Assembly: GCF_030538755.1 (NCBI RefSeq)
Contig: NZ_JAUNTJ010000008.1
Span: 59,793-123,792 of the forward strand
Length of the DNA stretch: 64,000 nucleotides
From: Paracoccus sp. (in: a-proteobacteria)
GTDB taxonomy: Bacteria; Pseudomonadota; Alphaproteobacteria; Rhodobacterales; Rhodobacteraceae
Reading direction: 5' to 3'
A program made the position numbers and the translations under genes. Positions 1 to 64,000 of the stretch are shown in pieces. Every line of letters begins with the position of its first letter. The stretch's first letter is position 1. The notes under the pieces were generated by a model. That model was not told the origin of the DNA, ran no database searches, and saw only the letters and a program-made list of their open reading frames with translations.

Positions 1-255
1 ATCCATGACGGGCCGCATCTCGAAACCGTCACCGGCATGGTGATGCCGGGCGATGTGTTCCTGCTGTGCACCGACGGGCTGACCGAGCATCTGCCCGACC
101 CCGACCTGACCGCCCTGCTGGCCGGGCAGGGGTCGGCTCAGGCGGTGGCGGATGCGCTGATCGCCGAAACCTTGCAGCGCGGGGCGCGCGATAACGTCAC
201 CACCATCGTGCTGCGCTGCCTGCCCACCGACGATGAAGCCGGGGATCAGCCATGA
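1..255 (+). CDS. PP2C-family Ser/Thr protein phosphatase, C-terminal part (5' end outside window)
   Basis: The reading frame is open from the first base, so only the last 84 residues are visible. They carry two late PP2C motifs: CTDGLTEH, whose Asp binds the metal centre, and GARDNVTTIVL, with the terminal Asp-Asn of the family. The enzyme would remove phosphate from Ser/Thr residues. Its stop overlaps the start of the downstream kinase (ATGA), so the two are translationally coupled and probably form an antagonistic kinase/phosphatase pair. Such pairs occur in type VI secretion loci but also alone, and no secretion gene is visible here. The family call is firm; the biological target is unknown. 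Confidence 0.85.
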   Translation: MHDGPHLETVTGMVMPGDVFLLCTDGLTEHLPDPDLTALLAGQGSAQAVADALIAETLQRGARDNVTTIVLRCLPTDDEAGDQP

Positions 256-2108
256 CCCGGCCCGGCGACAACAACGGGGACCGGCGCGACGCCACCCATG
301 TCACGCTGATCGCCCCCGCCGGGGCCGAGGATCGCACCGTCATCGCCGCGCCGCCCGCCGTGACCATTCCGCCGCTGTCGCCCGCCCGTCCGGTCGCGCC
401 CGGTGTGCTGATTAACAACAACTACCGCGTGCAGCAGATGCTGTCTCAGGGCGGGATGGGCGAGGTTTACCGGGCCGAGAACGTGTTCACCGGCGATCCT
501 GTCGCGCTCAAGATCGTGCTGTCCAGTCTGGCCAGCGATGACGGCATCATCCAGATGTTCATGCGCGAGGCGCGGATTCTCGGGCAGCTGACCGATGACG
601 CCATCGTGCGCTATCACAATTTTGTTCTGGATCAGGGGCTTGGCCGCTATTGCCTGATTATGGAGTTCATCGACGGCACCACCATCTGGGATCACGTCGA
701 TGTTCATGGCCCGATCCGCGCCCGTGATGCGCTGAACCTGATCGCGCGGCTGGCCGAGGGGCTGGCCAAGGCCCATGCCCGTGGCGTGACGCACCGCGAT
801 CTGTCGCCCGACAATGTGATGCTGCGCGGCGATGATCTGAACCAGCCGGTTCTGATCGACTTTGGCATCGCCCGCGCCACCGATATGGGCGAAGGCGTGC
901 TGGCGGGCCGGTTCGCGGGCAAGTTCAAATATATCGCGCCCGAACAGCTTGGCCATTACGGCGGCGAGGTGGGGCCGCGCGCCGACATCTATGGCATGGC
1001 GCTGATGATCGCGGCGGTGCTGCGCGGCACGCCGCTGGACATGGGCGCCTCGGCCGAAGAAGCAACGGCGGCGCGGCGGCAGATCCCTGATCTGAGCGGC
1101 ATCCCGCACGAGGTTTATCCGCTGCTGCAATATATGCTGGAGCCTGACCCGGCGGCGCGCCCGGCCAGCATGTCGGATGTGGCGGCGATGGCGGCTGATC
1201 CGACGCGGATTCCGCAGCATTATCGCCATCCGCTGTGGGGGGCTGCGGCGGTGGCCGATCACCCGGCCCCGGCTGCACCTGCCGCGCTGCCCCTGTCGCC
1301 GCCGCGCCGCCGCGCGCGGGTTCTGGCCGGGGCGGCAGGCGTGGTGGCTGTGGCGCTGACCGCCGGCTGGCTGGCGCTGCGCGGCGGGGATCAGCCGGTG
1401 CCGCCGCCCTCGGTCCCCGCTGCCGCGCCGTCGGCAACGGCGCTGCCGCCGCGCGATATGGCGACGCGCGACGGCTTTCTGGCCGGGTTCGACCTTGGTT
1501 CCTGCGTGCAGGTTCACCGGCTGACGTCGGGGCTGGATGCCGGGCGCTTGTCGGCGCTGTCGGCAGGCCCGGTCGATTTCGCCCCGCTGCTGGCGGGATA
1601 CGAGACCGCCTTTGGCGCCAGCCCCGCCCTGCTGGACAACCGGGTGACACAGGCCCAATGCCCGGCGCTGGATTTCGTGCAAGAACTTCAGGGCCGGGCC
1701 GAGCTGGCCCCGGCTCTGACGCTGGACAGTCAGGCGGTGGCGGGCGGCACCGGCACCGTCGCGGGCAGCCTGCGCGATCTGCGCGGGCGGTTTTTGTGGC
1801 TGTTTCTGGTGGCGGCTGACGGCACCGTGCATGACCTGTCGGCGCGGCTGACCGCGCATCCCGATGGCCGGATGACCTTTGCCTTTGCGATGGCGGCGCA
1901 GCCCGGCGCGTTGCCCGAACCGCAACTGATCGTTGCGCTGGTCAGCCGTGATCCGCTGGTTGCGCCGGTGGCGGCAACGGCTGCGGGCGAACCCGCCGCC
2001 GATCTGCTGCCGCGCGTGCTGGATGAGATCAGGGCCACAGGCGGCGCTGCCGCCGCCGATGTGACCTTTTTCCAGTTGCTGCCGCCCGAGGCCGCAGAGG
2101 CGGGCTGA
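252..2108 (+). CDS. Membrane-anchored Ser/Thr protein kinase (Hanks type)
   Basis: This 618-residue protein starts with a Ser/Thr kinase domain at about residues 55-330. Visible motifs are the Gly-rich loop SQGGMGEVY, the ATP-binding Lys87 in VALKIV, the catalytic loop HRDLSPDN (Asp183), DFG at 203-205 and APE at 229-231, so it should be active. A Pro/Ala-rich linker leads to one membrane segment at about 355-375. The remaining 240 residues, probably periplasmic, contain two cysteines and match no domain I recognise; they may be a sensor. The gene overlaps the phosphatase gene by 4 bases and ends 5 bases from the convergent glgP. PpkA-like kinases of type VI secretion share this layout, but the context cannot confirm that role. 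Confidence 0.88.
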   Translation: MTRPGDNNGDRRDATHVTLIAPAGAEDRTVIAAPPAVTIPPLSPARPVAPGVLINNNYRVQQMLSQGGMGEVYRAENVFTGDPVALKIVLSSLASDDGIIQMFMREARILGQLTDDAIVRYHNFVLDQGLGRYCLIMEFIDGTTIWDHVDVHGPIRARDALNLIARLAEGLAKAHARGVTHRDLSPDNVMLRGDDLNQPVLIDFGIARATDMGEGVLAGRFAGKFKYIAPEQLGHYGGEVGPRADIYGMALMIAAVLRGTPLDMGASAEEATAARRQIPDLSGIPHEVYPLLQYMLEPDPAARPASMSDVAAMAADPTRIPQHYRHPLWGAAAVADHPAPAAPAALPLSPPRRRARVLAGAAGVVAVALTAGWLALRGGDQPVPPPSVPAAAPSATALPPRDMATRDGFLAGFDLGSCVQVHRLTSGLDAGRLSALSAGPVDFAPLLAGYETAFGASPALLDNRVTQAQCPALDFVQELQGRAELAPALTLDSQAVAGGTGTVAGSLRDLRGRFLWLFLVAADGTVHDLSARLTAHPDGRMTFAFAMAAQPGALPEPQLIVALVSRDPLVAPVAATAAGEPAADLLPRVLDEIRATGGAAAADVTFFQLLPPEAAEAG

Positions 2109-2113
2109 CCGCC

Positions 2114-4516
2114 TTAGCCCAGCTTGACCGCTTTCGCGCCCCAGATGTCGTCCATATAGCCGCGGATCGTGCGGTCCGACGAAAAGAACCCCGACCGCGC
2201 GATGTTCAGCGTGGCCATCCGGTCCCAGCGGGCATGGTCGGCATAGGCGGCATCCACCTGCCGCTGGCTGGCGAAATAGCTGTCGAAATCCGATGCCACA
2301 AGGAAGGGATCGTCGTTCCACGTCCGGTCCAGCAGCGTGTTGAAGCGATCCGTTGCCCCGTCCGAGAACCGCCCCGTCGCGATCGCCACCAGCGCCGCTT
2401 TCAGTTCCGGGCTGGATTCGATCGCCGCGCGGGCATGGCCGGGCTGCGCGACCTGCGCCTGTGCCTGTTCCGCATCCATGCCGAACAGGAAAAAGTTCTC
2501 TGCCCCGACCAGTTCGCGGATTTCCACATTCGCCCCGTCCAGCGTGCCGATGGTCAGCGCGCCGTTCATGGTGAATTTCATGTTGCCGGTGCCGGATGCC
2601 TCTTTCCCGGCGGTGGAGATCTGTTCCGACAGGTCCGCCGCCGGGATCAGCCGTTCCGCCATCGAGACATTATAGTTCGGCGGATAGGCCACTTGCAGCA
2701 GGTGTTTCGTGACCGGATCGTTGTTCACCACCCGCGCGACCGAGTTGATGAGATAGATCACATCCTTGGCCAGCCAGTAACCCGGCGCGGCCTTGCCGCC
2801 GAAAATCTTGACGCGCGGCGTCCAGTCGGCGTTCGGCGCGTCGTGCATTTTCTGCCACAGGGCGATGGTTTCCAGAATGTTCAGCAACTGCCGCTTGTAT
2901 TCGTGGATACGTTTCACCTGCACATCAAAGATGGCGTCGGGATCGGCCTTGACCCCCAGCCCGGCCAGCAGGTTTTCGGCCAGCGCGACCTTGTTCTGCC
3001 GCTTGGCCGCGCGCAGGCGATCCTGAAAACCGGCGTCATCGGCGTGGTTTTCCAGCCGCGACAGTTCGGCCAGATCGGTGGTCCAGCCGGTGCCGATGCT
3101 ATCATCCAGCAGATGTGCCAGCGGCGGGTTCGCCATCCGCAGCCAGCGGCGCGGGGTGACGCCGTTGGTCTGGTTCAGGATGCGGTCGGGGTGCAGCCGG
3201 TGCAGATCGGCAAACACGGTCGAGCGCACCAGATCGGTGTGCAGCGCCGACACGCCATTGACCTTGCCCGCCATGATAAAGGCCAGTTCACCCATATGCA
3301 CATGATCGTCGCGCACGATGGCGGTGCTGTCGCCGCCGCCGGTGGCGGCACGGTGATCGGCGTCGATCATTTCCACGATCTGCATATGACGCGGCAGGAC
3401 GCGACCGAACAGCCATGTCGGCCAGCGTTCCAGCGCCTCGGGCAGCAGGGTGTGGTTGGTATAGTTCAGCGTGCCGCGCGCGATGTCGCGGGCCTCGGCA
3501 AAGTCAAAGCGGTGGTCGTCCATCAACTGCCGGATCAGTTCCGGCCCGGCGATGGCGGGGTGGGTGTCGTTCAACTGGATCGCCACCTTTTCCGGCAGCA
3601 GGCGAAGATCGCCATGTTCGCCCATGAAGCGCCGCAGGATGTCATGCAGGGCGGCGGCGGTCAGGAAATATTCCTGCTTCAGCCGCAGTTCCTTGCCCTG
3701 TTCGGTGGTGTCGTCGGGATACAGCACGCGCGACAGGGTGCGGGCCAGCGCCTCGGGGGCGGCGGCGGCGGTGTAATCGCCGGCGTTGAAACGGTGCAGG
3801 TCGAACAGCGTCGTCGGATGCGCCCCCCACAGCCGCAGCGTGTTGGCCCAATGCCCGCCCCAGCCGATGACCGGGGTATCATAGGCCCGCGCCTCGACGC
3901 TTTCGGAAGGGTGCCAGACGGCGCGGCCATCGACATGTTCGACATGGCCCTTGAAGCCGATGACATAGGCCGATTCCGGGCGGGTGAATTCCCACGGGTG
4001 CGACTGGTCCAGCCAATCTTCGGGCGATTCGACCTGACGGCCGCCTTCGAACCGCTGCCGGAACAGCCCGTGTTCATAGCGGATGCCATAGCCATAGGCC
4101 GGGCATTGCAGCGATGCCAGCGATTCCATGAAACAGGCGGCCAGACGGCCAAGGCCGCCATTGCCAAGCGCCGCATCGGGTTCATCCGACAGCACCGCAT
4201 CGCGGTCCAGCCCAAGGCTGGCAAAGGCGGCGTCCATTTCCTGATCCAGACCAAGGTTGATGATCGCATCGCCCAGGATACGGCCGATCAGAAACTCCAT
4301 CGACAGATAGTAAACCCGCTTGGCCTGCTGGTCATAGGTGGCGCGGGTGGCGGCAAACCATGGGCCGACCATCAGATCGCGAATGGTGTGGCTGACAGCC
4401 ATCCGCCAGTCATAGGTGCTGGCGTGTTCGGCATCCTTGCCGATGGTAAAGGTCAGGTGGTGCTGAATCTGACGGACCAGATCATCAGTGGTCGGCGCGG
4501 TCAGGGGATCAGTCAT
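2114..4516 (-). CDS. glgP: Glycogen phosphorylase
   Basis: The 800-residue product has the usual length for GlgP and releases glucose-1-phosphate from the non-reducing ends of glycogen, with pyridoxal phosphate as cofactor. The cofactor lysine is Lys647 in SGTGNMKFTMNG. The motifs EYKRQLLNIL, NDTHPAIA and the N-terminal YYLSMEFLIGR are those of the glucan phosphorylase family. It is the last gene of the minus-strand glycogen operon, 21 bases after the amylosucrase gene, with GGAG before its ATG. It supplies the degradative arm to the synthetic genes upstream. Glycogen and maltodextrin phosphorylases are hard to separate by eye; the operon favours glycogen. Confidence 0.96.
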   Translation of the reverse strand: MTDPLTAPTTDDLVRQIQHHLTFTIGKDAEHASTYDWRMAVSHTIRDLMVGPWFAATRATYDQQAKRVYYLSMEFLIGRILGDAIINLGLDQEMDAAFASLGLDRDAVLSDEPDAALGNGGLGRLAACFMESLASLQCPAYGYGIRYEHGLFRQRFEGGRQVESPEDWLDQSHPWEFTRPESAYVIGFKGHVEHVDGRAVWHPSESVEARAYDTPVIGWGGHWANTLRLWGAHPTTLFDLHRFNAGDYTAAAAPEALARTLSRVLYPDDTTEQGKELRLKQEYFLTAAALHDILRRFMGEHGDLRLLPEKVAIQLNDTHPAIAGPELIRQLMDDHRFDFAEARDIARGTLNYTNHTLLPEALERWPTWLFGRVLPRHMQIVEMIDADHRAATGGGDSTAIVRDDHVHMGELAFIMAGKVNGVSALHTDLVRSTVFADLHRLHPDRILNQTNGVTPRRWLRMANPPLAHLLDDSIGTGWTTDLAELSRLENHADDAGFQDRLRAAKRQNKVALAENLLAGLGVKADPDAIFDVQVKRIHEYKRQLLNILETIALWQKMHDAPNADWTPRVKIFGGKAAPGYWLAKDVIYLINSVARVVNNDPVTKHLLQVAYPPNYNVSMAERLIPAADLSEQISTAGKEASGTGNMKFTMNGALTIGTLDGANVEIRELVGAENFFLFGMDAEQAQAQVAQPGHARAAIESSPELKAALVAIATGRFSDGATDRFNTLLDRTWNDDPFLVASDFDSYFASQRQVDAAYADHARWDRMATLNIARSGFFSSDRTIRGYMDDIWGAKAVKLG

Positions 4517-4537
4517 TTCAATGACTCCAACAATGCT

Positions 4538-6450
<1,913 letters not shown>

Positions 6451-6454
<4 letters not shown>

Positions 6455-8544
6455 TGGTTACGAACCTCGGGGCTCAAATGAAACGCCGCCACACTGTCGG
6501 CGGCGATGGATTCGGATGCGCCGGCGGGGGCGGCGGCAAAGGCATCGGGGCGGGCGGTGTCCAGCGCGCGCTGCCAGCGCAGGCCCGGCGGCGGGTCGGG
6601 CAGGCGCACCTGAGTGGCCTCGCCCGCGTTGAACACCAGAAACAGCGCGCCTTCGCGGGCGGCATAATCGGGCGTGCCGGATGCCATGCGCTTTTCCACC
6701 GCCAGCAGGCGCAGGTCGGGGTCGGTCCAATCGGCGGTTTCCATCGGGGCGCCATCGGCGCGGCGCCAGAACAGATCGGGCAGGCCGTCCTGCGGGCGGG
6801 GCTGCGAATGCAGGAACCGGCGCTGCCGCAGGATCGGATGGGCGCGGCGAAAGGCGATCAGCGCGCGGCAAAAGGTCAGAAAGCCCCGGTCGGCCCGGCC
6901 CCAATCCAGCCAGCCGATGGGGTTGTCCTGACAATAGGCGTTGTTGTTGCCCTGCTGCGAATTGCCCAGCTCGTCGCCCGCCAGCATCATCGGCGTGCCC
7001 TGCGACAGCATCAGCGTGGCCAGCAGGTTGCGCCGCCGCCTTTCGCGCCGGGCGGTCAGGGCGGGATCGCGCGATGGCCCCTCGGTTCCCATATTGTCCG
7101 ACAGGTTGTGGTCGTGGCCGTCGCGGTTATCCTCGCCATTGGCGTCGTTGTGTTTATGGGCGTAGCTGACCGTATCCATCAGCGTAAAGCCGTCATGCGC
7201 GGTGACAAAGTTCACCGAGGACGTCGCCAGCCGCCCGTCGCGATCGAACCGCGCCGAAGATCCGGCGATACGCTTGGCCAGCTTGCCGGTCAGCCCGGCA
7301 TCGCCGCGCCAAAAGCTGCGGATCTGATCGCGGAAACGGTCGTTCCATTCGGCAAAGGGCGCGGGAAAATTGCCAAGCTGATAGCCGTCATCGCCGATGT
7401 CCCACGGCTCGGCGATCAGTTTCACCTGCGCCAGCACCGGGTCCTGGCGGATGGCCTGAAAGAACGGCGCCTGCGCGCTGAACATGCCGCCGGTGCGCGC
7501 CAGCACCGGGGCCAGATCAAAGCGGAACCCGTCCACCCGCATCACCTGCACCCAATAGCGCAGCGAATCCATAACCATGCGCAGCACAAAGGGGTTGTCG
7601 AAATTCAGCACATTGCCGGTGCCGGCATCGTTGACATAGAACCGTCGATCTTCGGTCAGGCGGTAATAGCTGGCATTGTCCAGCCCGCGAAAGTTCAGCG
7701 TCGGGCCAAGCTGGTCGCCCTCGGCGGTGTGGTTATAGACGACATCCAGAATCACCTCGATCCCGGCGGCGTGAAAGCGGGCGACCATCTGCTGAAATTC
7801 CGCGATGCTGTCGCCGCACAGATACCGGGGGTCGGGCGCGAAAAAGCCCATGGTCATATAGCCCCAGTAGTTGCGCAGCCCCCGGTCCACCAGAAAGCGG
7901 TCGTTGATGAAGGCCTGCACCGGCAGCAGTTCGATGGCGGTGATCCCCAGCCGGGTCAGGTGATCCAGCACCGGATCGGATGCCATGGCCTGAAACGTGC
8001 CCGGATGCGCAATATCGCTGCGCTGCGCGGTCATGCCTTTGACATGCGCCTCGTAGATCACCGTTTCCGACAGCGGGCGTGCGGGGGCGCGGTCATCGCC
8101 CCATGAAAAGGCCGGGTCGGTGACGACACAGCGGGGCATGAAGGGCGCACTGTCGCGCGCGTCAAAGCTGACATCGCCCAATGGGTCGCCGGGGCGATAA
8201 CCATACAGCGCATCGTTCCAGCGCGGATGCCCGGTCAGGCGGCGGGCATAGGGATCGAGCAGCAGCTTGTTGGGGTTGAAACGGTGGCCGTCCTCGGGGC
8301 GATAGGGGCCGTGGACGCGATAGGCGTAACGCTGGCCGGGGTGCAGCCCGGCGATATGGCCGTGCCAGACATGGCCATCCCGTTCCGGCAGGTCGATGCG
8401 GGTTTCGCGGCCAGCCGCGTCGAACAGGCACAGCTCGACCCGGCTGGCATGTTCGGAAAACACCGCAAAGTTGACCCCGCCGCCGTCAAAGCTGGCGCCA
8501 AGCGGGGCCGGGCGGCCTGCGGTCAGGGACAGCGCCGCGCTCAT
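6451..8544 (-). CDS. glgX: Glycogen debranching enzyme GlgX (isoamylase type)
   Basis: The 697-residue GH13_11 enzyme hydrolyses alpha-1,6 branches, mainly the short limit-dextrin branches left by glycogen phosphorylase. An N-terminal CBM48-type beta domain (GASFDGGGVNFAVFSEHA) precedes the barrel. Catalytic residues are Asp343 in GFRFDLAP, Glu379 in IAEPWDIG and the Asp of VTAHDGFTL. The motif VIYEAHVKGMT is characteristic of GlgX. ATGA overlaps join it to glgA upstream and to the amylosucrase gene downstream, so it is co-translated within the operon. Confidence 0.96.
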
Positions 8545-10055
8545 GCCGGGGTGCCGGGCAGCAGGTCGCGATAGATCGCGGCATAGGCGCGGGCCGACTG
8601 ATCCCAGCCCACCGGCTGCGCCATGGCATTGGCCTGCATCTGCGCCCAGATGCCGGGCTGGCGATACAGCGCGGCCAGATCGCCTAACGCATTGCGCAGC
8701 GGCTGCGCGCCCACGGGGCTGAACTGGATGCCGGTTGCCACGCCGCGCGCCATCGCCGCGGGCGAGGCGTTGATGACCGTATCGGCCAGCCCGCCGGTCA
8801 GCGCCACCACCGGCAAGGTGCCATAGCGCAGCCCATACATCTGCGTCAGCCCACAGGGTTCAAAGCGCGAGGGGATCACGATGGCATCCCCCCCCGCCAT
8901 CATCCGATGCGACAGCGCCTCGTCATAGCCGATGCGGATGGCGACATTCGGGTGATCGGCGGCAGCAGCGCGAAAAGCGTCTTGCAGCGATGCCTCGCCC
9001 GACCCCAGCAGCGCCAGCTGCCCGCCCTGTTCCAGCAGCGCGGGCAGCGCCTGAATCAGCAGGTCCAGCCCCTTTTGATGTGACATCCGGGATACGACGA
9101 TGCACAGCGGCCCCGGCGCATCCTGGGGCAGGCCGAATTCGCGTTGCAGCAGCGTCTTGTTCGCGGCTTTGCCATGGGCGTCGGCATAGGGCTGAATCAG
9201 CGGGTCGGTGGCGGGGTTCCACACATCCGTGTCGATGCCGTTCAAAATACCGATCAGATCGGCCTGGCGGTGGCGGATCACGCCGTCCAGCCCCATGCCG
9301 AATTCCGGCGTCATCAGTTCGCGCGCATAGGCGGGTGATACGGTGGTGATCCGGTCCGCCCCCATCAGCCCGGCCTTGAGCGCCGAGACATGGCCGTAAA
9401 ACTCATACGCGCCGGAATGATAGCGCGCCGGGTCCAGCCACAGCGCCGGGATGCGGCTGGCGTCCGCCGGGCCGGTAAAGGCGATGTTGTGGACCGTCAT
9501 CACCACGCGCGTGTTGCCCCGGCCCAGATTGTGCAGATATTCGGGGATCAGCCCGGCCTGCCAGTCATGGCCGTGCAAGACATGGGGGCGCCAGCCATCG
9601 GCCAGCCCCTGCCGCGCGATCTGCGCCGCCACCCAGGACAGCGCGGCAAAGCGTTCGGGATTGTCCCACCAGTCGCGCCCGTCCGGGTCAAGATAGGGGT
9701 TGCCGCCCCGCGCGAACAGATGCGGCGCATCCAGCACCAGCAGATCCAGCCCCGCCGCCGTGCCCGCCAGCACCCGCCCATGCCCGCCGAACAGATGCTC
9801 GAACGCGGCCACCGGCCCCGCGCCGTCCAGCGCCTCGATCACCTCGGGGTAGCCGGGGATCAGCGTGCGCATCTGCACCCCTTGCGCCAGCAGCGCGCCG
9901 GGCAGGGCACCGGCCACATCGGCCAAGCCGCCGGTTTTTACCAGCGGCGCGCATTCCGAGGCGACCGACAGAACCCGGATCAGAGACCCTCGGCCCGCCG
10001 GTTCAGCATGTTCTGCGTTATCAGGGTGACGCCCCCTTCGCTGACCCGGAACCAT
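8541..10055 (-). CDS. glgA: Glycogen synthase (ADP-glucose dependent, GT5)
   Basis: The product adds glucose from ADP-glucose to growing alpha-1,4-glucan. Family motifs are [13 protein letters not shown] near the N terminus, [11 protein letters not shown], and the C-terminal region with [13 protein letters not shown]. The coordinates use the only upstream ATG, giving 504 residues and a 76-base overlap with glgC. The conserved N terminus ([13 protein letters not shown]) begins only at base 9980, directly after a CTG that overlaps the glgC stop as CTGA (9983-9981) and has GAGG about 5 bases upstream. Starting there gives 480 residues, close to the usual GlgA length, so that non-standard start is likely the real one. 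No ATG, GTG or TTG fits in between. Confidence 0.93.
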
Positions 10056-11239
10056 TTCGCATCCTCCTGCGCATCCTCGCCGACGATCAGCCCCTCGGGG
10101 ATGGTGACACCCCGGTCGATCACCACCCGTTTCAGCCGGGCGCGGCGGTGGACCGTCACATAGGGCAGCACAACGGCGTGGTCCAGCACCGCATAGCTGT
10201 TGGTCTGCACCTGCGTGAACAGCAGCGAGTTGCGGATTTCCGTGCCCGAGATGATGCAGCCGCCCGACACCATCGACGACACCGCGCTGCCGCGCCGGTC
10301 GGCCTCGTCATGGATGAATTTGGCGGGTGGGGCGCTTTCGGAATAGGTCCAGATCGGCCAGTCGCGATCCCACAGGTTCAGTTCGGGGGTGAAATCGGTC
10401 AGGTCGATATTGGCCTGCCAAAAGGCATCGACGGTGCCCACGTCCTTCCAATAGGTCGGCGCGCCGGGCGCACGCACGCAGGACGTGTCGAACCGATGCG
10501 CCATCGCCTTGCCGTGCCGCACGATCTGCGGGATCAGATCGTTGCCGAAATCATGGCTGGATTGCGAGTCATCGGCATCGCGGATCAGCAGATCGCGCAG
10601 GAACGCCCAGTTGAACACATAGATCCCCATCGAGGCCAGCGACATCTCCGGGTTGCCCGGCATCGGCGGCGGGTCGGCGGGCTTTTCCTGAAACGAGGTG
10701 ATCCGCCCGCCCTGATCCACCGCCATCACGCCAAAGGCCGACGCCTGCGCGCGGGGCACGGTCAGGCAACCGATGGTCACATCGGCGGCGTTTTCCACAT
10801 GTTCGCGCAGCATCTGGCTGTAATCCATCTTGTAGATGTGATCGCCCGCCAGAATGACGACATAATCCACGTCATAGCTGTCCACGATGTCGATATTCTG
10901 CGCCACGGCATCGGCGGTGCCGCGATACCAGTGATCTTCGCTCATCCGTTGCGATGCGGGCAAGATGTCCAGAAATTCGTTGCGCTCGGCGCGGAAAAAG
11001 TTCCAGCCGCGTTGCAGGTGGCGGATCAGGCTGTGGGCCTTGTATTGCGTCGCCACGGCAATCTTGCGGATGCCGGAATTCATCGCGTTCGACAGGGCAA
11101 AGTCGATGATCCGGGTCTTGCCGCCGAAATAGACGGCGGGTTTGACGCGCCGGTCGGTCAGTTCGTGCAACCGGCTGCCCCGGCCCCCGGCCAGCACAAA
11201 GGCCATGGCGCGGCGTGTCAATTGGCGGCTGTCAGGCAT
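9980..11239 (-). CDS. glgC: Glucose-1-phosphate adenylyltransferase (ADP-glucose pyrophosphorylase)
   Basis: GlgC makes ADP-glucose from glucose-1-phosphate and ATP, the committed step of the classical glycogen route. The nucleotidyltransferase signature [12 protein letters not shown] is followed by [22 protein letters not shown] cut across two motifs, with the effector-site region and ADP-glucose pocket of the family, and a C-terminal left-handed helix domain. The start at 11239 gives 419 residues, has AGGGGA in front of it and overlaps the glgB stop by 8 bases. A longer in-frame start at 11281 would run 50 bases into glgB and lacks family similarity, so I did not use it. The enzyme is probably allosterically controlled, as in its relatives. 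Confidence 0.95.
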
Positions 11240-13451
11240 GGCTTTCCCCTTGCGTTGCGTCTGCATCGGTATTTGCGACAAAGATCACCACCGACAGCGG
11301 CGGCAGGGTGATTTCCAGCCGCGCGGGCTGGCCGTCGTGGCTGTCAGGGGTTGCCGCGACCCCGCCCAGATTGCCGCGCCCGGCCCCGCCATAGATTTCC
11401 GCGTCGGTGTTCAGCGCCTCGCGCCAGAACCCGGCCTGCGGCACCCCGACACGAAACGCGGGCCGTTCCACCGGGGTAAAGTTGCACACCACGACCACCG
11501 GCGCATCGTCCGGCCCGCCACGGCGGATAAAGGAAAACGTCGATTCATCGGCATTGGTGGCGATCCACTGGAACCCGGCGCCGTCGCAATCATGCAGATG
11601 CAGCGCCGGTTCGCCGCGATAGAGCGTGTTCAGATCGCGCACCAGCCGCTGCATCCCCTTGTGCAAGGGCTGGTCGGCGGCGTGCCAGTTCAACTCGCCA
11701 TTGTGGTTCCATTCCTCGGGCTGGGCAAATTCGCAGCCCATGAACAACAGCTTTTTGCCCGGATGCGCCCACATAAAGCCGTAATAGGCGCGCAGATTGG
11801 CGAACTGATCCCATTCGCTGCCCGGCATCTTGCGCAGCATCGAGCCTTTGCCATGCACGACTTCATCATGGCTGATCGGCAGGATGAAGTTTTCCGAAAA
11901 GGCGTAGATCAGGCCAAAGGTCATCTGGTTGTGGTGATGCTTTCGATACACCGGATCGCGCTGCATATAGCGCAGCGTGTCGTTCATCCAGCCCATGTTC
12001 CACTTGTAACCGAACCCCAGCCCGCCCGCATCGACCGGGGCCGACACCTTGGGAAAGGACGTGCTTTCCTCGGCCACGGTCATGATGCCGGGGGTTTCGG
12101 CATAGGCGGCGATGTTCATGTTTTGCAGAAAAGCGATGGCTTCGTAATTTTCGCGCCCGCCGTCGCGGTTGGGCACCCACTGGCCTTCGCTGCGGGAATA
12201 GTCGCGATACAGCATCGAGGCGACCGCATCCACCCGCAGCCCGTCGATGTGATATTCCTCCAGCCAATACAGCGCGTTGGCGATCAGAAAGTTCTGCACC
12301 TCGGTCCGGCCATAGTTATAGATCAGGGTGTTCCAGTCCTGATGGAACCCCTCTTTCGGGTCGGCATGTTCATACAGCGCGGTGCCGTCGAACCGGGCCA
12401 GCCCATGCGCATCGGTCGGGAAATGCCCCGGCACCCAGTCCAGCAGCACCCCCAGCCCGGCACGGTGTGCGGCATCGACCAGATCGCGGAATTCATGCGG
12501 CGGGCCAAAGCGGACCGTCGGCGCATAAAGCCCCACCGGCTGATAACCCCATGATCCGTCAAAGGGAAATTCGGACACCGGCAACAGCTCGATATGGGTA
12601 AAGCCCATGTCGCGGACATAGTTCACCAGATCATGCGCCAGTTCCTTGTAGGACAGCGGGCGTCCGCCCTGATCCCATTTGCGCCGCCACGACCCCAGAT
12701 GCACCTCGTAGATCGACACTGGCGCGCTGCGCGCATTGTGATCGGCGCGCGTGGCCATCCAGTCGCCATCGTGCCAGCCATAGCCGGAAATATCGCGCAC
12801 CACGCTGGCCTTTTCCGGCGGATGCTGCGCGCCAAAGCCGACCGGATCGGCCTTTTGCAGCGGGTGGCCATCGGCGTCGATGATTTCGTATTTATACAGC
12901 GTGCCGTCATGCAGGCCGGGCATAAAGATTTCCCACACCCCTGCGGCACCAAGCCGCCGCATCGGGTGCCGCCGCCCGTCCCAGCGGTTGAAATCCCCCA
13001 CCAGCGAAACCCGCTGCGCATTGGGTGCCCAGACCGCGAAATGCGTGCCCTGCGCGCCCTGATGTTCCATCACATGCGCGCCCAAGGCCCGCCACAATTG
13101 CCGATGCGTCCCTTCGCCCAGCAAATAGCGGTCGGTTTCGCCCAGCACCGGGGCAAAGCGATAGGGGTCGTCATAATCCTGCGACTGGCCATCGCCATAG
13201 GTGGCGCGCAGGCGGTAATCCCCCGATGCCAGCGGCGCGGCGAACAGATCGCCCGCGATCCGGCTCAGCTTTACATCGCCATCGCCGGTCAGCGCGGTCA
13301 GTTCGGCGGTGTCCGGCGACAGGGCGATCAGCCATGTGGTGCCGCCATCGTCATGCAGGCCAAGCCGGGAAAACGGGTCAGGATGCCGCCCCGTGTTCAA
13401 TAGGGCGATGTCATCCTGCGTCAGAAAAGACGGCGCTTTCTGGTCTGTCAT
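11232..13451 (-). CDS. glgB: 1,4-alpha-glucan branching enzyme
   Basis: The 739-residue GH13_9 enzyme introduces alpha-1,6 branches into glycogen. It has the full bacterial layout: an N1 module, a CBM48 module ([20 protein letters not shown]), the catalytic barrel and a C-terminal beta domain. The nucleophile is Asp408 in [12 protein letters not shown] and the acid/base Glu461 in [21 protein letters not shown] is also typical. The start at 13451 was chosen because the residues of a longer form from 13568 are not family-like and would overlap the divergent gene's start. It is the first gene of the glycogen operon, so the promoter probably lies in the 115-base gap to the divergent alpha-glucosidase. 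Confidence 0.96.
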
Positions 13452-13494
13452 GGCGTTGCTTTTGTCCCCCCCGGCCGAATCCCGCCCAATGCCG

Positions 13495-13506
13495 GTTAAC
13501 GCTAAC
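13495..13506. promoter_or_regulatory. Candidate operator in the glgB/alpha-glucosidase divergent promoter
   Basis: GTTAACGCTAAC is an inverted repeat (GTTA-N4-TAAC) in the 115-base gap between two divergent sugar-polymer genes. LacI-family repressors of alpha-glucoside genes use palindromes of this general size, but the match to any known consensus is only suggestive. Confidence 0.3.
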
Positions 13507-13566
13507 GCTTGCCCGCGCGCCTTGCCAGCGATAATCGTGGAAAACCGGCCGATAAAGGGGGCAAAC

Positions 13567-15189
13567 ATGCGGGAATGGTGGCGTGATGCGGTGATCTATC
13601 AGGTCTATCCGCGCAGTTATCAAGATAGTGACGGCGATGGCATCGGCGACTTGCGCGGCATTACGTCGCGGCTGGACCATATCGCCGAACTGGGGGCCGA
13701 TGCGATCTGGCTGTCGCCGATCTTTACCTCGCCGATGGAGGATATGGGCTATGACGTGTCGAACTATACCGACATCGACCCTCTGTTCGGGACGCTGGCC
13801 GATTTCGATGCGCTGATCGCGCGGGCGCATGATCTGGGGCTGAAGGTCATCATCGACCAGGTTATCAGCCACTCCAGCGACCGGCACCCGTGGTTCGACG
13901 AAAGCCGCACCAGCCGCGACAACCCCAAGGCCGACTGGTATGTCTGGGCCGATCCCAATCCCGACGGGACGCCGCCCAACAACTGGCTGTCGGTGTTCGG
14001 CGGGCCGGGCTGGGAATGGGAACCGCGCCGCCAGCAATATTACATGCACAACTTTCTGATCTCGCAGCCGGATCTGAACATGCACAACCCGGATGTGCAG
14101 GATGCGGTGACGGGCGCGATGCGGTTCTGGCTGGATCGCGGCGTGGACGGGTTCCGGCTGGATACGGTGAACTATTACTTCCACGACCGCGATCTGCGCG
14201 ACAACCCGCCGCGGCAGCGCAAGGATAACAGCCCGATCAACCAGCCGTTCGATTTTCAGGATCACGTCCATTCCAAGAACCAGCCGGAAAACATCGCCTT
14301 TCTGGCCCGGCTGCGGGCGCTGACCGACGAATTCGACGGCCGCATGATGGTGGGCGAGGTGGGCGACGCGGGCGACACCGGTATTCGGCTGATGGCGCAA
14401 TATACGGCGGGCGATCACATGCTGCACATGTGCTATTCGTTTGAAATGCTGGGGCCGGATTTCACCGCCGCGCATTTCCGCCGGGTGATACAGGGGGTGC
14501 GCGACGGTGCCCCCGACGGCCATTCCTGCTGGAGCTTTTCCAACCATGATGTGCCCCGCCACGTCAGCCGCTGGGCGCAGCACGGCACATCGCGCGTGGC
14601 GCTGGCGCGGCAGAGCGTGGCGATGCTGATGGCCTTTCCGGGCACCATCGGCATCTATCAGGGCGAGGAACTGGGCCAGACCGAAACCGTGATGACCTAT
14701 GACGAGCTGACCGACGCGCAGGCGCTGCGTTACTGGCCCGAGGTCAAGGGCCGTGACGGTTGCCGCACGCCGATGGTCTGGGATGCAGACCAGCCGAACG
14801 CGGGCTTTTCCACCGGCAAGCCGTGGCTGCCGGTCAAACCGCCGCAGGCGGAACAGGCGGTGGCGCAGCAGGGGGATGACGGGGTGCTGGCGGCTTATCG
14901 CGATACCATCGCCTTTCGCCGCAGCCAGCCCTGTCTGCGGCAGGGCGACATCGCCTTTATCGACCTGCCCGAACCCGTGCTGGCCTTTCATCGCAGCCTG
15001 AACGGCCAGACCGTGACCTGCCTGTTCAACCTGTCGCCCGCGCCGGTCGCGCTGACGGTGGCCGGGACGGCGGTGACGGCCATTGGCCCCGGCCTTGGGT
15101 CGGTCAAGGGCGGGCAGATCAGCCTGCCGGGCAGCGGTTTCCTGTTCCTGCAATCACAGGATCAGCCGCCCGAGGTGGCGATGGCCTGA
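13567..15189 (+). CDS. Alpha-glucosidase, GH13 family (GH13_23-like)
   Basis: The 540-residue cytoplasmic GH13 hydrolase would release glucose from maltose, sucrose-type or short malto-oligosaccharides. The N terminus (WWRDAVIYQVYPRSYQDS) and DGIGDLRGI are those of oligo-1,6-/alpha-glucosidases. The catalytic triad is Asp199 in GFRLDTVNYY, Glu264 in MVGEVGD and Asp328 in SNHDVPRH. The start at 13567 has AAAGGGGG upstream; an extended frame upstream of it reads antisense through glgB and is discarded. It diverges from the glycogen operon and its 3' end overlaps the convergent phosphoesterase by 28 bases. Substrate preference (maltose or sucrose) cannot be fixed from sequence. Confidence 0.92.
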   Translation: MREWWRDAVIYQVYPRSYQDSDGDGIGDLRGITSRLDHIAELGADAIWLSPIFTSPMEDMGYDVSNYTDIDPLFGTLADFDALIARAHDLGLKVIIDQVISHSSDRHPWFDESRTSRDNPKADWYVWADPNPDGTPPNNWLSVFGGPGWEWEPRRQQYYMHNFLISQPDLNMHNPDVQDAVTGAMRFWLDRGVDGFRLDTVNYYFHDRDLRDNPPRQRKDNSPINQPFDFQDHVHSKNQPENIAFLARLRALTDEFDGRMMVGEVGDAGDTGIRLMAQYTAGDHMLHMCYSFEMLGPDFTAAHFRRVIQGVRDGAPDGHSCWSFSNHDVPRHVSRWAQHGTSRVALARQSVAMLMAFPGTIGIYQGEELGQTETVMTYDELTDAQALRYWPEVKGRDGCRTPMVWDADQPNAGFSTGKPWLPVKPPQAEQAVAQQGDDGVLAAYRDTIAFRRSQPCLRQGDIAFIDLPEPVLAFHRSLNGQTVTCLFNLSPAPVALTVAGTAVTAIGPGLGSVKGGQISLPGSGFLFLQSQDQPPEVAMA

Positions 15190-15968
15190 ACCCGTCGCCA
15201 GACCCCGCCGCTGCGGTCAAAACCTTGGATGACGGTTTCGGTAAACTCGGCCGGGCCGCTCATCGGGCTGATGCGGCGGGTGATGGTCAGGGCGTCGCCA
15301 TCCAGATCGAGGATGGCAAATTCGTTCTGGCGGTCGCCGGGGCGGTCGCACAGCGCCGTGCCGGCCTGAATTTGCAGCAAGGGCCGCCCCTCAAACGCGG
15401 CGGCCTGCCAGATGTGCAGATGCCCGCTGATGACGATCTGCGCCCCCGCCTGCTGCAAGGCGGCCAGGGCTTCGGGCGCGCCGCGGGCCAGTTGCTTGTC
15501 CACCTGCGGCAATTGTTCCAGCGGATGGTGCAGCATCACGATATTTGTCAGATCCGGCGACAGTGCCGCCACGGCCCGTTCACGCGCGGCCGTGGTGATC
15601 TGCCCGCGCTGCCATGCCAGCGGATCGACCGAGTTGACGCCGATCACCCGCAACCGCCCCGCATCGCGCAGCGGCGACAGATCGCCCCCCATATAGCGCC
15701 GCCAGTTGCGATAGGGCCGCGCCAGCCGTGAAAGCAGCCGATACAGCGGCACATCATGGTTGCCCGCCACGACGACCAGAGGCGCGGCCAGCCCGTCCAG
15801 AAAGCGGCGGGCCTGCTCAAATTGCGCGCTGCGGCCGCGATGGGTCACATCGCCCGCCACCACGATCAGATCGGGCCGCGCATCGTTCACCTGCGCCAGC
15901 AGCGCCGGAACAAGGGCGGCGCGGTGCATCCCGAAATGCAGATCCGACAGCAAGACCAGACGTGTCAT
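15162..15968 (-). CDS. Calcineurin-like metallophosphoesterase
   Basis: The 268-residue protein has the complete dinuclear metal-site motif series: SDLHFG (9-13), GDVTHRG (39-45), GNHD (69-72), a LHHP segment and GHLHIW near the C terminus. This resembles cyclic-nucleotide phosphodiesterase-like and UDP-diacylglucosamine-hydrolase-like members. No signal peptide is visible, so it is cytoplasmic. Its start overlaps the stop of the upstream lipid kinase gene (ATGA), which hints at a shared role in phospholipid or phosphoester turnover, but the substrate is unknown. Confidence 0.88.
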   Translation of the reverse strand: MTRLVLLSDLHFGMHRAALVPALLAQVNDARPDLIVVAGDVTHRGRSAQFEQARRFLDGLAAPLVVVAGNHDVPLYRLLSRLARPYRNWRRYMGGDLSPLRDAGRLRVIGVNSVDPLAWQRGQITTAARERAVAALSPDLTNIVMLHHPLEQLPQVDKQLARGAPEALAALQQAGAQIVISGHLHIWQAAAFEGRPLLQIQAGTALCDRPGDRQNEFAILDLDGDALTITRRISPMSGPAEFTETVIQGFDRSGGVWRRVQAIATSGG

Positions 15969-16894
15969 GCCTGATCCTGTGACGCGGCGGGCAGCAGGAC
16001 GGTCAGCGCGTTGCGGTGGACTTGCAGGCGGAACGGGCCGTCCATGCGGCTCTTTTCGCCGTCATGCGCCACCAGTTGCCGCGCGGGCCGGGTTTCGATG
16101 GTGATCTGATCCGTCACGATCAGGTCAAAGTCGCTGCCCCGCGCCGAGCGCCCAAAGGCCAGCCGCAGCGCCGCACCGATCAGCGGCCATGGGCGGCTGG
16201 CGTGGGCGATCATCAGCGCGAACTTGCCCGCCTCGATCGCCTCTTTGCCGTCCAGATCGAACTGCTCCATTTGCAGGCGGTTGTTGGCGACAAAGGCCAG
16301 TGCGGTGGTAAAGACACGCTCGCCCACGGTCAGCCGCATCGGACGGCGCAGGTTGCGCAGCGCCACGATGACCGACCAATAGGCGGCAATGCGGCTGCGG
16401 CCCCAGCGGCGATAAATATCCTCGCGCTGTTTCAGAATGTCGGGATAGGCGCCAAAGCTGACGTTGTTCAGAAACACCTGCCCGTTGATCGTGCCGACAT
16501 GGATGCGGCCCGTCCGCCCGCCCAGCAGCGTTTCCAGCGCCTGTTCCGGCGTTTCGCCCACCCCCAGATCGCGGGCGAAATAGTTGAACGTGCCGCCGGG
16601 GATCACCCCCATCACCACGTCGCTGCCCGTCAGCGCGCCCGCGATGGCGGATTGCGTGCCGTCGCCGCCCACCGCGACGATCAGCGAAAACCCGTCGCTG
16701 ACCGCCTGCCGCGCCAGTCGCGGCAGGTCATCGCCGCGCGCGGTGCGGATCAGCGAAAATTCGGCTGCGCGCGGGGCCAGTTCGCGTTCCAGCAAGATGG
16801 CGATGTCGTCGCCGGATTGCTTGCCGGACCCCGCGTTCAGGATCACGCAGACCCGCGCGCGGGACAGGTCGAACGGGGTGGTCGGATCGGGCAT
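15965..16894 (-). CDS. Diacylglycerol kinase-family lipid kinase
   Basis: The 309-residue protein matches the DagK catalytic family (YegS/BmrU/DgkB type), which phosphorylates diacylglycerol, sphingoid bases or related lipids with ATP. The nucleotide-binding GGDGT lies at 76-80, VCVILNAGSGK near the N terminus, and GGTFNYFARDLG from 100. Length is normal and no membrane segments are seen, as expected for peripheral members. It overlaps the phosphoesterase start downstream and begins 51 bases after the exosortase stop, with a hairpin between. Co-transcription with the surface-protein genes is possible but not shown. Confidence 0.9.
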   Translation of the reverse strand: MPDPTTPFDLSRARVCVILNAGSGKQSGDDIAILLERELAPRAAEFSLIRTARGDDLPRLARQAVSDGFSLIVAVGGDGTQSAIAGALTGSDVVMGVIPGGTFNYFARDLGVGETPEQALETLLGGRTGRIHVGTINGQVFLNNVSFGAYPDILKQREDIYRRWGRSRIAAYWSVIVALRNLRRPMRLTVGERVFTTALAFVANNRLQMEQFDLDGKEAIEAGKFALMIAHASRPWPLIGAALRLAFGRSARGSDFDLIVTDQITIETRPARQLVAHDGEKSRMDGPFRLQVHRNALTVLLPAASQDQA

Positions 16895-16910
16895 GGATCA
16901 CCAGAGGCTA

Positions 16911-16939
16911 GGGCGGGGGCACAACAGTCGCCCCCTGCC
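16911..16939 (-). terminator. Hairpin downstream of the exosortase gene
   Basis: GCGGGGGC and GCCCCCTGC form a GC-rich stem around a 9-base loop just after the exosortase stop. There is no U tract, so it may be a weak terminator or an mRNA 3'-end stabiliser. Confidence 0.4.
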
Positions 16940-16945
16940 AACACC

Positions 16946-18583
16946 TCAGATGATCGCAAGGTTCCCGGTGATGGCCGCAACGGCAAAGACGATCAGGTTG
17001 GCCACCGCATGGGCCAGGATCGCATCCGAAATCCGCCCGCTGCGCCGCGTGACCCAGGAAAAGGCCAGGCCGGCGATCAGCGCCTCGACCCAGCGATCAT
17101 GCAGGGCGGCGAACAGAGCGGCGGTTATCAGCGCCGCCACCAGCACCCGCCACAGCGGCGCGGGCTGATCTGGCGCGCTGCCCCGGATGCGGCTTTCCAG
17201 ATAATCGCGGAAGAACAGCTCTTCGACCAGAGGGACCAGCAGCACGGTGCCGATGCCCCGGAACAGATACCACAGCACCAAGGCCCCGCCGGTCAGCGCG
17301 CCATAGGGCGCCACCTCGGCCGGTTCGACCGGGACCATCACCCAGCCGATGCCAACCGCCGCCCCCACGGCCAGTGCCAAGGGCGAGATGCGCCAGTCAA
17401 GGCTGCGGATGAACGGCCAGAACAGCGCCACGGCAGCGGCCAGCAACAGCACGCGCGCCGGATAGAACATGGCGGGCGATTGCGTGATGGCGGGTACGAC
17501 AACGGCGGTCAGCATGAACACCGCAAAGGGCAGGATGCGCGCCGCCTGCGGGTCGTGGCGCAGGGGCGGCGGGGCGACGAATTGCCGGGGGGCGGCATCC
17601 GCCGTGACGGTTCCGTAATCCTTGCGCAGCCACGGGATATTGCGGGCGACGCCGATAATCCCCAGTGCAATCAGGGTGAACATGATCCAGCCGGCATGGC
17701 TGTGAAAGCCGCCTGCGGCCAGTTCGGGCTGCCCCTCCAGCCCGATCATCATCAGCACGGCGATCCGCACCACGTTCAGAATGGCGCTGGCCAGAATACC
17801 CAGCGGATACAGGATCAACGCATGGGGAAAGCGGATTTCGGCGCGAAACAGCCACAGGTAAAGCGTGACGAACAGCGTGACCAGCGCGATACCCTCGACC
17901 CCGGAACAGACCGGCGCGATCGAGATGGCAAAGTTTTCGCCCCACAGGATTTTGGTTTCCGGTTCCGGCGTGATCGGATAGCCAAAGCCGCCGACGATGG
18001 CCACCACCGCGCGGAAGGTGATGTCGGCCACCGTGTCCAGATGCCAGATCGGTTGCAGCTTCATCGCCAGCGGCGGCGTCAGCATACCGGCGATGGCCGC
18101 CACCGGCAGGGCGGGGCCTGCCGCGCGCAAAAAGCGGCCCCAGCGGGCGGCGGGGGCCAGATACAGCGCCAGCCCGGCCAGCATCAGCGCCATGCCGCCG
18201 ACCCAGAAGGCGAATGAGGGCAGCACCATCGACCGCGCCTCGGCGGTTTCGCGCAGGAACAGCACCGGCACAAAGGTCAGCGCAAAGCCAAGGGCGTTCA
18301 GCGCCAGCGGCCGCAGATCGCGGCCCGTATCCGACAGCAGATCGGCAAACAGGTTGCGCCGCAGCAGCGCAAACAGGCCAATCGCGGCGGCGGCGCAGTA
18401 AATGCCCGCCAGTGCCCGGCTGGCCCCGCCACAGGCCGCAGCAGGCCAGTAATCAAGACAGTAAAAATTGATGCCATGTTTGAACACCAGCCCGATGGCC
18501 AGCAGTTGCATGGCCAGCAGCGCGGCGGCAAAGATCAGCGGCCGGATGCGGGGGCGCGGATTGGTCTGTGCGGTCGCAAACAT
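16946..18583 (-). CDS. xrtE: Exosortase E/CPBP-family protease fusion (VPEID-CTERM system)
   Basis: This 545-residue multi-spanning membrane protein joins two enzymes. The N-terminal half is an exosortase with the three expected catalytic residues: Cys226 in APVCSGVEG, Arg273 in LNVVRIAV and a His in GFHSHAGW (His294 or 296). Exosortases cleave a C-terminal sorting signal and are thought to transfer the protein to a surface acceptor. The C-terminal half is a CPBP intramembrane protease with EELFFR (Glu454-Glu455, Arg459), FAALH and HAVAN. This fusion is the hallmark of exosortase E. The start at 18583 has AGAGGAAGG upstream. The gene lies 74 bases downstream of a gene encoding a matching VPEI-CTERM substrate. 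Confidence 0.92.
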   Translation of the reverse strand: MFATAQTNPRPRIRPLIFAAALLAMQLLAIGLVFKHGINFYCLDYWPAAACGGASRALAGIYCAAAAIGLFALLRRNLFADLLSDTGRDLRPLALNALGFALTFVPVLFLRETAEARSMVLPSFAFWVGGMALMLAGLALYLAPAARWGRFLRAAGPALPVAAIAGMLTPPLAMKLQPIWHLDTVADITFRAVVAIVGGFGYPITPEPETKILWGENFAISIAPVCSGVEGIALVTLFVTLYLWLFRAEIRFPHALILYPLGILASAILNVVRIAVLMMIGLEGQPELAAGGFHSHAGWIMFTLIALGIIGVARNIPWLRKDYGTVTADAAPRQFVAPPPLRHDPQAARILPFAVFMLTAVVVPAITQSPAMFYPARVLLLAAAVALFWPFIRSLDWRISPLALAVGAAVGIGWVMVPVEPAEVAPYGALTGGALVLWYLFRGIGTVLLVPLVEELFFRDYLESRIRGSAPDQPAPLWRVLVAALITAALFAALHDRWVEALIAGLAFSWVTRRSGRISDAILAHAVANLIVFAVAAITGNLAII

Positions 18584-18606
18584 GGTAAACCCTTCCTCTT
18601 TATGGC

Positions 18607-18635
18607 GGCAGGCCCGCCTTGCGGGCGGACCTGCC
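18607..18635 (-). other. Strong hairpin between the CTERM-peptide and exosortase genes
   Basis: A 12-base stem (GGCAGG-CCCGCC against GGCGGACCTGCC, with a G-U pair in the minus-strand RNA) fills most of the 74-base gap. There is no U tract. It could protect the 3' end of the small upstream message and lower read-through into the exosortase gene, giving excess substrate over enzyme. Confidence 0.55.
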
Positions 18636-18657
18636 AATGTTTCAGACCTCAATGAGA

Positions 18658-18861
18658 TCAGGCCGCGCGGCGGCGGCGTTCCCAGGTCAGCAGCACGACG
18701 GCGGCCAGAGCGGCGATTGCCGCAGTGCCTTCCAGCGCGCTGATTTCCGGCACCAGCGTCGGGTCGCAGCCCGGACCAGTGCAGCCACCGGCCGCCTGAG
18801 CGGTCGAGGCGATCATCGAGGAGAGAGCGGCGGCAACGCCACCAAATGCGAACTTCTTCAT
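18658..18861 (-). CDS. VPEID-CTERM-type sorting-domain micro-protein, exosortase E substrate
   Basis: The 67-residue product has three parts. Residues 1-23 are a Sec signal peptide ending STAQA. Residues 24-36 are a short segment with Cys27 and Cys32. The CTERM sorting signal follows: VPEIS at 37-41, a hydrophobic helix at about 44-60 and the basic tail ERRRR. The family motif is VPEID; here Ser replaces Asp. The adjoining exosortase E would cleave near VPEI, leaving an exported peptide of roughly 14-18 residues. The start at 18861 is preceded by ACGGAG; a longer frame to 18918 has no signal-peptide character. The function of the released peptide is unknown. Confidence 0.85.
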   Translation of the reverse strand: MKKFAFGGVAAALSSMIASTAQAAGGCTGPGCDPTLVPEISALEGTAAIAALAAVVLLTWERRRRAA

Positions 18862-18971
18862 GCTACATAGCTCCGTAACAACGAACGAGCGTCCAGGAGA
18901 CCCGTTCACACACGACACAGGATCACCGGGTGGTGATCCAGATCCCGGTCCATGGACAACCGGGATTGCAA

Positions 18972-18999
18972 CGCGGGGCCAGACAGGCCCGGCCCCGCG
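18972..18999 (-). terminator. Hairpin after the large surface-protein gene
   Basis: CGCGGGGCC and GGCCCCGCG form a perfect 9-base stem with a 10-base loop, 13 bases after the stop. The U tract is minimal (UU), so termination may be partial, letting some transcripts reach the CTERM-peptide gene. Confidence 0.5.
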
Positions 19000-19011
19000 C
19001 TTTAGCCTGGA

Positions 19012-22000
19012 TCAGCACAGGCAATCCAGTGCCAGATCATTCCAATTTACACCGATAATGAACGGTTGTTCGTGGTCGCCGTTCTGGCCGGTCGGCTCAA
19101 GGATCAGGCCGATGATGTCGCCCTCGCCCGCTTCAAAGCCGTTACCCTGCGCCATGGCCATGTCGTAGATTTCCTGCGCATTGGCCGTGGTGCCGTAGTT
19201 ATAGTCATCCTGCACGAACACGATACCGTCGGTCAGACCCCAGATGGCGCCCTGAATTTCGGCTTCGGTGTAGGTGCCACCTTCGCCGTTGTCCATCGAG
19301 CCAAAGTCCTGATTCAGGATCCAGTTCACCTTGTCCAGGTTCTGCGGCAGCGGGATTTGCGTGCTGCTGGGAACCGAGTCGGCGTCGGCCAGATAGATAT
19401 TGACCGGCAGGTTGGTGCTCAGCGGCAGGTTGTCATAGGCGGACACGCAATAGGCGATGTCGAAGGTCTTGCCGTCCAGACGATCGTCGCCGGTGCCCGT
19501 CACCGTGGCGGTGTAGAAAGAGCCGTCGGACGAACGATCCAGCGTCACACGCAGCACGCCGCTGTCGGGCAGGCTGGCCGCGATGCTTTCCAGCGTGTTG
19601 GTCACGCCGCACCACTTCATGTTGACCGCCGCGCTGGCGGTGCCGCCCATGCCGTCGCTGATGGAATAACCATAGTTGACGGTGGTGCTGGTGCCGACGA
19701 TCTGATCTTCGTAGCTGGTGCCCGAGGCGTCGAACACAAGCTGGCCGCTGGTCAGGGTGACGCGGACGCCATCCGACAGGGTCAGCGTCTGGCCATCGGC
19801 AATCGCCCGGCCCGCCACATGGGTGATGCTCAGCGCATCGCCGTCTGCGTCGGTGTCATTGGCCAGCACGTCCACGGTCACGGGTTTGTCGGCGCAGGTG
19901 TGGGCGCTGTCGTTGTTCGCAACCGGGGCACGGTTGTCGAGGACCAGACCGGCATCGACAGTCAGGTTGGCTTCACCGACCGCCAGCGAGATGGTGCCGG
20001 TGCGGCCGGTGGCCTGTGCGGCGTCGCTGTCGATGGCGTCGTCGCTGCCAGCATTCGCGGTGGTAAAGCTGTAACCATCGGGGCGGGCAAAGCCGACCTG
20101 ATAATCGCCAGCCTGCAAGCCGGTGAACAGGTATTTGCCGTTCGCGTCGGTGGTGGTGGTCGCCACCACGGCGCCGGTCGCGGCGTTATACAGGGTCACG
20201 GTCACGCCGGCGCGGCCGGTGTCGCCATTGTCCTGAATGCCGTTGCGGTTGCTGTCCACCCAGACGTAATCGCCCAGCGAAGCGGTGCCCGGATCCTTGT
20301 AACCGGCGTCCACGTCCTTGACGTTCTGGCCGATATTCACCGTATAGCTGCCGGTCTGGCCCGTCGAGGGGTTGGCGTCGCTGTCGATGGTGTCGTTGTT
20401 GCCGACATTCGCGTCGGTCAGCACGCGGCCATCCGCATCGGTCGGGAAGACAACGGTATAGCTGCCCGCGTCCAGACCGTCGAACTTGTAGGAACCATCG
20501 GCGCCGGTCACGGTCACGGCAACGACATTGCCGTTGGCGTCCAGCAGTTGCACGGTCTGGCCGGGGATGCCGGGTTCGTTGTTGTCCAGCCCGTCCTTGT
20601 TCTGGTCAAGGAACGCACGGCCTTCCAGCGAGGCGGTGCCGGGGTCTTTCAGACCGGCATCGACATCGCTGGTGGTTTCGCCCGCGACGACGGCATAGGC
20701 ACCGGTGCGGCCGGTCGAGACATTGGCATCGCTGTCGATGGTGTCGTCATTGCCGACGTTCTGCTGGGTCAGCACACGACCGTTGACCGAGGTCGGGAAC
20801 ACAACGGTATAGTTGCCCGGCTGAAGGTTGCTGAACAGATAGGAACCATCGGCGGCGGTGGTGGTGGTGCCGACCACGTTGCCGTTGGCGTCCAGCAGTT
20901 GCACGGTCACGCCCTGCACGCCGGGTTCGCTGTTGTCCAGCCCGTCCTTGTTCTGGTCGATGAACACACGGCCTTCCAGTGCGCCGACGCTGGGACCGCT
21001 GGGGCACAGGGTCAGCTTGTCGATCTTGGCATATTCGCAATATTTGCCTTCGGCGCTCAGCTTGATGACATCGCCGGGTTTCAGGTCGAGGTTCTCGATC
21101 GTCACCTCGTTCCAGCGGTTGTTGTCTTTGTTCAGGCTGACCGTCTGGACCAGCTTGTTGTTGACATAAACCCGGATCGACCCGCTGCCCGCCGTATCGG
21201 TATAGCGCAGGGTCATGTCGAATTCGCCCGCCGGACCCTTGTAGGTCGTATAGGCATAGCCGCTGTAACCGGTCAGGCCGATGACCTTGCCTTCCGACGC
21301 GCCCGAGGTGGTGCCGACGCGCATGTTGCACAGCTGCATGGATTCAGCTTCGATGACCTGACAGGCGGGGGTGCCTTCGTCCACGTCCTTGACGCAAACG
21401 CTCAGCTCTTTGTTGGCGACGCCGCCCTTGCCGTCGTCCACGGCCACGATCACCTTATAGGTGTTGGTGCCGGCCTTGGAACCGGGGGTTTCGTAATCGG
21501 GGGCCTTTACAAAGCTCAGCTCGCCGGTTTTGGCGTCGATGGTGAACGAACCGGCATCGGTGCCGCCCACGATCTTGAACGTCAGCGAGTCGCCGTCCGC
21601 GTCGGTGGCGTTCAGCTTGATGACCAGCTTGTTGTTTTCGTCAACGCAGAACACGCCGTCCTTGGGGACGTTGGTAAAGGTCGGCGGGGTGTTCGGCGGG
21701 GCCGAGGAACCGGCGCCCAGGCAGTTGTAGTTGATCCACGAACCCGAAACCGCGCAGGTCTGCACGACGGACAGGCTGACACCGGCCGGAGGGGTGGCGC
21801 CATAGAAGGTGAAATAGCCGTTGCCCGCACCGGGGGAATCATGGCCTTCGACGATGATGTCGATCAGGTAATAGGACTTGCCGTCCGAACCTTTCAGCAC
21901 ATGGTATTTGTCAGCATACATCTTGCAGCCGGTGCCGGTGCCGTTGAGGGTGGCGTCCTGACCCGAACGGTCGCTGGACTGGGTGCGGCCGGTCCACCAG

Positions 22001-22185
22001 TTCTTGGAACCGCCGCTCAGCGCGCCGTCATCGTCCTTGGTGGACATGGTGACGGTGGGCGCTTTCGGCATCACGAAGGTGTCGCCCCGGCCAAAATCCG
22101 ATCCGTTCTTGCCGTTGGCCAGCAGATCGGCTTCGGTGAAAGCCGTCCATGTATAGGTTTTTGTGGTGCTATAGTAATACGTCAC
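19012..22185 (-). CDS. Large multidomain surface/adhesin-like protein with SdrD B-type repeats and a thioester-like C-terminal domain
   Basis: The 1057-residue protein starts at a GTG (22185) with AGGAGGG 7 bases upstream. Domains by eye: an unrecognised N-terminal region to about 160; a cadherin-like domain, about 165-270 (NATDADGDSLTF); a carbohydrate-binding-module-like domain, about 272-395 (VIEAESMQL); three SdrD B-type domains from about 400, 520 and 635 (DQNKDGLDN, DSNRNGIQDN); a second cadherin-like domain, about 755-860 (VLANDTDADGDALS); and a C-terminal domain with YCVSAY (Cys913) and EIQGAIWGLTDG (Gln978). The last resembles thioester domains of Gram-positive adhesins. No signal peptide, membrane anchor, CTERM signal or RTX repeats are visible, so the export route is unclear. 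A role in adhesion is inferred. Confidence 0.8.
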   Translation of the reverse strand: MTYYYSTTKTYTWTAFTEADLLANGKNGSDFGRGDTFVMPKAPTVTMSTKDDDGALSGGSKNWWTGRTQSSDRSGQDATLNGTGTGCKMYADKYHVLKGSDGKSYYLIDIIVEGHDSPGAGNGYFTFYGATPPAGVSLSVVQTCAVSGSWINYNCLGAGSSAPPNTPPTFTNVPKDGVFCVDENNKLVIKLNATDADGDSLTFKIVGGTDAGSFTIDAKTGELSFVKAPDYETPGSKAGTNTYKVIVAVDDGKGGVANKELSVCVKDVDEGTPACQVIEAESMQLCNMRVGTTSGASEGKVIGLTGYSGYAYTTYKGPAGEFDMTLRYTDTAGSGSIRVYVNNKLVQTVSLNKDNNRWNEVTIENLDLKPGDVIKLSAEGKYCEYAKIDKLTLCPSGPSVGALEGRVFIDQNKDGLDNSEPGVQGVTVQLLDANGNVVGTTTTAADGSYLFSNLQPGNYTVVFPTSVNGRVLTQQNVGNDDTIDSDANVSTGRTGAYAVVAGETTSDVDAGLKDPGTASLEGRAFLDQNKDGLDNNEPGIPGQTVQLLDANGNVVAVTVTGADGSYKFDGLDAGSYTVVFPTDADGRVLTDANVGNNDTIDSDANPSTGQTGSYTVNIGQNVKDVDAGYKDPGTASLGDYVWVDSNRNGIQDNGDTGRAGVTVTLYNAATGAVVATTTTDANGKYLFTGLQAGDYQVGFARPDGYSFTTANAGSDDAIDSDAAQATGRTGTISLAVGEANLTVDAGLVLDNRAPVANNDSAHTCADKPVTVDVLANDTDADGDALSITHVAGRAIADGQTLTLSDGVRVTLTSGQLVFDASGTSYEDQIVGTSTTVNYGYSISDGMGGTASAAVNMKWCGVTNTLESIAASLPDSGVLRVTLDRSSDGSFYTATVTGTGDDRLDGKTFDIAYCVSAYDNLPLSTNLPVNIYLADADSVPSSTQIPLPQNLDKVNWILNQDFGSMDNGEGGTYTEAEIQGAIWGLTDGIVFVQDDYNYGTTANAQEIYDMAMAQGNGFEAGEGDIIGLILEPTGQNGDHEQPFIIGVNWNDLALDCLC

Positions 22186-23075
22186 TGTTGTCCCTCCTGA
22201 GTGCCGGACTGCCTGTTGACATAAGGCAAAAGTAAACCACCCCACCGGAACGACCGGCGAGCAATATAAACTACAGAAGAAGCGGGCCATCACCGGGCTG
22301 CCGCGCCCCGCAATACGGGGTGCGGCAGAACCTTTTGTCTGATCCCTGTTCCACCGAGGACAACCTAACGCAACGGCAGTTAAAGTTCATGTGAAAATTT
22401 AATAATTTCGGTTCAGTTTTCTCTGTTTCTGGCGGGCATCCTGCTGACACTGCATAAAGTCCGCACATTTCCACAACTTGGGATGGTAAATTGGCTTAAT
22501 ATTTTTTGTCCGCAGGCGCCGATCCGCCGAGACGGCTTGCGTCAGGTGATTCGCGCTGCCTGTGGCGGGTGTCTGGCGGGCCTCGAATTTTTCAAAGCGG
22601 TTCAGTTTTCAGATAAAATTATGCAATTTCAGATGGATGTATGGCATTGCCATTCGGGTGTCCGTCGTGGTGCGATGGCGGCTTGCGGTAGCTTTGCACC
22701 ATTCCTGCCGCGTAACTGAACGATTCGTCGGAAATATGCCTCGGCGGCGTTTCGCTTATCGCCGGGTGCTTTATTACCGCACGCGCTGTTTTTGAAAATC
22801 AGTTTAGTTTTTCAGTCTTGCCGCGATCTGTTGCGATCTGTGCATTTCGCGCTGCGGTAAATATCGGAGGGCCTATATCATAAAGAACTGAGCCGCTGCC
22901 GTGCGGTTATTGCGTTCCGCGATGCACGCCGCGCCGGGTCGGGCGCGGCGGTGCTGGGGCAGGGCACAACTGCAAGCGGTGTGTGGCGCGGTTGCCCGGT
23001 GGTCGGAAAGTGGCAAAAGCGACCCTGACCATAGCCAGTTCACAGTGTCAGGTGCGACCTGTCCAAAGACAGGTT
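22186..23075. other. Long non-coding, relatively AT-rich region upstream of the adhesin gene
   Basis: No convincing gene lies in these 890 bases; the short frames present lack ribosome sites and family character. Base composition is visibly richer in A+T than the flanks from about 22370 to 22870. It holds a 13-base direct repeat CGGTTCAGTTTTC (22409-22421 and 22598-22610), a tandem GCGATCTG near 22825-22840, and a hairpin at 22298-22328. It probably contains the promoter and regulatory sites of the adhesin gene and possibly the 5' leader. Confidence 0.55.
22298..22328. other. Hairpin upstream of the adhesin start
   Basis: CTGCCGCGCCCCG and CGGGGTGCGGCAG pair over 13 bases around CAATA, fully paired on the plus strand counting one G-U. 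On the plus strand it is followed by AACCTTTT, so it might end a rightward transcript; on the minus strand it would lie in the adhesin leader. Confidence 0.45.
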
Positions 23076-23675
23076 TTATGCCTGGCTCCCTTCGGTTGTA
23101 TGCAGCAGGCGCGCGGCATCGCGATCCTGACAGCGGGCAACCCAGTTCCTGACCGCTGGCGTCGTGGGCATCTGATCGCCAACCCATGCGAACGGCCCCA
23201 CGCACAGCAGATCGGCCGCGCTGCAATCATCACCCAGCAGATAGGGCTGCTGCGTCAGCACTTCGTCCAGCCGGGCAAGGGCGGTGTCGTAATCGCGCAG
23301 GCTGGCGGTAATGGTGGGGTGGTTGATCCCGGCCCACATCAGGATCGCGACGGGTTCGAAAACCCCCTGATACCAGATCAGCCACGGCAGATAGGCGCCG
23401 CGCTGCGGGTGCCCGACCGGACGCCCCAGCGGGCTGTCAAAGCGGTCGGTCAGATACAGGATGATCGCCGCCCGTTCACGCAGATGGTCGGTGCCGTCGG
23501 TCAGATAGGGCACCTTGCCTTCAGGATGCGGGTTGGCGGGGTCGCGCTGGCCCGAGCCATCCTGCCGGGAAATCGTGACCTGCTCGATCCGCACCTGATC
23601 GGTAACGGCCATTTCATGCAGCAATTGCACGACCGAGGTCGAGCGGCTGGCGGGGGCGTGATACAGGGTCAGCAT
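23076..23675 (-). CDS. Glutathione S-transferase family protein
   Basis: The 199-residue protein has an N-terminal thioredoxin-like GST domain (LTLYHAPASRSTSVVQLLHE, then GKVPYLTDG and a RERAAIILYL helix) and an all-helical C-terminal domain with the conserved Asp segment DDCSAADLLCVG. Members conjugate glutathione to electrophiles or reduce peroxides; the substrate is unknown. The start at 23675 has GGAAGGAG immediately upstream. The gene is divergent from a WYL-type regulator 63 bases away, a common arrangement in which the regulator controls the enzyme. That regulator is frameshifted here, so expression may be altered. Confidence 0.9.
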   Translation of the reverse strand: MLTLYHAPASRSTSVVQLLHEMAVTDQVRIEQVTISRQDGSGQRDPANPHPEGKVPYLTDGTDHLRERAAIILYLTDRFDSPLGRPVGHPQRGAYLPWLIWYQGVFEPVAILMWAGINHPTITASLRDYDTALARLDEVLTQQPYLLGDDCSAADLLCVGPFAWVGDQMPTTPAVRNWVARCQDRDAARLLHTTEGSQA

Positions 23676-23721
23676 GTCTTGCTCCTTCCGATGTGATGGG
23701 CATGATCTAGGCCATGGCTCC

Positions 23722-23737
23722 TGACAGAAGGTGACAG
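23722..23737. promoter_or_regulatory. TGACAG direct repeats in the GST/regulator divergent promoter
   Basis: TGACAG occurs at 23722-23727 and 23732-23737, spaced exactly 10 bases, on one face of the helix and immediately before the regulator's ATG. This is a plausible binding site for the WYL regulator controlling itself and the GST gene. Confidence 0.4.
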
Positions 23738-23738
23738 C

Positions 23739-24487
23739 ATGGCCCGATCCGACCGGCTGCTGCGGCTGATCGACCGTTTGCGCTGCTTGCCCGCGCCGGT
23801 CACGGCGGCGCGGCTGGCCGAGGAAACCGGGGTCTCTCTGCGGCAATTGTATCGCGACATTGCCACTTTGCGTGCGGGTGGTGCGCTGATCGACGGCGAA
23901 GCGGGCGTTGGCTATACCCTGACCGAAGATCCCGCGCTGCCGCCGCAATCCTTTTCGCGGCTGGAAATCGAGGCGCTGCGTCTGGCGGTCGAGGCGCTGC
24001 CCGCCATCGGTGACGCCGATCTGACCCAAGCCGCCCGTGATGCCCTGTCCCGCATGATCGCGACCTTGCCTGAACGGCAGGCGCAGCAGGCGATGCACGC
24101 GATCATGAAAACCTTTGTCCCGACGCCCATGCGTGACCCGCCGCAGGTGCCGCTGGCCCTGATCCGGCAGGGTGCTGGGATGAACAGGCGCTGTCGATCC
24201 GCTATTGCGATGCGCAGGGGGCGCAGACGCAGCGGGTGATCTGGCCGCTGGCGCTGTCCTATTCCGACCGGGCGCTGATGCTGCTGGCGCATTGCCGGTT
24301 GCGGGATGATTTCCGCACCTTTCACGTCAACCGCATCAATGGCGCCAGCCTGACCGGCGACAGTTTCCGCCCCCGGCGGGTGGCCCTGCTGCGCGACTAT
24401 ATCACCGCCCGGCGCGCCATGAAAAAGCCGGGGCGCGCAGATGGCGGCCCCGGCCCGGTTTCGTGCAACCACTCAGATCAGAACTGA
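23739..24487 (+). pseudogene. YafY/WYL-family transcriptional regulator, frameshifted
   Basis: The first frame gives a DeoR-type helix-turn-helix (residues about 1-60, SLRQLYRDIATLR) and the linker helices, then loses similarity near base 24172 and stops at 24239 after an Arg-rich tail. The WYL sensor domain resumes in another frame from about 24176 (LSIRYCDAQGAQTQRVIWPL) and runs to 24487. Restoring one base around 24170-24176, giving Ala-Trp-Asp-Glu, joins them into a protein of about 249 residues, normal for the family. So a one-base deletion or a sequencing error is likely. Its 3' end overlaps the convergent outer-membrane gene by 10 bases. Confidence 0.82.
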
Positions 24488-25236
24488 TAGTTCAGACCGA
24501 TTTTGATCAGGTGGTGTTCCGGCGTTGCGACGGTCTGCACGCCCGAATCGCTGCCTTCGCTGGCCGGGAAGAATACGTCGGTCTTGCCGAAGTTGTAATA
24601 GTTCCATTCGCCGAACACCGACAGGCGGTCGTTGATCTTGCGTTCGACACCGGCACCCAGAACATAGCGGGTGGCGTCGTAATCAACCGATTGCGCGCCC
24701 GCGCCGGTGCCTTGGGTATAGGTGAAATCGCCATAGGCGACACCGGCCAGACCGTAAACCAGCGTCTGTTCGTTCATCAGCGTGCCGCCTTTGAACTTGA
24801 GCGAGATGATGTGGTTCACTTCGGACTTGCCGCCATCGGTGAAGGTGCTGCCACCTGCGACGGCTTCGTAATCGTCCTCAACCTTGCCGAAATCGACGCT
24901 CAGTTCCGGGCCGAAAACGAAGTTGTTGCGCTGCCAGCGATAGCCAAGCGCCAGCGATGCCGCCGGACCTTTGACATCGAGGCTGTGGCCCGAGGGCGTC
25001 ACGGAACCGGCAGCCACACCGCCAGCGACGTTTTCAATACCCACACGATCATCGCCGTTGAACGCATAACCCAGGGCACCGCCGACATAGGCACCGGCCC
25101 ACAGCGGCGCGGCCACCTGTTCGGACGGGGCGATGACGATCGGTGCTTCGACCACGGGCGGGGTATAGCCGCCAGCCAGCGCGGCGGCGGGCAGGGCAAC
25201 GGTAACAAGGGCGGCAAGGCGCAGATTGCGGATCAT
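24478..25236 (-). CDS. Outer-membrane beta-barrel protein (porin-like, OmpA/OmpX-type barrel)
   Basis: The 252-residue protein has a Sec signal peptide ending AALAGG, then a barrel-like pattern of alternating residues with glycine and aromatic girdles: GAYVGGALGYAF, AASLALGYRWQ, LVYGLAGVAYGDF, RLSVFGEWNYYNFG. It ends in IGLNYQF, the terminal Phe expected for BAM-dependent insertion. It is probably an 8-stranded barrel of the kind annotated as outer-membrane protein beta-barrel domain. The start at 25236 has GGAG 7 bases upstream; Met codons 8 or more residues further upstream do not improve the signal peptide. Specific function is unknown. Confidence 0.85.
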   Translation of the reverse strand: MIRNLRLAALVTVALPAAALAGGYTPPVVEAPIVIAPSEQVAAPLWAGAYVGGALGYAFNGDDRVGIENVAGGVAAGSVTPSGHSLDVKGPAASLALGYRWQRNNFVFGPELSVDFGKVEDDYEAVAGGSTFTDGGKSEVNHIISLKFKGGTLMNEQTLVYGLAGVAYGDFTYTQGTGAGAQSVDYDATRYVLGAGVERKINDRLSVFGEWNYYNFGKTDVFFPASEGSDSGVQTVATPEHHLIKIGLNYQF

Positions 25237-25367
25237 CACAGGCTCCATCAGCGGGATCATACGAATTTCCTCTGCCTTAGCCGCCGGTGGGCGGTTGCGC
25301 AAACATCCCGTTGCCGCACCTGCCAAAAAGAACAGGCGCGCGGCATGAAAAGCACATAATGACTGGA

Positions 25368-27836
<2,469 letters not shown>

Positions 27837-27940
27837 TTATAGGGGCAAGGCGGGGGAATGTCACGGGAAAGCCACAAGATTTTGCGGTTTGCGCGGGAAC
27901 TGGCCCTGCGGCCGGGCGCGCATGTCGGGGGATACGGCGG

Positions 27941-29008
27941 TCATGGGGCGATCCTCGATGTGCCATCGGTTTTGACCACCGCCAGATCCTCGCCGTTCAG
28001 CGTGTCGAACAGTTCGGGGCCGGTGCCGGTCAGCACGGATTGAGCGGGCAGGGCGGTGATTTCCGCATAGAGCAGCGCGCGGCGGGCGGCATCCAGATGG
28101 GCGGCCACCTCGTCCAGCAACAGCAGCACCGGCTGATCGGCCAGGGCGCGGGCATTGGCCAGGATCAGCGACAGCAGCAGCGCCTTTTGCTCCCCGGTCG
28201 AGGACAGTGCGGCGGGCATATCCTGCGGCCCCCAATGCGCCCCCAGATCGGCGCGGTGCGGACCGGTCAGGCTGCGGCCCGCGGCCAGATCGCGGGGGCG
28301 GGTGGCGGCCAGACGCGCGGCGATGCTGGCCGGATCGGGGTCGTCGGCAAACCCCTCGCCCGGCAGCAGGGTCAGGCGCGCGGCGGGAAAGGCATCGCCG
28401 CCCTGCGCCTGCGCAGCGGCGATCCGGTTCAGCGCAGCGGTGCGGTTGGCGGTGATCTGCGCCCCGGCCTCGGCCATCTGCGATTCCAGCGCGCGATACC
28501 AATGCGGATCGCCGACCTGATCGCGCAGCAGGCGGTTGCGTTCGCGCATCGCCTTGTCATAGGCCAGCGCGGCCTCGGCATGAGCGGGCGCAAAGCTGAG
28601 CGTCACGCGATCCAGAAAGCGCCGCCGCGTTTCCGGCGTGTCGGTCCACAGCCGGTCCATCGCCGGGGTCAGCCAGATGACGCGGATCAGCGCCCCCAGC
28701 CGGACCTGCGGCGCGGGTTTGTCGTCGATGATGACGTGGCGGCCCTGATCTGGCGGCGCGCCGGTTTCCACCGCGTGATCCCCGATCTGCGCCCGGATGC
28801 GCCAGCCCGCCGCCGCGCCCTGTCGCGCCTGTTCGGGCGCGGGCACGCCGCGCAAGCCGCGACCGGGGGCCAGCATCGACAGCGCCTCAAGGATGTTGGT
28901 TTTGCCTGATCCGTTCGGCCCATGCAGCGCCACGGGCCGCCCGCCAAGCTCCAGCGTCAGGCGCGGCCATGACCGGAACTGGGCAAGGCTAAGCGTCGAA
29001 AGGATCAC
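27941..29008 (-). CDS. recF: DNA replication and repair protein RecF
   Basis: RecF is an SMC-like ATPase that loads RecA at gaps with RecO and RecR. Walker A is HGPNGSGKTNILEAL, the signature segment STGEQKALLLS, and Walker B LLLLDEVAAHLD. The product has 355 residues, a usual length. It starts with GTG at 29008, overlapping the dnaN stop as GTGA, so the two are translationally coupled. The overlap and family N terminus (ILSTLSLAQFRSW) fix this start. Confidence 0.96.
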   Translation of the reverse strand: MILSTLSLAQFRSWPRLTLELGGRPVALHGPNGSGKTNILEALSMLAPGRGLRGVPAPEQARQGAAAGWRIRAQIGDHAVETGAPPDQGRHVIIDDKPAPQVRLGALIRVIWLTPAMDRLWTDTPETRRRFLDRVTLSFAPAHAEAALAYDKAMRERNRLLRDQVGDPHWYRALESQMAEAGAQITANRTAALNRIAAAQAQGGDAFPAARLTLLPGEGFADDPDPASIAARLAATRPRDLAAGRSLTGPHRADLGAHWGPQDMPAALSSTGEQKALLLSLILANARALADQPVLLLLDEVAAHLDAARRALLYAEITALPAQSVLTGTGPELFDTLNGEDLAVVKTDGTSRIAP

Positions 29009-30123
29009 ACCCGCATCGGCATGACGACGTAAACCGCGCTGGTGTCGCCACCCTCGCGGATCAGGGCGGCATCGCCGGAGCCGTTGAACAGGAACACGGC
29101 GTTATCGTGATCCACCTGCGCGGCGATTTCTTGCAGATATTTGGCGTTAAAGCCGATTTCCAGCGGATCATCGGCATAGGCGACGATCAGTTCTTCGTCG
29201 GCGGCACCCGAATCGGGGGCGTTGACCGACAGCACCAGCCGGTCCTGATCCAGCGCCAGCTTGACCGCGCGCGACCGTTCCGACGACACGGTGGCCACCC
29301 GGTCCACGGCGCGGGCGAAATCATTGGCGTCCACCTCTAGTTTGCGGGTGTTGCCGGTGGGGATGACGCGCGAATAATCGGGGAAGGTGCCGTCGATGAC
29401 CTTGGAGGTCAGGGTCAGCGTCGGCGTGGCAAAGCGCACCTTGGTTTCGCTGACAGACACGGCGATGGCGGCTTCGTCGTCATCCAGCAGCTTGCGCAAT
29501 TCGTTCACCGTCTTGCGCGGCACGATCACGCCCGGCATATCCGCCGCCCCTTCGGGCAAGGGCGCATCCACGCGCGCCAGCCGGTGCCCGTCGGTCGCCA
29601 CGCAGCGCAGAACCGGCGCGCCATCCGCCTGCGTCACATGCAGATAAACGCCGTTCAGATAATAGCGGGTTTCCTCGGTCGAGATGGCGAATTTCGACTT
29701 GTCGAACAGTCGCCGCAGAATCGGGGCCGGGGCGCTGAAATTGGCGCTGTATTCGGAATTGGCCATGACCGGGAAATCTTCGCGCGGCAGCGTCGCAAGG
29801 CTGAAATTCGAGCGCCCGGCCTGCACGTTCAGCCGCCCGGCAGCGGCATCGACGCTGATATTGACCAGCGCGCCATCAGGCAGCTTGCGGGCGATTTCGT
29901 TCAGCAAGGCGGCGCTGACCGTGGTGCCGCCGGGGCGTTCGACCTGCGCGGGGGCGCGGTCCACCACCTCGGTGTCCAGATCGGTGGCGCGCAGGCTGAC
30001 GCCATCGGGCGTCGCTTCGATCAGGATATTGGCCAGAATCGGGATGGTGTTGCGCCGTTCGACAACGGATTGCGCCTGATTGACCGCCTTGACCAGCACT
30101 GCGCGTTCGATGGAAAACTTCAT
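29005..30123 (-). CDS. dnaN: DNA polymerase III beta sliding clamp
   Basis: The 372-residue product is the ring-shaped processivity clamp. The N terminus (MKFSIERAVLVKAVNQAQSV) and C terminus ending in VMPMRV are highly characteristic. The three clamp domains are complete. It lies 82 bases after dnaA and overlaps recF, the conserved bacterial order. The 82-base gap could hold a secondary promoter. Confidence 0.98.
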   Translation of the reverse strand: MKFSIERAVLVKAVNQAQSVVERRNTIPILANILIEATPDGVSLRATDLDTEVVDRAPAQVERPGGTTVSAALLNEIARKLPDGALVNISVDAAAGRLNVQAGRSNFSLATLPREDFPVMANSEYSANFSAPAPILRRLFDKSKFAISTEETRYYLNGVYLHVTQADGAPVLRCVATDGHRLARVDAPLPEGAADMPGVIVPRKTVNELRKLLDDDEAAIAVSVSETKVRFATPTLTLTSKVIDGTFPDYSRVIPTGNTRKLEVDANDFARAVDRVATVSSERSRAVKLALDQDRLVLSVNAPDSGAADEELIVAYADDPLEIGFNAKYLQEIAAQVDHDNAVFLFNGSGDAALIREGGDTSAVYVVMPMRV

Positions 30124-30205
30124 CGCCTTTCCCCGTCCCTATGTGTGGACTGCGTTTTAGCTGCCCGGCGGGCCGGTCACAAGGATTTCATCGCACTGGC
30201 GTCGC

Positions 30206-31552
30206 TTATACCTCAAGCAGGCGTTTCAGCATGTCGATATCTTCGGCCAGACCCTGATCCTGATGGGTCAGTTCCTCGATCTTGCGGACGCCGTGCATGA
30301 TCGTGGTGTGGTCGCGGCCCCCGAATCGGCGGCCGATTTCGGGCAGGCTGCGGCTGGTCAGTTGCTTGGCCAGATACATCGCCACCTGACGCGGGCGGGC
30401 AACGGTGCGCACCCGTTTCGGGCCGATCATATCGGCCAGCCGGATGTTGTAATGTTCCGCCACCTTGCGCTGAATTTCCTCGATCGAGAGCTTGCGGTCG
30501 CTGGCGCGCAGGATGTCGGCCAGACAGTCCTGCGTCAGATCCAGCGTGATTTCGCGGCCCACAAGGCTGGCAAAGGCGAACAGCCGCTGCATCGCGCCTT
30601 CCAGAACACGCACGTTCGAGGTGATGCGATGGGCCAGAAACTCCAGCACGCCCGGCGCGATTTGCAGGCCGGGATATTGCGCGCGGAACGCCTCGGTCTT
30701 GGATTGCAGGATGCCAAGGCGCAATTCATAGGTGGTGGGGTGCAAATCCACGATCAGGCCGCAAGACAGGCGTGATTTGATCCGTTCTTCCAGCCCCTTG
30801 ATTTCGCCCGGCGCGCGGTCGGCGGAAATGACGATCTGCTTGCCCTGATCGACCAGAGCATTGAATGTGTGGAAAAATTCCTCTTGTGTGGAATCCTTGC
30901 CGGCGATGAACTGGACGTCATCGACCATCAGCATATCGACGGCGCGGAACATTTCCTTGAAATCCATGATGTTGCGTTCGCGCAAAGCCTGAACGAAACG
31001 ATACATGAACTGTTCGGCCGACAGATACAGCACGCGGGCGGCGGGTTTGTTGCGCTGATATTCATGGGCGATGGCGTGCATCAGGTGGGTCTTGCCCAGA
31101 CCGACGCCGCCATAAAGAAACAGCGGGTTAAAGCTGACCGGCCCGCCCTCGGCCACGCGGCGGGCGGCGGCATGGGCCAGCTCGTTCGGTTTGCCCACAA
31201 CGAAATTGTCAAAGACGAAACGCGCATCCAGCGGTGCGCCCAGATCGACCGGCGCGGCGGGGGCCGGGGCAGGGGCGGCGGCGCGCGGTTGCGCGGGCTT
31301 GGCCGGGGCGGGCGTTGCGGTGACAGCGATGCGCAGCCGGTCCGCCGCTGCGCCGCTGCGCATCAGTTCATCCAGAATCTGCTGGGCGAAATGGCGGTTC
31401 ACCCAATCCGACAGAAAGCGGGTGGGCGCGGCAAATTCCGCCACACCGGCGTCGATGCCCGTCAGGCGCAGCGGTTTGATCCAGTGGTTGAAGTTGTTCG
31501 CCCCAACGCTTTTTTCCAGCCCTGCGCAGGCCCGCCCCCAAAGATCGTCCAT
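30206..31552 (-). CDS. dnaA: Chromosomal replication initiator DnaA
   Basis: The 448-residue initiator opens the replication origin. Domain I (DDLWGRACAGLEKSVG) is followed by an Ala/Pro-rich domain II, then an AAA+ domain with Walker A GGVGLGKT (148-155) and Walker B MLMVDDVQFIAG, then domain IV with the DnaA signature RSLPEIGRRFGGRDHTTIMH. The start at 31552 is set by domain I; an upstream in-frame ATG at 31744 adds residues with no family character. It heads the dnaA-dnaN-recF-gyrB run. Confidence 0.97.
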   Translation of the reverse strand: MDDLWGRACAGLEKSVGANNFNHWIKPLRLTGIDAGVAEFAAPTRFLSDWVNRHFAQQILDELMRSGAAADRLRIAVTATPAPAKPAQPRAAAPAPAPAAPVDLGAPLDARFVFDNFVVGKPNELAHAAARRVAEGGPVSFNPLFLYGGVGLGKTHLMHAIAHEYQRNKPAARVLYLSAEQFMYRFVQALRERNIMDFKEMFRAVDMLMVDDVQFIAGKDSTQEEFFHTFNALVDQGKQIVISADRAPGEIKGLEERIKSRLSCGLIVDLHPTTYELRLGILQSKTEAFRAQYPGLQIAPGVLEFLAHRITSNVRVLEGAMQRLFAFASLVGREITLDLTQDCLADILRASDRKLSIEEIQRKVAEHYNIRLADMIGPKRVRTVARPRQVAMYLAKQLTSRSLPEIGRRFGGRDHTTIMHGVRKIEELTHQDQGLAEDIDMLKRLLEV

Positions 31553-31647
31553 CGTCTTGCCCGTCCGTTGTCCCCGATTGCCCGCAGGTTGATCCTGCCG
31601 GGCCGATTGCACCAGCCTTGGGGCTAACAGTAGGGCAACGCGCATCC

Positions 31648-31667
31648 CTGCGGCGGAATCGCCGCAG
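31648..31667 (-). promoter_or_regulatory. Hairpin in the dnaA leader region
   Basis: CTGCGGCG-GAAT-CGCCGCAG is a perfect 8-base stem with a 4-base loop, about 96-115 bases upstream of the dnaA start. It may shape dnaA mRNA stability or translation. Confidence 0.35.
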
Positions 31668-31783
31668 CCATGGCCACACAGCCGTCTTGTTTCTTCAGAC
31701 ACGAGCCTGCGCTGGCCGGTGGCAGCCGACGGTTGCAGACCCAAAGGCTGGACGGCGTAACCGCCCTTGGCCCGGCTTGGCTG

Positions 31784-31801
31784 TCCGGTTGTGCAACCGG
31801 A
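31784..31801. promoter_or_regulatory. Palindrome upstream of dnaA
   Basis: TCCGGTTGTGCAACCGGA has two perfect 8-base arms around a TG centre. Its size and symmetry fit a dimeric regulator site. The regulator is not identified. Confidence 0.35.
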
Positions 31802-32000
31802 TTCGCTTGCCTGTCCCCCAGGTGCGAGGTGAATCGCCCGGTTAAACTAGCAACCTCGTGCATGGCCCCGCAACCGAACTCTGCGCTTGACAGCGTGGAT
31901 CGCCGGGCGAATCTGCGATCCCTCTGATCGGCAACGGAATTTCGTCCAAACTGCTGCAAACGCAAAGAAAAAGGCGTGAGCGGCGAATCGCCCCAAATGC

Positions 32001-32026
32001 AAAAGGCGCGCCGGGCAGGGCGCGCC
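32001..32026 (-). terminator. Intrinsic terminator of rpsT
   Basis: On the minus strand, GGCGCGCC-CTGCCC-GGCGCGCC is followed directly by UUUU. The perfect 8-base GC stem and U run sit about 50 bases after the rpsT stop. Confidence 0.85.
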
Positions 32027-32078
32027 AATCAGCCATCCGGCTGGGAACGGGCAGGCGATTGCCCGCCGTAAAACAGGC

Positions 32079-32348
32079 TTATGCCTTGGCCAGCGCCTTG
32101 ACCCGCGACGACAGCCGCGAGATTTTCCGCGAAGCGGTGTTCTTGTGGTAAACGCCTTTGCTGACGCCGCGCATCAGTTCGGGCTGGGCCGCTTGCAGCG
32201 CCTCGCGTGCGGCGTCGGCATTGCCGCTGGCCAGAGCTTCTTCGACTTTGCGCAGGAAGGTGCGGATGCGCGAACGGCGGGCTTTGTTCACTTCGGTGCG
32301 GCGCTCGGTCTGGCGGGCGCGTTTTTTCGACTGGGGCGTATTGGCCAT
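32079..32348 (-). CDS. rpsT: 30S ribosomal protein S20
   Basis: The 89-residue basic protein binds 16S rRNA early in 30S assembly. The N terminus [17 protein letters not shown] and the C-terminal [16 protein letters not shown] are typical of S20. It lies upstream of dnaA in the same direction, as in many Rhodobacterales, but a strong terminator separates them. Confidence 0.98.
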
Positions 32349-32459
32349 GGGTCTTGTCCTATCGGGTCAGTTGCATTTCGGTTGCGCAAAAGACCCAAGG
32401 CACCGTTCCTGTCAGGAACAGCCATGATTCTTGCCAAAGCGGGCCCACACGCATGTAAG

Positions 32460-32486
32460 CCCGCGCCATTACAGCAATGGCGCGGG
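32460..32486 (-). terminator. Hairpin after the enoyl-CoA hydratase gene
   Basis: CCCGCGCCATT-ACAGC-AATGGCGCGGG is a perfect 11-base inverted repeat 14 bases after the stop. It lacks a U tract, so it may be a Rho-assisted terminator or an mRNA end stabiliser. Confidence 0.6.
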
Positions 32487-32500
32487 AAAGGAAACCCCTG

Positions 32501-33277
32501 TCAGCGGTCGCGGAACTGCGCCTCGCGCTTTTCCAGAAAGGCGGCCATGCCCTCTTTCTGGTCTTCGGTGGCGAACAGCGCGTGAAAGATGCGGCGTTCG
32601 AACAGCAGACCCTCGCGCAGCGTGGTTTCATAGCTGCGGTTGACCGCCTCTTTGACGACCTTCACCGCGATCTGCGATTTCGCGGCGATCTTGGCGGCGG
32701 CGGCCATGGCCTCGGGGATCAGCTTGGCAGCGGGCACCACGCGGCTGACAAGGCCGGAACGCTCGGCCTCGGCTGCGTCCATAAAGCGGCCGGTCAGGTT
32801 CATGTCCATCGACTTGGACTTGCCCACGAAACGGGTCAGCCGCTGGGTGCCGCCGATACCGGCAACGACGCCCAGATTGATTTCGGGCTGGCCGAACTTG
32901 GCGGTGTCGGCGGCGATGATGAAATCGCAGGCCATGGCCAGTTCGCAGCCGCCACCAAGGGCATAGCCGCTGACGGCGGCGATGATCGGCTTGCGCACCC
33001 GCTGAATGGCGTCGGTCGGCCCGCTGAACAGATCCGAGGTGAACACATCGACAAAGGACTTTTCCGACATTTCCCTGATGTCGGCCCCGGCGGCGAACGC
33101 CTTTTCGCTGCCGGTCAGCACGATGCAGCGCACCTTGTCGTTGTGGTCGGCCTCGGTCAGCGCCTGCGCCAATTCGCCCAGCAACTTGCCGTTCAGCGCA
33201 TTCAAAGCTTCGGGACGGTTCAGGCGGATCAGCGCCACGTCATCCTCGATTTCCACGATGATCGTCTCATAGGCCAT
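32501..33277 (-). CDS. Enoyl-CoA hydratase (crotonase family)
   Basis: The 258-residue protein hydrates trans-2-enoyl-CoA in fatty-acid or branched-chain/aromatic acid oxidation. The oxyanion-hole motifs are AAGADIREM and [16 protein letters not shown]; the two catalytic glutamates lie in GGGCELA and in the [12 protein letters not shown] helix region. This is the short mitochondrial-type ECHS1-like form rather than the multifunctional FadB. It is a single-gene unit between mutM and rpsT, which gives no pathway clue. Confidence 0.93.
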
Positions 33278-33365
33278 CGGTCATCTTCCTTTCGGCAAAA
33301 CCTTTGCCCTGTCCTATCAGCCCCGGTGCCGCCTGACCAGCGCCGCCCGGCCTTTTGCGCGCAGC

Positions 33366-34211
33366 CTAGCCCTGACAGACCGGGCAATAAAAGCTGGAGC
33401 GCCCCGACTGCACGATCCGCGCAATGGTGCCGGAACAGCCGGGGGTCGGGCAGGGCGCGCCCTCGCGGCCATAGACGCGGAAGCTGTGCTGGAAATAGCC
33501 CAGCTCGCCGCTGGCCTGCCGGTGATCGCGCAGCGACGATCCGCCTGCGGCGATCGCCTCGGTCAGCACATCGCGGATATGGCCGTGCAGGCTGGCCAGG
33601 TCCGCACCCCCGATCTGCCCGGCGGCACGGCGCGGATCAAGACCCGCGCGGTGCAGCGCCTCGGACACATAGATATTGCCCAGCCCCGCCACGATCCGCT
33701 GATCCAGCAGCGCCTGTTTCACCGGCGCGCGCCGCCCGGCAAAGGCTGCGGTCAGCGTGGCAGGGGTGAAATCCTCGCCCAAAGGTTCGGGGCCAAGATG
33801 CGCCAGCAGCGGATGTTCGACACCCTCGCGGACCAGATCGACCATACCAAAGCGCCGCGCATCGTTCAGCGTGACCGTGGCCCCGGCCTCGGTGTGTATG
33901 ACAAAATGATCGTGCCGGGGCAGAACTGCCGGGTCGCGGTGAAATTCGCCCATGCCTGCGCCCTGAACCAGCATCCGCCCCGACATGCCCAGATGGATCA
34001 GCAGGCTGCCCCGGTCTTGCAGATCGGCCAGCAGATATTTCGACCGCCGCCGCAGCGCGGTGATATGCGCGCCGGTCAGCACCTGCACCAGATCGGGCGG
34101 CAGGGGCCAGCGCAGATCGGGGCGGCGGACCTCGACCCGCGCGATGCGCGCGCCCTCCAGATGCGGCAGCAGGCCGCAGCGGACGGTTTCGACCTCGGGC
34201 AGTTCTGGCAA
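33366..34211 (-). CDS. mutM: Formamidopyrimidine-DNA glycosylase
   Basis: MutM excises 8-oxoguanine and other oxidised purines, with AP-lyase activity. The conserved start [13 protein letters not shown] is directly preceded by a TTG at 34211 with AAAGGAA upstream. That start places the catalytic Pro at position 2 and Glu at 3, as the mechanism requires; the longer frame to 34349 would bury the Pro and can be excluded. The C-terminal zinc finger is intact (CPTPGCSG and FYCPVCQG). Length is 281 residues. It is divergent from ubiE, 76 bases away. Confidence 0.96.
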
Positions 34212-34287
34212 TCCGGTTCCTTTCGTTCCATTGTGCAGGATGCAGGCTGGCCTTATCTGGGCCGCGACACAAGGAACGGCAAGGCAG

Positions 34288-35031
34288 ATGACGCGCAAAA
34301 CCACCCATTTCGGTTTCCAGACCGTGGACGAGGATGCCAAGGCTGGCATGGTTCACGGGGTTTTTTCGCGCGTGGCGTCGAAATACGACATCATGAACGA
34401 CCTGATGAGCGTGGGCATCCACCGGGTCTGGAAAACCGCGATGATGGACTGGCTGACCCCGCGCAACGGCCAGCATCTGCTGGATGTGGCGGGCGGCACC
34501 GGCGACATCGCCTTTCGCTTTCTGGAACGCGCGCCGGGGGCCAGCGTCACCGTCTGCGACCTGACCGAATCCATGCTGATCGAGGGCCGGGGCCGGGCCG
34601 AGGCGGCGCGTCTGGGCGACCGGCTGAACTGGGTGGTCGGCGACGCCATGGCGCTGCCGTTCGGCGACAACAGCTTTGACCGCTATACGATCAGCTTTGG
34701 CATCCGCAACGTCACCCGTATCCCCGACGCGCTGGCCGAGGCTTACCGGGTTCTGAAGCCGGGCGGCCGCCTGCTGGTGCTGGAGTTTTCGCAAATTCCG
34801 GTGCCGGCGCTGCAATGGGCCTATGACCGCTATTCCTTCAATGTGATTCCGGCGATGGGGCAGGCGGTGGCGGGGGATCGCGACAGCTATCAATATCTGG
34901 TCGAATCCATCCGCCGCTTTCCCGATCAGGACAGCTTCGCCGACATGATTTCGGCGGCGGGCTTTGGCCGGGTGCAATACCGCAACCTGTCCATGGGCAT
35001 CGCCGCGCTGCATTCCGGCTGGAAGCTGTAA
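34288..35031 (+). CDS. ubiE: Demethylmenaquinone/ubiquinone C-methyltransferase UbiE
   Basis: This SAM-dependent methyltransferase acts on the ubiquinone precursor ring. Motifs are [16 protein letters not shown] for SAM binding and the UbiE signatures [17 protein letters not shown] and [15 protein letters not shown]. Length is 247 residues. The start at 34288 is preceded by AAGG and matches the family N terminus ([13 protein letters not shown]). It is followed after 3 bases by ubiB, so the two form a ubiquinone operon. Confidence 0.97.
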
Positions 35032-35034
35032 GCC

Positions 35035-36567
35035 ATGCGCGGCCCGCACAACATCCTGCGCCTGATCCGCACCGGCGCCACGTTCGAGCGGACGGGCGCG
35101 ATGACTGTCGCACTGGATGCGGTCGAGGCCCCGGCCCGGCTGCGCATCGCCCTGCGCGCGCTGGTCTGGCCGTTCCGCTGGATGGGCTATGCCGGAGACC
35201 CGGCGCTGCCGCCGCTGACACGCGCGATCACCGCGCTTGGCCCGGCCTATATCAAGTTCGGCCAGATCCTTTCGACCCGCGCCGATGTGGTGGGCGTCGA
35301 ACTGTCGGGCCAGTTGCGGATGCTGCAAGACCGGCTGCCGCCCTTTCCGACCGATGTGGCGCAGGAAATCGTCGCGACCGAGCTGCGCGCCCCCGTCGAT
35401 ACCCTGTTTTCCGAGTTTTCCGAACCTGTCGCGGCGGCCTCTATCGCGCAGGTTCACCGCGCGCGCCGCGCCGATACCGGGGCAGAAGTCGCGGTCAAGG
35501 TGGTGCGCCCCGGCATCGAGGCCGCCTTTCGCCGCGACATCGACGCCTTTCACTTTGCCGCCGGTTTTCTGGAAAAGCTGCTGCCCCAGACCCGCCGCCT
35601 GCGCCCGCGCGATGTGGTCAGCCATTTCGAATCGGTGGTGCTGGGTGAACTGGACCTGCGGCTCGAGGCGGCATCGGCATCCGAATTTACCGAAAACACC
35701 AAGGATGACGCCGGCATCCAGACCCCGGCCCCGCATTGGGAACTGTCGGGCCGCCGTGCGCTGACCGCCGACTGGGCAGATGGCCTGCCGATGGGCGACC
35801 CCACCGCCTTGGCGGCGGCGGGGCACGATCTGCATCAACTGGCCACGCGCATCCTGCAACTGTTTCTTGGCCATGCGCTGCGCGACGGGTTTTTCCACGC
35901 CGACATGCATCACGGCAACCTCAAGGTTGCGGCCAATGGCGACGTCATCATCTATGATTTCGGCATCATGGGCGAGATCGACGAATACACCCGCCGCGTC
36001 TATGCCGAGATTCTGATGGGCTTTATCCGCCGCGATTACCGCCGCGTCGCCCGCGTCCATTTCGAGGCAGGCTACGTTCCGCGCGATCGTGACGAAGCCG
36101 CCTTTGCCCGCGCGCTGCGCGCCGTGGGCGAGCCGATCTTTGGCGCTGATGCCAGCCGGATTTCGATGGCGAATCTGCTGGCCTATCTGTTCGAAGTGAC
36201 GGAACGCTTTGGCATGGCGACCCGCACCGAACTGATCCTGTTGCAGCGCACCATGGTCGTGGTGGAAGGCGTCGCCCGCTCGCTGGACCCGAATATCAAC
36301 ATGTGGCAGGCCGCCCGCCCGGTGGTCGAGGCCTATATCCGCGACAATCTTGGCCCCAAGGCCGCAGTGCGGGACGGGGTGCGCATGGTGCAGACGCTGG
36401 GCCGTTACAGCCCGCTGTTGCCCGCGATTCTGGACGATGCCCTGTGGGAACGCGCCAATCGCGCCAAAGTTACGCCCGCCCCGTCCCGCAAGGCCCGCTG
36501 GCAATGGCCGGCCCTGGGTGCGGCGCTGTTGGCCGTGGGGGTGATGCTGGGGGCGGCATTGGGCTGA
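35035..36567 (+). CDS. ubiB: Ubiquinone biosynthesis accessory protein UbiB (ABC1/ADCK atypical kinase)
   Basis: The 510-residue protein is the membrane-associated UbiB ATPase needed for ubiquinone biosynthesis. It has the family KxGQ motif (KFGQILSTRADVV), ASIAQVHRA in place of a Gly-rich loop, HADMHHGN as catalytic loop and DFGIMG for metal binding. A hydrophobic C-terminal helix (PALGAALLAVGVMLG) anchors it to the membrane. It starts 3 bases after ubiE. Confidence 0.96.
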   Translation: MRGPHNILRLIRTGATFERTGAMTVALDAVEAPARLRIALRALVWPFRWMGYAGDPALPPLTRAITALGPAYIKFGQILSTRADVVGVELSGQLRMLQDRLPPFPTDVAQEIVATELRAPVDTLFSEFSEPVAAASIAQVHRARRADTGAEVAVKVVRPGIEAAFRRDIDAFHFAAGFLEKLLPQTRRLRPRDVVSHFESVVLGELDLRLEAASASEFTENTKDDAGIQTPAPHWELSGRRALTADWADGLPMGDPTALAAAGHDLHQLATRILQLFLGHALRDGFFHADMHHGNLKVAANGDVIIYDFGIMGEIDEYTRRVYAEILMGFIRRDYRRVARVHFEAGYVPRDRDEAAFARALRAVGEPIFGADASRISMANLLAYLFEVTERFGMATRTELILLQRTMVVVEGVARSLDPNINMWQAARPVVEAYIRDNLGPKAAVRDGVRMVQTLGRYSPLLPAILDDALWERANRAKVTPAPSRKARWQWPALGAALLAVGVMLGAALG

Positions 36568-36872
36568 CCCTTTGACGGGGCCAATGTGCGACGCGCCGGT
36601 GTCACGGGCTGTCATCGCCACGGCACCCAGGCCGCCCATGTCAAGCAAGGCGCGCAGAGGGCGTTTCGTCGGTGCAGGCAGGGCTGCCAACCGCCATGGC
36701 CAAGTTAGGGTGGCGATCAACAGGCGCAGCATATGATCCCCTTCCGTCGGCACGTCTGACCGGGTTCAAAGCCAATGCCCCCCGCTGCGGGGGGCGCGGG
36801 CGGATCGCCCACGATATTCTGCCCTGCAACTGTGCAATTCATAGCGTCAGAACCCAAGCCTTGCCGGTTAGG
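36568..36872. other. Intergenic region between convergent ubiB and flgD
   Basis: About 305 bases without a credible gene. It contains a compact hairpin at 36777-36795 (GCCCCCCG-CTG-CGGGGGGC), which could terminate transcription from either side. A frame starting at 36732 has a good ribosome-site-like GAAGGGG but runs antisense through all of ubiB, so I do not accept it. Confidence 0.5.
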
Positions 36873-37556
36873 TCAGCCCGGTTCGCGAATCGCGTCCACC
36901 TCATCCGTCATGGCGGTTGCGCCTCCGGTCAGGACCAGCTTGACCCCTTGCGCTGTGGTTTCCGCCCCTGTCACGCGGCTATAGGCACCCACATCCGATT
37001 CGGCGATCATTTCGCCATTCAGATAGCTTTCGATGCGGAAGGCATAGCTGCCATCGGCCAGCTTGCTGCCCATGGCGTCGCGGCCAAACCAGTCCACCTG
37101 ACCCGCACCAGTGCCGATTTCTTCGCGGCTCAATTCGCGTCCATGGGCGTTCTGCGTGACCAGAATCACGCTGTCGGCACGCGAATCGGGCTTGATGTCC
37201 AGCGTGATCGCATCGGACCCGAACCAGACCGGCGCGGTCGTGCGCACCTCTTTGCCCAGATATTGCGACAGTTGCGTCAAACCACCGCCGCCCAGTTGAT
37301 CCGCGATCTGGGTCAGCAGCTTGTTCGACTGCGCCTGCTGTTCCACGCCCGAGAATGTCGCCAGTTGCACGGCGAATTCCGACCCCTCCATCGGGTTCAT
37401 CGGGTCCTGATTTTTCAACTGGGTCGTCAGCATCCGCAGAAAGGTTTCGAAATCGGCATTGCCCAGCGGCGATTCGGATTTCTTGGTCTGAGTGCTGGTC
37501 GTCGCGGTGGCCGCAGTTGCGGCGGTGATCGAGGTGGTCACGTCTGTTCCTTTCAT
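36873..37556 (-). CDS. flgD: Flagellar hook-assembly scaffold (hook cap) FlgD
   Basis: FlgD caps the growing hook and is needed for polymerisation of FlgE. The N-terminal signature is clear: DFETFLRMLTTQLKNQDPMN followed by SEFAVQLATFSGVEQQ. The C-terminal part has the FlgD Ig-like and tudor-like folds (GSYAFRIES). Length is 227 residues. Its start overlaps the fliK stop (ATGA), so the two are coupled. Confidence 0.95.
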   Translation of the reverse strand: MKGTDVTTSITAATAATATTSTQTKKSESPLGNADFETFLRMLTTQLKNQDPMNPMEGSEFAVQLATFSGVEQQAQSNKLLTQIADQLGGGGLTQLSQYLGKEVRTTAPVWFGSDAITLDIKPDSRADSVILVTQNAHGRELSREEIGTGAGQVDWFGRDAMGSKLADGSYAFRIESYLNGEMIAESDVGAYSRVTGAETTAQGVKLVLTGGATAMTDEVDAIREPG

Positions 37557-38899
37557 ACCCGAATATCAAGGGGGCGGTCGCTGAGCCGGGTCGGGCGGGA
37601 TGGCTCGTCTGCGAGGGTTATGGTGGTCATGTCGCGGACGGGCTGAGCGTCGTCATCTGCGTGATCGGCAGAATCCCGGTCCGATTCGCTGCGCAGATCC
37701 AGCATTGGTGATTCGAAGCCGCTGTCCTGCAAATCCTGCATCAGCAGATCCAGATGACGGCGCGCGGCCTCTAACACTTCGGGGCGCTCGAACCAGACCG
37801 TCACCGCAGCACCGGCATCGCCCCGCGTGATTCGCAAGCGCAGACGCCCAAGTTCCTCGGGGGCCAGCGCCAGTTCGATTTCACCTTCGCGCAGGCTTAC
37901 GGCAGCCTGAGCGATCTGCCGGGCCACGGCGGGTGCCTGAGCCTCGGCGGCGCGGGCCATTGTCATCGGCAGAGCCGATTCGGCGCGATTCGGTGCGGTT
38001 TCCCGCCAGCCAGCCCCTTCGGGCAGCGCCAATTGCTCTGCTTCGCCCTCGGTTGTTGCCGGCGCCGCGTCAGTCGCAGCGGCAAACTCCGCCGCCGGTG
38101 CCGTCAATCGCTGCGCACTGGTAAGCGGGGCAACAGTCGTAACCGCTGCTGCCTGCCCGGTGCCCGTCTCTGCCGTTATTTTCGGTGCCGCATCTGACCG
38201 ATCAGAAAGCCGGGCTTCGACTGCGCTGATTCGACTGGGCCGAACAGCTGTCGCCCTAGCTTCAGGCGGCAGATCTGGCCGATTCGTCGCCAGATCGACC
38301 TGATTTGTGGCGGGCAAAGGGGCTGTCGTGCCCTGCGCCGCCGTCTGTTCAGGCACAGGCTGCGTATGTTCAGGCAGGGGCTGCGTATCAGGTTGTGCAT
38401 TTTGCGCCTCTGCCGGGGGGGCGGATACACCTGCCATATGCCGGGGCGCTGTTGCGACAGGGGTCATACGCTCGACCGTGGGTTGATCTGATACCTGCCG
38501 CACTGGCTCGGCCACTGGATCAATCAACCGGGCCAACTCTTGTGGAATCGGTGCCGGCGTTTCGTCAATTGCCGCCGTCATACCGTTCCACCGCGCCACC
38601 ATGGTTTCGATCCGTGCGCCGGGTGATTCGCCCGCATTCGCCGCAAGGGCACCCTTGTCAGGCGGCGTATCCGCCCAAAGCTGCGTGGCCTCCACCGGTG
38701 CAGCGTCATCCACGTCAATGTCGGTTTCCTGTGGCGCCAAGACATCCTCAACCCCGGTATCATCCGGGGTTTCCAGGGCCTGCTGGGCCAGCCCAAGATA
38801 TTGCGCCATGAAATCGGCAACACCTGTCGGCGGCGCATCGGCTGATGGCAATGGCGGTGCCAGCGGGGTGGCTGGCGAGATCAGCGGGATAATGTCCAT
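37553..38899 (-). CDS. fliK: Flagellar hook-length control protein FliK
   Basis: The 448-residue protein acts as the ruler that ends hook growth and switches export specificity. As usual for FliK, the first 300 residues are low-complexity, rich in Ala, Pro, Gln and Thr, and poorly conserved. The C-terminal domain is conserved: SLREGEIELALAPEELGRLR followed by VWFERPEVLEAARRHLD. It is the first gene of the leftward fliK-flgD pair, divergent from the rod-binding gene. Confidence 0.92.
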   Translation of the reverse strand: MDIIPLISPATPLAPPLPSADAPPTGVADFMAQYLGLAQQALETPDDTGVEDVLAPQETDIDVDDAAPVEATQLWADTPPDKGALAANAGESPGARIETMVARWNGMTAAIDETPAPIPQELARLIDPVAEPVRQVSDQPTVERMTPVATAPRHMAGVSAPPAEAQNAQPDTQPLPEHTQPVPEQTAAQGTTAPLPATNQVDLATNRPDLPPEARATAVRPSRISAVEARLSDRSDAAPKITAETGTGQAAAVTTVAPLTSAQRLTAPAAEFAAATDAAPATTEGEAEQLALPEGAGWRETAPNRAESALPMTMARAAEAQAPAVARQIAQAAVSLREGEIELALAPEELGRLRLRITRGDAGAAVTVWFERPEVLEAARRHLDLLMQDLQDSGFESPMLDLRSESDRDSADHADDDAQPVRDMTTITLADEPSRPTRLSDRPLDIRV

Positions 38900-38910
38900 G
38901 TCCGCTCCTG

Positions 38911-38949
38911 TCGATTCGTTACCACCTTATATATGATCGACTCGTTACT
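38911..38949. promoter_or_regulatory. Direct repeats in the divergent flagellar promoter region
   Basis: TCGATTCGTTACC (38911-38923) and TCGACTCGTTACT (38937-38949) repeat with a 26-base period in the gap between fliK and the rod-binding gene. They flank the AT-rich TTATATATGA, so a flagellar regulator or promoter element is plausible. Confidence 0.4.
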
Positions 38950-39004
38950 GATTATTTACCGCTCTCTGCTATTCGATGAAAAATCTAATCAAGCAGAGGA
39001 TCAC

Positions 39005-39247
39005 ATGCAGATTTCCCCCCTTTCCGTGCCATCGGCACCGCCCCATGCCCCGGCGGCCCGGCAGCTTGAACAGGCTTTCATCGAAAACATGATGCAGCAC
39101 GCCTTCCCGCGACCGCAGGGCGGCGATTTTGGCGGCGGGGCGGGCGAAGACCAGTTCGCATCCTTTCTGGCGCGCGAATACGCCGCCGTGCTGACCGATT
39201 CGCTGGATCTGGGATTTTCACGTTTTATCAAGGAGTCATCTGAATGA
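39005..39247 (+). CDS. Rod-binding protein (FlgJ N-domain type; annotated CheL in relatives)
   Basis: The 80-residue protein corresponds to the rod-binding domain found at the N terminus of enterobacterial FlgJ, without the muramidase domain, as usual in alphaproteobacteria. The core is ARQLEQAFIENMMQHAF and FASFLAREYAAVLTDS. It would help rod assembly in the periplasm. The start at 39005 has AGAGGA upstream. Its stop overlaps the next start (ATGA). Confidence 0.82.
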   Translation: MQISPLSVPSAPPHAPAARQLEQAFIENMMQHAFPRPQGGDFGGGAGEDQFASFLAREYAAVLTDSLDLGFSRFIKESSE

Positions 39248-39558
39248 CCGCCGCCATTGACAAGCTGAACCGGGCGCGTGCCGCCATCGTGGACGGCCGC
39301 CCCGCCGAAGCCCTGAATATCATCGAATCCTTTGTCCGCGCGATCGAGGACGACAGAATCGACAGCGATCAGCGCGACCGGATCGAGGCCATGCTGATCG
39401 AATTGCGCACATTGGCGCAGGCCGCCCAGAGCGGCGCGCAGGCTGCAATGGACCAGATTGCCGACATCATTCAGGCCGCGCAATCGCTGCGCACCTATGA
39501 CAGCGCCGGGCGTCGTCAGGTCGCCACCATCACCACCGAGGCACCCCGTCGATTTTGA
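39244..39558 (+). CDS. Small flagellar protein, FlgN-like export chaperone (tentative)
   Basis: The 104-residue protein is strongly helical and amphipathic, with the C-terminal TYDSAGRRQ segment. Such small helical proteins beside rod-binding and flagellin genes in Rhodobacterales are usually labelled FlgN-like chaperones for hook-associated proteins. The similarity is weak by eye, so the call rests mainly on size, helix content and translational coupling to the upstream gene. Confidence 0.6.
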   Translation: MTAAIDKLNRARAAIVDGRPAEALNIIESFVRAIEDDRIDSDQRDRIEAMLIELRTLAQAAQSGAQAAMDQIADIIQAAQSLRTYDSAGRRQVATITTEAPRRF

Positions 39559-39614
39559 ATAAAATGCAATGGGAATTGAATTTTGAAAAAGGAGGCAGAT
39601 TCATTATTTCGTAA

Positions 39615-39637
39615 GAGGTCGTCGGTAAAACGATCTC
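39615..39637 (+). promoter_or_regulatory. Hairpin in the flagellin 5' untranslated region
   Basis: GAGGTCGT and ACGATCTC form an 8-base stem (one G-U pair) with a 7-base loop, 91-113 bases upstream of the flagellin start. FlbT, encoded nearby, controls flagellin mRNA through its leader in Caulobacter, so this is a candidate target. Confidence 0.45.
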
Positions 39638-39727
39638 ACACAGCAAGTGAAGGGCATCAGCCCAGCCGGTCAGAAGGCCGTCATCTGAAACCGGGCCAAA
39701 ATGTGCCCAACCTAAAAGGAGGACAAT

Positions 39728-40570
39728 ATGTCCAGCATTCTGACCAACAACAGCGCCATCGTTGCCCTGCAAACCCTGAAGTCGATCAACTCGAATCTGA
39801 GCAAAACCCAGAACGAGATCTCGACCGGCAAATCCATTGCCACCGCCAAAGATAACGCCGCGATCTGGGGTGTTTCCAAGGTGATGGAAGGTGAAGTTGC
39901 CGCATTCAAAACCATCCAGAGCAACCTGAACGCCGCCGGGGCAGTTGTCAGCACGGCTCGTGTCGGTGCTGAAGACGTGGTCAATAGCCTGTCCGATATC
40001 AAGAAACTGGTATCGGGTGCAACCAGCGACCTGATGGATGAAGGAGCACGTGAAAAGACCACTCAGGAAATCAACCGTAAGCTTGAGCAGATCAAATCGA
40101 CCATCGACACCACGCAGATGAATGGTGTGAATATGCTGTCGAACGGTGATACCTTCAAATTCCTGGGCGGTGCGAACCACGGCGTCGAGGTCGGCGATGA
40201 CACGGGTCACTATATCACTGTTGCCGGTGTGAACCTGATTGATGAAATGGGTCTCGACTTTGATGCCGGTCTGGACATCAGCGACACTGCCAAAGCCGCC
40301 GAGGCGATGAAAGCCATTGATGATGCGCTGAATGCTGCCATCGTCGGTGCCGCGACGCTGGGTTCGACCGGCAAGCGGATCGAGGACCAGTCGAAACTGG
40401 TTTCGCAAATGGCTGACTCGCTGAATGTTGGTATTGGTGCGCTGGTTGACGCTGACATGGAAGAGGCGTCGGCGCGTCTTCAGGCCCTGCAAACCCAGCA
40501 GCAGCTGGGCATTCAGGCCCTGTCCATCGCCAACCAGGCGCCGCAGTCGATCCTGTCGCTGTTCCGTTAA
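39728..40570 (+). CDS. fliC: Flagellin
   Basis: The 280-residue filament protein has the conserved N-terminal (SILTNNSAIVALQTLKSINS, TQNEISTGKSIATAKDN) and C-terminal (GALVDADMEEASARLQALQT, IANQAPQSILSLFR) helices that pack the filament core. The variable centre is short, as in alphaproteobacterial flagellins. A strong AGGAGG lies 7 bases before the ATG. Codon use is less GC-biased than its neighbours, as expected for a highly expressed gene. It is the only flagellin in the window and is followed by its regulators flaF and flbT. Confidence 0.97.
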   Translation: MSSILTNNSAIVALQTLKSINSNLSKTQNEISTGKSIATAKDNAAIWGVSKVMEGEVAAFKTIQSNLNAAGAVVSTARVGAEDVVNSLSDIKKLVSGATSDLMDEGAREKTTQEINRKLEQIKSTIDTTQMNGVNMLSNGDTFKFLGGANHGVEVGDDTGHYITVAGVNLIDEMGLDFDAGLDISDTAKAAEAMKAIDDALNAAIVGAATLGSTGKRIEDQSKLVSQMADSLNVGIGALVDADMEEASARLQALQTQQQLGIQALSIANQAPQSILSLFR

Positions 40571-40579
40571 TGAACGTGG

Positions 40580-40600
40580 GGGCGCCCCGCGCGGGCGCCC
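40580..40600 (+). terminator. Hairpin after flagellin
   Basis: GGGCGCCC-CGCGC-GGGCGCCC forms a perfect 8-base stem 10 bases after the flagellin stop. With no U tract, it more likely stabilises the abundant flagellin message and limits read-through to flaF than fully terminates. Confidence 0.6.
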
Positions 40601-40641
40601 TGCACACCCTGACCTTATCCTAGAAATCGGGAAGTAAGACC

Positions 40642-41010
40642 TTGAACGCGGTTACGCCAATGAACGCCCATGCCCCTTACGGATCGCACACCGTCCGCAC
40701 CGCCAAAGACAGCGAATACGATGTTTTTGCCCGCGTGACGCGCATGTTGCGCCAATCTGCCCAAGATGGCAACGCGGCAGACAGCATCCACGCCGTCCAA
40801 AAGAACAACGAACTCTGGACTATTCTGGCAGCCGATCTGGCCCATCCGCACAACGGCTTGCCTGATGAGGTCAAGGCCGGTCTGATTTCACTGTCCATAT
40901 TCAGCGTCCGCCATGGTCACGCCGTCATGAATGGCATGGCAACCGTTGACGCCCTGATCGACGTCAACCTGTCCGTCATGAAGGGCCTGCGTGGCGAGGT
41001 GGCGGCATGA
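40642..41010 (+). CDS. flaF: Flagellar biosynthesis regulator FlaF
   Basis: FlaF is needed for flagellin synthesis and export in alphaproteobacteria, opposing FlbT. The family core is visible: SEYDVFARVTRML, ELWTILAADLAHPHNGLP and ISLSIFSVRHGHAVM. The chosen start is a TTG at 40642 (122 residues) with GGGAAG upstream; an ATG at 40660 gives a shorter protein without a clear ribosome site. The stop overlaps flbT (ATGA). Confidence 0.92.
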   Translation: MNAVTPMNAHAPYGSHTVRTAKDSEYDVFARVTRMLRQSAQDGNAADSIHAVQKNNELWTILAADLAHPHNGLPDEVKAGLISLSIFSVRHGHAVMNGMATVDALIDVNLSVMKGLRGEVAA

Positions 41011-41411
41011 GCGGTCTGGTCATCAAGCTGGCCCCCAATGAGCGGGTGCTGATTAACGGCGCTGTTATCGAAAACGGTGACCGACGGTCCAAAATTGCCA
41101 TCAAGACGCCAAACACACATGTGCTGCGCCTGAAAGATGCCATTCACCCTGAAAATGTGAACACGCCCGTGTCCCGTGTTTGTTATGTCGCCCAATTGAT
41201 CCTGTCGGGCGATGCCGAACCCGATCAGGGCAAACATCAACTGCTGCGCGGCATCGAACAACTGACGCAAGTGTTCGAAGATCGCGACAGCCGCAACCTG
41301 CTGAACGACGCGACGCATTTCGTGGTCGAAGGCAACACATATCAAGCCCTGCGCCGGCTGCGCGATCTGCTGCCGCGTGAAGCACGGCTGATGGCGTCGA
41401 GGGTGCAGTAA
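41007..41411 (+). CDS. flbT: Flagellin synthesis repressor FlbT
   Basis: The 134-residue protein is a post-transcriptional regulator. In Caulobacter FlbT binds the flagellin mRNA leader and promotes its decay until hook assembly is complete. Family motifs include LVIKLAPNERVLINGAVI, then GDRRSKIAIKT, the RVCYVAQLIL helix and ALRRLRDLLPRE. It overlaps flaF upstream and the DUF1217 gene downstream (TAATG), so all three are co-translated. Confidence 0.95.
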   Translation: MSGLVIKLAPNERVLINGAVIENGDRRSKIAIKTPNTHVLRLKDAIHPENVNTPVSRVCYVAQLILSGDAEPDQGKHQLLRGIEQLTQVFEDRDSRNLLNDATHFVVEGNTYQALRRLRDLLPREARLMASRVQ

Positions 41412-42199
41412 TGTCTCAGATCGCCCTTGGCCTGGGGGGTATTGCGGGCTGGAATGTGCTGAAACGCACCTCGGCCCAGCAAAAGCAGATGATTGCCAAT
41501 GATCCCACGGTCAGCCGGAACAGCGCGTATTTTCGTGAAAATATCGCCAAGGTTCAGTCCGCGGGCGATCTGGTCAAGGACTATCGGTTGCTGAGCGTCG
41601 CACTGGGGGCTTTTGGCCTTGAAGGTGAAATCGGCAGCAAAGCCTTTATTCAGAAGGTTCTGGAATCAGATTTGTCGGACAAACAGTCCCTGGTGAACCG
41701 GCTGTCCGACAAGCGTTTCCTGAACCTTGCCGAGGCCTTCAACTATAATGAAGGCGCGGACGAGGTTCAGTCTCAGGGCTTTGGCGACAAGCTGGTCAGC
41801 CAGTTCATCGACCGCGAGCTGGAACGCCGTGTCGGGCAGACGGATGAATCCATGCGCCTTGCACTGAACGCTCAACGCGAACTTGCGATCTTTGCCGAAC
41901 GTGACACCAAGGACACAACCTTGTGGTACGAGGTTCTGGGAAACCCGCCGCTGCGCAGGGTGTTTGAAGGCGCGTTCGGCTTTTCTTCTAGCAGTTTTGG
42001 GAAAATTCCGGTCGAACGCCAGATGACGATGATGAAGGATCGCGCTGAACGCATGTTCGGATCGGAACCCTTCAAGGCATTCGGAACCGAAGAAGGCATG
42101 GAAAAGCTGGTGCGAACCTATCTGGCAAGATCGCAGCTTCAGGAAGGCTCAACTGCCCAGAACGCATACAGCGCCGCGCTTACGCTGTTGTCGCGCTGA
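41411..42199 (+). CDS. DUF1217 domain-containing flagellar-region protein
   Basis: The 262-residue protein belongs to the DUF1217 family found in alphaproteobacterial flagellar clusters. It has the family features DLVKDYRLLSVALGAFGLEG, an FNYNEG turn, and LWYEVLGNPPLRRVFEGAFG. There is no signal peptide; it is mostly helical and probably a substrate or chaperone of the flagellar export system. Its exact role is not established. It ends the flagellin-flaF-flbT unit. Confidence 0.88.
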   Translation: MSQIALGLGGIAGWNVLKRTSAQQKQMIANDPTVSRNSAYFRENIAKVQSAGDLVKDYRLLSVALGAFGLEGEIGSKAFIQKVLESDLSDKQSLVNRLSDKRFLNLAEAFNYNEGADEVQSQGFGDKLVSQFIDRELERRVGQTDESMRLALNAQRELAIFAERDTKDTTLWYEVLGNPPLRRVFEGAFGFSSSSFGKIPVERQMTMMKDRAERMFGSEPFKAFGTEEGMEKLVRTYLARSQLQEGSTAQNAYSAALTLLSR

Positions 42200-42360
42200 T
42201 GGCCGAGCCTGTTTGCGGACAAAACGCATGGTGGGGGCGGTGCCGTGACAAGGAAATCGGCCCTGACCACGCGATGCCAGACACAGCGACCTTGCGTCGC
42301 CGCCCTGCTTGGCTATAACCTCGGACGATTTGCGCCGATCACAACAGCGGGGATGCGACC

Positions 42361-45699
<3,339 letters not shown>

Positions 45700-45743
45700 C
45701 GCCGCATCGGCGCGGCGGGGCGGATCACCCGATCCAACGCAAA

Positions 45744-45772
45744 GGGCGGCGCATCATCGCGCCGCCCCTTTT
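45744..45772 (+). terminator. Intrinsic terminator of carB
   Basis: GGGCGGCGC-ATCATC-GCGCCGCCC is a perfect 9-base stem followed by CTTTTCGTT, 45 bases after the carB stop. Confidence 0.92.
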
Positions 45773-45843
45773 CGTTCGTTATCTGGTTCAGGTTTTGGCG
45801 GTGGCCAGCGCACCGATACCTGTCATTATCAGCTACGCTCTGG

Positions 45844-45880
45844 CAGGCAGCGGTGTCGGGGGCGGCAGGTCCGCTGCCTG
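45844..45880 (-). terminator. Inverted repeat after thiQ
   Basis: CAGGCAGCGG and CCGCTGCCTG form a perfect 10-base stem with a 17-base GC-rich loop, 82 bases after the thiQ stop. No U run follows, so it is only a possible end of the thi transcript. The rest of 45773-45961 holds no gene that I can see. Confidence 0.4.
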
Positions 45881-45961
45881 ACTGATGGCACCACAAAGGT
45901 CGATGAGCCGCGTTGTTATATATGACGGATCAGCGGGTTGGCCACGCGCGCGGGGCTGTCG

Positions 45962-46654
45962 TCAGCCCAGATAATCGCGCAGGCCAGGGGGCGGGTTGTC
46001 CAGCAGCGGCGCGGTGGGCACGGGCGGATGGGCGCGCCCGTCCTGAACCAGCAGCGTTTCCGGGGCAAAGGCGCGGGCATCGGCGGGGTCATGCGTGACC
46101 ATCAGCACGGTGGCGCCGGTGTCGGCGGCGATTTCGGCCAGCAGGCCCAGCATTTCGGCCTTGAGCGCCGGACCAAGCGCGCCAAAGGGTTCATCCAGCA
46201 GCAGGATGGGCCGCGCGCGCAGCAGAACGCGGGCCAGCGCGACCCGGCTTTGCTGCCCGCCCGACAGTTGTGCGGGGCGGCGGCTTTCCATGCCCGACAG
46301 GCCGACACGGCCAAGGGCGTTGCTGACGGCGGTCTTTTGATCGCGGCTCAGCCTCAGGTCGGGGCGCAGGCCAAGGCCGGTGTTTTGCGCCACGCTCAGG
46401 TGCGGGAACAGGTTCTGGTCCTGAAACAGGATCGACATCGGGCGCTGGCCCGGCGCGATGGGGGCCAGATCGCGCCCTTCCCACAGCACCGCGCCCTGAT
46501 CGGGGCGCAGGAATCCGGCGATCAGCGACAGCAGCGTGGACTTGCCCGAACCGGACGGCCCGATCACTGCCACCCGCGCGCCGGGGGTGATGCTGAAATC
46601 GGCGCTTAGCCGGAAATCGCCAAGGGTGACGGCAACCTGTTGAAACTCAAGCAT
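45962..46654 (-). CDS. thiQ: Thiamine ABC transporter ATP-binding protein
   Basis: The 230-residue ATPase powers the thiamine/thiamine-phosphate importer. Walker A is GPSGSGKSTLLSLI, the signature LSGGQQSRVALAR and Walker B ILLLDEPFGAL; the Q-loop reads LFQDQNLFPHLS, as in ThiQ. It overlaps the end of thiP by 8 bases. The assignment rests on the operon and its TPP riboswitch as well as the sequence. Confidence 0.95.
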   Translation of the reverse strand: MLEFQQVAVTLGDFRLSADFSITPGARVAVIGPSGSGKSTLLSLIAGFLRPDQGAVLWEGRDLAPIAPGQRPMSILFQDQNLFPHLSVAQNTGLGLRPDLRLSRDQKTAVSNALGRVGLSGMESRRPAQLSGGQQSRVALARVLLRARPILLLDEPFGALGPALKAEMLGLLAEIAADTGATVLMVTHDPADARAFAPETLLVQDGRAHPPVPTAPLLDNPPPGLRDYLG

Positions 46655-48197
46655 TCAGCCGCCCTCCCCTGTCAAATACGAAAAACAGTGCAAAGCTGAT
46701 GCCCATCAGCAGCACCGCGCAGGCCGCCGCATCCGCCAGCCGATAGGTGGACATCAACTGATACAGCATCAGCGGCAGTGTGGCGCGCCCGGCATCGGCG
46801 AACAGCGCGATCACCCCCAGATCCCCCATCGCCAGCGCCGCCGCCAGCCCGCCCGCAAAGCCCAGCGGTCGCGCCAGTCGCGGCAGCACCAGCAGCCGCA
46901 GCCGCGCAAAGCCGCGCAGGTCCAGCGATGCCGCCAGCCGCCCGTAATCGGCCTGCAAGGCGCGCGTGGCCGGGATCAGCGCGCGCAGGGCAAAGGGCAG
47001 CGCCATGATCGCATTGATCGCCACCGTCACCGGCAGCGCGATCTGCCCCGGCGTCACCCAGGGCCGCAGGATCAGGAATAGCCCCGTGCCCAGCACCAGC
47101 GGCGAGGCGACGATGGGCAGCATCCCTGCCCCCTCGACCCAGCGGCCTTTGCGCCGGACGGTGGCCAGCGCAATCATCAGCGCCAGTGCCAGCGTGGCGG
47201 CGGCCGAGATCAGCGCCATCGTGACCGAGCGTCCCGCCGCCACCCAGACCTGATCGGGCAGGGCGGGGATGCGCGGCAGGCCGGTGGCGATGACGCTGGC
47301 CATCGGCAGGATCAGAAAGGCCGCCGCCGCCATGATCGCCAGCGCGTCAGCGATGCGCCGCCAGCCGCCCGGCCCGGCCATCTGCGCGCGCCCGTCCATA
47401 CCTGCCCCAAAGGCGGCAGGCATGGCGACAAAGGCCGCCAGCACCATCGCGCCCACCGACAGCGCCACCTGCACCAGCCCCAGCGCCGCAGCCCGGCCCA
47501 GATCGAAATCAAAGCGGAACGCCTGATAGATCGCCAGTTCGACCGTGGTGGCGCGCGGCCCTCCGCCAAGGGCCAGCGCCACGGCGAACGAGGTCAGGCA
47601 GACCAGAAACACCGCCAGCCAGACGCCCGGCAGCACCTCGCGCAGCATCGGGCGCTCAAGATGGCGGGCGATGTCGCGGGGGGCAAAGCCAAGGCTGGCG
47701 GCCAGACGGAACCGCTCGGCCGGGATGGCTTGCCAGCCGTGCAGCACCAGCCGCACCGACAGCGGCAGGTTAAAGAACACATGCGCCAGAATGACCCCCT
47801 GCCAGCCATAGATGCTGACGGTTGGCAGCCCGGCCCACGTCAGCGCCGCATTCGCCATGCCATTGCGCCCGAACACCGCGACCAGCCCCATGATCGCCAC
47901 GATCACCGGCAGGATGAACGGCGCCCCCAGCAGCGTGACCAGCCCCGCGCGCCCCGGAAAATCGCGCCGCGCCAAAGCCTTGGCGACCGGCACTGCCAGC
48001 ACTGCGGACAGCGTGGCCGACAGCGCCGCCTGCCACAGCGTGAACCGCACCGCCGCCCAGTCCCACGGGCCAAGCCGCGTCAGCCCGCCCGCCTGCCACG
48101 CCACGGCCCCCAGCGTGCCAAGGATCAGCGCCGCCAGCGATGCGGCGGCAATGACCCCCGGCCAGCCGGGCCTTAGCGCGACAGCGCCGTCAGCCAT
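46647..48197 (-). CDS. thiP: Thiamine ABC transporter permease
   Basis: The 516-residue protein is a tandem permease with two six-helix halves, as in ThiP and the FbpB class. About 12 hydrophobic helices are visible, with EAA-loop-like segments in each half (AASLGFAPRDIARHLERP in the first and AASLDLRGFARLRLLVLP in the second). It overlaps thiB by 25 bases and thiQ by 8, so the three are tightly coupled. Confidence 0.95.
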   Translation of the reverse strand: MADGAVALRPGWPGVIAAASLAALILGTLGAVAWQAGGLTRLGPWDWAAVRFTLWQAALSATLSAVLAVPVAKALARRDFPGRAGLVTLLGAPFILPVIVAIMGLVAVFGRNGMANAALTWAGLPTVSIYGWQGVILAHVFFNLPLSVRLVLHGWQAIPAERFRLAASLGFAPRDIARHLERPMLREVLPGVWLAVFLVCLTSFAVALALGGGPRATTVELAIYQAFRFDFDLGRAAALGLVQVALSVGAMVLAAFVAMPAAFGAGMDGRAQMAGPGGWRRIADALAIMAAAAFLILPMASVIATGLPRIPALPDQVWVAAGRSVTMALISAAATLALALMIALATVRRKGRWVEGAGMLPIVASPLVLGTGLFLILRPWVTPGQIALPVTVAINAIMALPFALRALIPATRALQADYGRLAASLDLRGFARLRLLVLPRLARPLGFAGGLAAALAMGDLGVIALFADAGRATLPLMLYQLMSTYRLADAAACAVLLMGISFALFFVFDRGGRLNA

Positions 48198-49150
48198 TCG
48201 TTCAGCGCGGGCTGGCGCAGGGTTTCAGCCTCGGATTCGGAATAGAACAGTGTCTTTTCGGGGCGCGGCAGATCGCGCATCACTTGCGGCCATTCCTCAT
48301 CGGGCAGTTTCACCGGCAGCGACCAGTTGGCCAGCGGGATCACGCGCTGAAATTCCGGCGTCAGAATCCAGTCCATGAATTGCTGCGCCAGTTCCGGCTG
48401 ATCGGTCCCTGCGACCTTGGCCGCCAGTTCGGCCATGAAATAATGCCCCTCGGGGAAGATGGCGGCGTGTTTGGTCGTGTCGTCCTCGGCTGCGATGTGA
48501 TAGGCGGGCGAGGTGGTGTAGGACAGCACCATATCTGCCTCGCCATCGGAAAACATGCCGTAGGATTCCGACCAGTCCCTGGTCACGGTCAGGATTTTCG
48601 GGGCAAGTTTGCGCCACGCTTCTTCGGCCTGATCGCCGTAAACCGCCTTGACCCACAGCAGCAGCGCCAGCCCGGAAATCGAGGCGCGCGGGTCTTGAAT
48701 GACGATCTTCAGATCGTCGGGCGCGTCCAGCAACTCGGCAAAGCTGGCGGGCGGGTTTTCCAGCCGGGTTTCGTCATAGATAAAGGCGGTTTCGCCCCAG
48801 TTATAGGGCAGGAAAATCTCGTCCGTCCATTCAACCGGCAGGTTCAGCGCGCTGGTATCCTGACCGTGGGGCGCGAAAATCCCGGCTTCACGCGCGCGCA
48901 TGGTGTTGTCGGTGTTCAGCCCGAACACGATGTCGGCCTGGGTCCGCGCGCCCTCCATCAGGATGCGGGGCAGCAGGTCGCCCGCAACGAATTGCAGGTC
49001 GCAGTTGCAGAATTTTTCGAATTCTTCCTCGATCCTTGGCCCCGGCCCCCATTCCGAGGTGATGTAATCGCCGGCATAGATCGTCAGCACGGGTTTGTCC
49101 TGCGCGGCCGCGGGCGCGGCGATCAGGGCGGCCAGAACGGCATATTTCAT
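48173..49150 (-). CDS. thiB: Thiamine-binding periplasmic protein
   Basis: The 325-residue binding protein delivers thiamine, TMP or TPP to ThiPQ. A short signal peptide ends PAAAQ; the mature part has the ThiB-type segments VLTIYAGDYITSEWGPGP and DIVFGLNTDN, and the SYTTSPAYH ligand-site region. GGAGGA lies before the ATG. A TPP riboswitch upstream shows that the operon responds to intracellular TPP. Confidence 0.95.
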   Translation of the reverse strand: MKYAVLAALIAAPAAAQDKPVLTIYAGDYITSEWGPGPRIEEEFEKFCNCDLQFVAGDLLPRILMEGARTQADIVFGLNTDNTMRAREAGIFAPHGQDTSALNLPVEWTDEIFLPYNWGETAFIYDETRLENPPASFAELLDAPDDLKIVIQDPRASISGLALLLWVKAVYGDQAEEAWRKLAPKILTVTRDWSESYGMFSDGEADMVLSYTTSPAYHIAAEDDTTKHAAIFPEGHYFMAELAAKVAGTDQPELAQQFMDWILTPEFQRVIPLANWSLPVKLPDEEWPQVMRDLPRPEKTLFYSESEAETLRQPALNEWLTALSR

Positions 49151-49170
49151 CGCTTGTCCTCCATCTTAAG

Positions 49171-49197
49171 GGTTTCGAAAGAAAGGACAGCGAAACC
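49171..49197 (-). promoter_or_regulatory. Probable riboswitch expression-platform hairpin
   Basis: On the minus-strand RNA, GGUUUCG and CGAAACC form a perfect 7-base inverted repeat around a 13-base loop. It begins at the 3' edge of the aptamer and ends 20 bases before the thiB start. Its overlap with the aptamer end makes it a candidate switching helix. Confidence 0.5.
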
Positions 49198-49275
49198 TTC
49201 CCTCCGCCGGGGTCAACCGGATCAGGTTCAACGGGTTCGCGTGACGCATCTCAGCCGCAAGGGCACCCCGAGGTG
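49193..49275 (-). promoter_or_regulatory. TPP riboswitch (thi box) upstream of thiBPQ
   Basis: The minus-strand leader contains the conserved aptamer blocks in order: CGGGGUGC, the pyrimidine-sensing CUGAGAUG, ACCCGUUGAACCUGAUCCGG for the diphosphate arm, and GGCGGAGGGAAGG closing P1. Binding of TPP is expected to switch off thiamine import. The boundaries are approximate to about 10 bases. Confidence 0.95.
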
Positions 49276-49327
49276 GCACCAAATGTAGGGATTTCCCCCC
49301 CCGGCGCAAGCGGTTAGAAACCAGGGC

Positions 49328-51967
49328 ATGAGCGATCAACCGACCCCCATGATGGCGCAATATCTGGCGATCCGGGATGCCAACCCCGGCGCGCTGCTGT
49401 TCTATCGTATGGGCGATTTCTACGAGATGTTCTTTGACGATGCCGTGGCGGCGGCGGCGGCGCTGGATATTGCGCTGACGCAACGCGGCACGCATCAGGG
49501 CCAGCCTATTCCGATGTGCGGCGTGCCGGTGCATTCCGCCGAAGGATACCTGCTGGCGCTGATCCGCAAAGGGTTCCGCGTCGCCATCGCCGAACAGCTG
49601 GAAGACCCGGCCGAGGCGAAAAAGCGCGGCTCGAAATCGGTCGTGGCCCGCGATGTGGTGCGGCTGGTCACGCCCGGCACCCTGACCGAGGAATCGCTGC
49701 TGGAAGCGCGGCGGCACAATTATCTGGCCGCATTCGCGCAGGTGCGCGATGAATCGGCGCTGGCCTGGGTCGATATGTCTACCGGCGCGCTGCGGGTGAT
49801 GGATTGCCCGCCCGCGCGGCTGGCCCCGGAACTGGCGCGGCTGGCCCCGCGCGAGGTGCTGGCGGTCGATGGCTCGGGTCTGGACGACCTTGCCGCCGAG
49901 GTTGGCGCGGCGCTGACCGACCGCCCGGCGGGCGCGTTCGACAGTGCTGCCGGGGCACGGCGGCTGTGCGCGCTGTTTCAGGTGGAAACGCTGGACGGGT
50001 TCGGGGCCTTTGGCCGGGCGGAACTGTCGGCCATGGGGGCGATTGCCGATTATCTGGACCTGACGCAGCGCGGAAAACTGCCGCTGATCCGCCCGCCGGT
50101 GCGGGAACAGGCCAGCGGCGCGATGCAGATCGACGCCGCCACCCGCCGCAATCTGGAACTGACGCAGGCGCTGTCGGGCGGGCGCGAGGGGTCGCTGCTG
50201 GCGGCGATCGACCGCACGGTGACGGCGGCGGGGGCGCGTTTGCTGGAACGGCGGATCAGCGCGCCAAGCCGCGATCTGTCGGTGATCCGCGCGCGCCATG
50301 ATGCCGTCGGCGCCCTGGCCGAGGATGCGCGGCTGGCGACAGATTTGCGCGCCGATCTGGGCCGGGTGCCCGACATCGACCGTGCCTTGTCGCGGCTGGC
50401 GCTGGATCGGGGCGGGCCGCGCGATCTGGCGGCGATCCGCGCCGGGCTGACGCAGGCTGCCGCGATTGCCGCGCGCCTGCCGGGTGATGCGCCGCAGGTG
50501 CTGACCGACGCCGCGCGCGACCTGCGCGGCCATGACGATCTGACCACGCTGCTGGATGATGCGCTGGTGGCCGAGCCGCCCTTGCTGGCGCGCGATGGCG
50601 GATTTGTGGCGGCGGGCTATGACGACGATCTGGACGCGACCCGCCGCCTGCGCGACGAAGGCCGTGGCGTGATCGCCGGGATGCAGGCCGATTATGCGGC
50701 GATGGCCGGGGTGCCCAGCCTCAAGATCAAACATAACAACGTGCTGGGCTATTTCATTGAAACTACCGCCACCCATGCTGAAAAGATGCTGGCCCCGCCC
50801 CTGAACGAGACGTTTATCCATCGCCAGACCACCGCCAATCAGATCCGCTTTACCACGGTGGAGCTGTCGGAACTGGAAACCCGCATCCTGAACGCCCGCG
50901 ACCGCGCGCTGGAAATCGAGCGCGGTATCTTTGCCATGCTGCGCGATGCTGTGCTGGATCGCGCCGGGCCGGTTGGCGCGGCGGCGCGGGCGCTGGCGGA
51001 AATCGACCTGACGGCGGCTTTTGCCGATCTGGCTTTGGCCGAGGGCTGGACCCGTCCCCGCGTCGATGACAGCCGTGCCTTTGCCATTCAGGGCGGGCGG
51101 CATCCGGTGGTCGAACGCGCCCTGCGCCGCAAGGGCGAGGCGTTCGTGGCCAATGACTGCGACCTGACGGCGGGGGCGACCCCCGCGATCTGGCTGCTGA
51201 CCGGGCCGAACATGGCCGGTAAATCGACCTTTCTGCGGCAGAATGCGCTGATTGCGGTGCTGGCGCAGGCGGGGGCCTTTGTTCCGGCGCGGGATGCGCG
51301 GATCGGGCTGGTCAGCCAGTTGTTCAGCCGCGTGGGTGCCGCCGATGATCTGGCGCGCGGCCGTTCGACCTTTATGGTCGAGATGGTCGAAACGGCGGCG
51401 ATTCTGAATCAGGCCGATGACCGCGCTTTGGTCATTCTGGATGAAATCGGCCGCGGCACGGCAACCTGGGACGGGTTGTCCATCGCCTGGGCCGTGATGG
51501 AGCATCTGCACGGCGTCAACCGCTGCCGCGCGCTGTTTGCGACGCATTATCACGAAATGACCGCCCTGACCGCGCGGCTGGACGGGGTGGAAAACGCCAC
51601 CGTTTCGGTGCGCGAATGGGAAGGCGAGGTGATTTTCCTGCATGAGGTGCGGCGCGGGGCCGCCGACCGCAGCTATGGCGTGCAGGTGGCGCGGCTGGCC
51701 GGTCTGCCCGCCGCCGTCGTCGCCCGCGCCCGCGAGGTGCTGGACGCGCTGGAATCGGGCGAGCGTGAGGGCGCGTCGCGCCCCGCCGCGCTGATCGACG
51801 ATCTGCCGCTGTTCCGCGCCGCTCCGCCTGCGCCTGTGGCCCCGGCAAAGGTCAAGGAATCGCCATTGGAATCGCGTATGAAAGACGTGCATCCCGACCG
51901 CCTGACCCCGCGCGAGGCGCTGGACCTGATCTATGACCTGAAAGCCATGACCGAGGATACGCCATGA
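49328..51967 (+). CDS. mutS: DNA mismatch repair protein MutS
   Basis: The 879-residue protein recognises mismatches and small loops. The mismatch-binding Phe-X-Glu motif is present as FYEMFFDDA near residue 35. The C-terminal ATPase has Walker [14 protein letters not shown], Walker [12 protein letters not shown] with [11 protein letters not shown], and FATHYHEM. The lever/clamp region ([13 protein letters not shown]) is intact. It overlaps aroC by 4 bases. Confidence 0.98.
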
Positions 51968-53064
51968 GCTATAACACCTTTGGCCGCGAATTTCGCGTGA
52001 CGACCTGGGGCGAAAGCCACGGCCCGGCGCTTGGCGCGACCGTCGATGGCACGCCCCCCGGCATCCCGCTGGACGAGGCATTCATCCAGCAGTTTCTGGA
52101 TCGCCGCCGCCCCGGCACCAGCAAACACACCACCCAGCGGCAAGAGGCCGACGCGGTGCGCATCCTCTCGGGCACATTCGAGGGCCGCACCACCGGCACG
52201 CCGATCCAGTTGATGATCGAAAACACCGACCAGCGGTCCAAGGATTACGGCGAGATCGCGCAGGCGTTCCGCCCCGGTCACGCCGACATCACCTATCATC
52301 AGAAATACGGGCTGCGCGATTATCGCGGCGGCGGGCGGTCATCCGCGCGCGAAACGGCGGCGCGGGTCGCGGCGGGCGGCGTGGCGCAGGCGGTGCTGCG
52401 GCAGATGCTGCCCGATCTGCGCATCACCGGCTATATGGTGCAGATGGGGGTGAAACATCTGGATCGCGCGCGTTTCAACGCCGCCGACATCACCGAAAAC
52501 CCGTTTTTCCTGCCCGATAACGTCGCCGCCGCCGAATGGGCCGATTATCTGGAAGCGATCCGTCTGAACCAGAACAGCGTCGGCGCCGCCATCGAGGTGC
52601 TGATTCAGGGCTGCCCGCCCGGCCTTGGCGCGCCGGTCTATGCCAAGCTGGATACCGATCTGGCCGCCGCGATGATGTCGATCAACGCCGTGAAAGGCGT
52701 CGAGATCGGCGAGGGAATGGCCGCTGCCGCCCTGACGGGCGTGGATAACGCCGATGAGATCCGCATGGGGCCGAACGGGCCGGAATACCTGTCGAACCAC
52801 GCGGGCGGAATCCTGGGCGGCATTTCCACCGGGCAGGATATTCTGGTGCGCTTTTCCATCAAACCGACCAGTTCGATCACCACGCCGCGCCGCTCGATCA
52901 CGCGCAAGGGCGAGGAAATCGACCTTATCACCAAGGGCCGCCACGATCCCTGCGTCGGCATCCGCGCCGTGCCCGTGGCCGAGGCGATGGCCGCCTGCGT
53001 GATTCTGGATCAGTTGCTGATGGACCGCGCCCAGACCGGCGGCGCGCGCGGCGCTATCGGCTGA
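51964..53064 (+). CDS. aroC: Chorismate synthase
   Basis: AroC converts 5-enolpyruvylshikimate-3-phosphate to chorismate with reduced FMN, the last common step to aromatic amino acids. Signature motifs are [32 protein letters not shown] with [18 protein letters not shown], and the C-terminal [17 protein letters not shown]. Length is 366 residues, as usual. It is translationally coupled to mutS (ATGA); I see no functional link beyond co-expression. Confidence 0.98.
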
Positions 53065-53085
53065 TTTTCGCAAATATCCCCCACA

Positions 53086-53105
53086 GGCGCGGAATAGGCC
53101 GCGCC
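53086..53105 (+). terminator. Hairpin after aroC
   Basis: GGCGCGG-AATAGG-CCGCGCC is a perfect 7-base stem followed by TTCCTG, 21 bases after the aroC stop and just before the Pho boxes. Confidence 0.55.
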
Positions 53106-53114
53106 TTCCTGCGT

Positions 53115-53154
53115 TGTTACAAAAGCGTCACGTATTATTCGCATAAGCGTCACG
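53115..53154 (+). promoter_or_regulatory. Tandem Pho box upstream of pstS
   Basis: Four 7-base units occur at an exact 11-base period: TGTTACA, CGTCACG, ATTCGCA and CGTCACG, each separated by 4 AT-rich bases. The PhoB consensus is two CTGTCAT-like units spaced by 4, so this is two adjacent Pho boxes. It lies 60-99 bases before the pstS start, and PhoB is encoded at the end of the operon. Confidence 0.85.
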
Positions 53155-53213
53155 CGCCGCCGATAGACGGGCGGCAGGCCGCGAAGGCCCTGTTAACGAC
53201 TCAGGAGAGGTCT

Positions 53214-54239
53214 ATGAAATCCGTGAAATTCACCGTCTCGGCGATCGCGCTGCTTGCAGCTTCGGCGACGCTGGCGTCCGCACGCGATCAGGTTCAGGTT
53301 GCCGGTTCTTCCACCGTTCTGCCCTATGCCACCATCGTTGCTGAACTGTTCGGCGAAAACACCGACTTCGCCACGCCGGTCATCGAATCGGGCGGTTCCT
53401 CGACTGGTCTGCGCCGCTTCTGCGAAGGCGTGGGTGAAAACACCACCGACATCGCCAACAGCTCGCGCCCGATCCGCGACAGCGAAAAGCAGACCTGCCA
53501 TGACAATGGCGTGACCGACATCATGGAAGTGCGCATCGGTTATGATGGCATCGTGTTCGCGAACCTGGCTTCGGGTAACACCTTCCAGTTCACCCCGGCC
53601 GAATGGTTCAACGCGATGGCGGCCCGCCGCGTGGTTGACGGCGCGATCGTGGACAACACCACCAGCAACTGGAACGAAATCAACCCGGAACTGCCCAGCC
53701 AGGAAATCATGGCCTTCGTGCCGGGCACCCGTCACGGCACCCGTGAAGTGTTCGAAGAAAAAGTCATCATGGTTGGCTGCGAAGAATCCGGCGCCAAAGC
53801 CGTGTTCGAAGCTGAACTGAGCGAAGAAGACGCCAAGGAAGCCTGCCACGTTCTGCGCACCGACGGTCGCGCCGTGGACATCGACGGCGACTATACCGAG
53901 ACGCTGGCCCGCATCAACAGCTCGCCCAACGGGATCGGCGTGTTCGGCCTGTCGTTCTATGAAAACAACACCGACACCCTGCAAGTGGCGACCATGAGCG
54001 GCGTCACCCCCTCGACCGAGACCATCGCTTCGGGCGAATACCCGGTGTCGCGTCCGCTGTTCATCTACGTCAAGAAAGCCCATCTGGGTGAAATCGCCGG
54101 TCTGAAAGAATTCGTCGAATTCTTTGTGTCCGATGACGTTGCCGGCCCGAACGGCCCGCTGTCGCAATATGGTCTGGTTGCCGACCCGGAACTGGCCGCG
54201 ACCCAGCAGGCTGTCACCGACGAAGCGACCATGAACTGA
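53214..54239 (+). CDS. pstS: Phosphate-binding periplasmic protein PstS
   Basis: The 341-residue high-affinity phosphate-binding protein has a signal peptide ending LASA and then QVAGSSTVLPYA, the family's Ser-rich phosphate loop. SGGSSTGLRRFCEG and the TRHGTREVF segment supply further phosphate ligands. TCAGGAGAGG precedes the ATG. Codon use is less GC-extreme than its neighbours, matching strong expression. It opens the pst-pho operon, under a tandem Pho box. Confidence 0.97.
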   Translation: MKSVKFTVSAIALLAASATLASARDQVQVAGSSTVLPYATIVAELFGENTDFATPVIESGGSSTGLRRFCEGVGENTTDIANSSRPIRDSEKQTCHDNGVTDIMEVRIGYDGIVFANLASGNTFQFTPAEWFNAMAARRVVDGAIVDNTTSNWNEINPELPSQEIMAFVPGTRHGTREVFEEKVIMVGCEESGAKAVFEAELSEEDAKEACHVLRTDGRAVDIDGDYTETLARINSSPNGIGVFGLSFYENNTDTLQVATMSGVTPSTETIASGEYPVSRPLFIYVKKAHLGEIAGLKEFVEFFVSDDVAGPNGPLSQYGLVADPELAATQQAVTDEATMN

Positions 54240-54248
54240 TGAATACCG

Positions 54249-54287
54249 GGTGGTGCGGGCAAAGACCCGCGCCACCTGTTTCTTTTT
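54249..54287 (+). terminator. Hairpin with U tract between pstS and pstC
   Basis: GGTGGTGCGGG and CCCGCGCCACC form an 11-base stem (one G-U) followed by TGTTTCTTTTT. It starts 10 bases after the pstS stop. It should stop most transcripts, giving PstS in large excess over the membrane subunits. Confidence 0.88.
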
Positions 54288-54330
54288 GCAATTTTCCGCA
54301 TCAATCCGCCCTTTAGCAAGGATTTGACCG

Positions 54331-55536
54331 ATGCCAATGTCCTGGGCTTTGTTGGCCACCCTGCTGCTGGCGATTGCCGGTTATGTCGTCGCGCGCAGCC
54401 GCGCGCTTGCCGCTGTGGGCAACGACATCCGCCAACTGCACAGCCGCCCGACCTATCACGGCATGAACGCCGCTCTGAATGCCTTTTTGCCGCCGATCGT
54501 CATCATGGCGATTGCGTCGCTTTTGCGTATGGCGGGGGTTCTTGGCGCTGGTGCCATGCCGATTGTCGCCGTGATCGCACTGGCCGCCGGGATTGCCGGG
54601 CTGGGCTGGGGCGTGACCCGCGTCAACGCCGCCTTCCGTGCCCGCAATACCGTTGAAAAGATCATCCTCGGCGTTCTGATCTTTTGTTCGTCGATTGCCA
54701 TTGCCACCACCATCGGCATCGTGCTGTCGCTGATTTTCGAAACCGGGCGGTTCTTCCAACTGCATTCATGGCAGGATTTCCTGTTCGGCACGCAATTCGC
54801 ACCGCGCCCCGAGGGCATTTCCCGCCTTGGGATGCTGCCGCTGCTGTGGGGGACGCTGTATATCTCGTTCATCGCGCTGCTGTTTGCGGTGCCCATCGGG
54901 CTGCTGGCGGCGATCTATCTGTCGGAATACGCCAGCCCGCGGATGCGCAGCATCGCCAAGCCGGTGGTCGAGGTTCTGGCCGGTATCCCGACCATTGTTT
55001 ACGGCCTGTTCGCCCTTGTCACCGTCGGCCCGATGCTGCGCGACTATTTCGCGGCGCCGCTGGGGCTGGGAACCTCGGCATCCTCGGTGATGACGGCGGG
55101 TCTGGTGATGGGCATCATGCTGATCCCCTTCGTCAGTTCGCTGTCCGACGACATCATCAACGCCGTGCCGCAAAGCCTGCGCGACGGCGCGCTTGGCCTT
55201 GGCTCGACGCCTTCGGAAACCGTAAAGCAGGTCGTGCTGCCCGCCGCATTGCCCGGCATCGTCGGTGCTGTCCTGCTGGCGGCCAGCCGCGCCATCGGTG
55301 AAACGATGATCGTGGTGCTGGGTGCCGGTGCCGCCGCCACCATGAGCCTGAACCCGTTCGAGGCCATGACGACGATCACCGTCAAAATCGTGGGTCAGTT
55401 GACCGGCGATAACGACTTTTCCTCGCCCGAGATGCTGGTGGCCTTTGCCCTTGGCCTGACCCTGTTCATCATCACGCTGGGGCTGAACATTGTCGCGCTG
55501 TATATCGTGCGCAAATATCGCGAGCAGTACGAATGA
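54331..55536 (+). CDS. pstC: Phosphate ABC transporter permease PstC
   Basis: The 401-residue permease has the long N-terminal region with two or three extra hydrophobic helices found in alphaproteobacterial PstC, against about 319 residues in E. coli. The core has LLWGTLYISFIALLFAVPIG, the PTIVYGLFAL signature and the EAA loop GALGLGSTPSETVKQVVLPA. It overlaps pstA by 4 bases. The start ATG at 54331 is accepted although the ribosome site (AAGGA) is 11 bases away. Confidence 0.95.
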   Translation: MPMSWALLATLLLAIAGYVVARSRALAAVGNDIRQLHSRPTYHGMNAALNAFLPPIVIMAIASLLRMAGVLGAGAMPIVAVIALAAGIAGLGWGVTRVNAAFRARNTVEKIILGVLIFCSSIAIATTIGIVLSLIFETGRFFQLHSWQDFLFGTQFAPRPEGISRLGMLPLLWGTLYISFIALLFAVPIGLLAAIYLSEYASPRMRSIAKPVVEVLAGIPTIVYGLFALVTVGPMLRDYFAAPLGLGTSASSVMTAGLVMGIMLIPFVSSLSDDIINAVPQSLRDGALGLGSTPSETVKQVVLPAALPGIVGAVLLAASRAIGETMIVVLGAGAAATMSLNPFEAMTTITVKIVGQLTGDNDFSSPEMLVAFALGLTLFIITLGLNIVALYIVRKYREQYE

Positions 55537-56894
55537 CCGATATGCCCGTTGAAAACAACCGCCCCGCGCCGCCCCGTGCCGTCAGTTCGCTGCTGGCCAA
55601 GGATGCGCGCACCCGCCGCCGCAACGCCTCGGAAAGCCGGTTTCGCGGCTATGGTCTGGCCGCCATCGGTATTGCCGTGCTGGCGCTGGTCATTCTGGTG
55701 ACGACCATCCTGCGCGACGGTTCTTCGGCCTTTCGGCAGACCTATCTGGACCTGCCGGTTTACCTGAACCCCGAAGTCGTGGACCCGCAGGGCAACCGCG
55801 ATCCGGCCGAAATGTCGCGCGTGCTGACGCTGGCCTACAGCCGGGTGCTGGATGCCTCGCTGGATGCCGCGGTCGCCGGGATGAACCTGAATATCGAAGG
55901 TCTGACCGAAGGCGACATCGACGGCATCGTTTCCCGCGAGGCGGCGGCGCAATTGCGTCGCATGGTGCTGAACGACCCGGATCTGGTCGGGCAGACGGTC
56001 GATGTGAACGTGCTGGTGAATGGCCGCGTGGACGGCTATTTCAAGGGCCGCGTCACCATGGCCAGTGCCGAACGCGACAGCAATACCTCGCCCGCGCAAC
56101 TGATGCTGGCGGACGAACTGAAACGCCAGGGCCTGCTGGTCACGCGCTTTAACCGCGAATTCATCACCAACCCCGACGCATCCGACCAGCGCCCCGAGGC
56201 GGCCGGTCTGGGCGTGGCCATCCTTGGTTCGTTCTACATGATGCTGGTGGTGCTGTTCCTGTCGGTTCCCATCGGGGTCGCCGCCAGCATCTATCTGGAG
56301 GAATTCGCCCCCAAGAACCGCTGGACCGACGTGATCGAGGTGAACATCGCCAATCTGGCCGCCGTGCCCTCGATCGTTTACGGTATCCTTGGTCTGGCCG
56401 CGTTCATCAGCTTTGCCGGCCTGCCGCAATCGGCGCCCATCGTCGGCGGTCTGGTGCTGACGCTGATGACCCTGCCCACGATCATCATCGCCACCCGCGC
56501 ATCGCTGAAATCGGTGCCGCCCTCGATCCGCGATGCGGCGCTTGGGATCGGGGCCAGCCGGATGCAGACGGTGTTCCATCATGTGCTGCCGCTGGCGATG
56601 CCCGGCATCCTGACCGGCACCATCATCGGTCTGGCGCAGGCTTTGGGCGAAACCGCCCCGCTGCTGCTGATCGGCATGGTTGCCTTTGTGCGCACCTATC
56701 CCGATGCGCCTTGGGCGGGCGGTCTGATGGACCCGGCCTCGGCCCTGCCGGTTCAGGTTTACAACTGGACCCAGCGGTCTGACCCGGCCTTCATCGAACG
56801 CGCCTCGGGTGCCATTATCATCCTGCTTATCTTCCTGCTGTGCATGAACGTGCTGGCCATCTATCTGCGCCGCAAGTTCGAGCGTCGCTGGTAA
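55533..56894 (+). CDS. pstA: Phosphate ABC transporter permease PstA
   Basis: The 453-residue protein is much longer than E. coli PstA (about 296). The extra part is an N-terminal cytoplasmic stretch and a periplasmic insertion of about 150 residues between the first two helices ([19 protein letters not shown] onward), corresponding to DUF3333 in alphaproteobacterial PstA. The core permease is standard: [14 protein letters not shown], and EAA loop [20 protein letters not shown]. It overlaps pstC and is followed 22 bases later by pstB. Confidence 0.95.
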
Positions 56895-56916
56895 GCGCGG
56901 CGCAAGGAGTATTATC

Positions 56917-57714
56917 ATGTATGACGCCAATCGCGCGGAGACCAACGTGACCAACGACGACATCAAGATCGCTGCCCGCAAAGTGCAGGTCTATTATGGC
57001 GATAAACATGCCATCAAGGACGTGGACGTTGATATTCTGGACAAGACCGTGACGGCCTTTATCGGCCCGTCTGGTTGCGGCAAGTCCACCTTTTTGCGCT
57101 GTATCAACCGCATGAACGATACGATCGACATCTGCCGGGTCGAAGGCTCGATCACGCTGGATGGCGAAGACATCTATGACAAGCGCGTCGATCCGGTGCA
57201 ATTGCGCGCCAAGGTAGGGATGGTGTTTCAGAAACCCAACCCCTTCCCCAAATCGATCTATGACAACGTGGCCTATGGCCCGCGCATTCACGGTCTGGCC
57301 CGTGGCAAGGCCGAACTGGATGAAATCGTCGAAAAGGCGCTGCGCGGCGCCGCGCTGTGGGAAGAGGTCAAGGACCGCCTGAACGAAACCGGCACCGGCC
57401 TGTCGGGCGGTCAGCAACAGCGCCTGTGCATCGCCCGCGCCGTCGCCACCGCACCCGAAGTCCTGCTGATGGACGAACCCTGTTCGGCGCTGGACCCCAT
57501 CGCCACCAGCCAGGTCGAGGAGCTGATCGACCAGTTGCGGCAAAAGTTTTCGGTGGTGATCGTCACCCACTCGATGCAGCAGGCCGCGCGTGTCAGCCAG
57601 AAAACCGCATTTTTCCACCTTGGGAACCTTGTGGAATACGGTAACACTGACGACATCTTTACCAATCCGCGCGACCCGCGCACCGAAAGCTATATCTCGG
57701 GCCGGATCGGCTAA
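56917..57714 (+). CDS. pstB: Phosphate ABC transporter ATP-binding protein PstB
   Basis: The 265-residue ATPase has Walker [20 protein letters not shown], the Q-loop [17 protein letters not shown] specific to PstB, signature [14 protein letters not shown] and Walker [14 protein letters not shown]. It energises phosphate uptake through PstCA. AAGGAG lies 12 bases before the start. Confidence 0.98.
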
Positions 57715-57726
57715 GTCAGAGGGCAG

Positions 57727-58470
57727 ATGAACATGAACCGTGACAAACACATCGCCAGCGCCTTTGACCGGGATCTGGAAACCGCGCAGGCTCTGGTCGT
57801 CAAGATGGGTGGTCTGGTCGAACAGGCCATCATCGACGCCGCCGCCGCGCTGGAAACCCGTGACGCCGAACTGGCCGAAGAGGTGCGCCTGCGCGACCGT
57901 AACATCGACGCGCTGGATCAGCAGATCAACGAAGAGGCCGCGCGCCTGATCGCCCTGCGCGCGCCGACGGCCACCGACCTGCGGCTGGTGCTGTCGGTCA
58001 TCAAGATCTCGGCCTCGCTGGAACGGGTCGGCGATTACGCCAAGAACATCTCCAAGCGCAGCAACGTGCTGTTGGCGATGAATCAGGTCAACGGCTCGGC
58101 TGCGGCGCTGCGCCGGATGGCGGGCACGGCCGAGGCGATGCTGAAAGATGCGCTGGACAGCTATATCCGCCGCGATGTCCAACTGGCCGCTGATGTGCGC
58201 GCCCGCGACATCGAGGTGGATCAGATGTATAACGCGCTGTTCCGCGAATTCCTGACCTATATGATGGAAGACCCGCGCAACATCACCGCCTGTATGCACC
58301 TGCATTTCATCGCCAAGAACATCGAGCGGATGGGCGACCACGCCACCACTATCGCCGAACAGGTGATCTATCTGGTCACGGGCGAAGCCCCCGACGAAAG
58401 CCGGCCCAAAAGCGACAGCGTGACCAAGGCCGGCGTGGCCGAGACCCTGAACCATCAATCGCAGGAATAA
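57727..58470 (+). CDS. phoU: Phosphate-uptake regulator PhoU
   Basis: The 247-residue protein has two PhoU helical-bundle repeats, with the metal-site motifs RDLRLVLSVIKI-like (TDLRLVLSVIKISASLERVG) in the first and HLHFIAKNIERMGDHATT in the second. PhoU links the Pst transporter to the PhoR kinase and keeps the regulon off when phosphate is plentiful. It begins 12 bases after pstB. Confidence 0.97.
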   Translation: MNMNRDKHIASAFDRDLETAQALVVKMGGLVEQAIIDAAAALETRDAELAEEVRLRDRNIDALDQQINEEAARLIALRAPTATDLRLVLSVIKISASLERVGDYAKNISKRSNVLLAMNQVNGSAAALRRMAGTAEAMLKDALDSYIRRDVQLAADVRARDIEVDQMYNALFREFLTYMMEDPRNITACMHLHFIAKNIERMGDHATTIAEQVIYLVTGEAPDESRPKSDSVTKAGVAETLNHQSQE

Positions 58471-58474
58471 GCAG

Positions 58475-59167
58475 ATGAGCGCGCGTCAGGTATCCAAAGT
58501 TCTGGTTGTCGAAGACGAAAGCGCGCAGCGCGAGGTTCTGCAATACAATCTCGAAGCCGAAGGTTTCGGTGTCGTCATGGCCGAAAACGGTGATGAGGCG
58601 CTGCTGCTGGTGGCCGAAGAACAGCCCGATCTGGTCGTGCTGGATTGGATGCTGCCGAACGTGTCCGGGATCGAGGTGTGCCGTCGGCTCAAGGCTGATC
58701 CGATGACCCGCCCGATCCCGATCATCATGCTGTCCGCACGCGGCGACGAAGGCGACCGCGTGCGGGGGCTGGAAACCGGGGCCGATGATTACATGGTCAA
58801 GCCCTATTCCGTTGTGGAACTGATGGCGCGGCTGCGCACGCAACTGCGCCGCACCCGCCCCGCCAGCATGGGCGAGCGGCTGTCCTTTGACGACATCGTG
58901 CTGGATGCCGCCGAACACCGCGTCTTTCGCAGCGGCCAGCCGCTGCATCTTGGCCCGACCGAATTCCGGCTGCTGTCCACGCTGATGGAAAAGCCGGGCC
59001 GGGTCTGGACGCGCGAACAACTGCTGGATCGCGTCTGGGGGCGCGACATCTATGTGGATACCCGCACCATCGACGTGCATGTGGGGCGTCTGCGCAAGGC
59101 GCTGATGGCCAATGGCGGCAATAATCCGGTGCGCACGGTGCGCGGCACCGGCTATGCCTTGGGGTGA
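58475..59167 (+). CDS. phoB: Phosphate-regulon response regulator PhoB
   Basis: The 230-residue response regulator has an N-terminal receiver with the acidic pocket VVEDE, phosphoacceptor Asp57 in VVLDWMLP and the Lys of DDYMVKPYS. The C-terminal winged helix matches PhoB/OmpR (LHLGPTEFRLL, RVWGRDIYVDTRTIDVHVGR). It starts 4 bases after phoU and would bind the Pho boxes at 53115. The partner kinase gene phoR is not present on either side of this operon. Confidence 0.97.
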   Translation: MSARQVSKVLVVEDESAQREVLQYNLEAEGFGVVMAENGDEALLLVAEEQPDLVVLDWMLPNVSGIEVCRRLKADPMTRPIPIIMLSARGDEGDRVRGLETGADDYMVKPYSVVELMARLRTQLRRTRPASMGERLSFDDIVLDAAEHRVFRSGQPLHLGPTEFRLLSTLMEKPGRVWTREQLLDRVWGRDIYVDTRTIDVHVGRLRKALMANGGNNPVRTVRGTGYALG

Positions 59168-59190
59168 CGCCCCTTCGTTTGGGGCGTTCT
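59167..59190 (+). terminator. Hairpin at the end of phoB
   Basis: ACGCCCC-TTCGTTT-GGGGCGT is a perfect 7-base stem starting at the last base of the stop codon, followed by TCT. It probably ends the pst-pho operon. Confidence 0.65.
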
Positions 59191-59209
59191 GGCGGGCGAC
59201 GGCGTGATC

Positions 59210-59869
59210 TCAGGTGATCTGGGCGGTCAGCGCGGGCAGGCCGTCCACTTCGGCCCGGATGGTGTCGCCACGCTGCAAGGGGCCGACGCCTGCGGGCGTG
59301 CCGGTCATCACCAGATCGCCGGGTTGCAGATGATACAGCGTTGACAAAAAGGCGACCAGCGCCGCTTCGGGGAAAATCATGTCGGCCAGCCTGCCGTTCT
59401 GCCGCTGGTCGCCGTTGACCGACAGGCGGATGCCCGGCCCCGGCCTGGCGGCAGACAGAGGCGCGATGACCGCGCTGGCCTCGAAATCCTTGGCCGCATC
59501 CCAGGGGCGGCGCTTGTCCTTGGCCTCGGCTTGCAGATCGCGGCGCGTCAGGTCCAGCCCGACGGCGCGGGCAATGATCGCGGCGGCGGCATCCTGTTCG
59601 CTGGCGTTCGACAGCGGCGCGCCGATGGCCAGCACCAGTTCGACCTCGTGATGCAGATCGGCGGTGCCGGGCGGATAGGGGATTGCGCCGGGATGAGCCA
59701 GCGCATGGGCGGATTTGGTGAAAAAGAACGGCTTTTCGCGATCAACCGCATTGCCCATTTCCGCCGCGTGATCGGCATAATTGCGGCCGATACAAAAGAT
59801 CCGCCGCACCGGAAAGCTGGTCCCGTCCAGCGGCAGGGCAGGGCGGGGCAGGTCGAAGATCGGGGTCAT
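59210..59869 (-). CDS. Fumarylacetoacetate hydrolase-family protein (fumarylpyruvate hydrolase-like)
   Basis: The 219-residue protein has the FAH fold core: RIFCIGRNYADHAAEMG, the metal-binding HHEVELVLAIG with its two glutamates, and MTGTPAGVGPLQRGD near the end. Members hydrolyse C-C bonds in fumarylpyruvate, acylpyruvates or oxaloacetate decarboxylation. The size and N terminus are closest to fumarylpyruvate hydrolase/FAHD1. The start at 59869 has AAAGGAA upstream and overlaps the stop of the sugar kinase (ATGA). The pairing with a sugar kinase does not indicate a known pathway. Confidence 0.88.
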   Translation of the reverse strand: MTPIFDLPRPALPLDGTSFPVRRIFCIGRNYADHAAEMGNAVDREKPFFFTKSAHALAHPGAIPYPPGTADLHHEVELVLAIGAPLSNASEQDAAAAIIARAVGLDLTRRDLQAEAKDKRRPWDAAKDFEASAVIAPLSAARPGPGIRLSVNGDQRQNGRLADMIFPEAALVAFLSTLYHLQPGDLVMTGTPAGVGPLQRGDTIRAEVDGLPALTAQIT

Positions 59870-60735
59870 GGCTGTTCCTTTAGAAAGCGGTCTACTTGCT
59901 CGGCGTCGGGCATGGCGTCGCTGGCACCGGGGCGTGTGACCTGAATGGCCGCAGCGGCCGAGGCGCGGCGCAAAGCGGTGGCGATGTCCTGCCCGCTGTC
60001 CAGCCCGGCGGCGAACCAGCCCGCAAAGCAATCGCCTGCCCCGGTGGTATCGACCGGGCGCACCGGAAACGCGGGGCAATGCGTGACGGTGCCGCTGCGC
60101 AGGTCGCGGTAATCCGCCCCCTCGGCCCCGCGCGTCACCAGCAGCCCCTCGACCGGCAGATCCTGACCCAAGGCGGTGAACAGGGCATCCGCCTCGCCCG
60201 CGTTCATGGCCAGAATCGTGGCCAGCCCCAGCATGGCGCGCACCGCATCCACATCGAAGGGCGCGGCGGAATAGATCACACGCAGCCCCTTGTCGCGGGC
60301 GATGGCGGCGGTTTCGGCCTGAAGATTGGTCTCGTTCTGGATCAGCAGCGTGTCGCCGGGCTGCATCGCGTCGGCGACGGTCTGGGGCAGGGACAGCGCG
60401 CGGTTGGCGCCAGAGTGGATGATGATGGCGTTTTCGCCGGATGCGTCCAGCTGTATGATCGCATGGCCGGTGGCGTGATCGGACAGGCGCGCGACATGGG
60501 CCGTGTCGATCCCGGCAGCGGCCAGTTGCCGGATCACCCAATCGTCGCCGCGGCCGATTGCGCCGATATGGCGCACGACCGCCCCCGCCCGCGCGGCAGC
60601 GACCGACTGGTTCGCCCCCTTGCCCCCCAAGCCCTGCGCAAAGCTGCGCGCGGCAATGGTTTCGCCGGGCCGAACCAGATGGTCCAGCCGATAAACATGG
60701 TCAATGTTGATCGAGCCAAGATTCCAGATCGTCAT
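59866..60735 (-). CDS. rbsK: PfkB-family carbohydrate kinase, ribokinase type
   Basis: The 289-residue kinase has both PfkB signatures: QGLGGKGANQSVAAARAG near residue 35-50 and the C-terminal DTTGAGDCFAGWF anion hole with catalytic Asp. The first matches ribokinases better than fructokinases. It would phosphorylate ribose or a related pentose. No ribose transporter or isomerase gene is adjacent, so the natural substrate is uncertain. It is translationally coupled to the FAH-family gene. Confidence 0.85.
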   Translation of the reverse strand: MTIWNLGSINIDHVYRLDHLVRPGETIAARSFAQGLGGKGANQSVAAARAGAVVRHIGAIGRGDDWVIRQLAAAGIDTAHVARLSDHATGHAIIQLDASGENAIIIHSGANRALSLPQTVADAMQPGDTLLIQNETNLQAETAAIARDKGLRVIYSAAPFDVDAVRAMLGLATILAMNAGEADALFTALGQDLPVEGLLVTRGAEGADYRDLRSGTVTHCPAFPVRPVDTTGAGDCFAGWFAAGLDSGQDIATALRRASAAAAIQVTRPGASDAMPDAEQVDRFLKEQP

Positions 60736-60782
60736 GGCACCCCCTTGGCGGCATCAGACGCCGGGCAGGCGCGATTGTCCAG

Positions 60783-60810
60783 AAACGAAAACGCGCCCCG
60801 AAGGGCGCGT
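60783..60810 (-). terminator. Intrinsic terminator of the petABC operon
   Basis: On the minus strand ACGCGCCC-UUCG-GGGCGCGU is followed by UUUCGUUUCU. The perfect 8-base stem closed by an exceptionally stable UUCG tetraloop begins 20 bases after the petC stop. Confidence 0.93.
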
Positions 60811-60829
60811 TCGCAGCATGTCGTCAGGC

Positions 60830-61648
60830 TCAGGCCTGATTTTCGGACAGATGCTTGTGCTTGTAGGGTGCCCACAGACGCTTGTTCGTCAGATACAGCA
60901 GCGCCGTCAGCAGGATCATGAACAGGACCGAGATAAAACCGACCTGTTTACGCTCCATCATCTTGGGTTCCGCCGTCCAGGTCAGGAAGGCGGTGACGTC
61001 GCGGGCCATCTGATCGACAGTCGCAGGCGTGCCGTCCTCGTAGGTGACCTGATCCGGGTTCAGCGGAGGCGGCATCGCAATCAGCCCGCCGGCAAAGGCG
61101 GTGTTGTGATAAAAGACGCTGCCGGCCTGTTCGGTGTCTTCGCCGGTGTAATCCACCAGAATGGCGTGGATATATTCCGGCCCGCCGATGCCGCGGAACA
61201 GCTGGTTCAGGCCGGTGCCAACCGGGCCGTGGAACCCGGCGCGCGCCTTGGCCATCAGCGACAGGTCAGGCCCCGTGCCATCGGCGTGGGGGATGGTCGG
61301 GAAGTGGTCGGTCAGAACGCGTGGGCGTTCCTCGCCGGTTTCCTCGTCCATGATCATCGGCAGGTTGGCGGCATAGGCGCGCACCTGATCTTCGGGCAGG
61401 CCCGGCCCATTGGGGTCGGACAGCGTGCGGATCGGCACATAGCGCAGGCCGTGGCAGGCCGAGCAGACCTCGGTATAGACCTGAAGCCCGCGCTGAAGCT
61501 GGTGCTGATCGTATGTGCCGAACGGGCCTTCAAAGCTGAAGGTGATGTCCTCGACGTGGCCATCAGCCCCCGCCGCCTGCGACGTGACCGGCACCGACAA
61601 CAGCGACAGCGCCGCAACAGCCGAGAGCGTAAGTTTTCTCAGTGTCAT
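60830..61648 (-). CDS. petC: Cytochrome c1 of the bc1 complex
   Basis: The 272-residue precursor has a signal peptide ending SQAA, the haem-binding CSACH (Cys62, Cys65, His66), the Met ligand probably in GLIAMPPPL, and a C-terminal anchor ([18 protein letters not shown]). It passes electrons from the Rieske protein to cytochrome c in the periplasm. It lacks the long acidic N-terminal insertion of Paracoccus denitrificans cytochrome c1 and is the Rhodobacter size. It is the last gene of the operon. Confidence 0.97.
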
Positions 61649-61660
61649 CGCAGCCTCTCC

Positions 61661-62983
61661 TTATTCGGCCGGGTGGGCTTGGGGACCGTAATGGTCGTTG
61701 AAATCTTCCTCGATCGTGGCCGGCATCGGTTCCGGTTTTTCGATCACGCCAAGGATCGGCAAAATCACGAGGAAATAGGCGAACCAGTAAGCCGCGCCGA
61801 CCAGCGAGATATAGGGGTAGATTCCCTCGGCAGGCATGGCACCGGCCCAGGTCAGGATGATGAAGTTCGCGGCGAACAGCCAGAACCACCACTTGAACTG
61901 CGGACGATAACGGCCCGAACGGACGCGGCTGGTATCCAGCCACGGCACCAGCGCCATGACCAGAATCGCGCCGAACATCGCGATCACGCCAAAGAATTTG
62001 GCGTCGATGATGCCAAAGCTGACAAAGCTGACCAGCTGCACCAGCCAGACATCGGCGGTAAAGGCGCGCAGGATCGCGTAGAAGGGCAGGAAATACCATT
62101 CCGGCACGATATGCGCGGGGGTCGCCAGCGGGTTCGCCTCGATATAGTTGTCGGGGTGGCCCAGATAGTTCGGCATAAAGCCGACGATGGCAAAGAACAC
62201 CACCAGAATCAGCGCCAGTGCGAACAGGTCTTTGATGACGAAATAGGGCCAGAAGGGCAGGGTGTCCCGCTCGGCCTCTTCTTTCGAAGTGCGGCGCACT
62301 TCGATGCCGGTCGGGTTGTTGTTGCCGGTGTGGTGGAAGGCCCAGATGTGGACGATCACCAGCGCCGCAATCACGAAGGGCAGCAGATAATGCAGCGAGA
62401 AAAAGCGGTTCAGCGTGGCGTTATCCACTGCCGGGCCGCCCAGCAGCCAGGTCTGGATGTCGGGACCGATGCCCGGAATGGCGCCGAACAGGCCGGTGAT
62501 GACGGTCGCGCCCCAGAAGGACATCTGACCCCAGGGCAGCACATAGCCCATGAAAGCGGTGCCCATCATGCACAGATAGATCAGCATGCCCACGATCCAG
62601 GTCACTTCGCGCGGGGCCTTGTAGGAACCGTAATACAGGCCGCGGAAGATGTGGATATAGACCGCCACAAAGAACAGCGACGCGCCATTGGCGTGCAGGT
62701 AGCGTAGCATATAGCCGCCGTTTACGTTGCGCATGATGTGTTCAACGCTGGCAAAGGCCAGATCGACATGCGGCGTATAGTGCATGGCCAGCACGATGCC
62801 GGTCACGATTTGCAGCGCAAGGCAGAACGCCAGAACGATGCCCCAGATCCACCACCAGTTCAGGTTTTTCGGGGTGGGGATCATCAACGTGTCATAGACC
62901 AGCCCGACGATGGGCAGGCGGCGGTGCAACCACCGCTCGATGCCCGTTTTGGGCTCATAATGGTCGTGCGGAATTCCCGACAT
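61661..62983 (-). CDS. petB: Cytochrome b of the bc1 complex
   Basis: The 440-residue membrane protein carries both b haems and the Qo and Qi quinone sites. Typical segments are [35 protein letters not shown] with a haem His, [20 protein letters not shown], and the Qo-site [14 protein letters not shown]. Eight hydrophobic helices fit the family. It lies 11 bases after petA and 12 bases before petC. Confidence 0.98.
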
Positions 62984-62994
62984 TGGTGTCCCCC

Positions 62995-63555
62995 TCAGCC
63001 CAATTGAATCGTTGTGTCACTGACGAATTCGGCAACCGGAACGTGCATGTTCTCGGGCGCCGGGCCACGGCGGATGCGGCCGGACGTGTCATAGTGGCTG
63101 CCGTGGCAGGGGCAGAACCAGCCGCCGAAATCGCCGGCACCATCGCCGATCGGCACGCAGCCCAGATGGGTGCAGACGCCGATCTGAACCAGCCATTCGC
63201 CCGCCTCGTCCAGCGAGCGGTTGGCGTCGTCGGAATTGGTGCCCGGCTTGTTCGCGTTTTGCGAGGTCGGGTCGATCATCGTGGCGCCATCGTCGGCACG
63301 GGCGGCGTCGATTTCCTCTTGCGTGCGGCGACGGATGAACACAGGCTTGCCCAGCCATTTCACGGTCAGTTGCGTGCCTTCGGACACGCCGCTGACATCG
63401 ACCTGGATCGAGGACAGGGCCTGCACATCGGCTGAGGGGTTCATCTGGTTAATCAGCGTCCAGCCGGCTGCACCGGCGGCCACCGCACCAGCGCCCGCGG
63501 TGGCATAGTAGAGGAAATCCCTCCGGGTGCCTGCGTGATCTTCTGCGTGGGACAC
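62995..63555 (-). CDS. petA: Rieske iron-sulfur subunit of the bc1 complex
   Basis: The 186-residue protein starts with GTG (63555), preceded by GGAG. The N terminus carries a twin-arginine segment ([12 protein letters not shown]) that serves as Tat signal and membrane anchor. The C-terminal domain has the [2Fe-2S] ligands in CTHLGC and CPCHGS. It oxidises quinol at Qo and shuttles electrons to cytochrome c1. It is the first gene of petABC. Confidence 0.97.
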
Positions 63556-63721
63556 GGCTTTTTCTCCAATTCAGGCCGCGTTTGCAGGGCGGCCGATACG
63601 ACAATCCGGGCCGCCAGATCGCAGCCTTCGCCCGGCGGTTTTAGCGATCAATTTCCCGCCAGTCCAGCGCGTTCGCGCGGCGGCAAACGGTCAAAAGGCC
63701 GCATGTGGCGCAAATGACAGC

Positions 63722-63758
63722 GGGTCGCGGCAGGGGCGAAATGCCCCCTGCGCGGCCC
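63722..63758. other. Long GC-rich hairpin between the radC remnant and petA
   Basis: GGGTCGC-GGCAGGGGC and GCCCCCTGC-GCGGCCC pair over about 15 bases (two small defects) around a short GAAAT loop. There is no U tract. It may end transcription from the radC side before the petA promoter. Confidence 0.45.
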
Positions 63759-63791
63759 CTGCCGAACCGGCCTTGCTGCGTGGTAAACCAT

Positions 63792-63992
63792 CTAGAGATA
63801 CCCGGACGATCTAAGGCTCACCTCTTGGGATTTGCCGATAATCAGGTGGTCATGCAGCGTGATCCCCAAAGGCGCGCAGGCATCCTGAACCTGAAGTGTC
63901 ATGGTAATATCCGACTGCGACGGCGTGGGGTCGCCAGACGGGTGATTATGCATCTTCCTGTTGATATGGCATAACTGAATGATATAAAACAA
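63792..63992 (-). pseudogene. radC: Truncated RadC-family (JAB/MPN domain) C-terminal remnant
   Basis: The last 50-odd residues match the RadC C terminus: [20 protein letters not shown], then [12 protein letters not shown] and SLRSSGYL. The metal-binding JAB motif is only partial, because homology ends exactly at HNHPSG (base 63950). Upstream, where RadC should have a hydrophobic LILV strand, the frame reads through AT-rich sequence as [15 protein letters not shown] and stays open to the window edge. The gene is therefore probably disrupted by an insertion or rearrangement; the missing part may lie beyond the window. Confidence 0.72.
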
Positions 63993-64000
63993 TTTATTTT

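Follow-up and report, generated by a model that had tools for sequence, protein, structure and literature searches.

A putative exosortase E micro-substrate encoded beside a thioester-domain surface protein gene in Paracoccus and related bacteria

The locus described here lies in a stretch of 64,000 nucleotides of Paracoccus sp. (contig NZ_JAUNTJ010000008.1), which is called the window below. A gene for a very small protein, the micro-gene, stands on the minus strand between a gene for a large surface protein and a gene for an exosortase. The features are as follows, with coordinates of the window.

18658..18861, minus strand: open reading frame (ORF) of 67 amino acids, putative VPEIS-type (VPEID-CTERM-like) micro-substrate of exosortase E (translation, profile match, homologues)
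18793..18861, minus strand: predicted Sec signal peptide, residues 1-23, with the cleavage site placed by the AxA rule
18754..18792, minus strand: mature stretch AGGCTGPGCDPTL with CxxxxC (sequence)
18661..18753, minus strand: sorting tail composed of VPEIS, a transmembrane helix and RRRR (TIGR04161, 31.1 bits, cut-off 33)
16946..18583, minus strand: exosortase E fused to a CPBP/Rce1-like intramembrane protease (TIGR04162, 395.5 bits; PF09721; PF02517)
18853..19004, minus strand: predicted RNA element with four hairpins, between the micro-gene and the surface protein gene (folding, covariation, covariance model)
19012..22185, minus strand: large surface protein, 1057 amino acids when read from GTG 22185, a start set by comparison with homologues
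19015..19809, minus strand: C-terminal module of the surface protein (alignment A1) with predicted thioester domain PF08341 (24.6 bits, cut-off 22)
19447-19449 (Cys), 19252-19254 (Gln of QGAIW), 19066-19068 (Gln) and a terminal C-x-C, minus strand: key residues of the module (alignment A1)

The micro-gene translates into MKKFAFGGVAAALSSMIASTAQA (signal peptide), AGGCTGPGCDPTL (mature stretch) and VPEISALEGTAAIAALAAVVLLTWERRRRAA (tail), followed by a stop codon. The expected signal-peptidase site, AQA/A, falls after residue 23; all signal-peptide sites in this study were placed by rule rather than by a predictor. From there 13 residues lead to VPEI, the beginning of the 31-residue VPEIS tail, and the two cysteines are residues 27 and 32 (CxxxxC). 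The initial annotation had read the same parts from 18658-18861 (a signal peptide of 23 residues, 13 further residues with Cys27 and Cys32 in a CxxxxC spacing, and VPEI), and its description of the anatomy holds. It made no mention of the conserved genes on either side, for exosortase E and for the thioester-domain protein, or of the structured gap.

The tail scored 31.1 bits (E 1.7e-7) against the NCBIfam model TIGR04161 (VPEID-CTERM), 1.9 bits below the curated cut-off of 33. The match covers positions 1-29 of the 31 in the model, and the motif, helix and basic cluster of the tail align along it at the C-terminus. In the genome search the same tail scored 32.1 bits, and those of the relatives G006 and G021 reach 34.1. 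By its profile score the tail is a VPEIS variant, borderline VPEID-CTERM and short of full TIGR04161 membership. The exosortase E at 16946-18583 scored 395.5 bits against TIGR04162, with a threshold of 150, and both PF09721 and PF02517 were above their cut-offs. It contains the C-x-G, N-x-x-R, H-x-x-x-G and EExxxR motifs, and among 59 exosortase loci the Cys pattern was found in 58, the Arg pattern in 56, the His pattern in 58 and the EE..FR pattern in 49. The ten loci that miss the EE pattern have near matches to it, for example EEAFFR, and the single Cys miss is CSGY. The enzyme is 94% identical to that of a Paracoccus MAG, its closest named relative among the genomes that matched the peptide patterns of the search, which took in only such genomes. 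The genome of the window carries a second exosortase gene (G000:C24, PF09721 223.7 bits).

As the tail lies near the TIGR04161 cut-off and its neighbour scores 395.5 bits to TIGR04162, tail and enzyme are, judged by profiles, of a catalogued kind. The micro-protein had been described as unlike typical PEP-CTERM substrates, and this is correct as far as the protein is concerned; the kind itself, a tail together with exosortase E, is already catalogued (TIGR04161/TIGR04162). The basic reading of the ORF as an exosortase micro-substrate stands on these matches, and cleavage by exosortase E at its motif is predicted. Directly 3' of the exosortase gene, at 15162-16894 on the minus strand, are a lipid-kinase-like (DAGK) gene and a calcineurin-like phosphoesterase gene; these are in none of the listed gene clusters that span at least 6 of the 59 exosortase loci.

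The sequence comparisons indicate that the micro-gene is a real gene, because relatives keep it and the tails diverge synonymously at codons for identical residues. The PEIS tails (n=32, counted after 11 locus ids and L109 had been dropped) have a mean identity of 85%, and codons for identical residues differ synonymously in 42%. In the mature stretch, the window and L003 differ by four synonymous and no nonsynonymous codon changes. The codon data point to selection acting on the protein. In P. fistulariae the micro-protein, 62.7% identical to that of the window, is annotated as a CDS for a hypothetical protein.

The large surface protein begins with an N-terminal domain without a Pfam match, followed by a cadherin/Ig domain, three SdrD_B domains, an Ig domain and the C-terminal thioester domain. 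Its translation probably starts at GTG 22185, since homologues begin there with MTYYY or similar. A Sec signal peptide and a sorting tail were sought on the protein (19012-22185) by inspection, and none was seen. Scores against PF08341 were 24.6 bits for the C-terminal module and 22.1 bits for the long ORF (cut-off 22), and 21 of the 23 members of alignment A1 match at E <= 0.1. Cys121, Gln186, Trp190 and Gln248 are invariant in A1 (n=23). The motifs described for thioester domains are [YFL]C-hydrophobic-hydrophilic, TQxx-hydrophobic-W and a Gln motif (PMC4450167, PMC6194298). YCVS in the window fits the first of these as worded in PMC4450167, its Cys being invariant in the 23 members, and the counterpart of the second is IQGAIW, in which Gln and Trp are invariant and Thr is not kept. 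Gln248 lies 127 residues past the Cys; by published residue numbers the distance is 129 in CpTIE, and SfbI and PnTIE have 152-153. The context of Gln248 is EQPFI, and the published context of the thioester Gln reads hydrophobic-Q-hydrophilic-hydrophobic-hydrophobic (PMC4450167). An invariant Cys-x-Cys was also observed at or near the C-terminus of all 23 A1 members (positions 263-265; window 19015-19023).

An AlphaFold2 model of the module had a mean pLDDT of 89.8. When it was compared with PDB structures, six of the matches at ranks 1-8 were titled thioester domain or TIE, and the other two belong to the streptococcal adhesin FNE (two chains of 5dcq), the title of which is silent on the matter. 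The best match, 5a0n, had E 1.8e-3, probability 1.00 and TM 0.39/0.46; no match was below E 0.001, and ranks 5, 6 and 8 had probabilities of 0.14-0.54. Motifs and model together argue for a thioester-domain fold, with the bond itself predicted. A PDB sequence search with the module gave no match below E 0.39. For the N-terminal domain of the adhesin (pLDDT 74.6) the structure search gave no informative match, nor did an NCBIfam search with both modules give anything informative.

The position of the two genes was compared in two ways. The first was an all-against-all ORF comparison of 59 exosortase loci, the set that remained once 13 locus ids had been dropped as second copies or as too short or truncated. 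The second used 38 gene pairs. Besides the pair of the window, 22 came from the set of 26 near-full-length exosortase loci and eight from survey loci; the others were those of G234, G206, G194 and G035, and one each from Cereibacter, Rhodovulum and Poseidonocella. Repeat genomes were counted once and L123, with a broken thioester gene, was excluded. A pair was defined by a readable module end and micro-gene; the thioester ORF runs off the contig or contains N in, for example, L118, L156 and L003. The 38 pairs were chosen for having both genes, and less biased figures come from the 59-locus comparison and from the survey of 295 genomes discussed below.

The surface protein gene was found at a fixed place in 32 of the 59 loci (in L123 by a 3' remnant alone), and the micro-gene adjoins it on the same strand in all 32; the remaining 27 loci have no thioester gene in the fetched stretch. 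The other common ORFs were the exosortase itself and ORFs antisense to these genes, together with an ABC-ATPase-like cluster in 26 of the 59 loci, at scattered places and on both strands. In the 38 pairs the gap between thioester gene and micro-gene is 102-177 nt. The pair remains together in L143, where it is inverted relative to the exosortase, and in Cereibacter ovatus, Rhodovulum kholense and Poseidonocella sedimentorum, where it is adjacent on a contig (120,425, 272,027 and 223,211 bases, respectively) other than that of the exosortase (60,359, 64,066 and 54,025 bases). These three are among four of the 26 near-full-length loci in which both genes are missing beside the exosortase; in the fourth genome, a MAG, neither gene of the pair was found. 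Two genomes with the pair, G035 and G194, gave no exosortase by PF09721 (E <= 0.01) or TIGR04178 (E <= 0.1). The former is taken to be P. fistulariae, in which the pair is on the complete plasmid p90204 (NZ_CP067137.1) with the neighbour annotated as 'SdrD B-like domain-containing protein'. As the pair is intact with the exosortase inverted (one case), on another contig (three) or undetected (two), the two genes are bound more closely to each other than to the exosortase gene. The link between micro-gene and thioester gene is conserved and well supported. What looks new is a micro-gene placed 102-177 nt behind an SdrD_B/Ig thioester protein on which neither a signal peptide nor a sorting tail can be seen.

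Two loci deserve mention in this connection. In L123 (G006), at about 4980-7541, the thioester gene is apparently broken by IS21-like transposase ORFs, and the locus still has the micro-gene, the RNA element and the 3' end of the broken gene. On p90204 a Hint-domain protein is encoded after the micro-gene (L201, 9481-10635), where the exosortase would be.

The gap between the two genes would fold into four hairpins, of which loops 2 and 4 are complementary and predicted to form a kissing loop (GUCCAAG/CUUGGAC). The gaps of the 38 pairs fold more stably than their shuffles (40 each), with z < -2 in 31 and a mean of -3.29. In 12 Paracoccus-type sequences 87.4% of the pairs are standard, and in 23 of the 35 pairs both partners have changed. 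None of 500 shuffles of the 12 sequences was as good on any measure, this control leaving relatedness in, and pairing falls to 30-54% when the partners are shifted by 1-3 columns. Five of the seven kissing pairs are invariant and two have compensatory changes, with one unpaired position each in the window and in L003.

Alignment A2 and the covariance model leave out L002, nearly the sequence of the window, and L123, both of which the model recovers, at 88.4 and 75.2 bits, respectively. Over 60 sources it found 14 Paracoccus-type gaps and a weak match in L016 (21.1 bits, E 0.003); L124 had E 0.54. In the search of 61 genomes, run with stricter filters on at most 49 candidates, strong matches (E < 1e-17) occurred only at the micro-gene. 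Six genomes (G000, G006, G018, G021, G028 and G035) had one each, and three more matches had E ~0.02. Searching the gap RNA against Rfam gave one match, with E 0.73 and far below its gathering score. When the loops of each of the 38 gaps were scanned for mutual complementarity, with no shuffle control, leads came from L014, L017, L021 and L027, and many gaps from Paracoccus gave no match, the loops being absent from their best fold. By folding and covariation, the gap in Paracoccus holds a covarying RNA for which a kissing loop is predicted and Rfam has no match. A second GC-rich hairpin (GGCAGGTCCGCCCGCAAGGCGGGCCTGCC) was read by eye between the micro-gene and the exosortase gene (window 18584-18657, minus strand).

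The mature stretch is 3-20 residues long in all 38 pairs, with a median of 12.5, and is rich in Pro, Gly, Thr and Ala. This supports the initial annotation in its view of a micro-substrate with little besides processing signals: the short length is kept, and no long, variable mature region was encountered in the thioester-paired subfamily. The sequence is another matter, the mean pairwise identity being 0.279 in the mature stretch (0.254 with one partner shuffled), 0.492 in the signal peptide and 0.79 in the tail. Of the tails 35 have PEIS and three PEID, and several residues within the tail helix are invariant or nearly so. Cysteines, the conservation of which was another point for homologue comparison, are not conserved across the family: 20 mature stretches have two and 18 have none, with never one or three, and the spacing of the paired cysteines varies from 3 to 10 residues. 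A disulfide is likely where cysteines occur. Since 18 of the 38 homologues do without Cys, it is not required, and a conserved disulfide was for the same reason rejected as the defining feature. A disulfide-linked coat or a sequence-specific signal is hard to square with an identity of 0.279 compared with 0.254 after shuffling. Lys is found in 7 of the 38 mature stretches and a conserved nucleophile is absent.

A rapidly diversifying pheromone was also considered and rejected, as peptide and enzyme drift together. TVAG-type peptides are common to L005, L007 and L009, with exosortases mutually 84-87% identical, and to L018, with an exosortase 72-74% identical to these.

Among 295 genomes of the family searched, exosortase E was found in 34, the tail in 33 and both in 31, and P values for co-occurrence over these genomes ignore shared ancestry. 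Of the tail-bearing genomes 31 have a single tail match, G276 has two and G087 has four. G067, G077 and G201 have the enzyme but no tail match, and G108 and G194 the tail but no enzyme. When the fetched DNA was read, diverged tails appeared in G067 (L110, VPEV) and, near the exosortase, in G077 (L111, APEI). In G201 (L109, 10290-16393) five larger VPEV-tailed ORFs lie beside exosortase E within the fetched 17 kb, and exosortase E is therefore not limited to micro-substrates. Three tandem small VPEI genes by one exosortase E were observed in L106 (G087, 9288-10273), with the fourth copy elsewhere, on the contig of L107.

The thioester module, for which at most 8 candidates per genome were scored, was found at E < 1e-40 in 17 of the 295 genomes, and two further genomes gave only partial matches of about 1e-13 to 1e-14. 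Fourteen of the 17 have the tail, always 208-289 nt from the module, and 13 of these 14 have exosortase E. In the three module genomes without a tail match (G061, G123 and G354) exosortase E is likewise missing; a pattern search of the fetched stretches of G123 and G354 found no tail gene. Conversely, the thioester module is missing from 19 of the 33 genomes that bear the tail, which together with the larger ORFs of G201 means that the thioester partner is not universal to exosortase E systems. Those of the 19 that were fetched have mostly VPEID tails, convergent gene order and longer bodies that are often rich in Trp and Gly. In the convergent VPEID loci L124-L139 many micro-proteins have Trp/Gly-rich bodies of about 10-35 residues by a rough rule, with no thioester neighbour. 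A partner gene at a fixed place was sought in the convergent VPEID loci and none was found, the recurring neighbours resembling ordinary synteny.

The arrangement shares features with several known systems. With VPEID-CTERM/exosortase E (TIGR04161, TIGR04162) it has in common the enzyme fusion, the tripartite tail, mostly one tail match per genome and small substrates. It differs in the VPEIS tail at the edge of the cut-off, in the substrate gene lying upstream on the same strand, and in the thioester-adhesin neighbour, which is missing from the fetched convergent VPEID loci. Signal peptide, motif, helix and basic end, as well as an enzyme with C-x-G, N-x-x-R and H-x-x-x-G, are shared with PEP-CTERM/exosortase (EpsH; PMC1569441). 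There, many substrates per genome (median eight) are encoded in single-gene operons and have Cys-poor bodies rich in Ser, Thr and Asn (PMC1569441), whereas here there is one substrate, nearly body-less, and half of the family has two Cys.

The large protein resembles the Gram-positive thioester (TIE) adhesins with LPXTG in its predicted thioester domain, which has the Cys motif and candidates for the Q-x-x-I-W and Gln motifs, and in its Ig-like repeats. In these adhesins the thioester domain nearly always stands at the N-terminus, and the chain carries its own sorting signal (PMC4450167, PMC6194298). In our protein, from an alphaproteobacterium, the domain is C-terminal with a C-x-C end, and a sorting signal was seen only on the neighbouring micro-gene. 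In GlyGly-CTERM/rhombosortase systems enzyme and single target also tend to adjoin, but the protease belongs to another family and the tail terminates larger proteins (PMC3237569). Among the papers listed by a literature search none was seen to treat exosortase E/VPEID or to link exosortases with thioester adhesins, and an earlier description may exist; PMC12617251, in which both 'thioester domain' and 'exosortase' occur, is an isopeptide-bond survey.

The interpretation we prefer, as a tentative one that we stop short of calling probable, is that the micro-gene encodes a dedicated exosortase E micro-substrate which forms one half of a split surface protein and the peptide of which serves as a tether. 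That the adhesin is what it tethers is what we infer from the following. A sorting signal without a body lies beside an adhesin without a signal, and the length of the peptide is kept while its sequence is not; the tether reading is preferred because it explains both. The Sec pathway would export the micro-protein and its signal peptide would be removed. Exosortase E would then cut at VPE and move the short peptide onto an acceptor in the envelope, a lipid or a glycan, with the fused CPBP protease handling the left-over helix. The displayed peptide could act as a tether or acceptor that keeps the adhesin at the surface, possibly attached via the reactive Cys-Gln thioester of the adhesin and the free N-terminus or a hydroxyl of the peptide. 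Paired cysteines, where present, may form a disulfide that merely stiffens or protects the peptide, and the gap RNA would likely set the dose of peptide relative to adhesin. The most specific version of this scheme is a two-piece covalent anchoring in a Gram-negative envelope, in which exosortase E fixes the peptide, a separately exported thioester adhesin bonds to it and the kissing-loop RNA tunes their ratio; this full combination we regard as unlikely.

Several observations speak against a tether. The pairs without a detected exosortase (G035 and G194) stay unexplained by it, the thioester chemistry would proceed without a conserved nucleophile, Lys being present in only 7 of 38 peptides, and 19 of 33 tail genomes are without the module as 3 of 17 module genomes are without the tail. 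The adjacency of the genes may also stem from co-regulation instead of attachment.

The main rival, which we consider somewhat unlikely, makes the conserved membrane tail the working part, either as a small partner in export, folding or release of the adhesin or as a gate on exosortase E/CPBP, cleavage merely terminating its action. The tail is indeed the conserved part (0.79 compared with 0.28 in the mature stretch) with helix residues invariant or nearly so, pairs persist in two genomes in which no exosortase was detected, and no signal peptide is visible on the adhesin. The substrate of one dedicated enzyme would be equally conserved, however, the order of motif, helix and RRRR is ordinary sorting-signal architecture, and exosortase E accompanies the pair in 13 of 14 surveyed pair genomes.

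That the peptide acts alone, as a signal, a lipid or glycan tag or a coat, with the adhesin gene merely co-regulated, is in our estimate quite improbable. It is in keeping with the short length and the cysteines that come in pairs or not at all, and the 19 of 33 tail genomes without a thioester module imply that the peptide can exist without one. Against it stand a mature sequence that is near-random (0.279, shuffled 0.254), a pairing with the thioester gene that survives rearrangements, and the lack of a receptor-like gene at a fixed place among clusters in at least 6 of the 59 loci. The stand-alone signal or coat envisaged by the initial annotation is less favoured, because the micro-gene adjoins the thioester-adhesin gene wherever both occur in the genomes examined.

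More improbable still is a degenerate substrate, i.e. a former PEP-CTERM protein that lost its body and is kept for occupancy of the exosortase E site or by linkage. The larger VPEV-tailed ORFs beside an exosortase E relative in G201 and the barely conserved mature stretch would suit such an origin; selection at the protein level on the tail over many genera, a pair that is kept when unlinked from the exosortase and a length that stays at about a dozen residues would not. A spurious ORF or chance resemblance, for which the shortness and the 1.9 bits missing to the curated cut-off could be adduced, is refuted by conservation and has practically no probability left: homologues occupy this position in 38 pairs, their codons diverge synonymously and P. 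fistulariae has an annotated CDS.

If the tether interpretation is true, it would provide an instance in which a protein and the sorting signal it needs are encoded separately, and with two-piece anchoring the sorting signal and the sorted protein would be separate gene products. The fixed pairing offers exosortase E a candidate biological purpose, the display of a thioester adhesin. To our knowledge, the acceptor to which exosortases attach their substrates is unsettled. With a substrate body of a dozen residues, the product of an exosortase would be directly readable by mass spectrometry.

A locus of a different make-up was seen in G061, one of the module genomes without a VPEID-type tail match. 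In L168 (3007-7580) the gene of a thioester-domain protein is followed by that of a VPLPA-tailed protein of about 186 amino acids, in surroundings that resemble a locus for EPS synthesis. The pairing may be the same one, here combined with a different sorting system.
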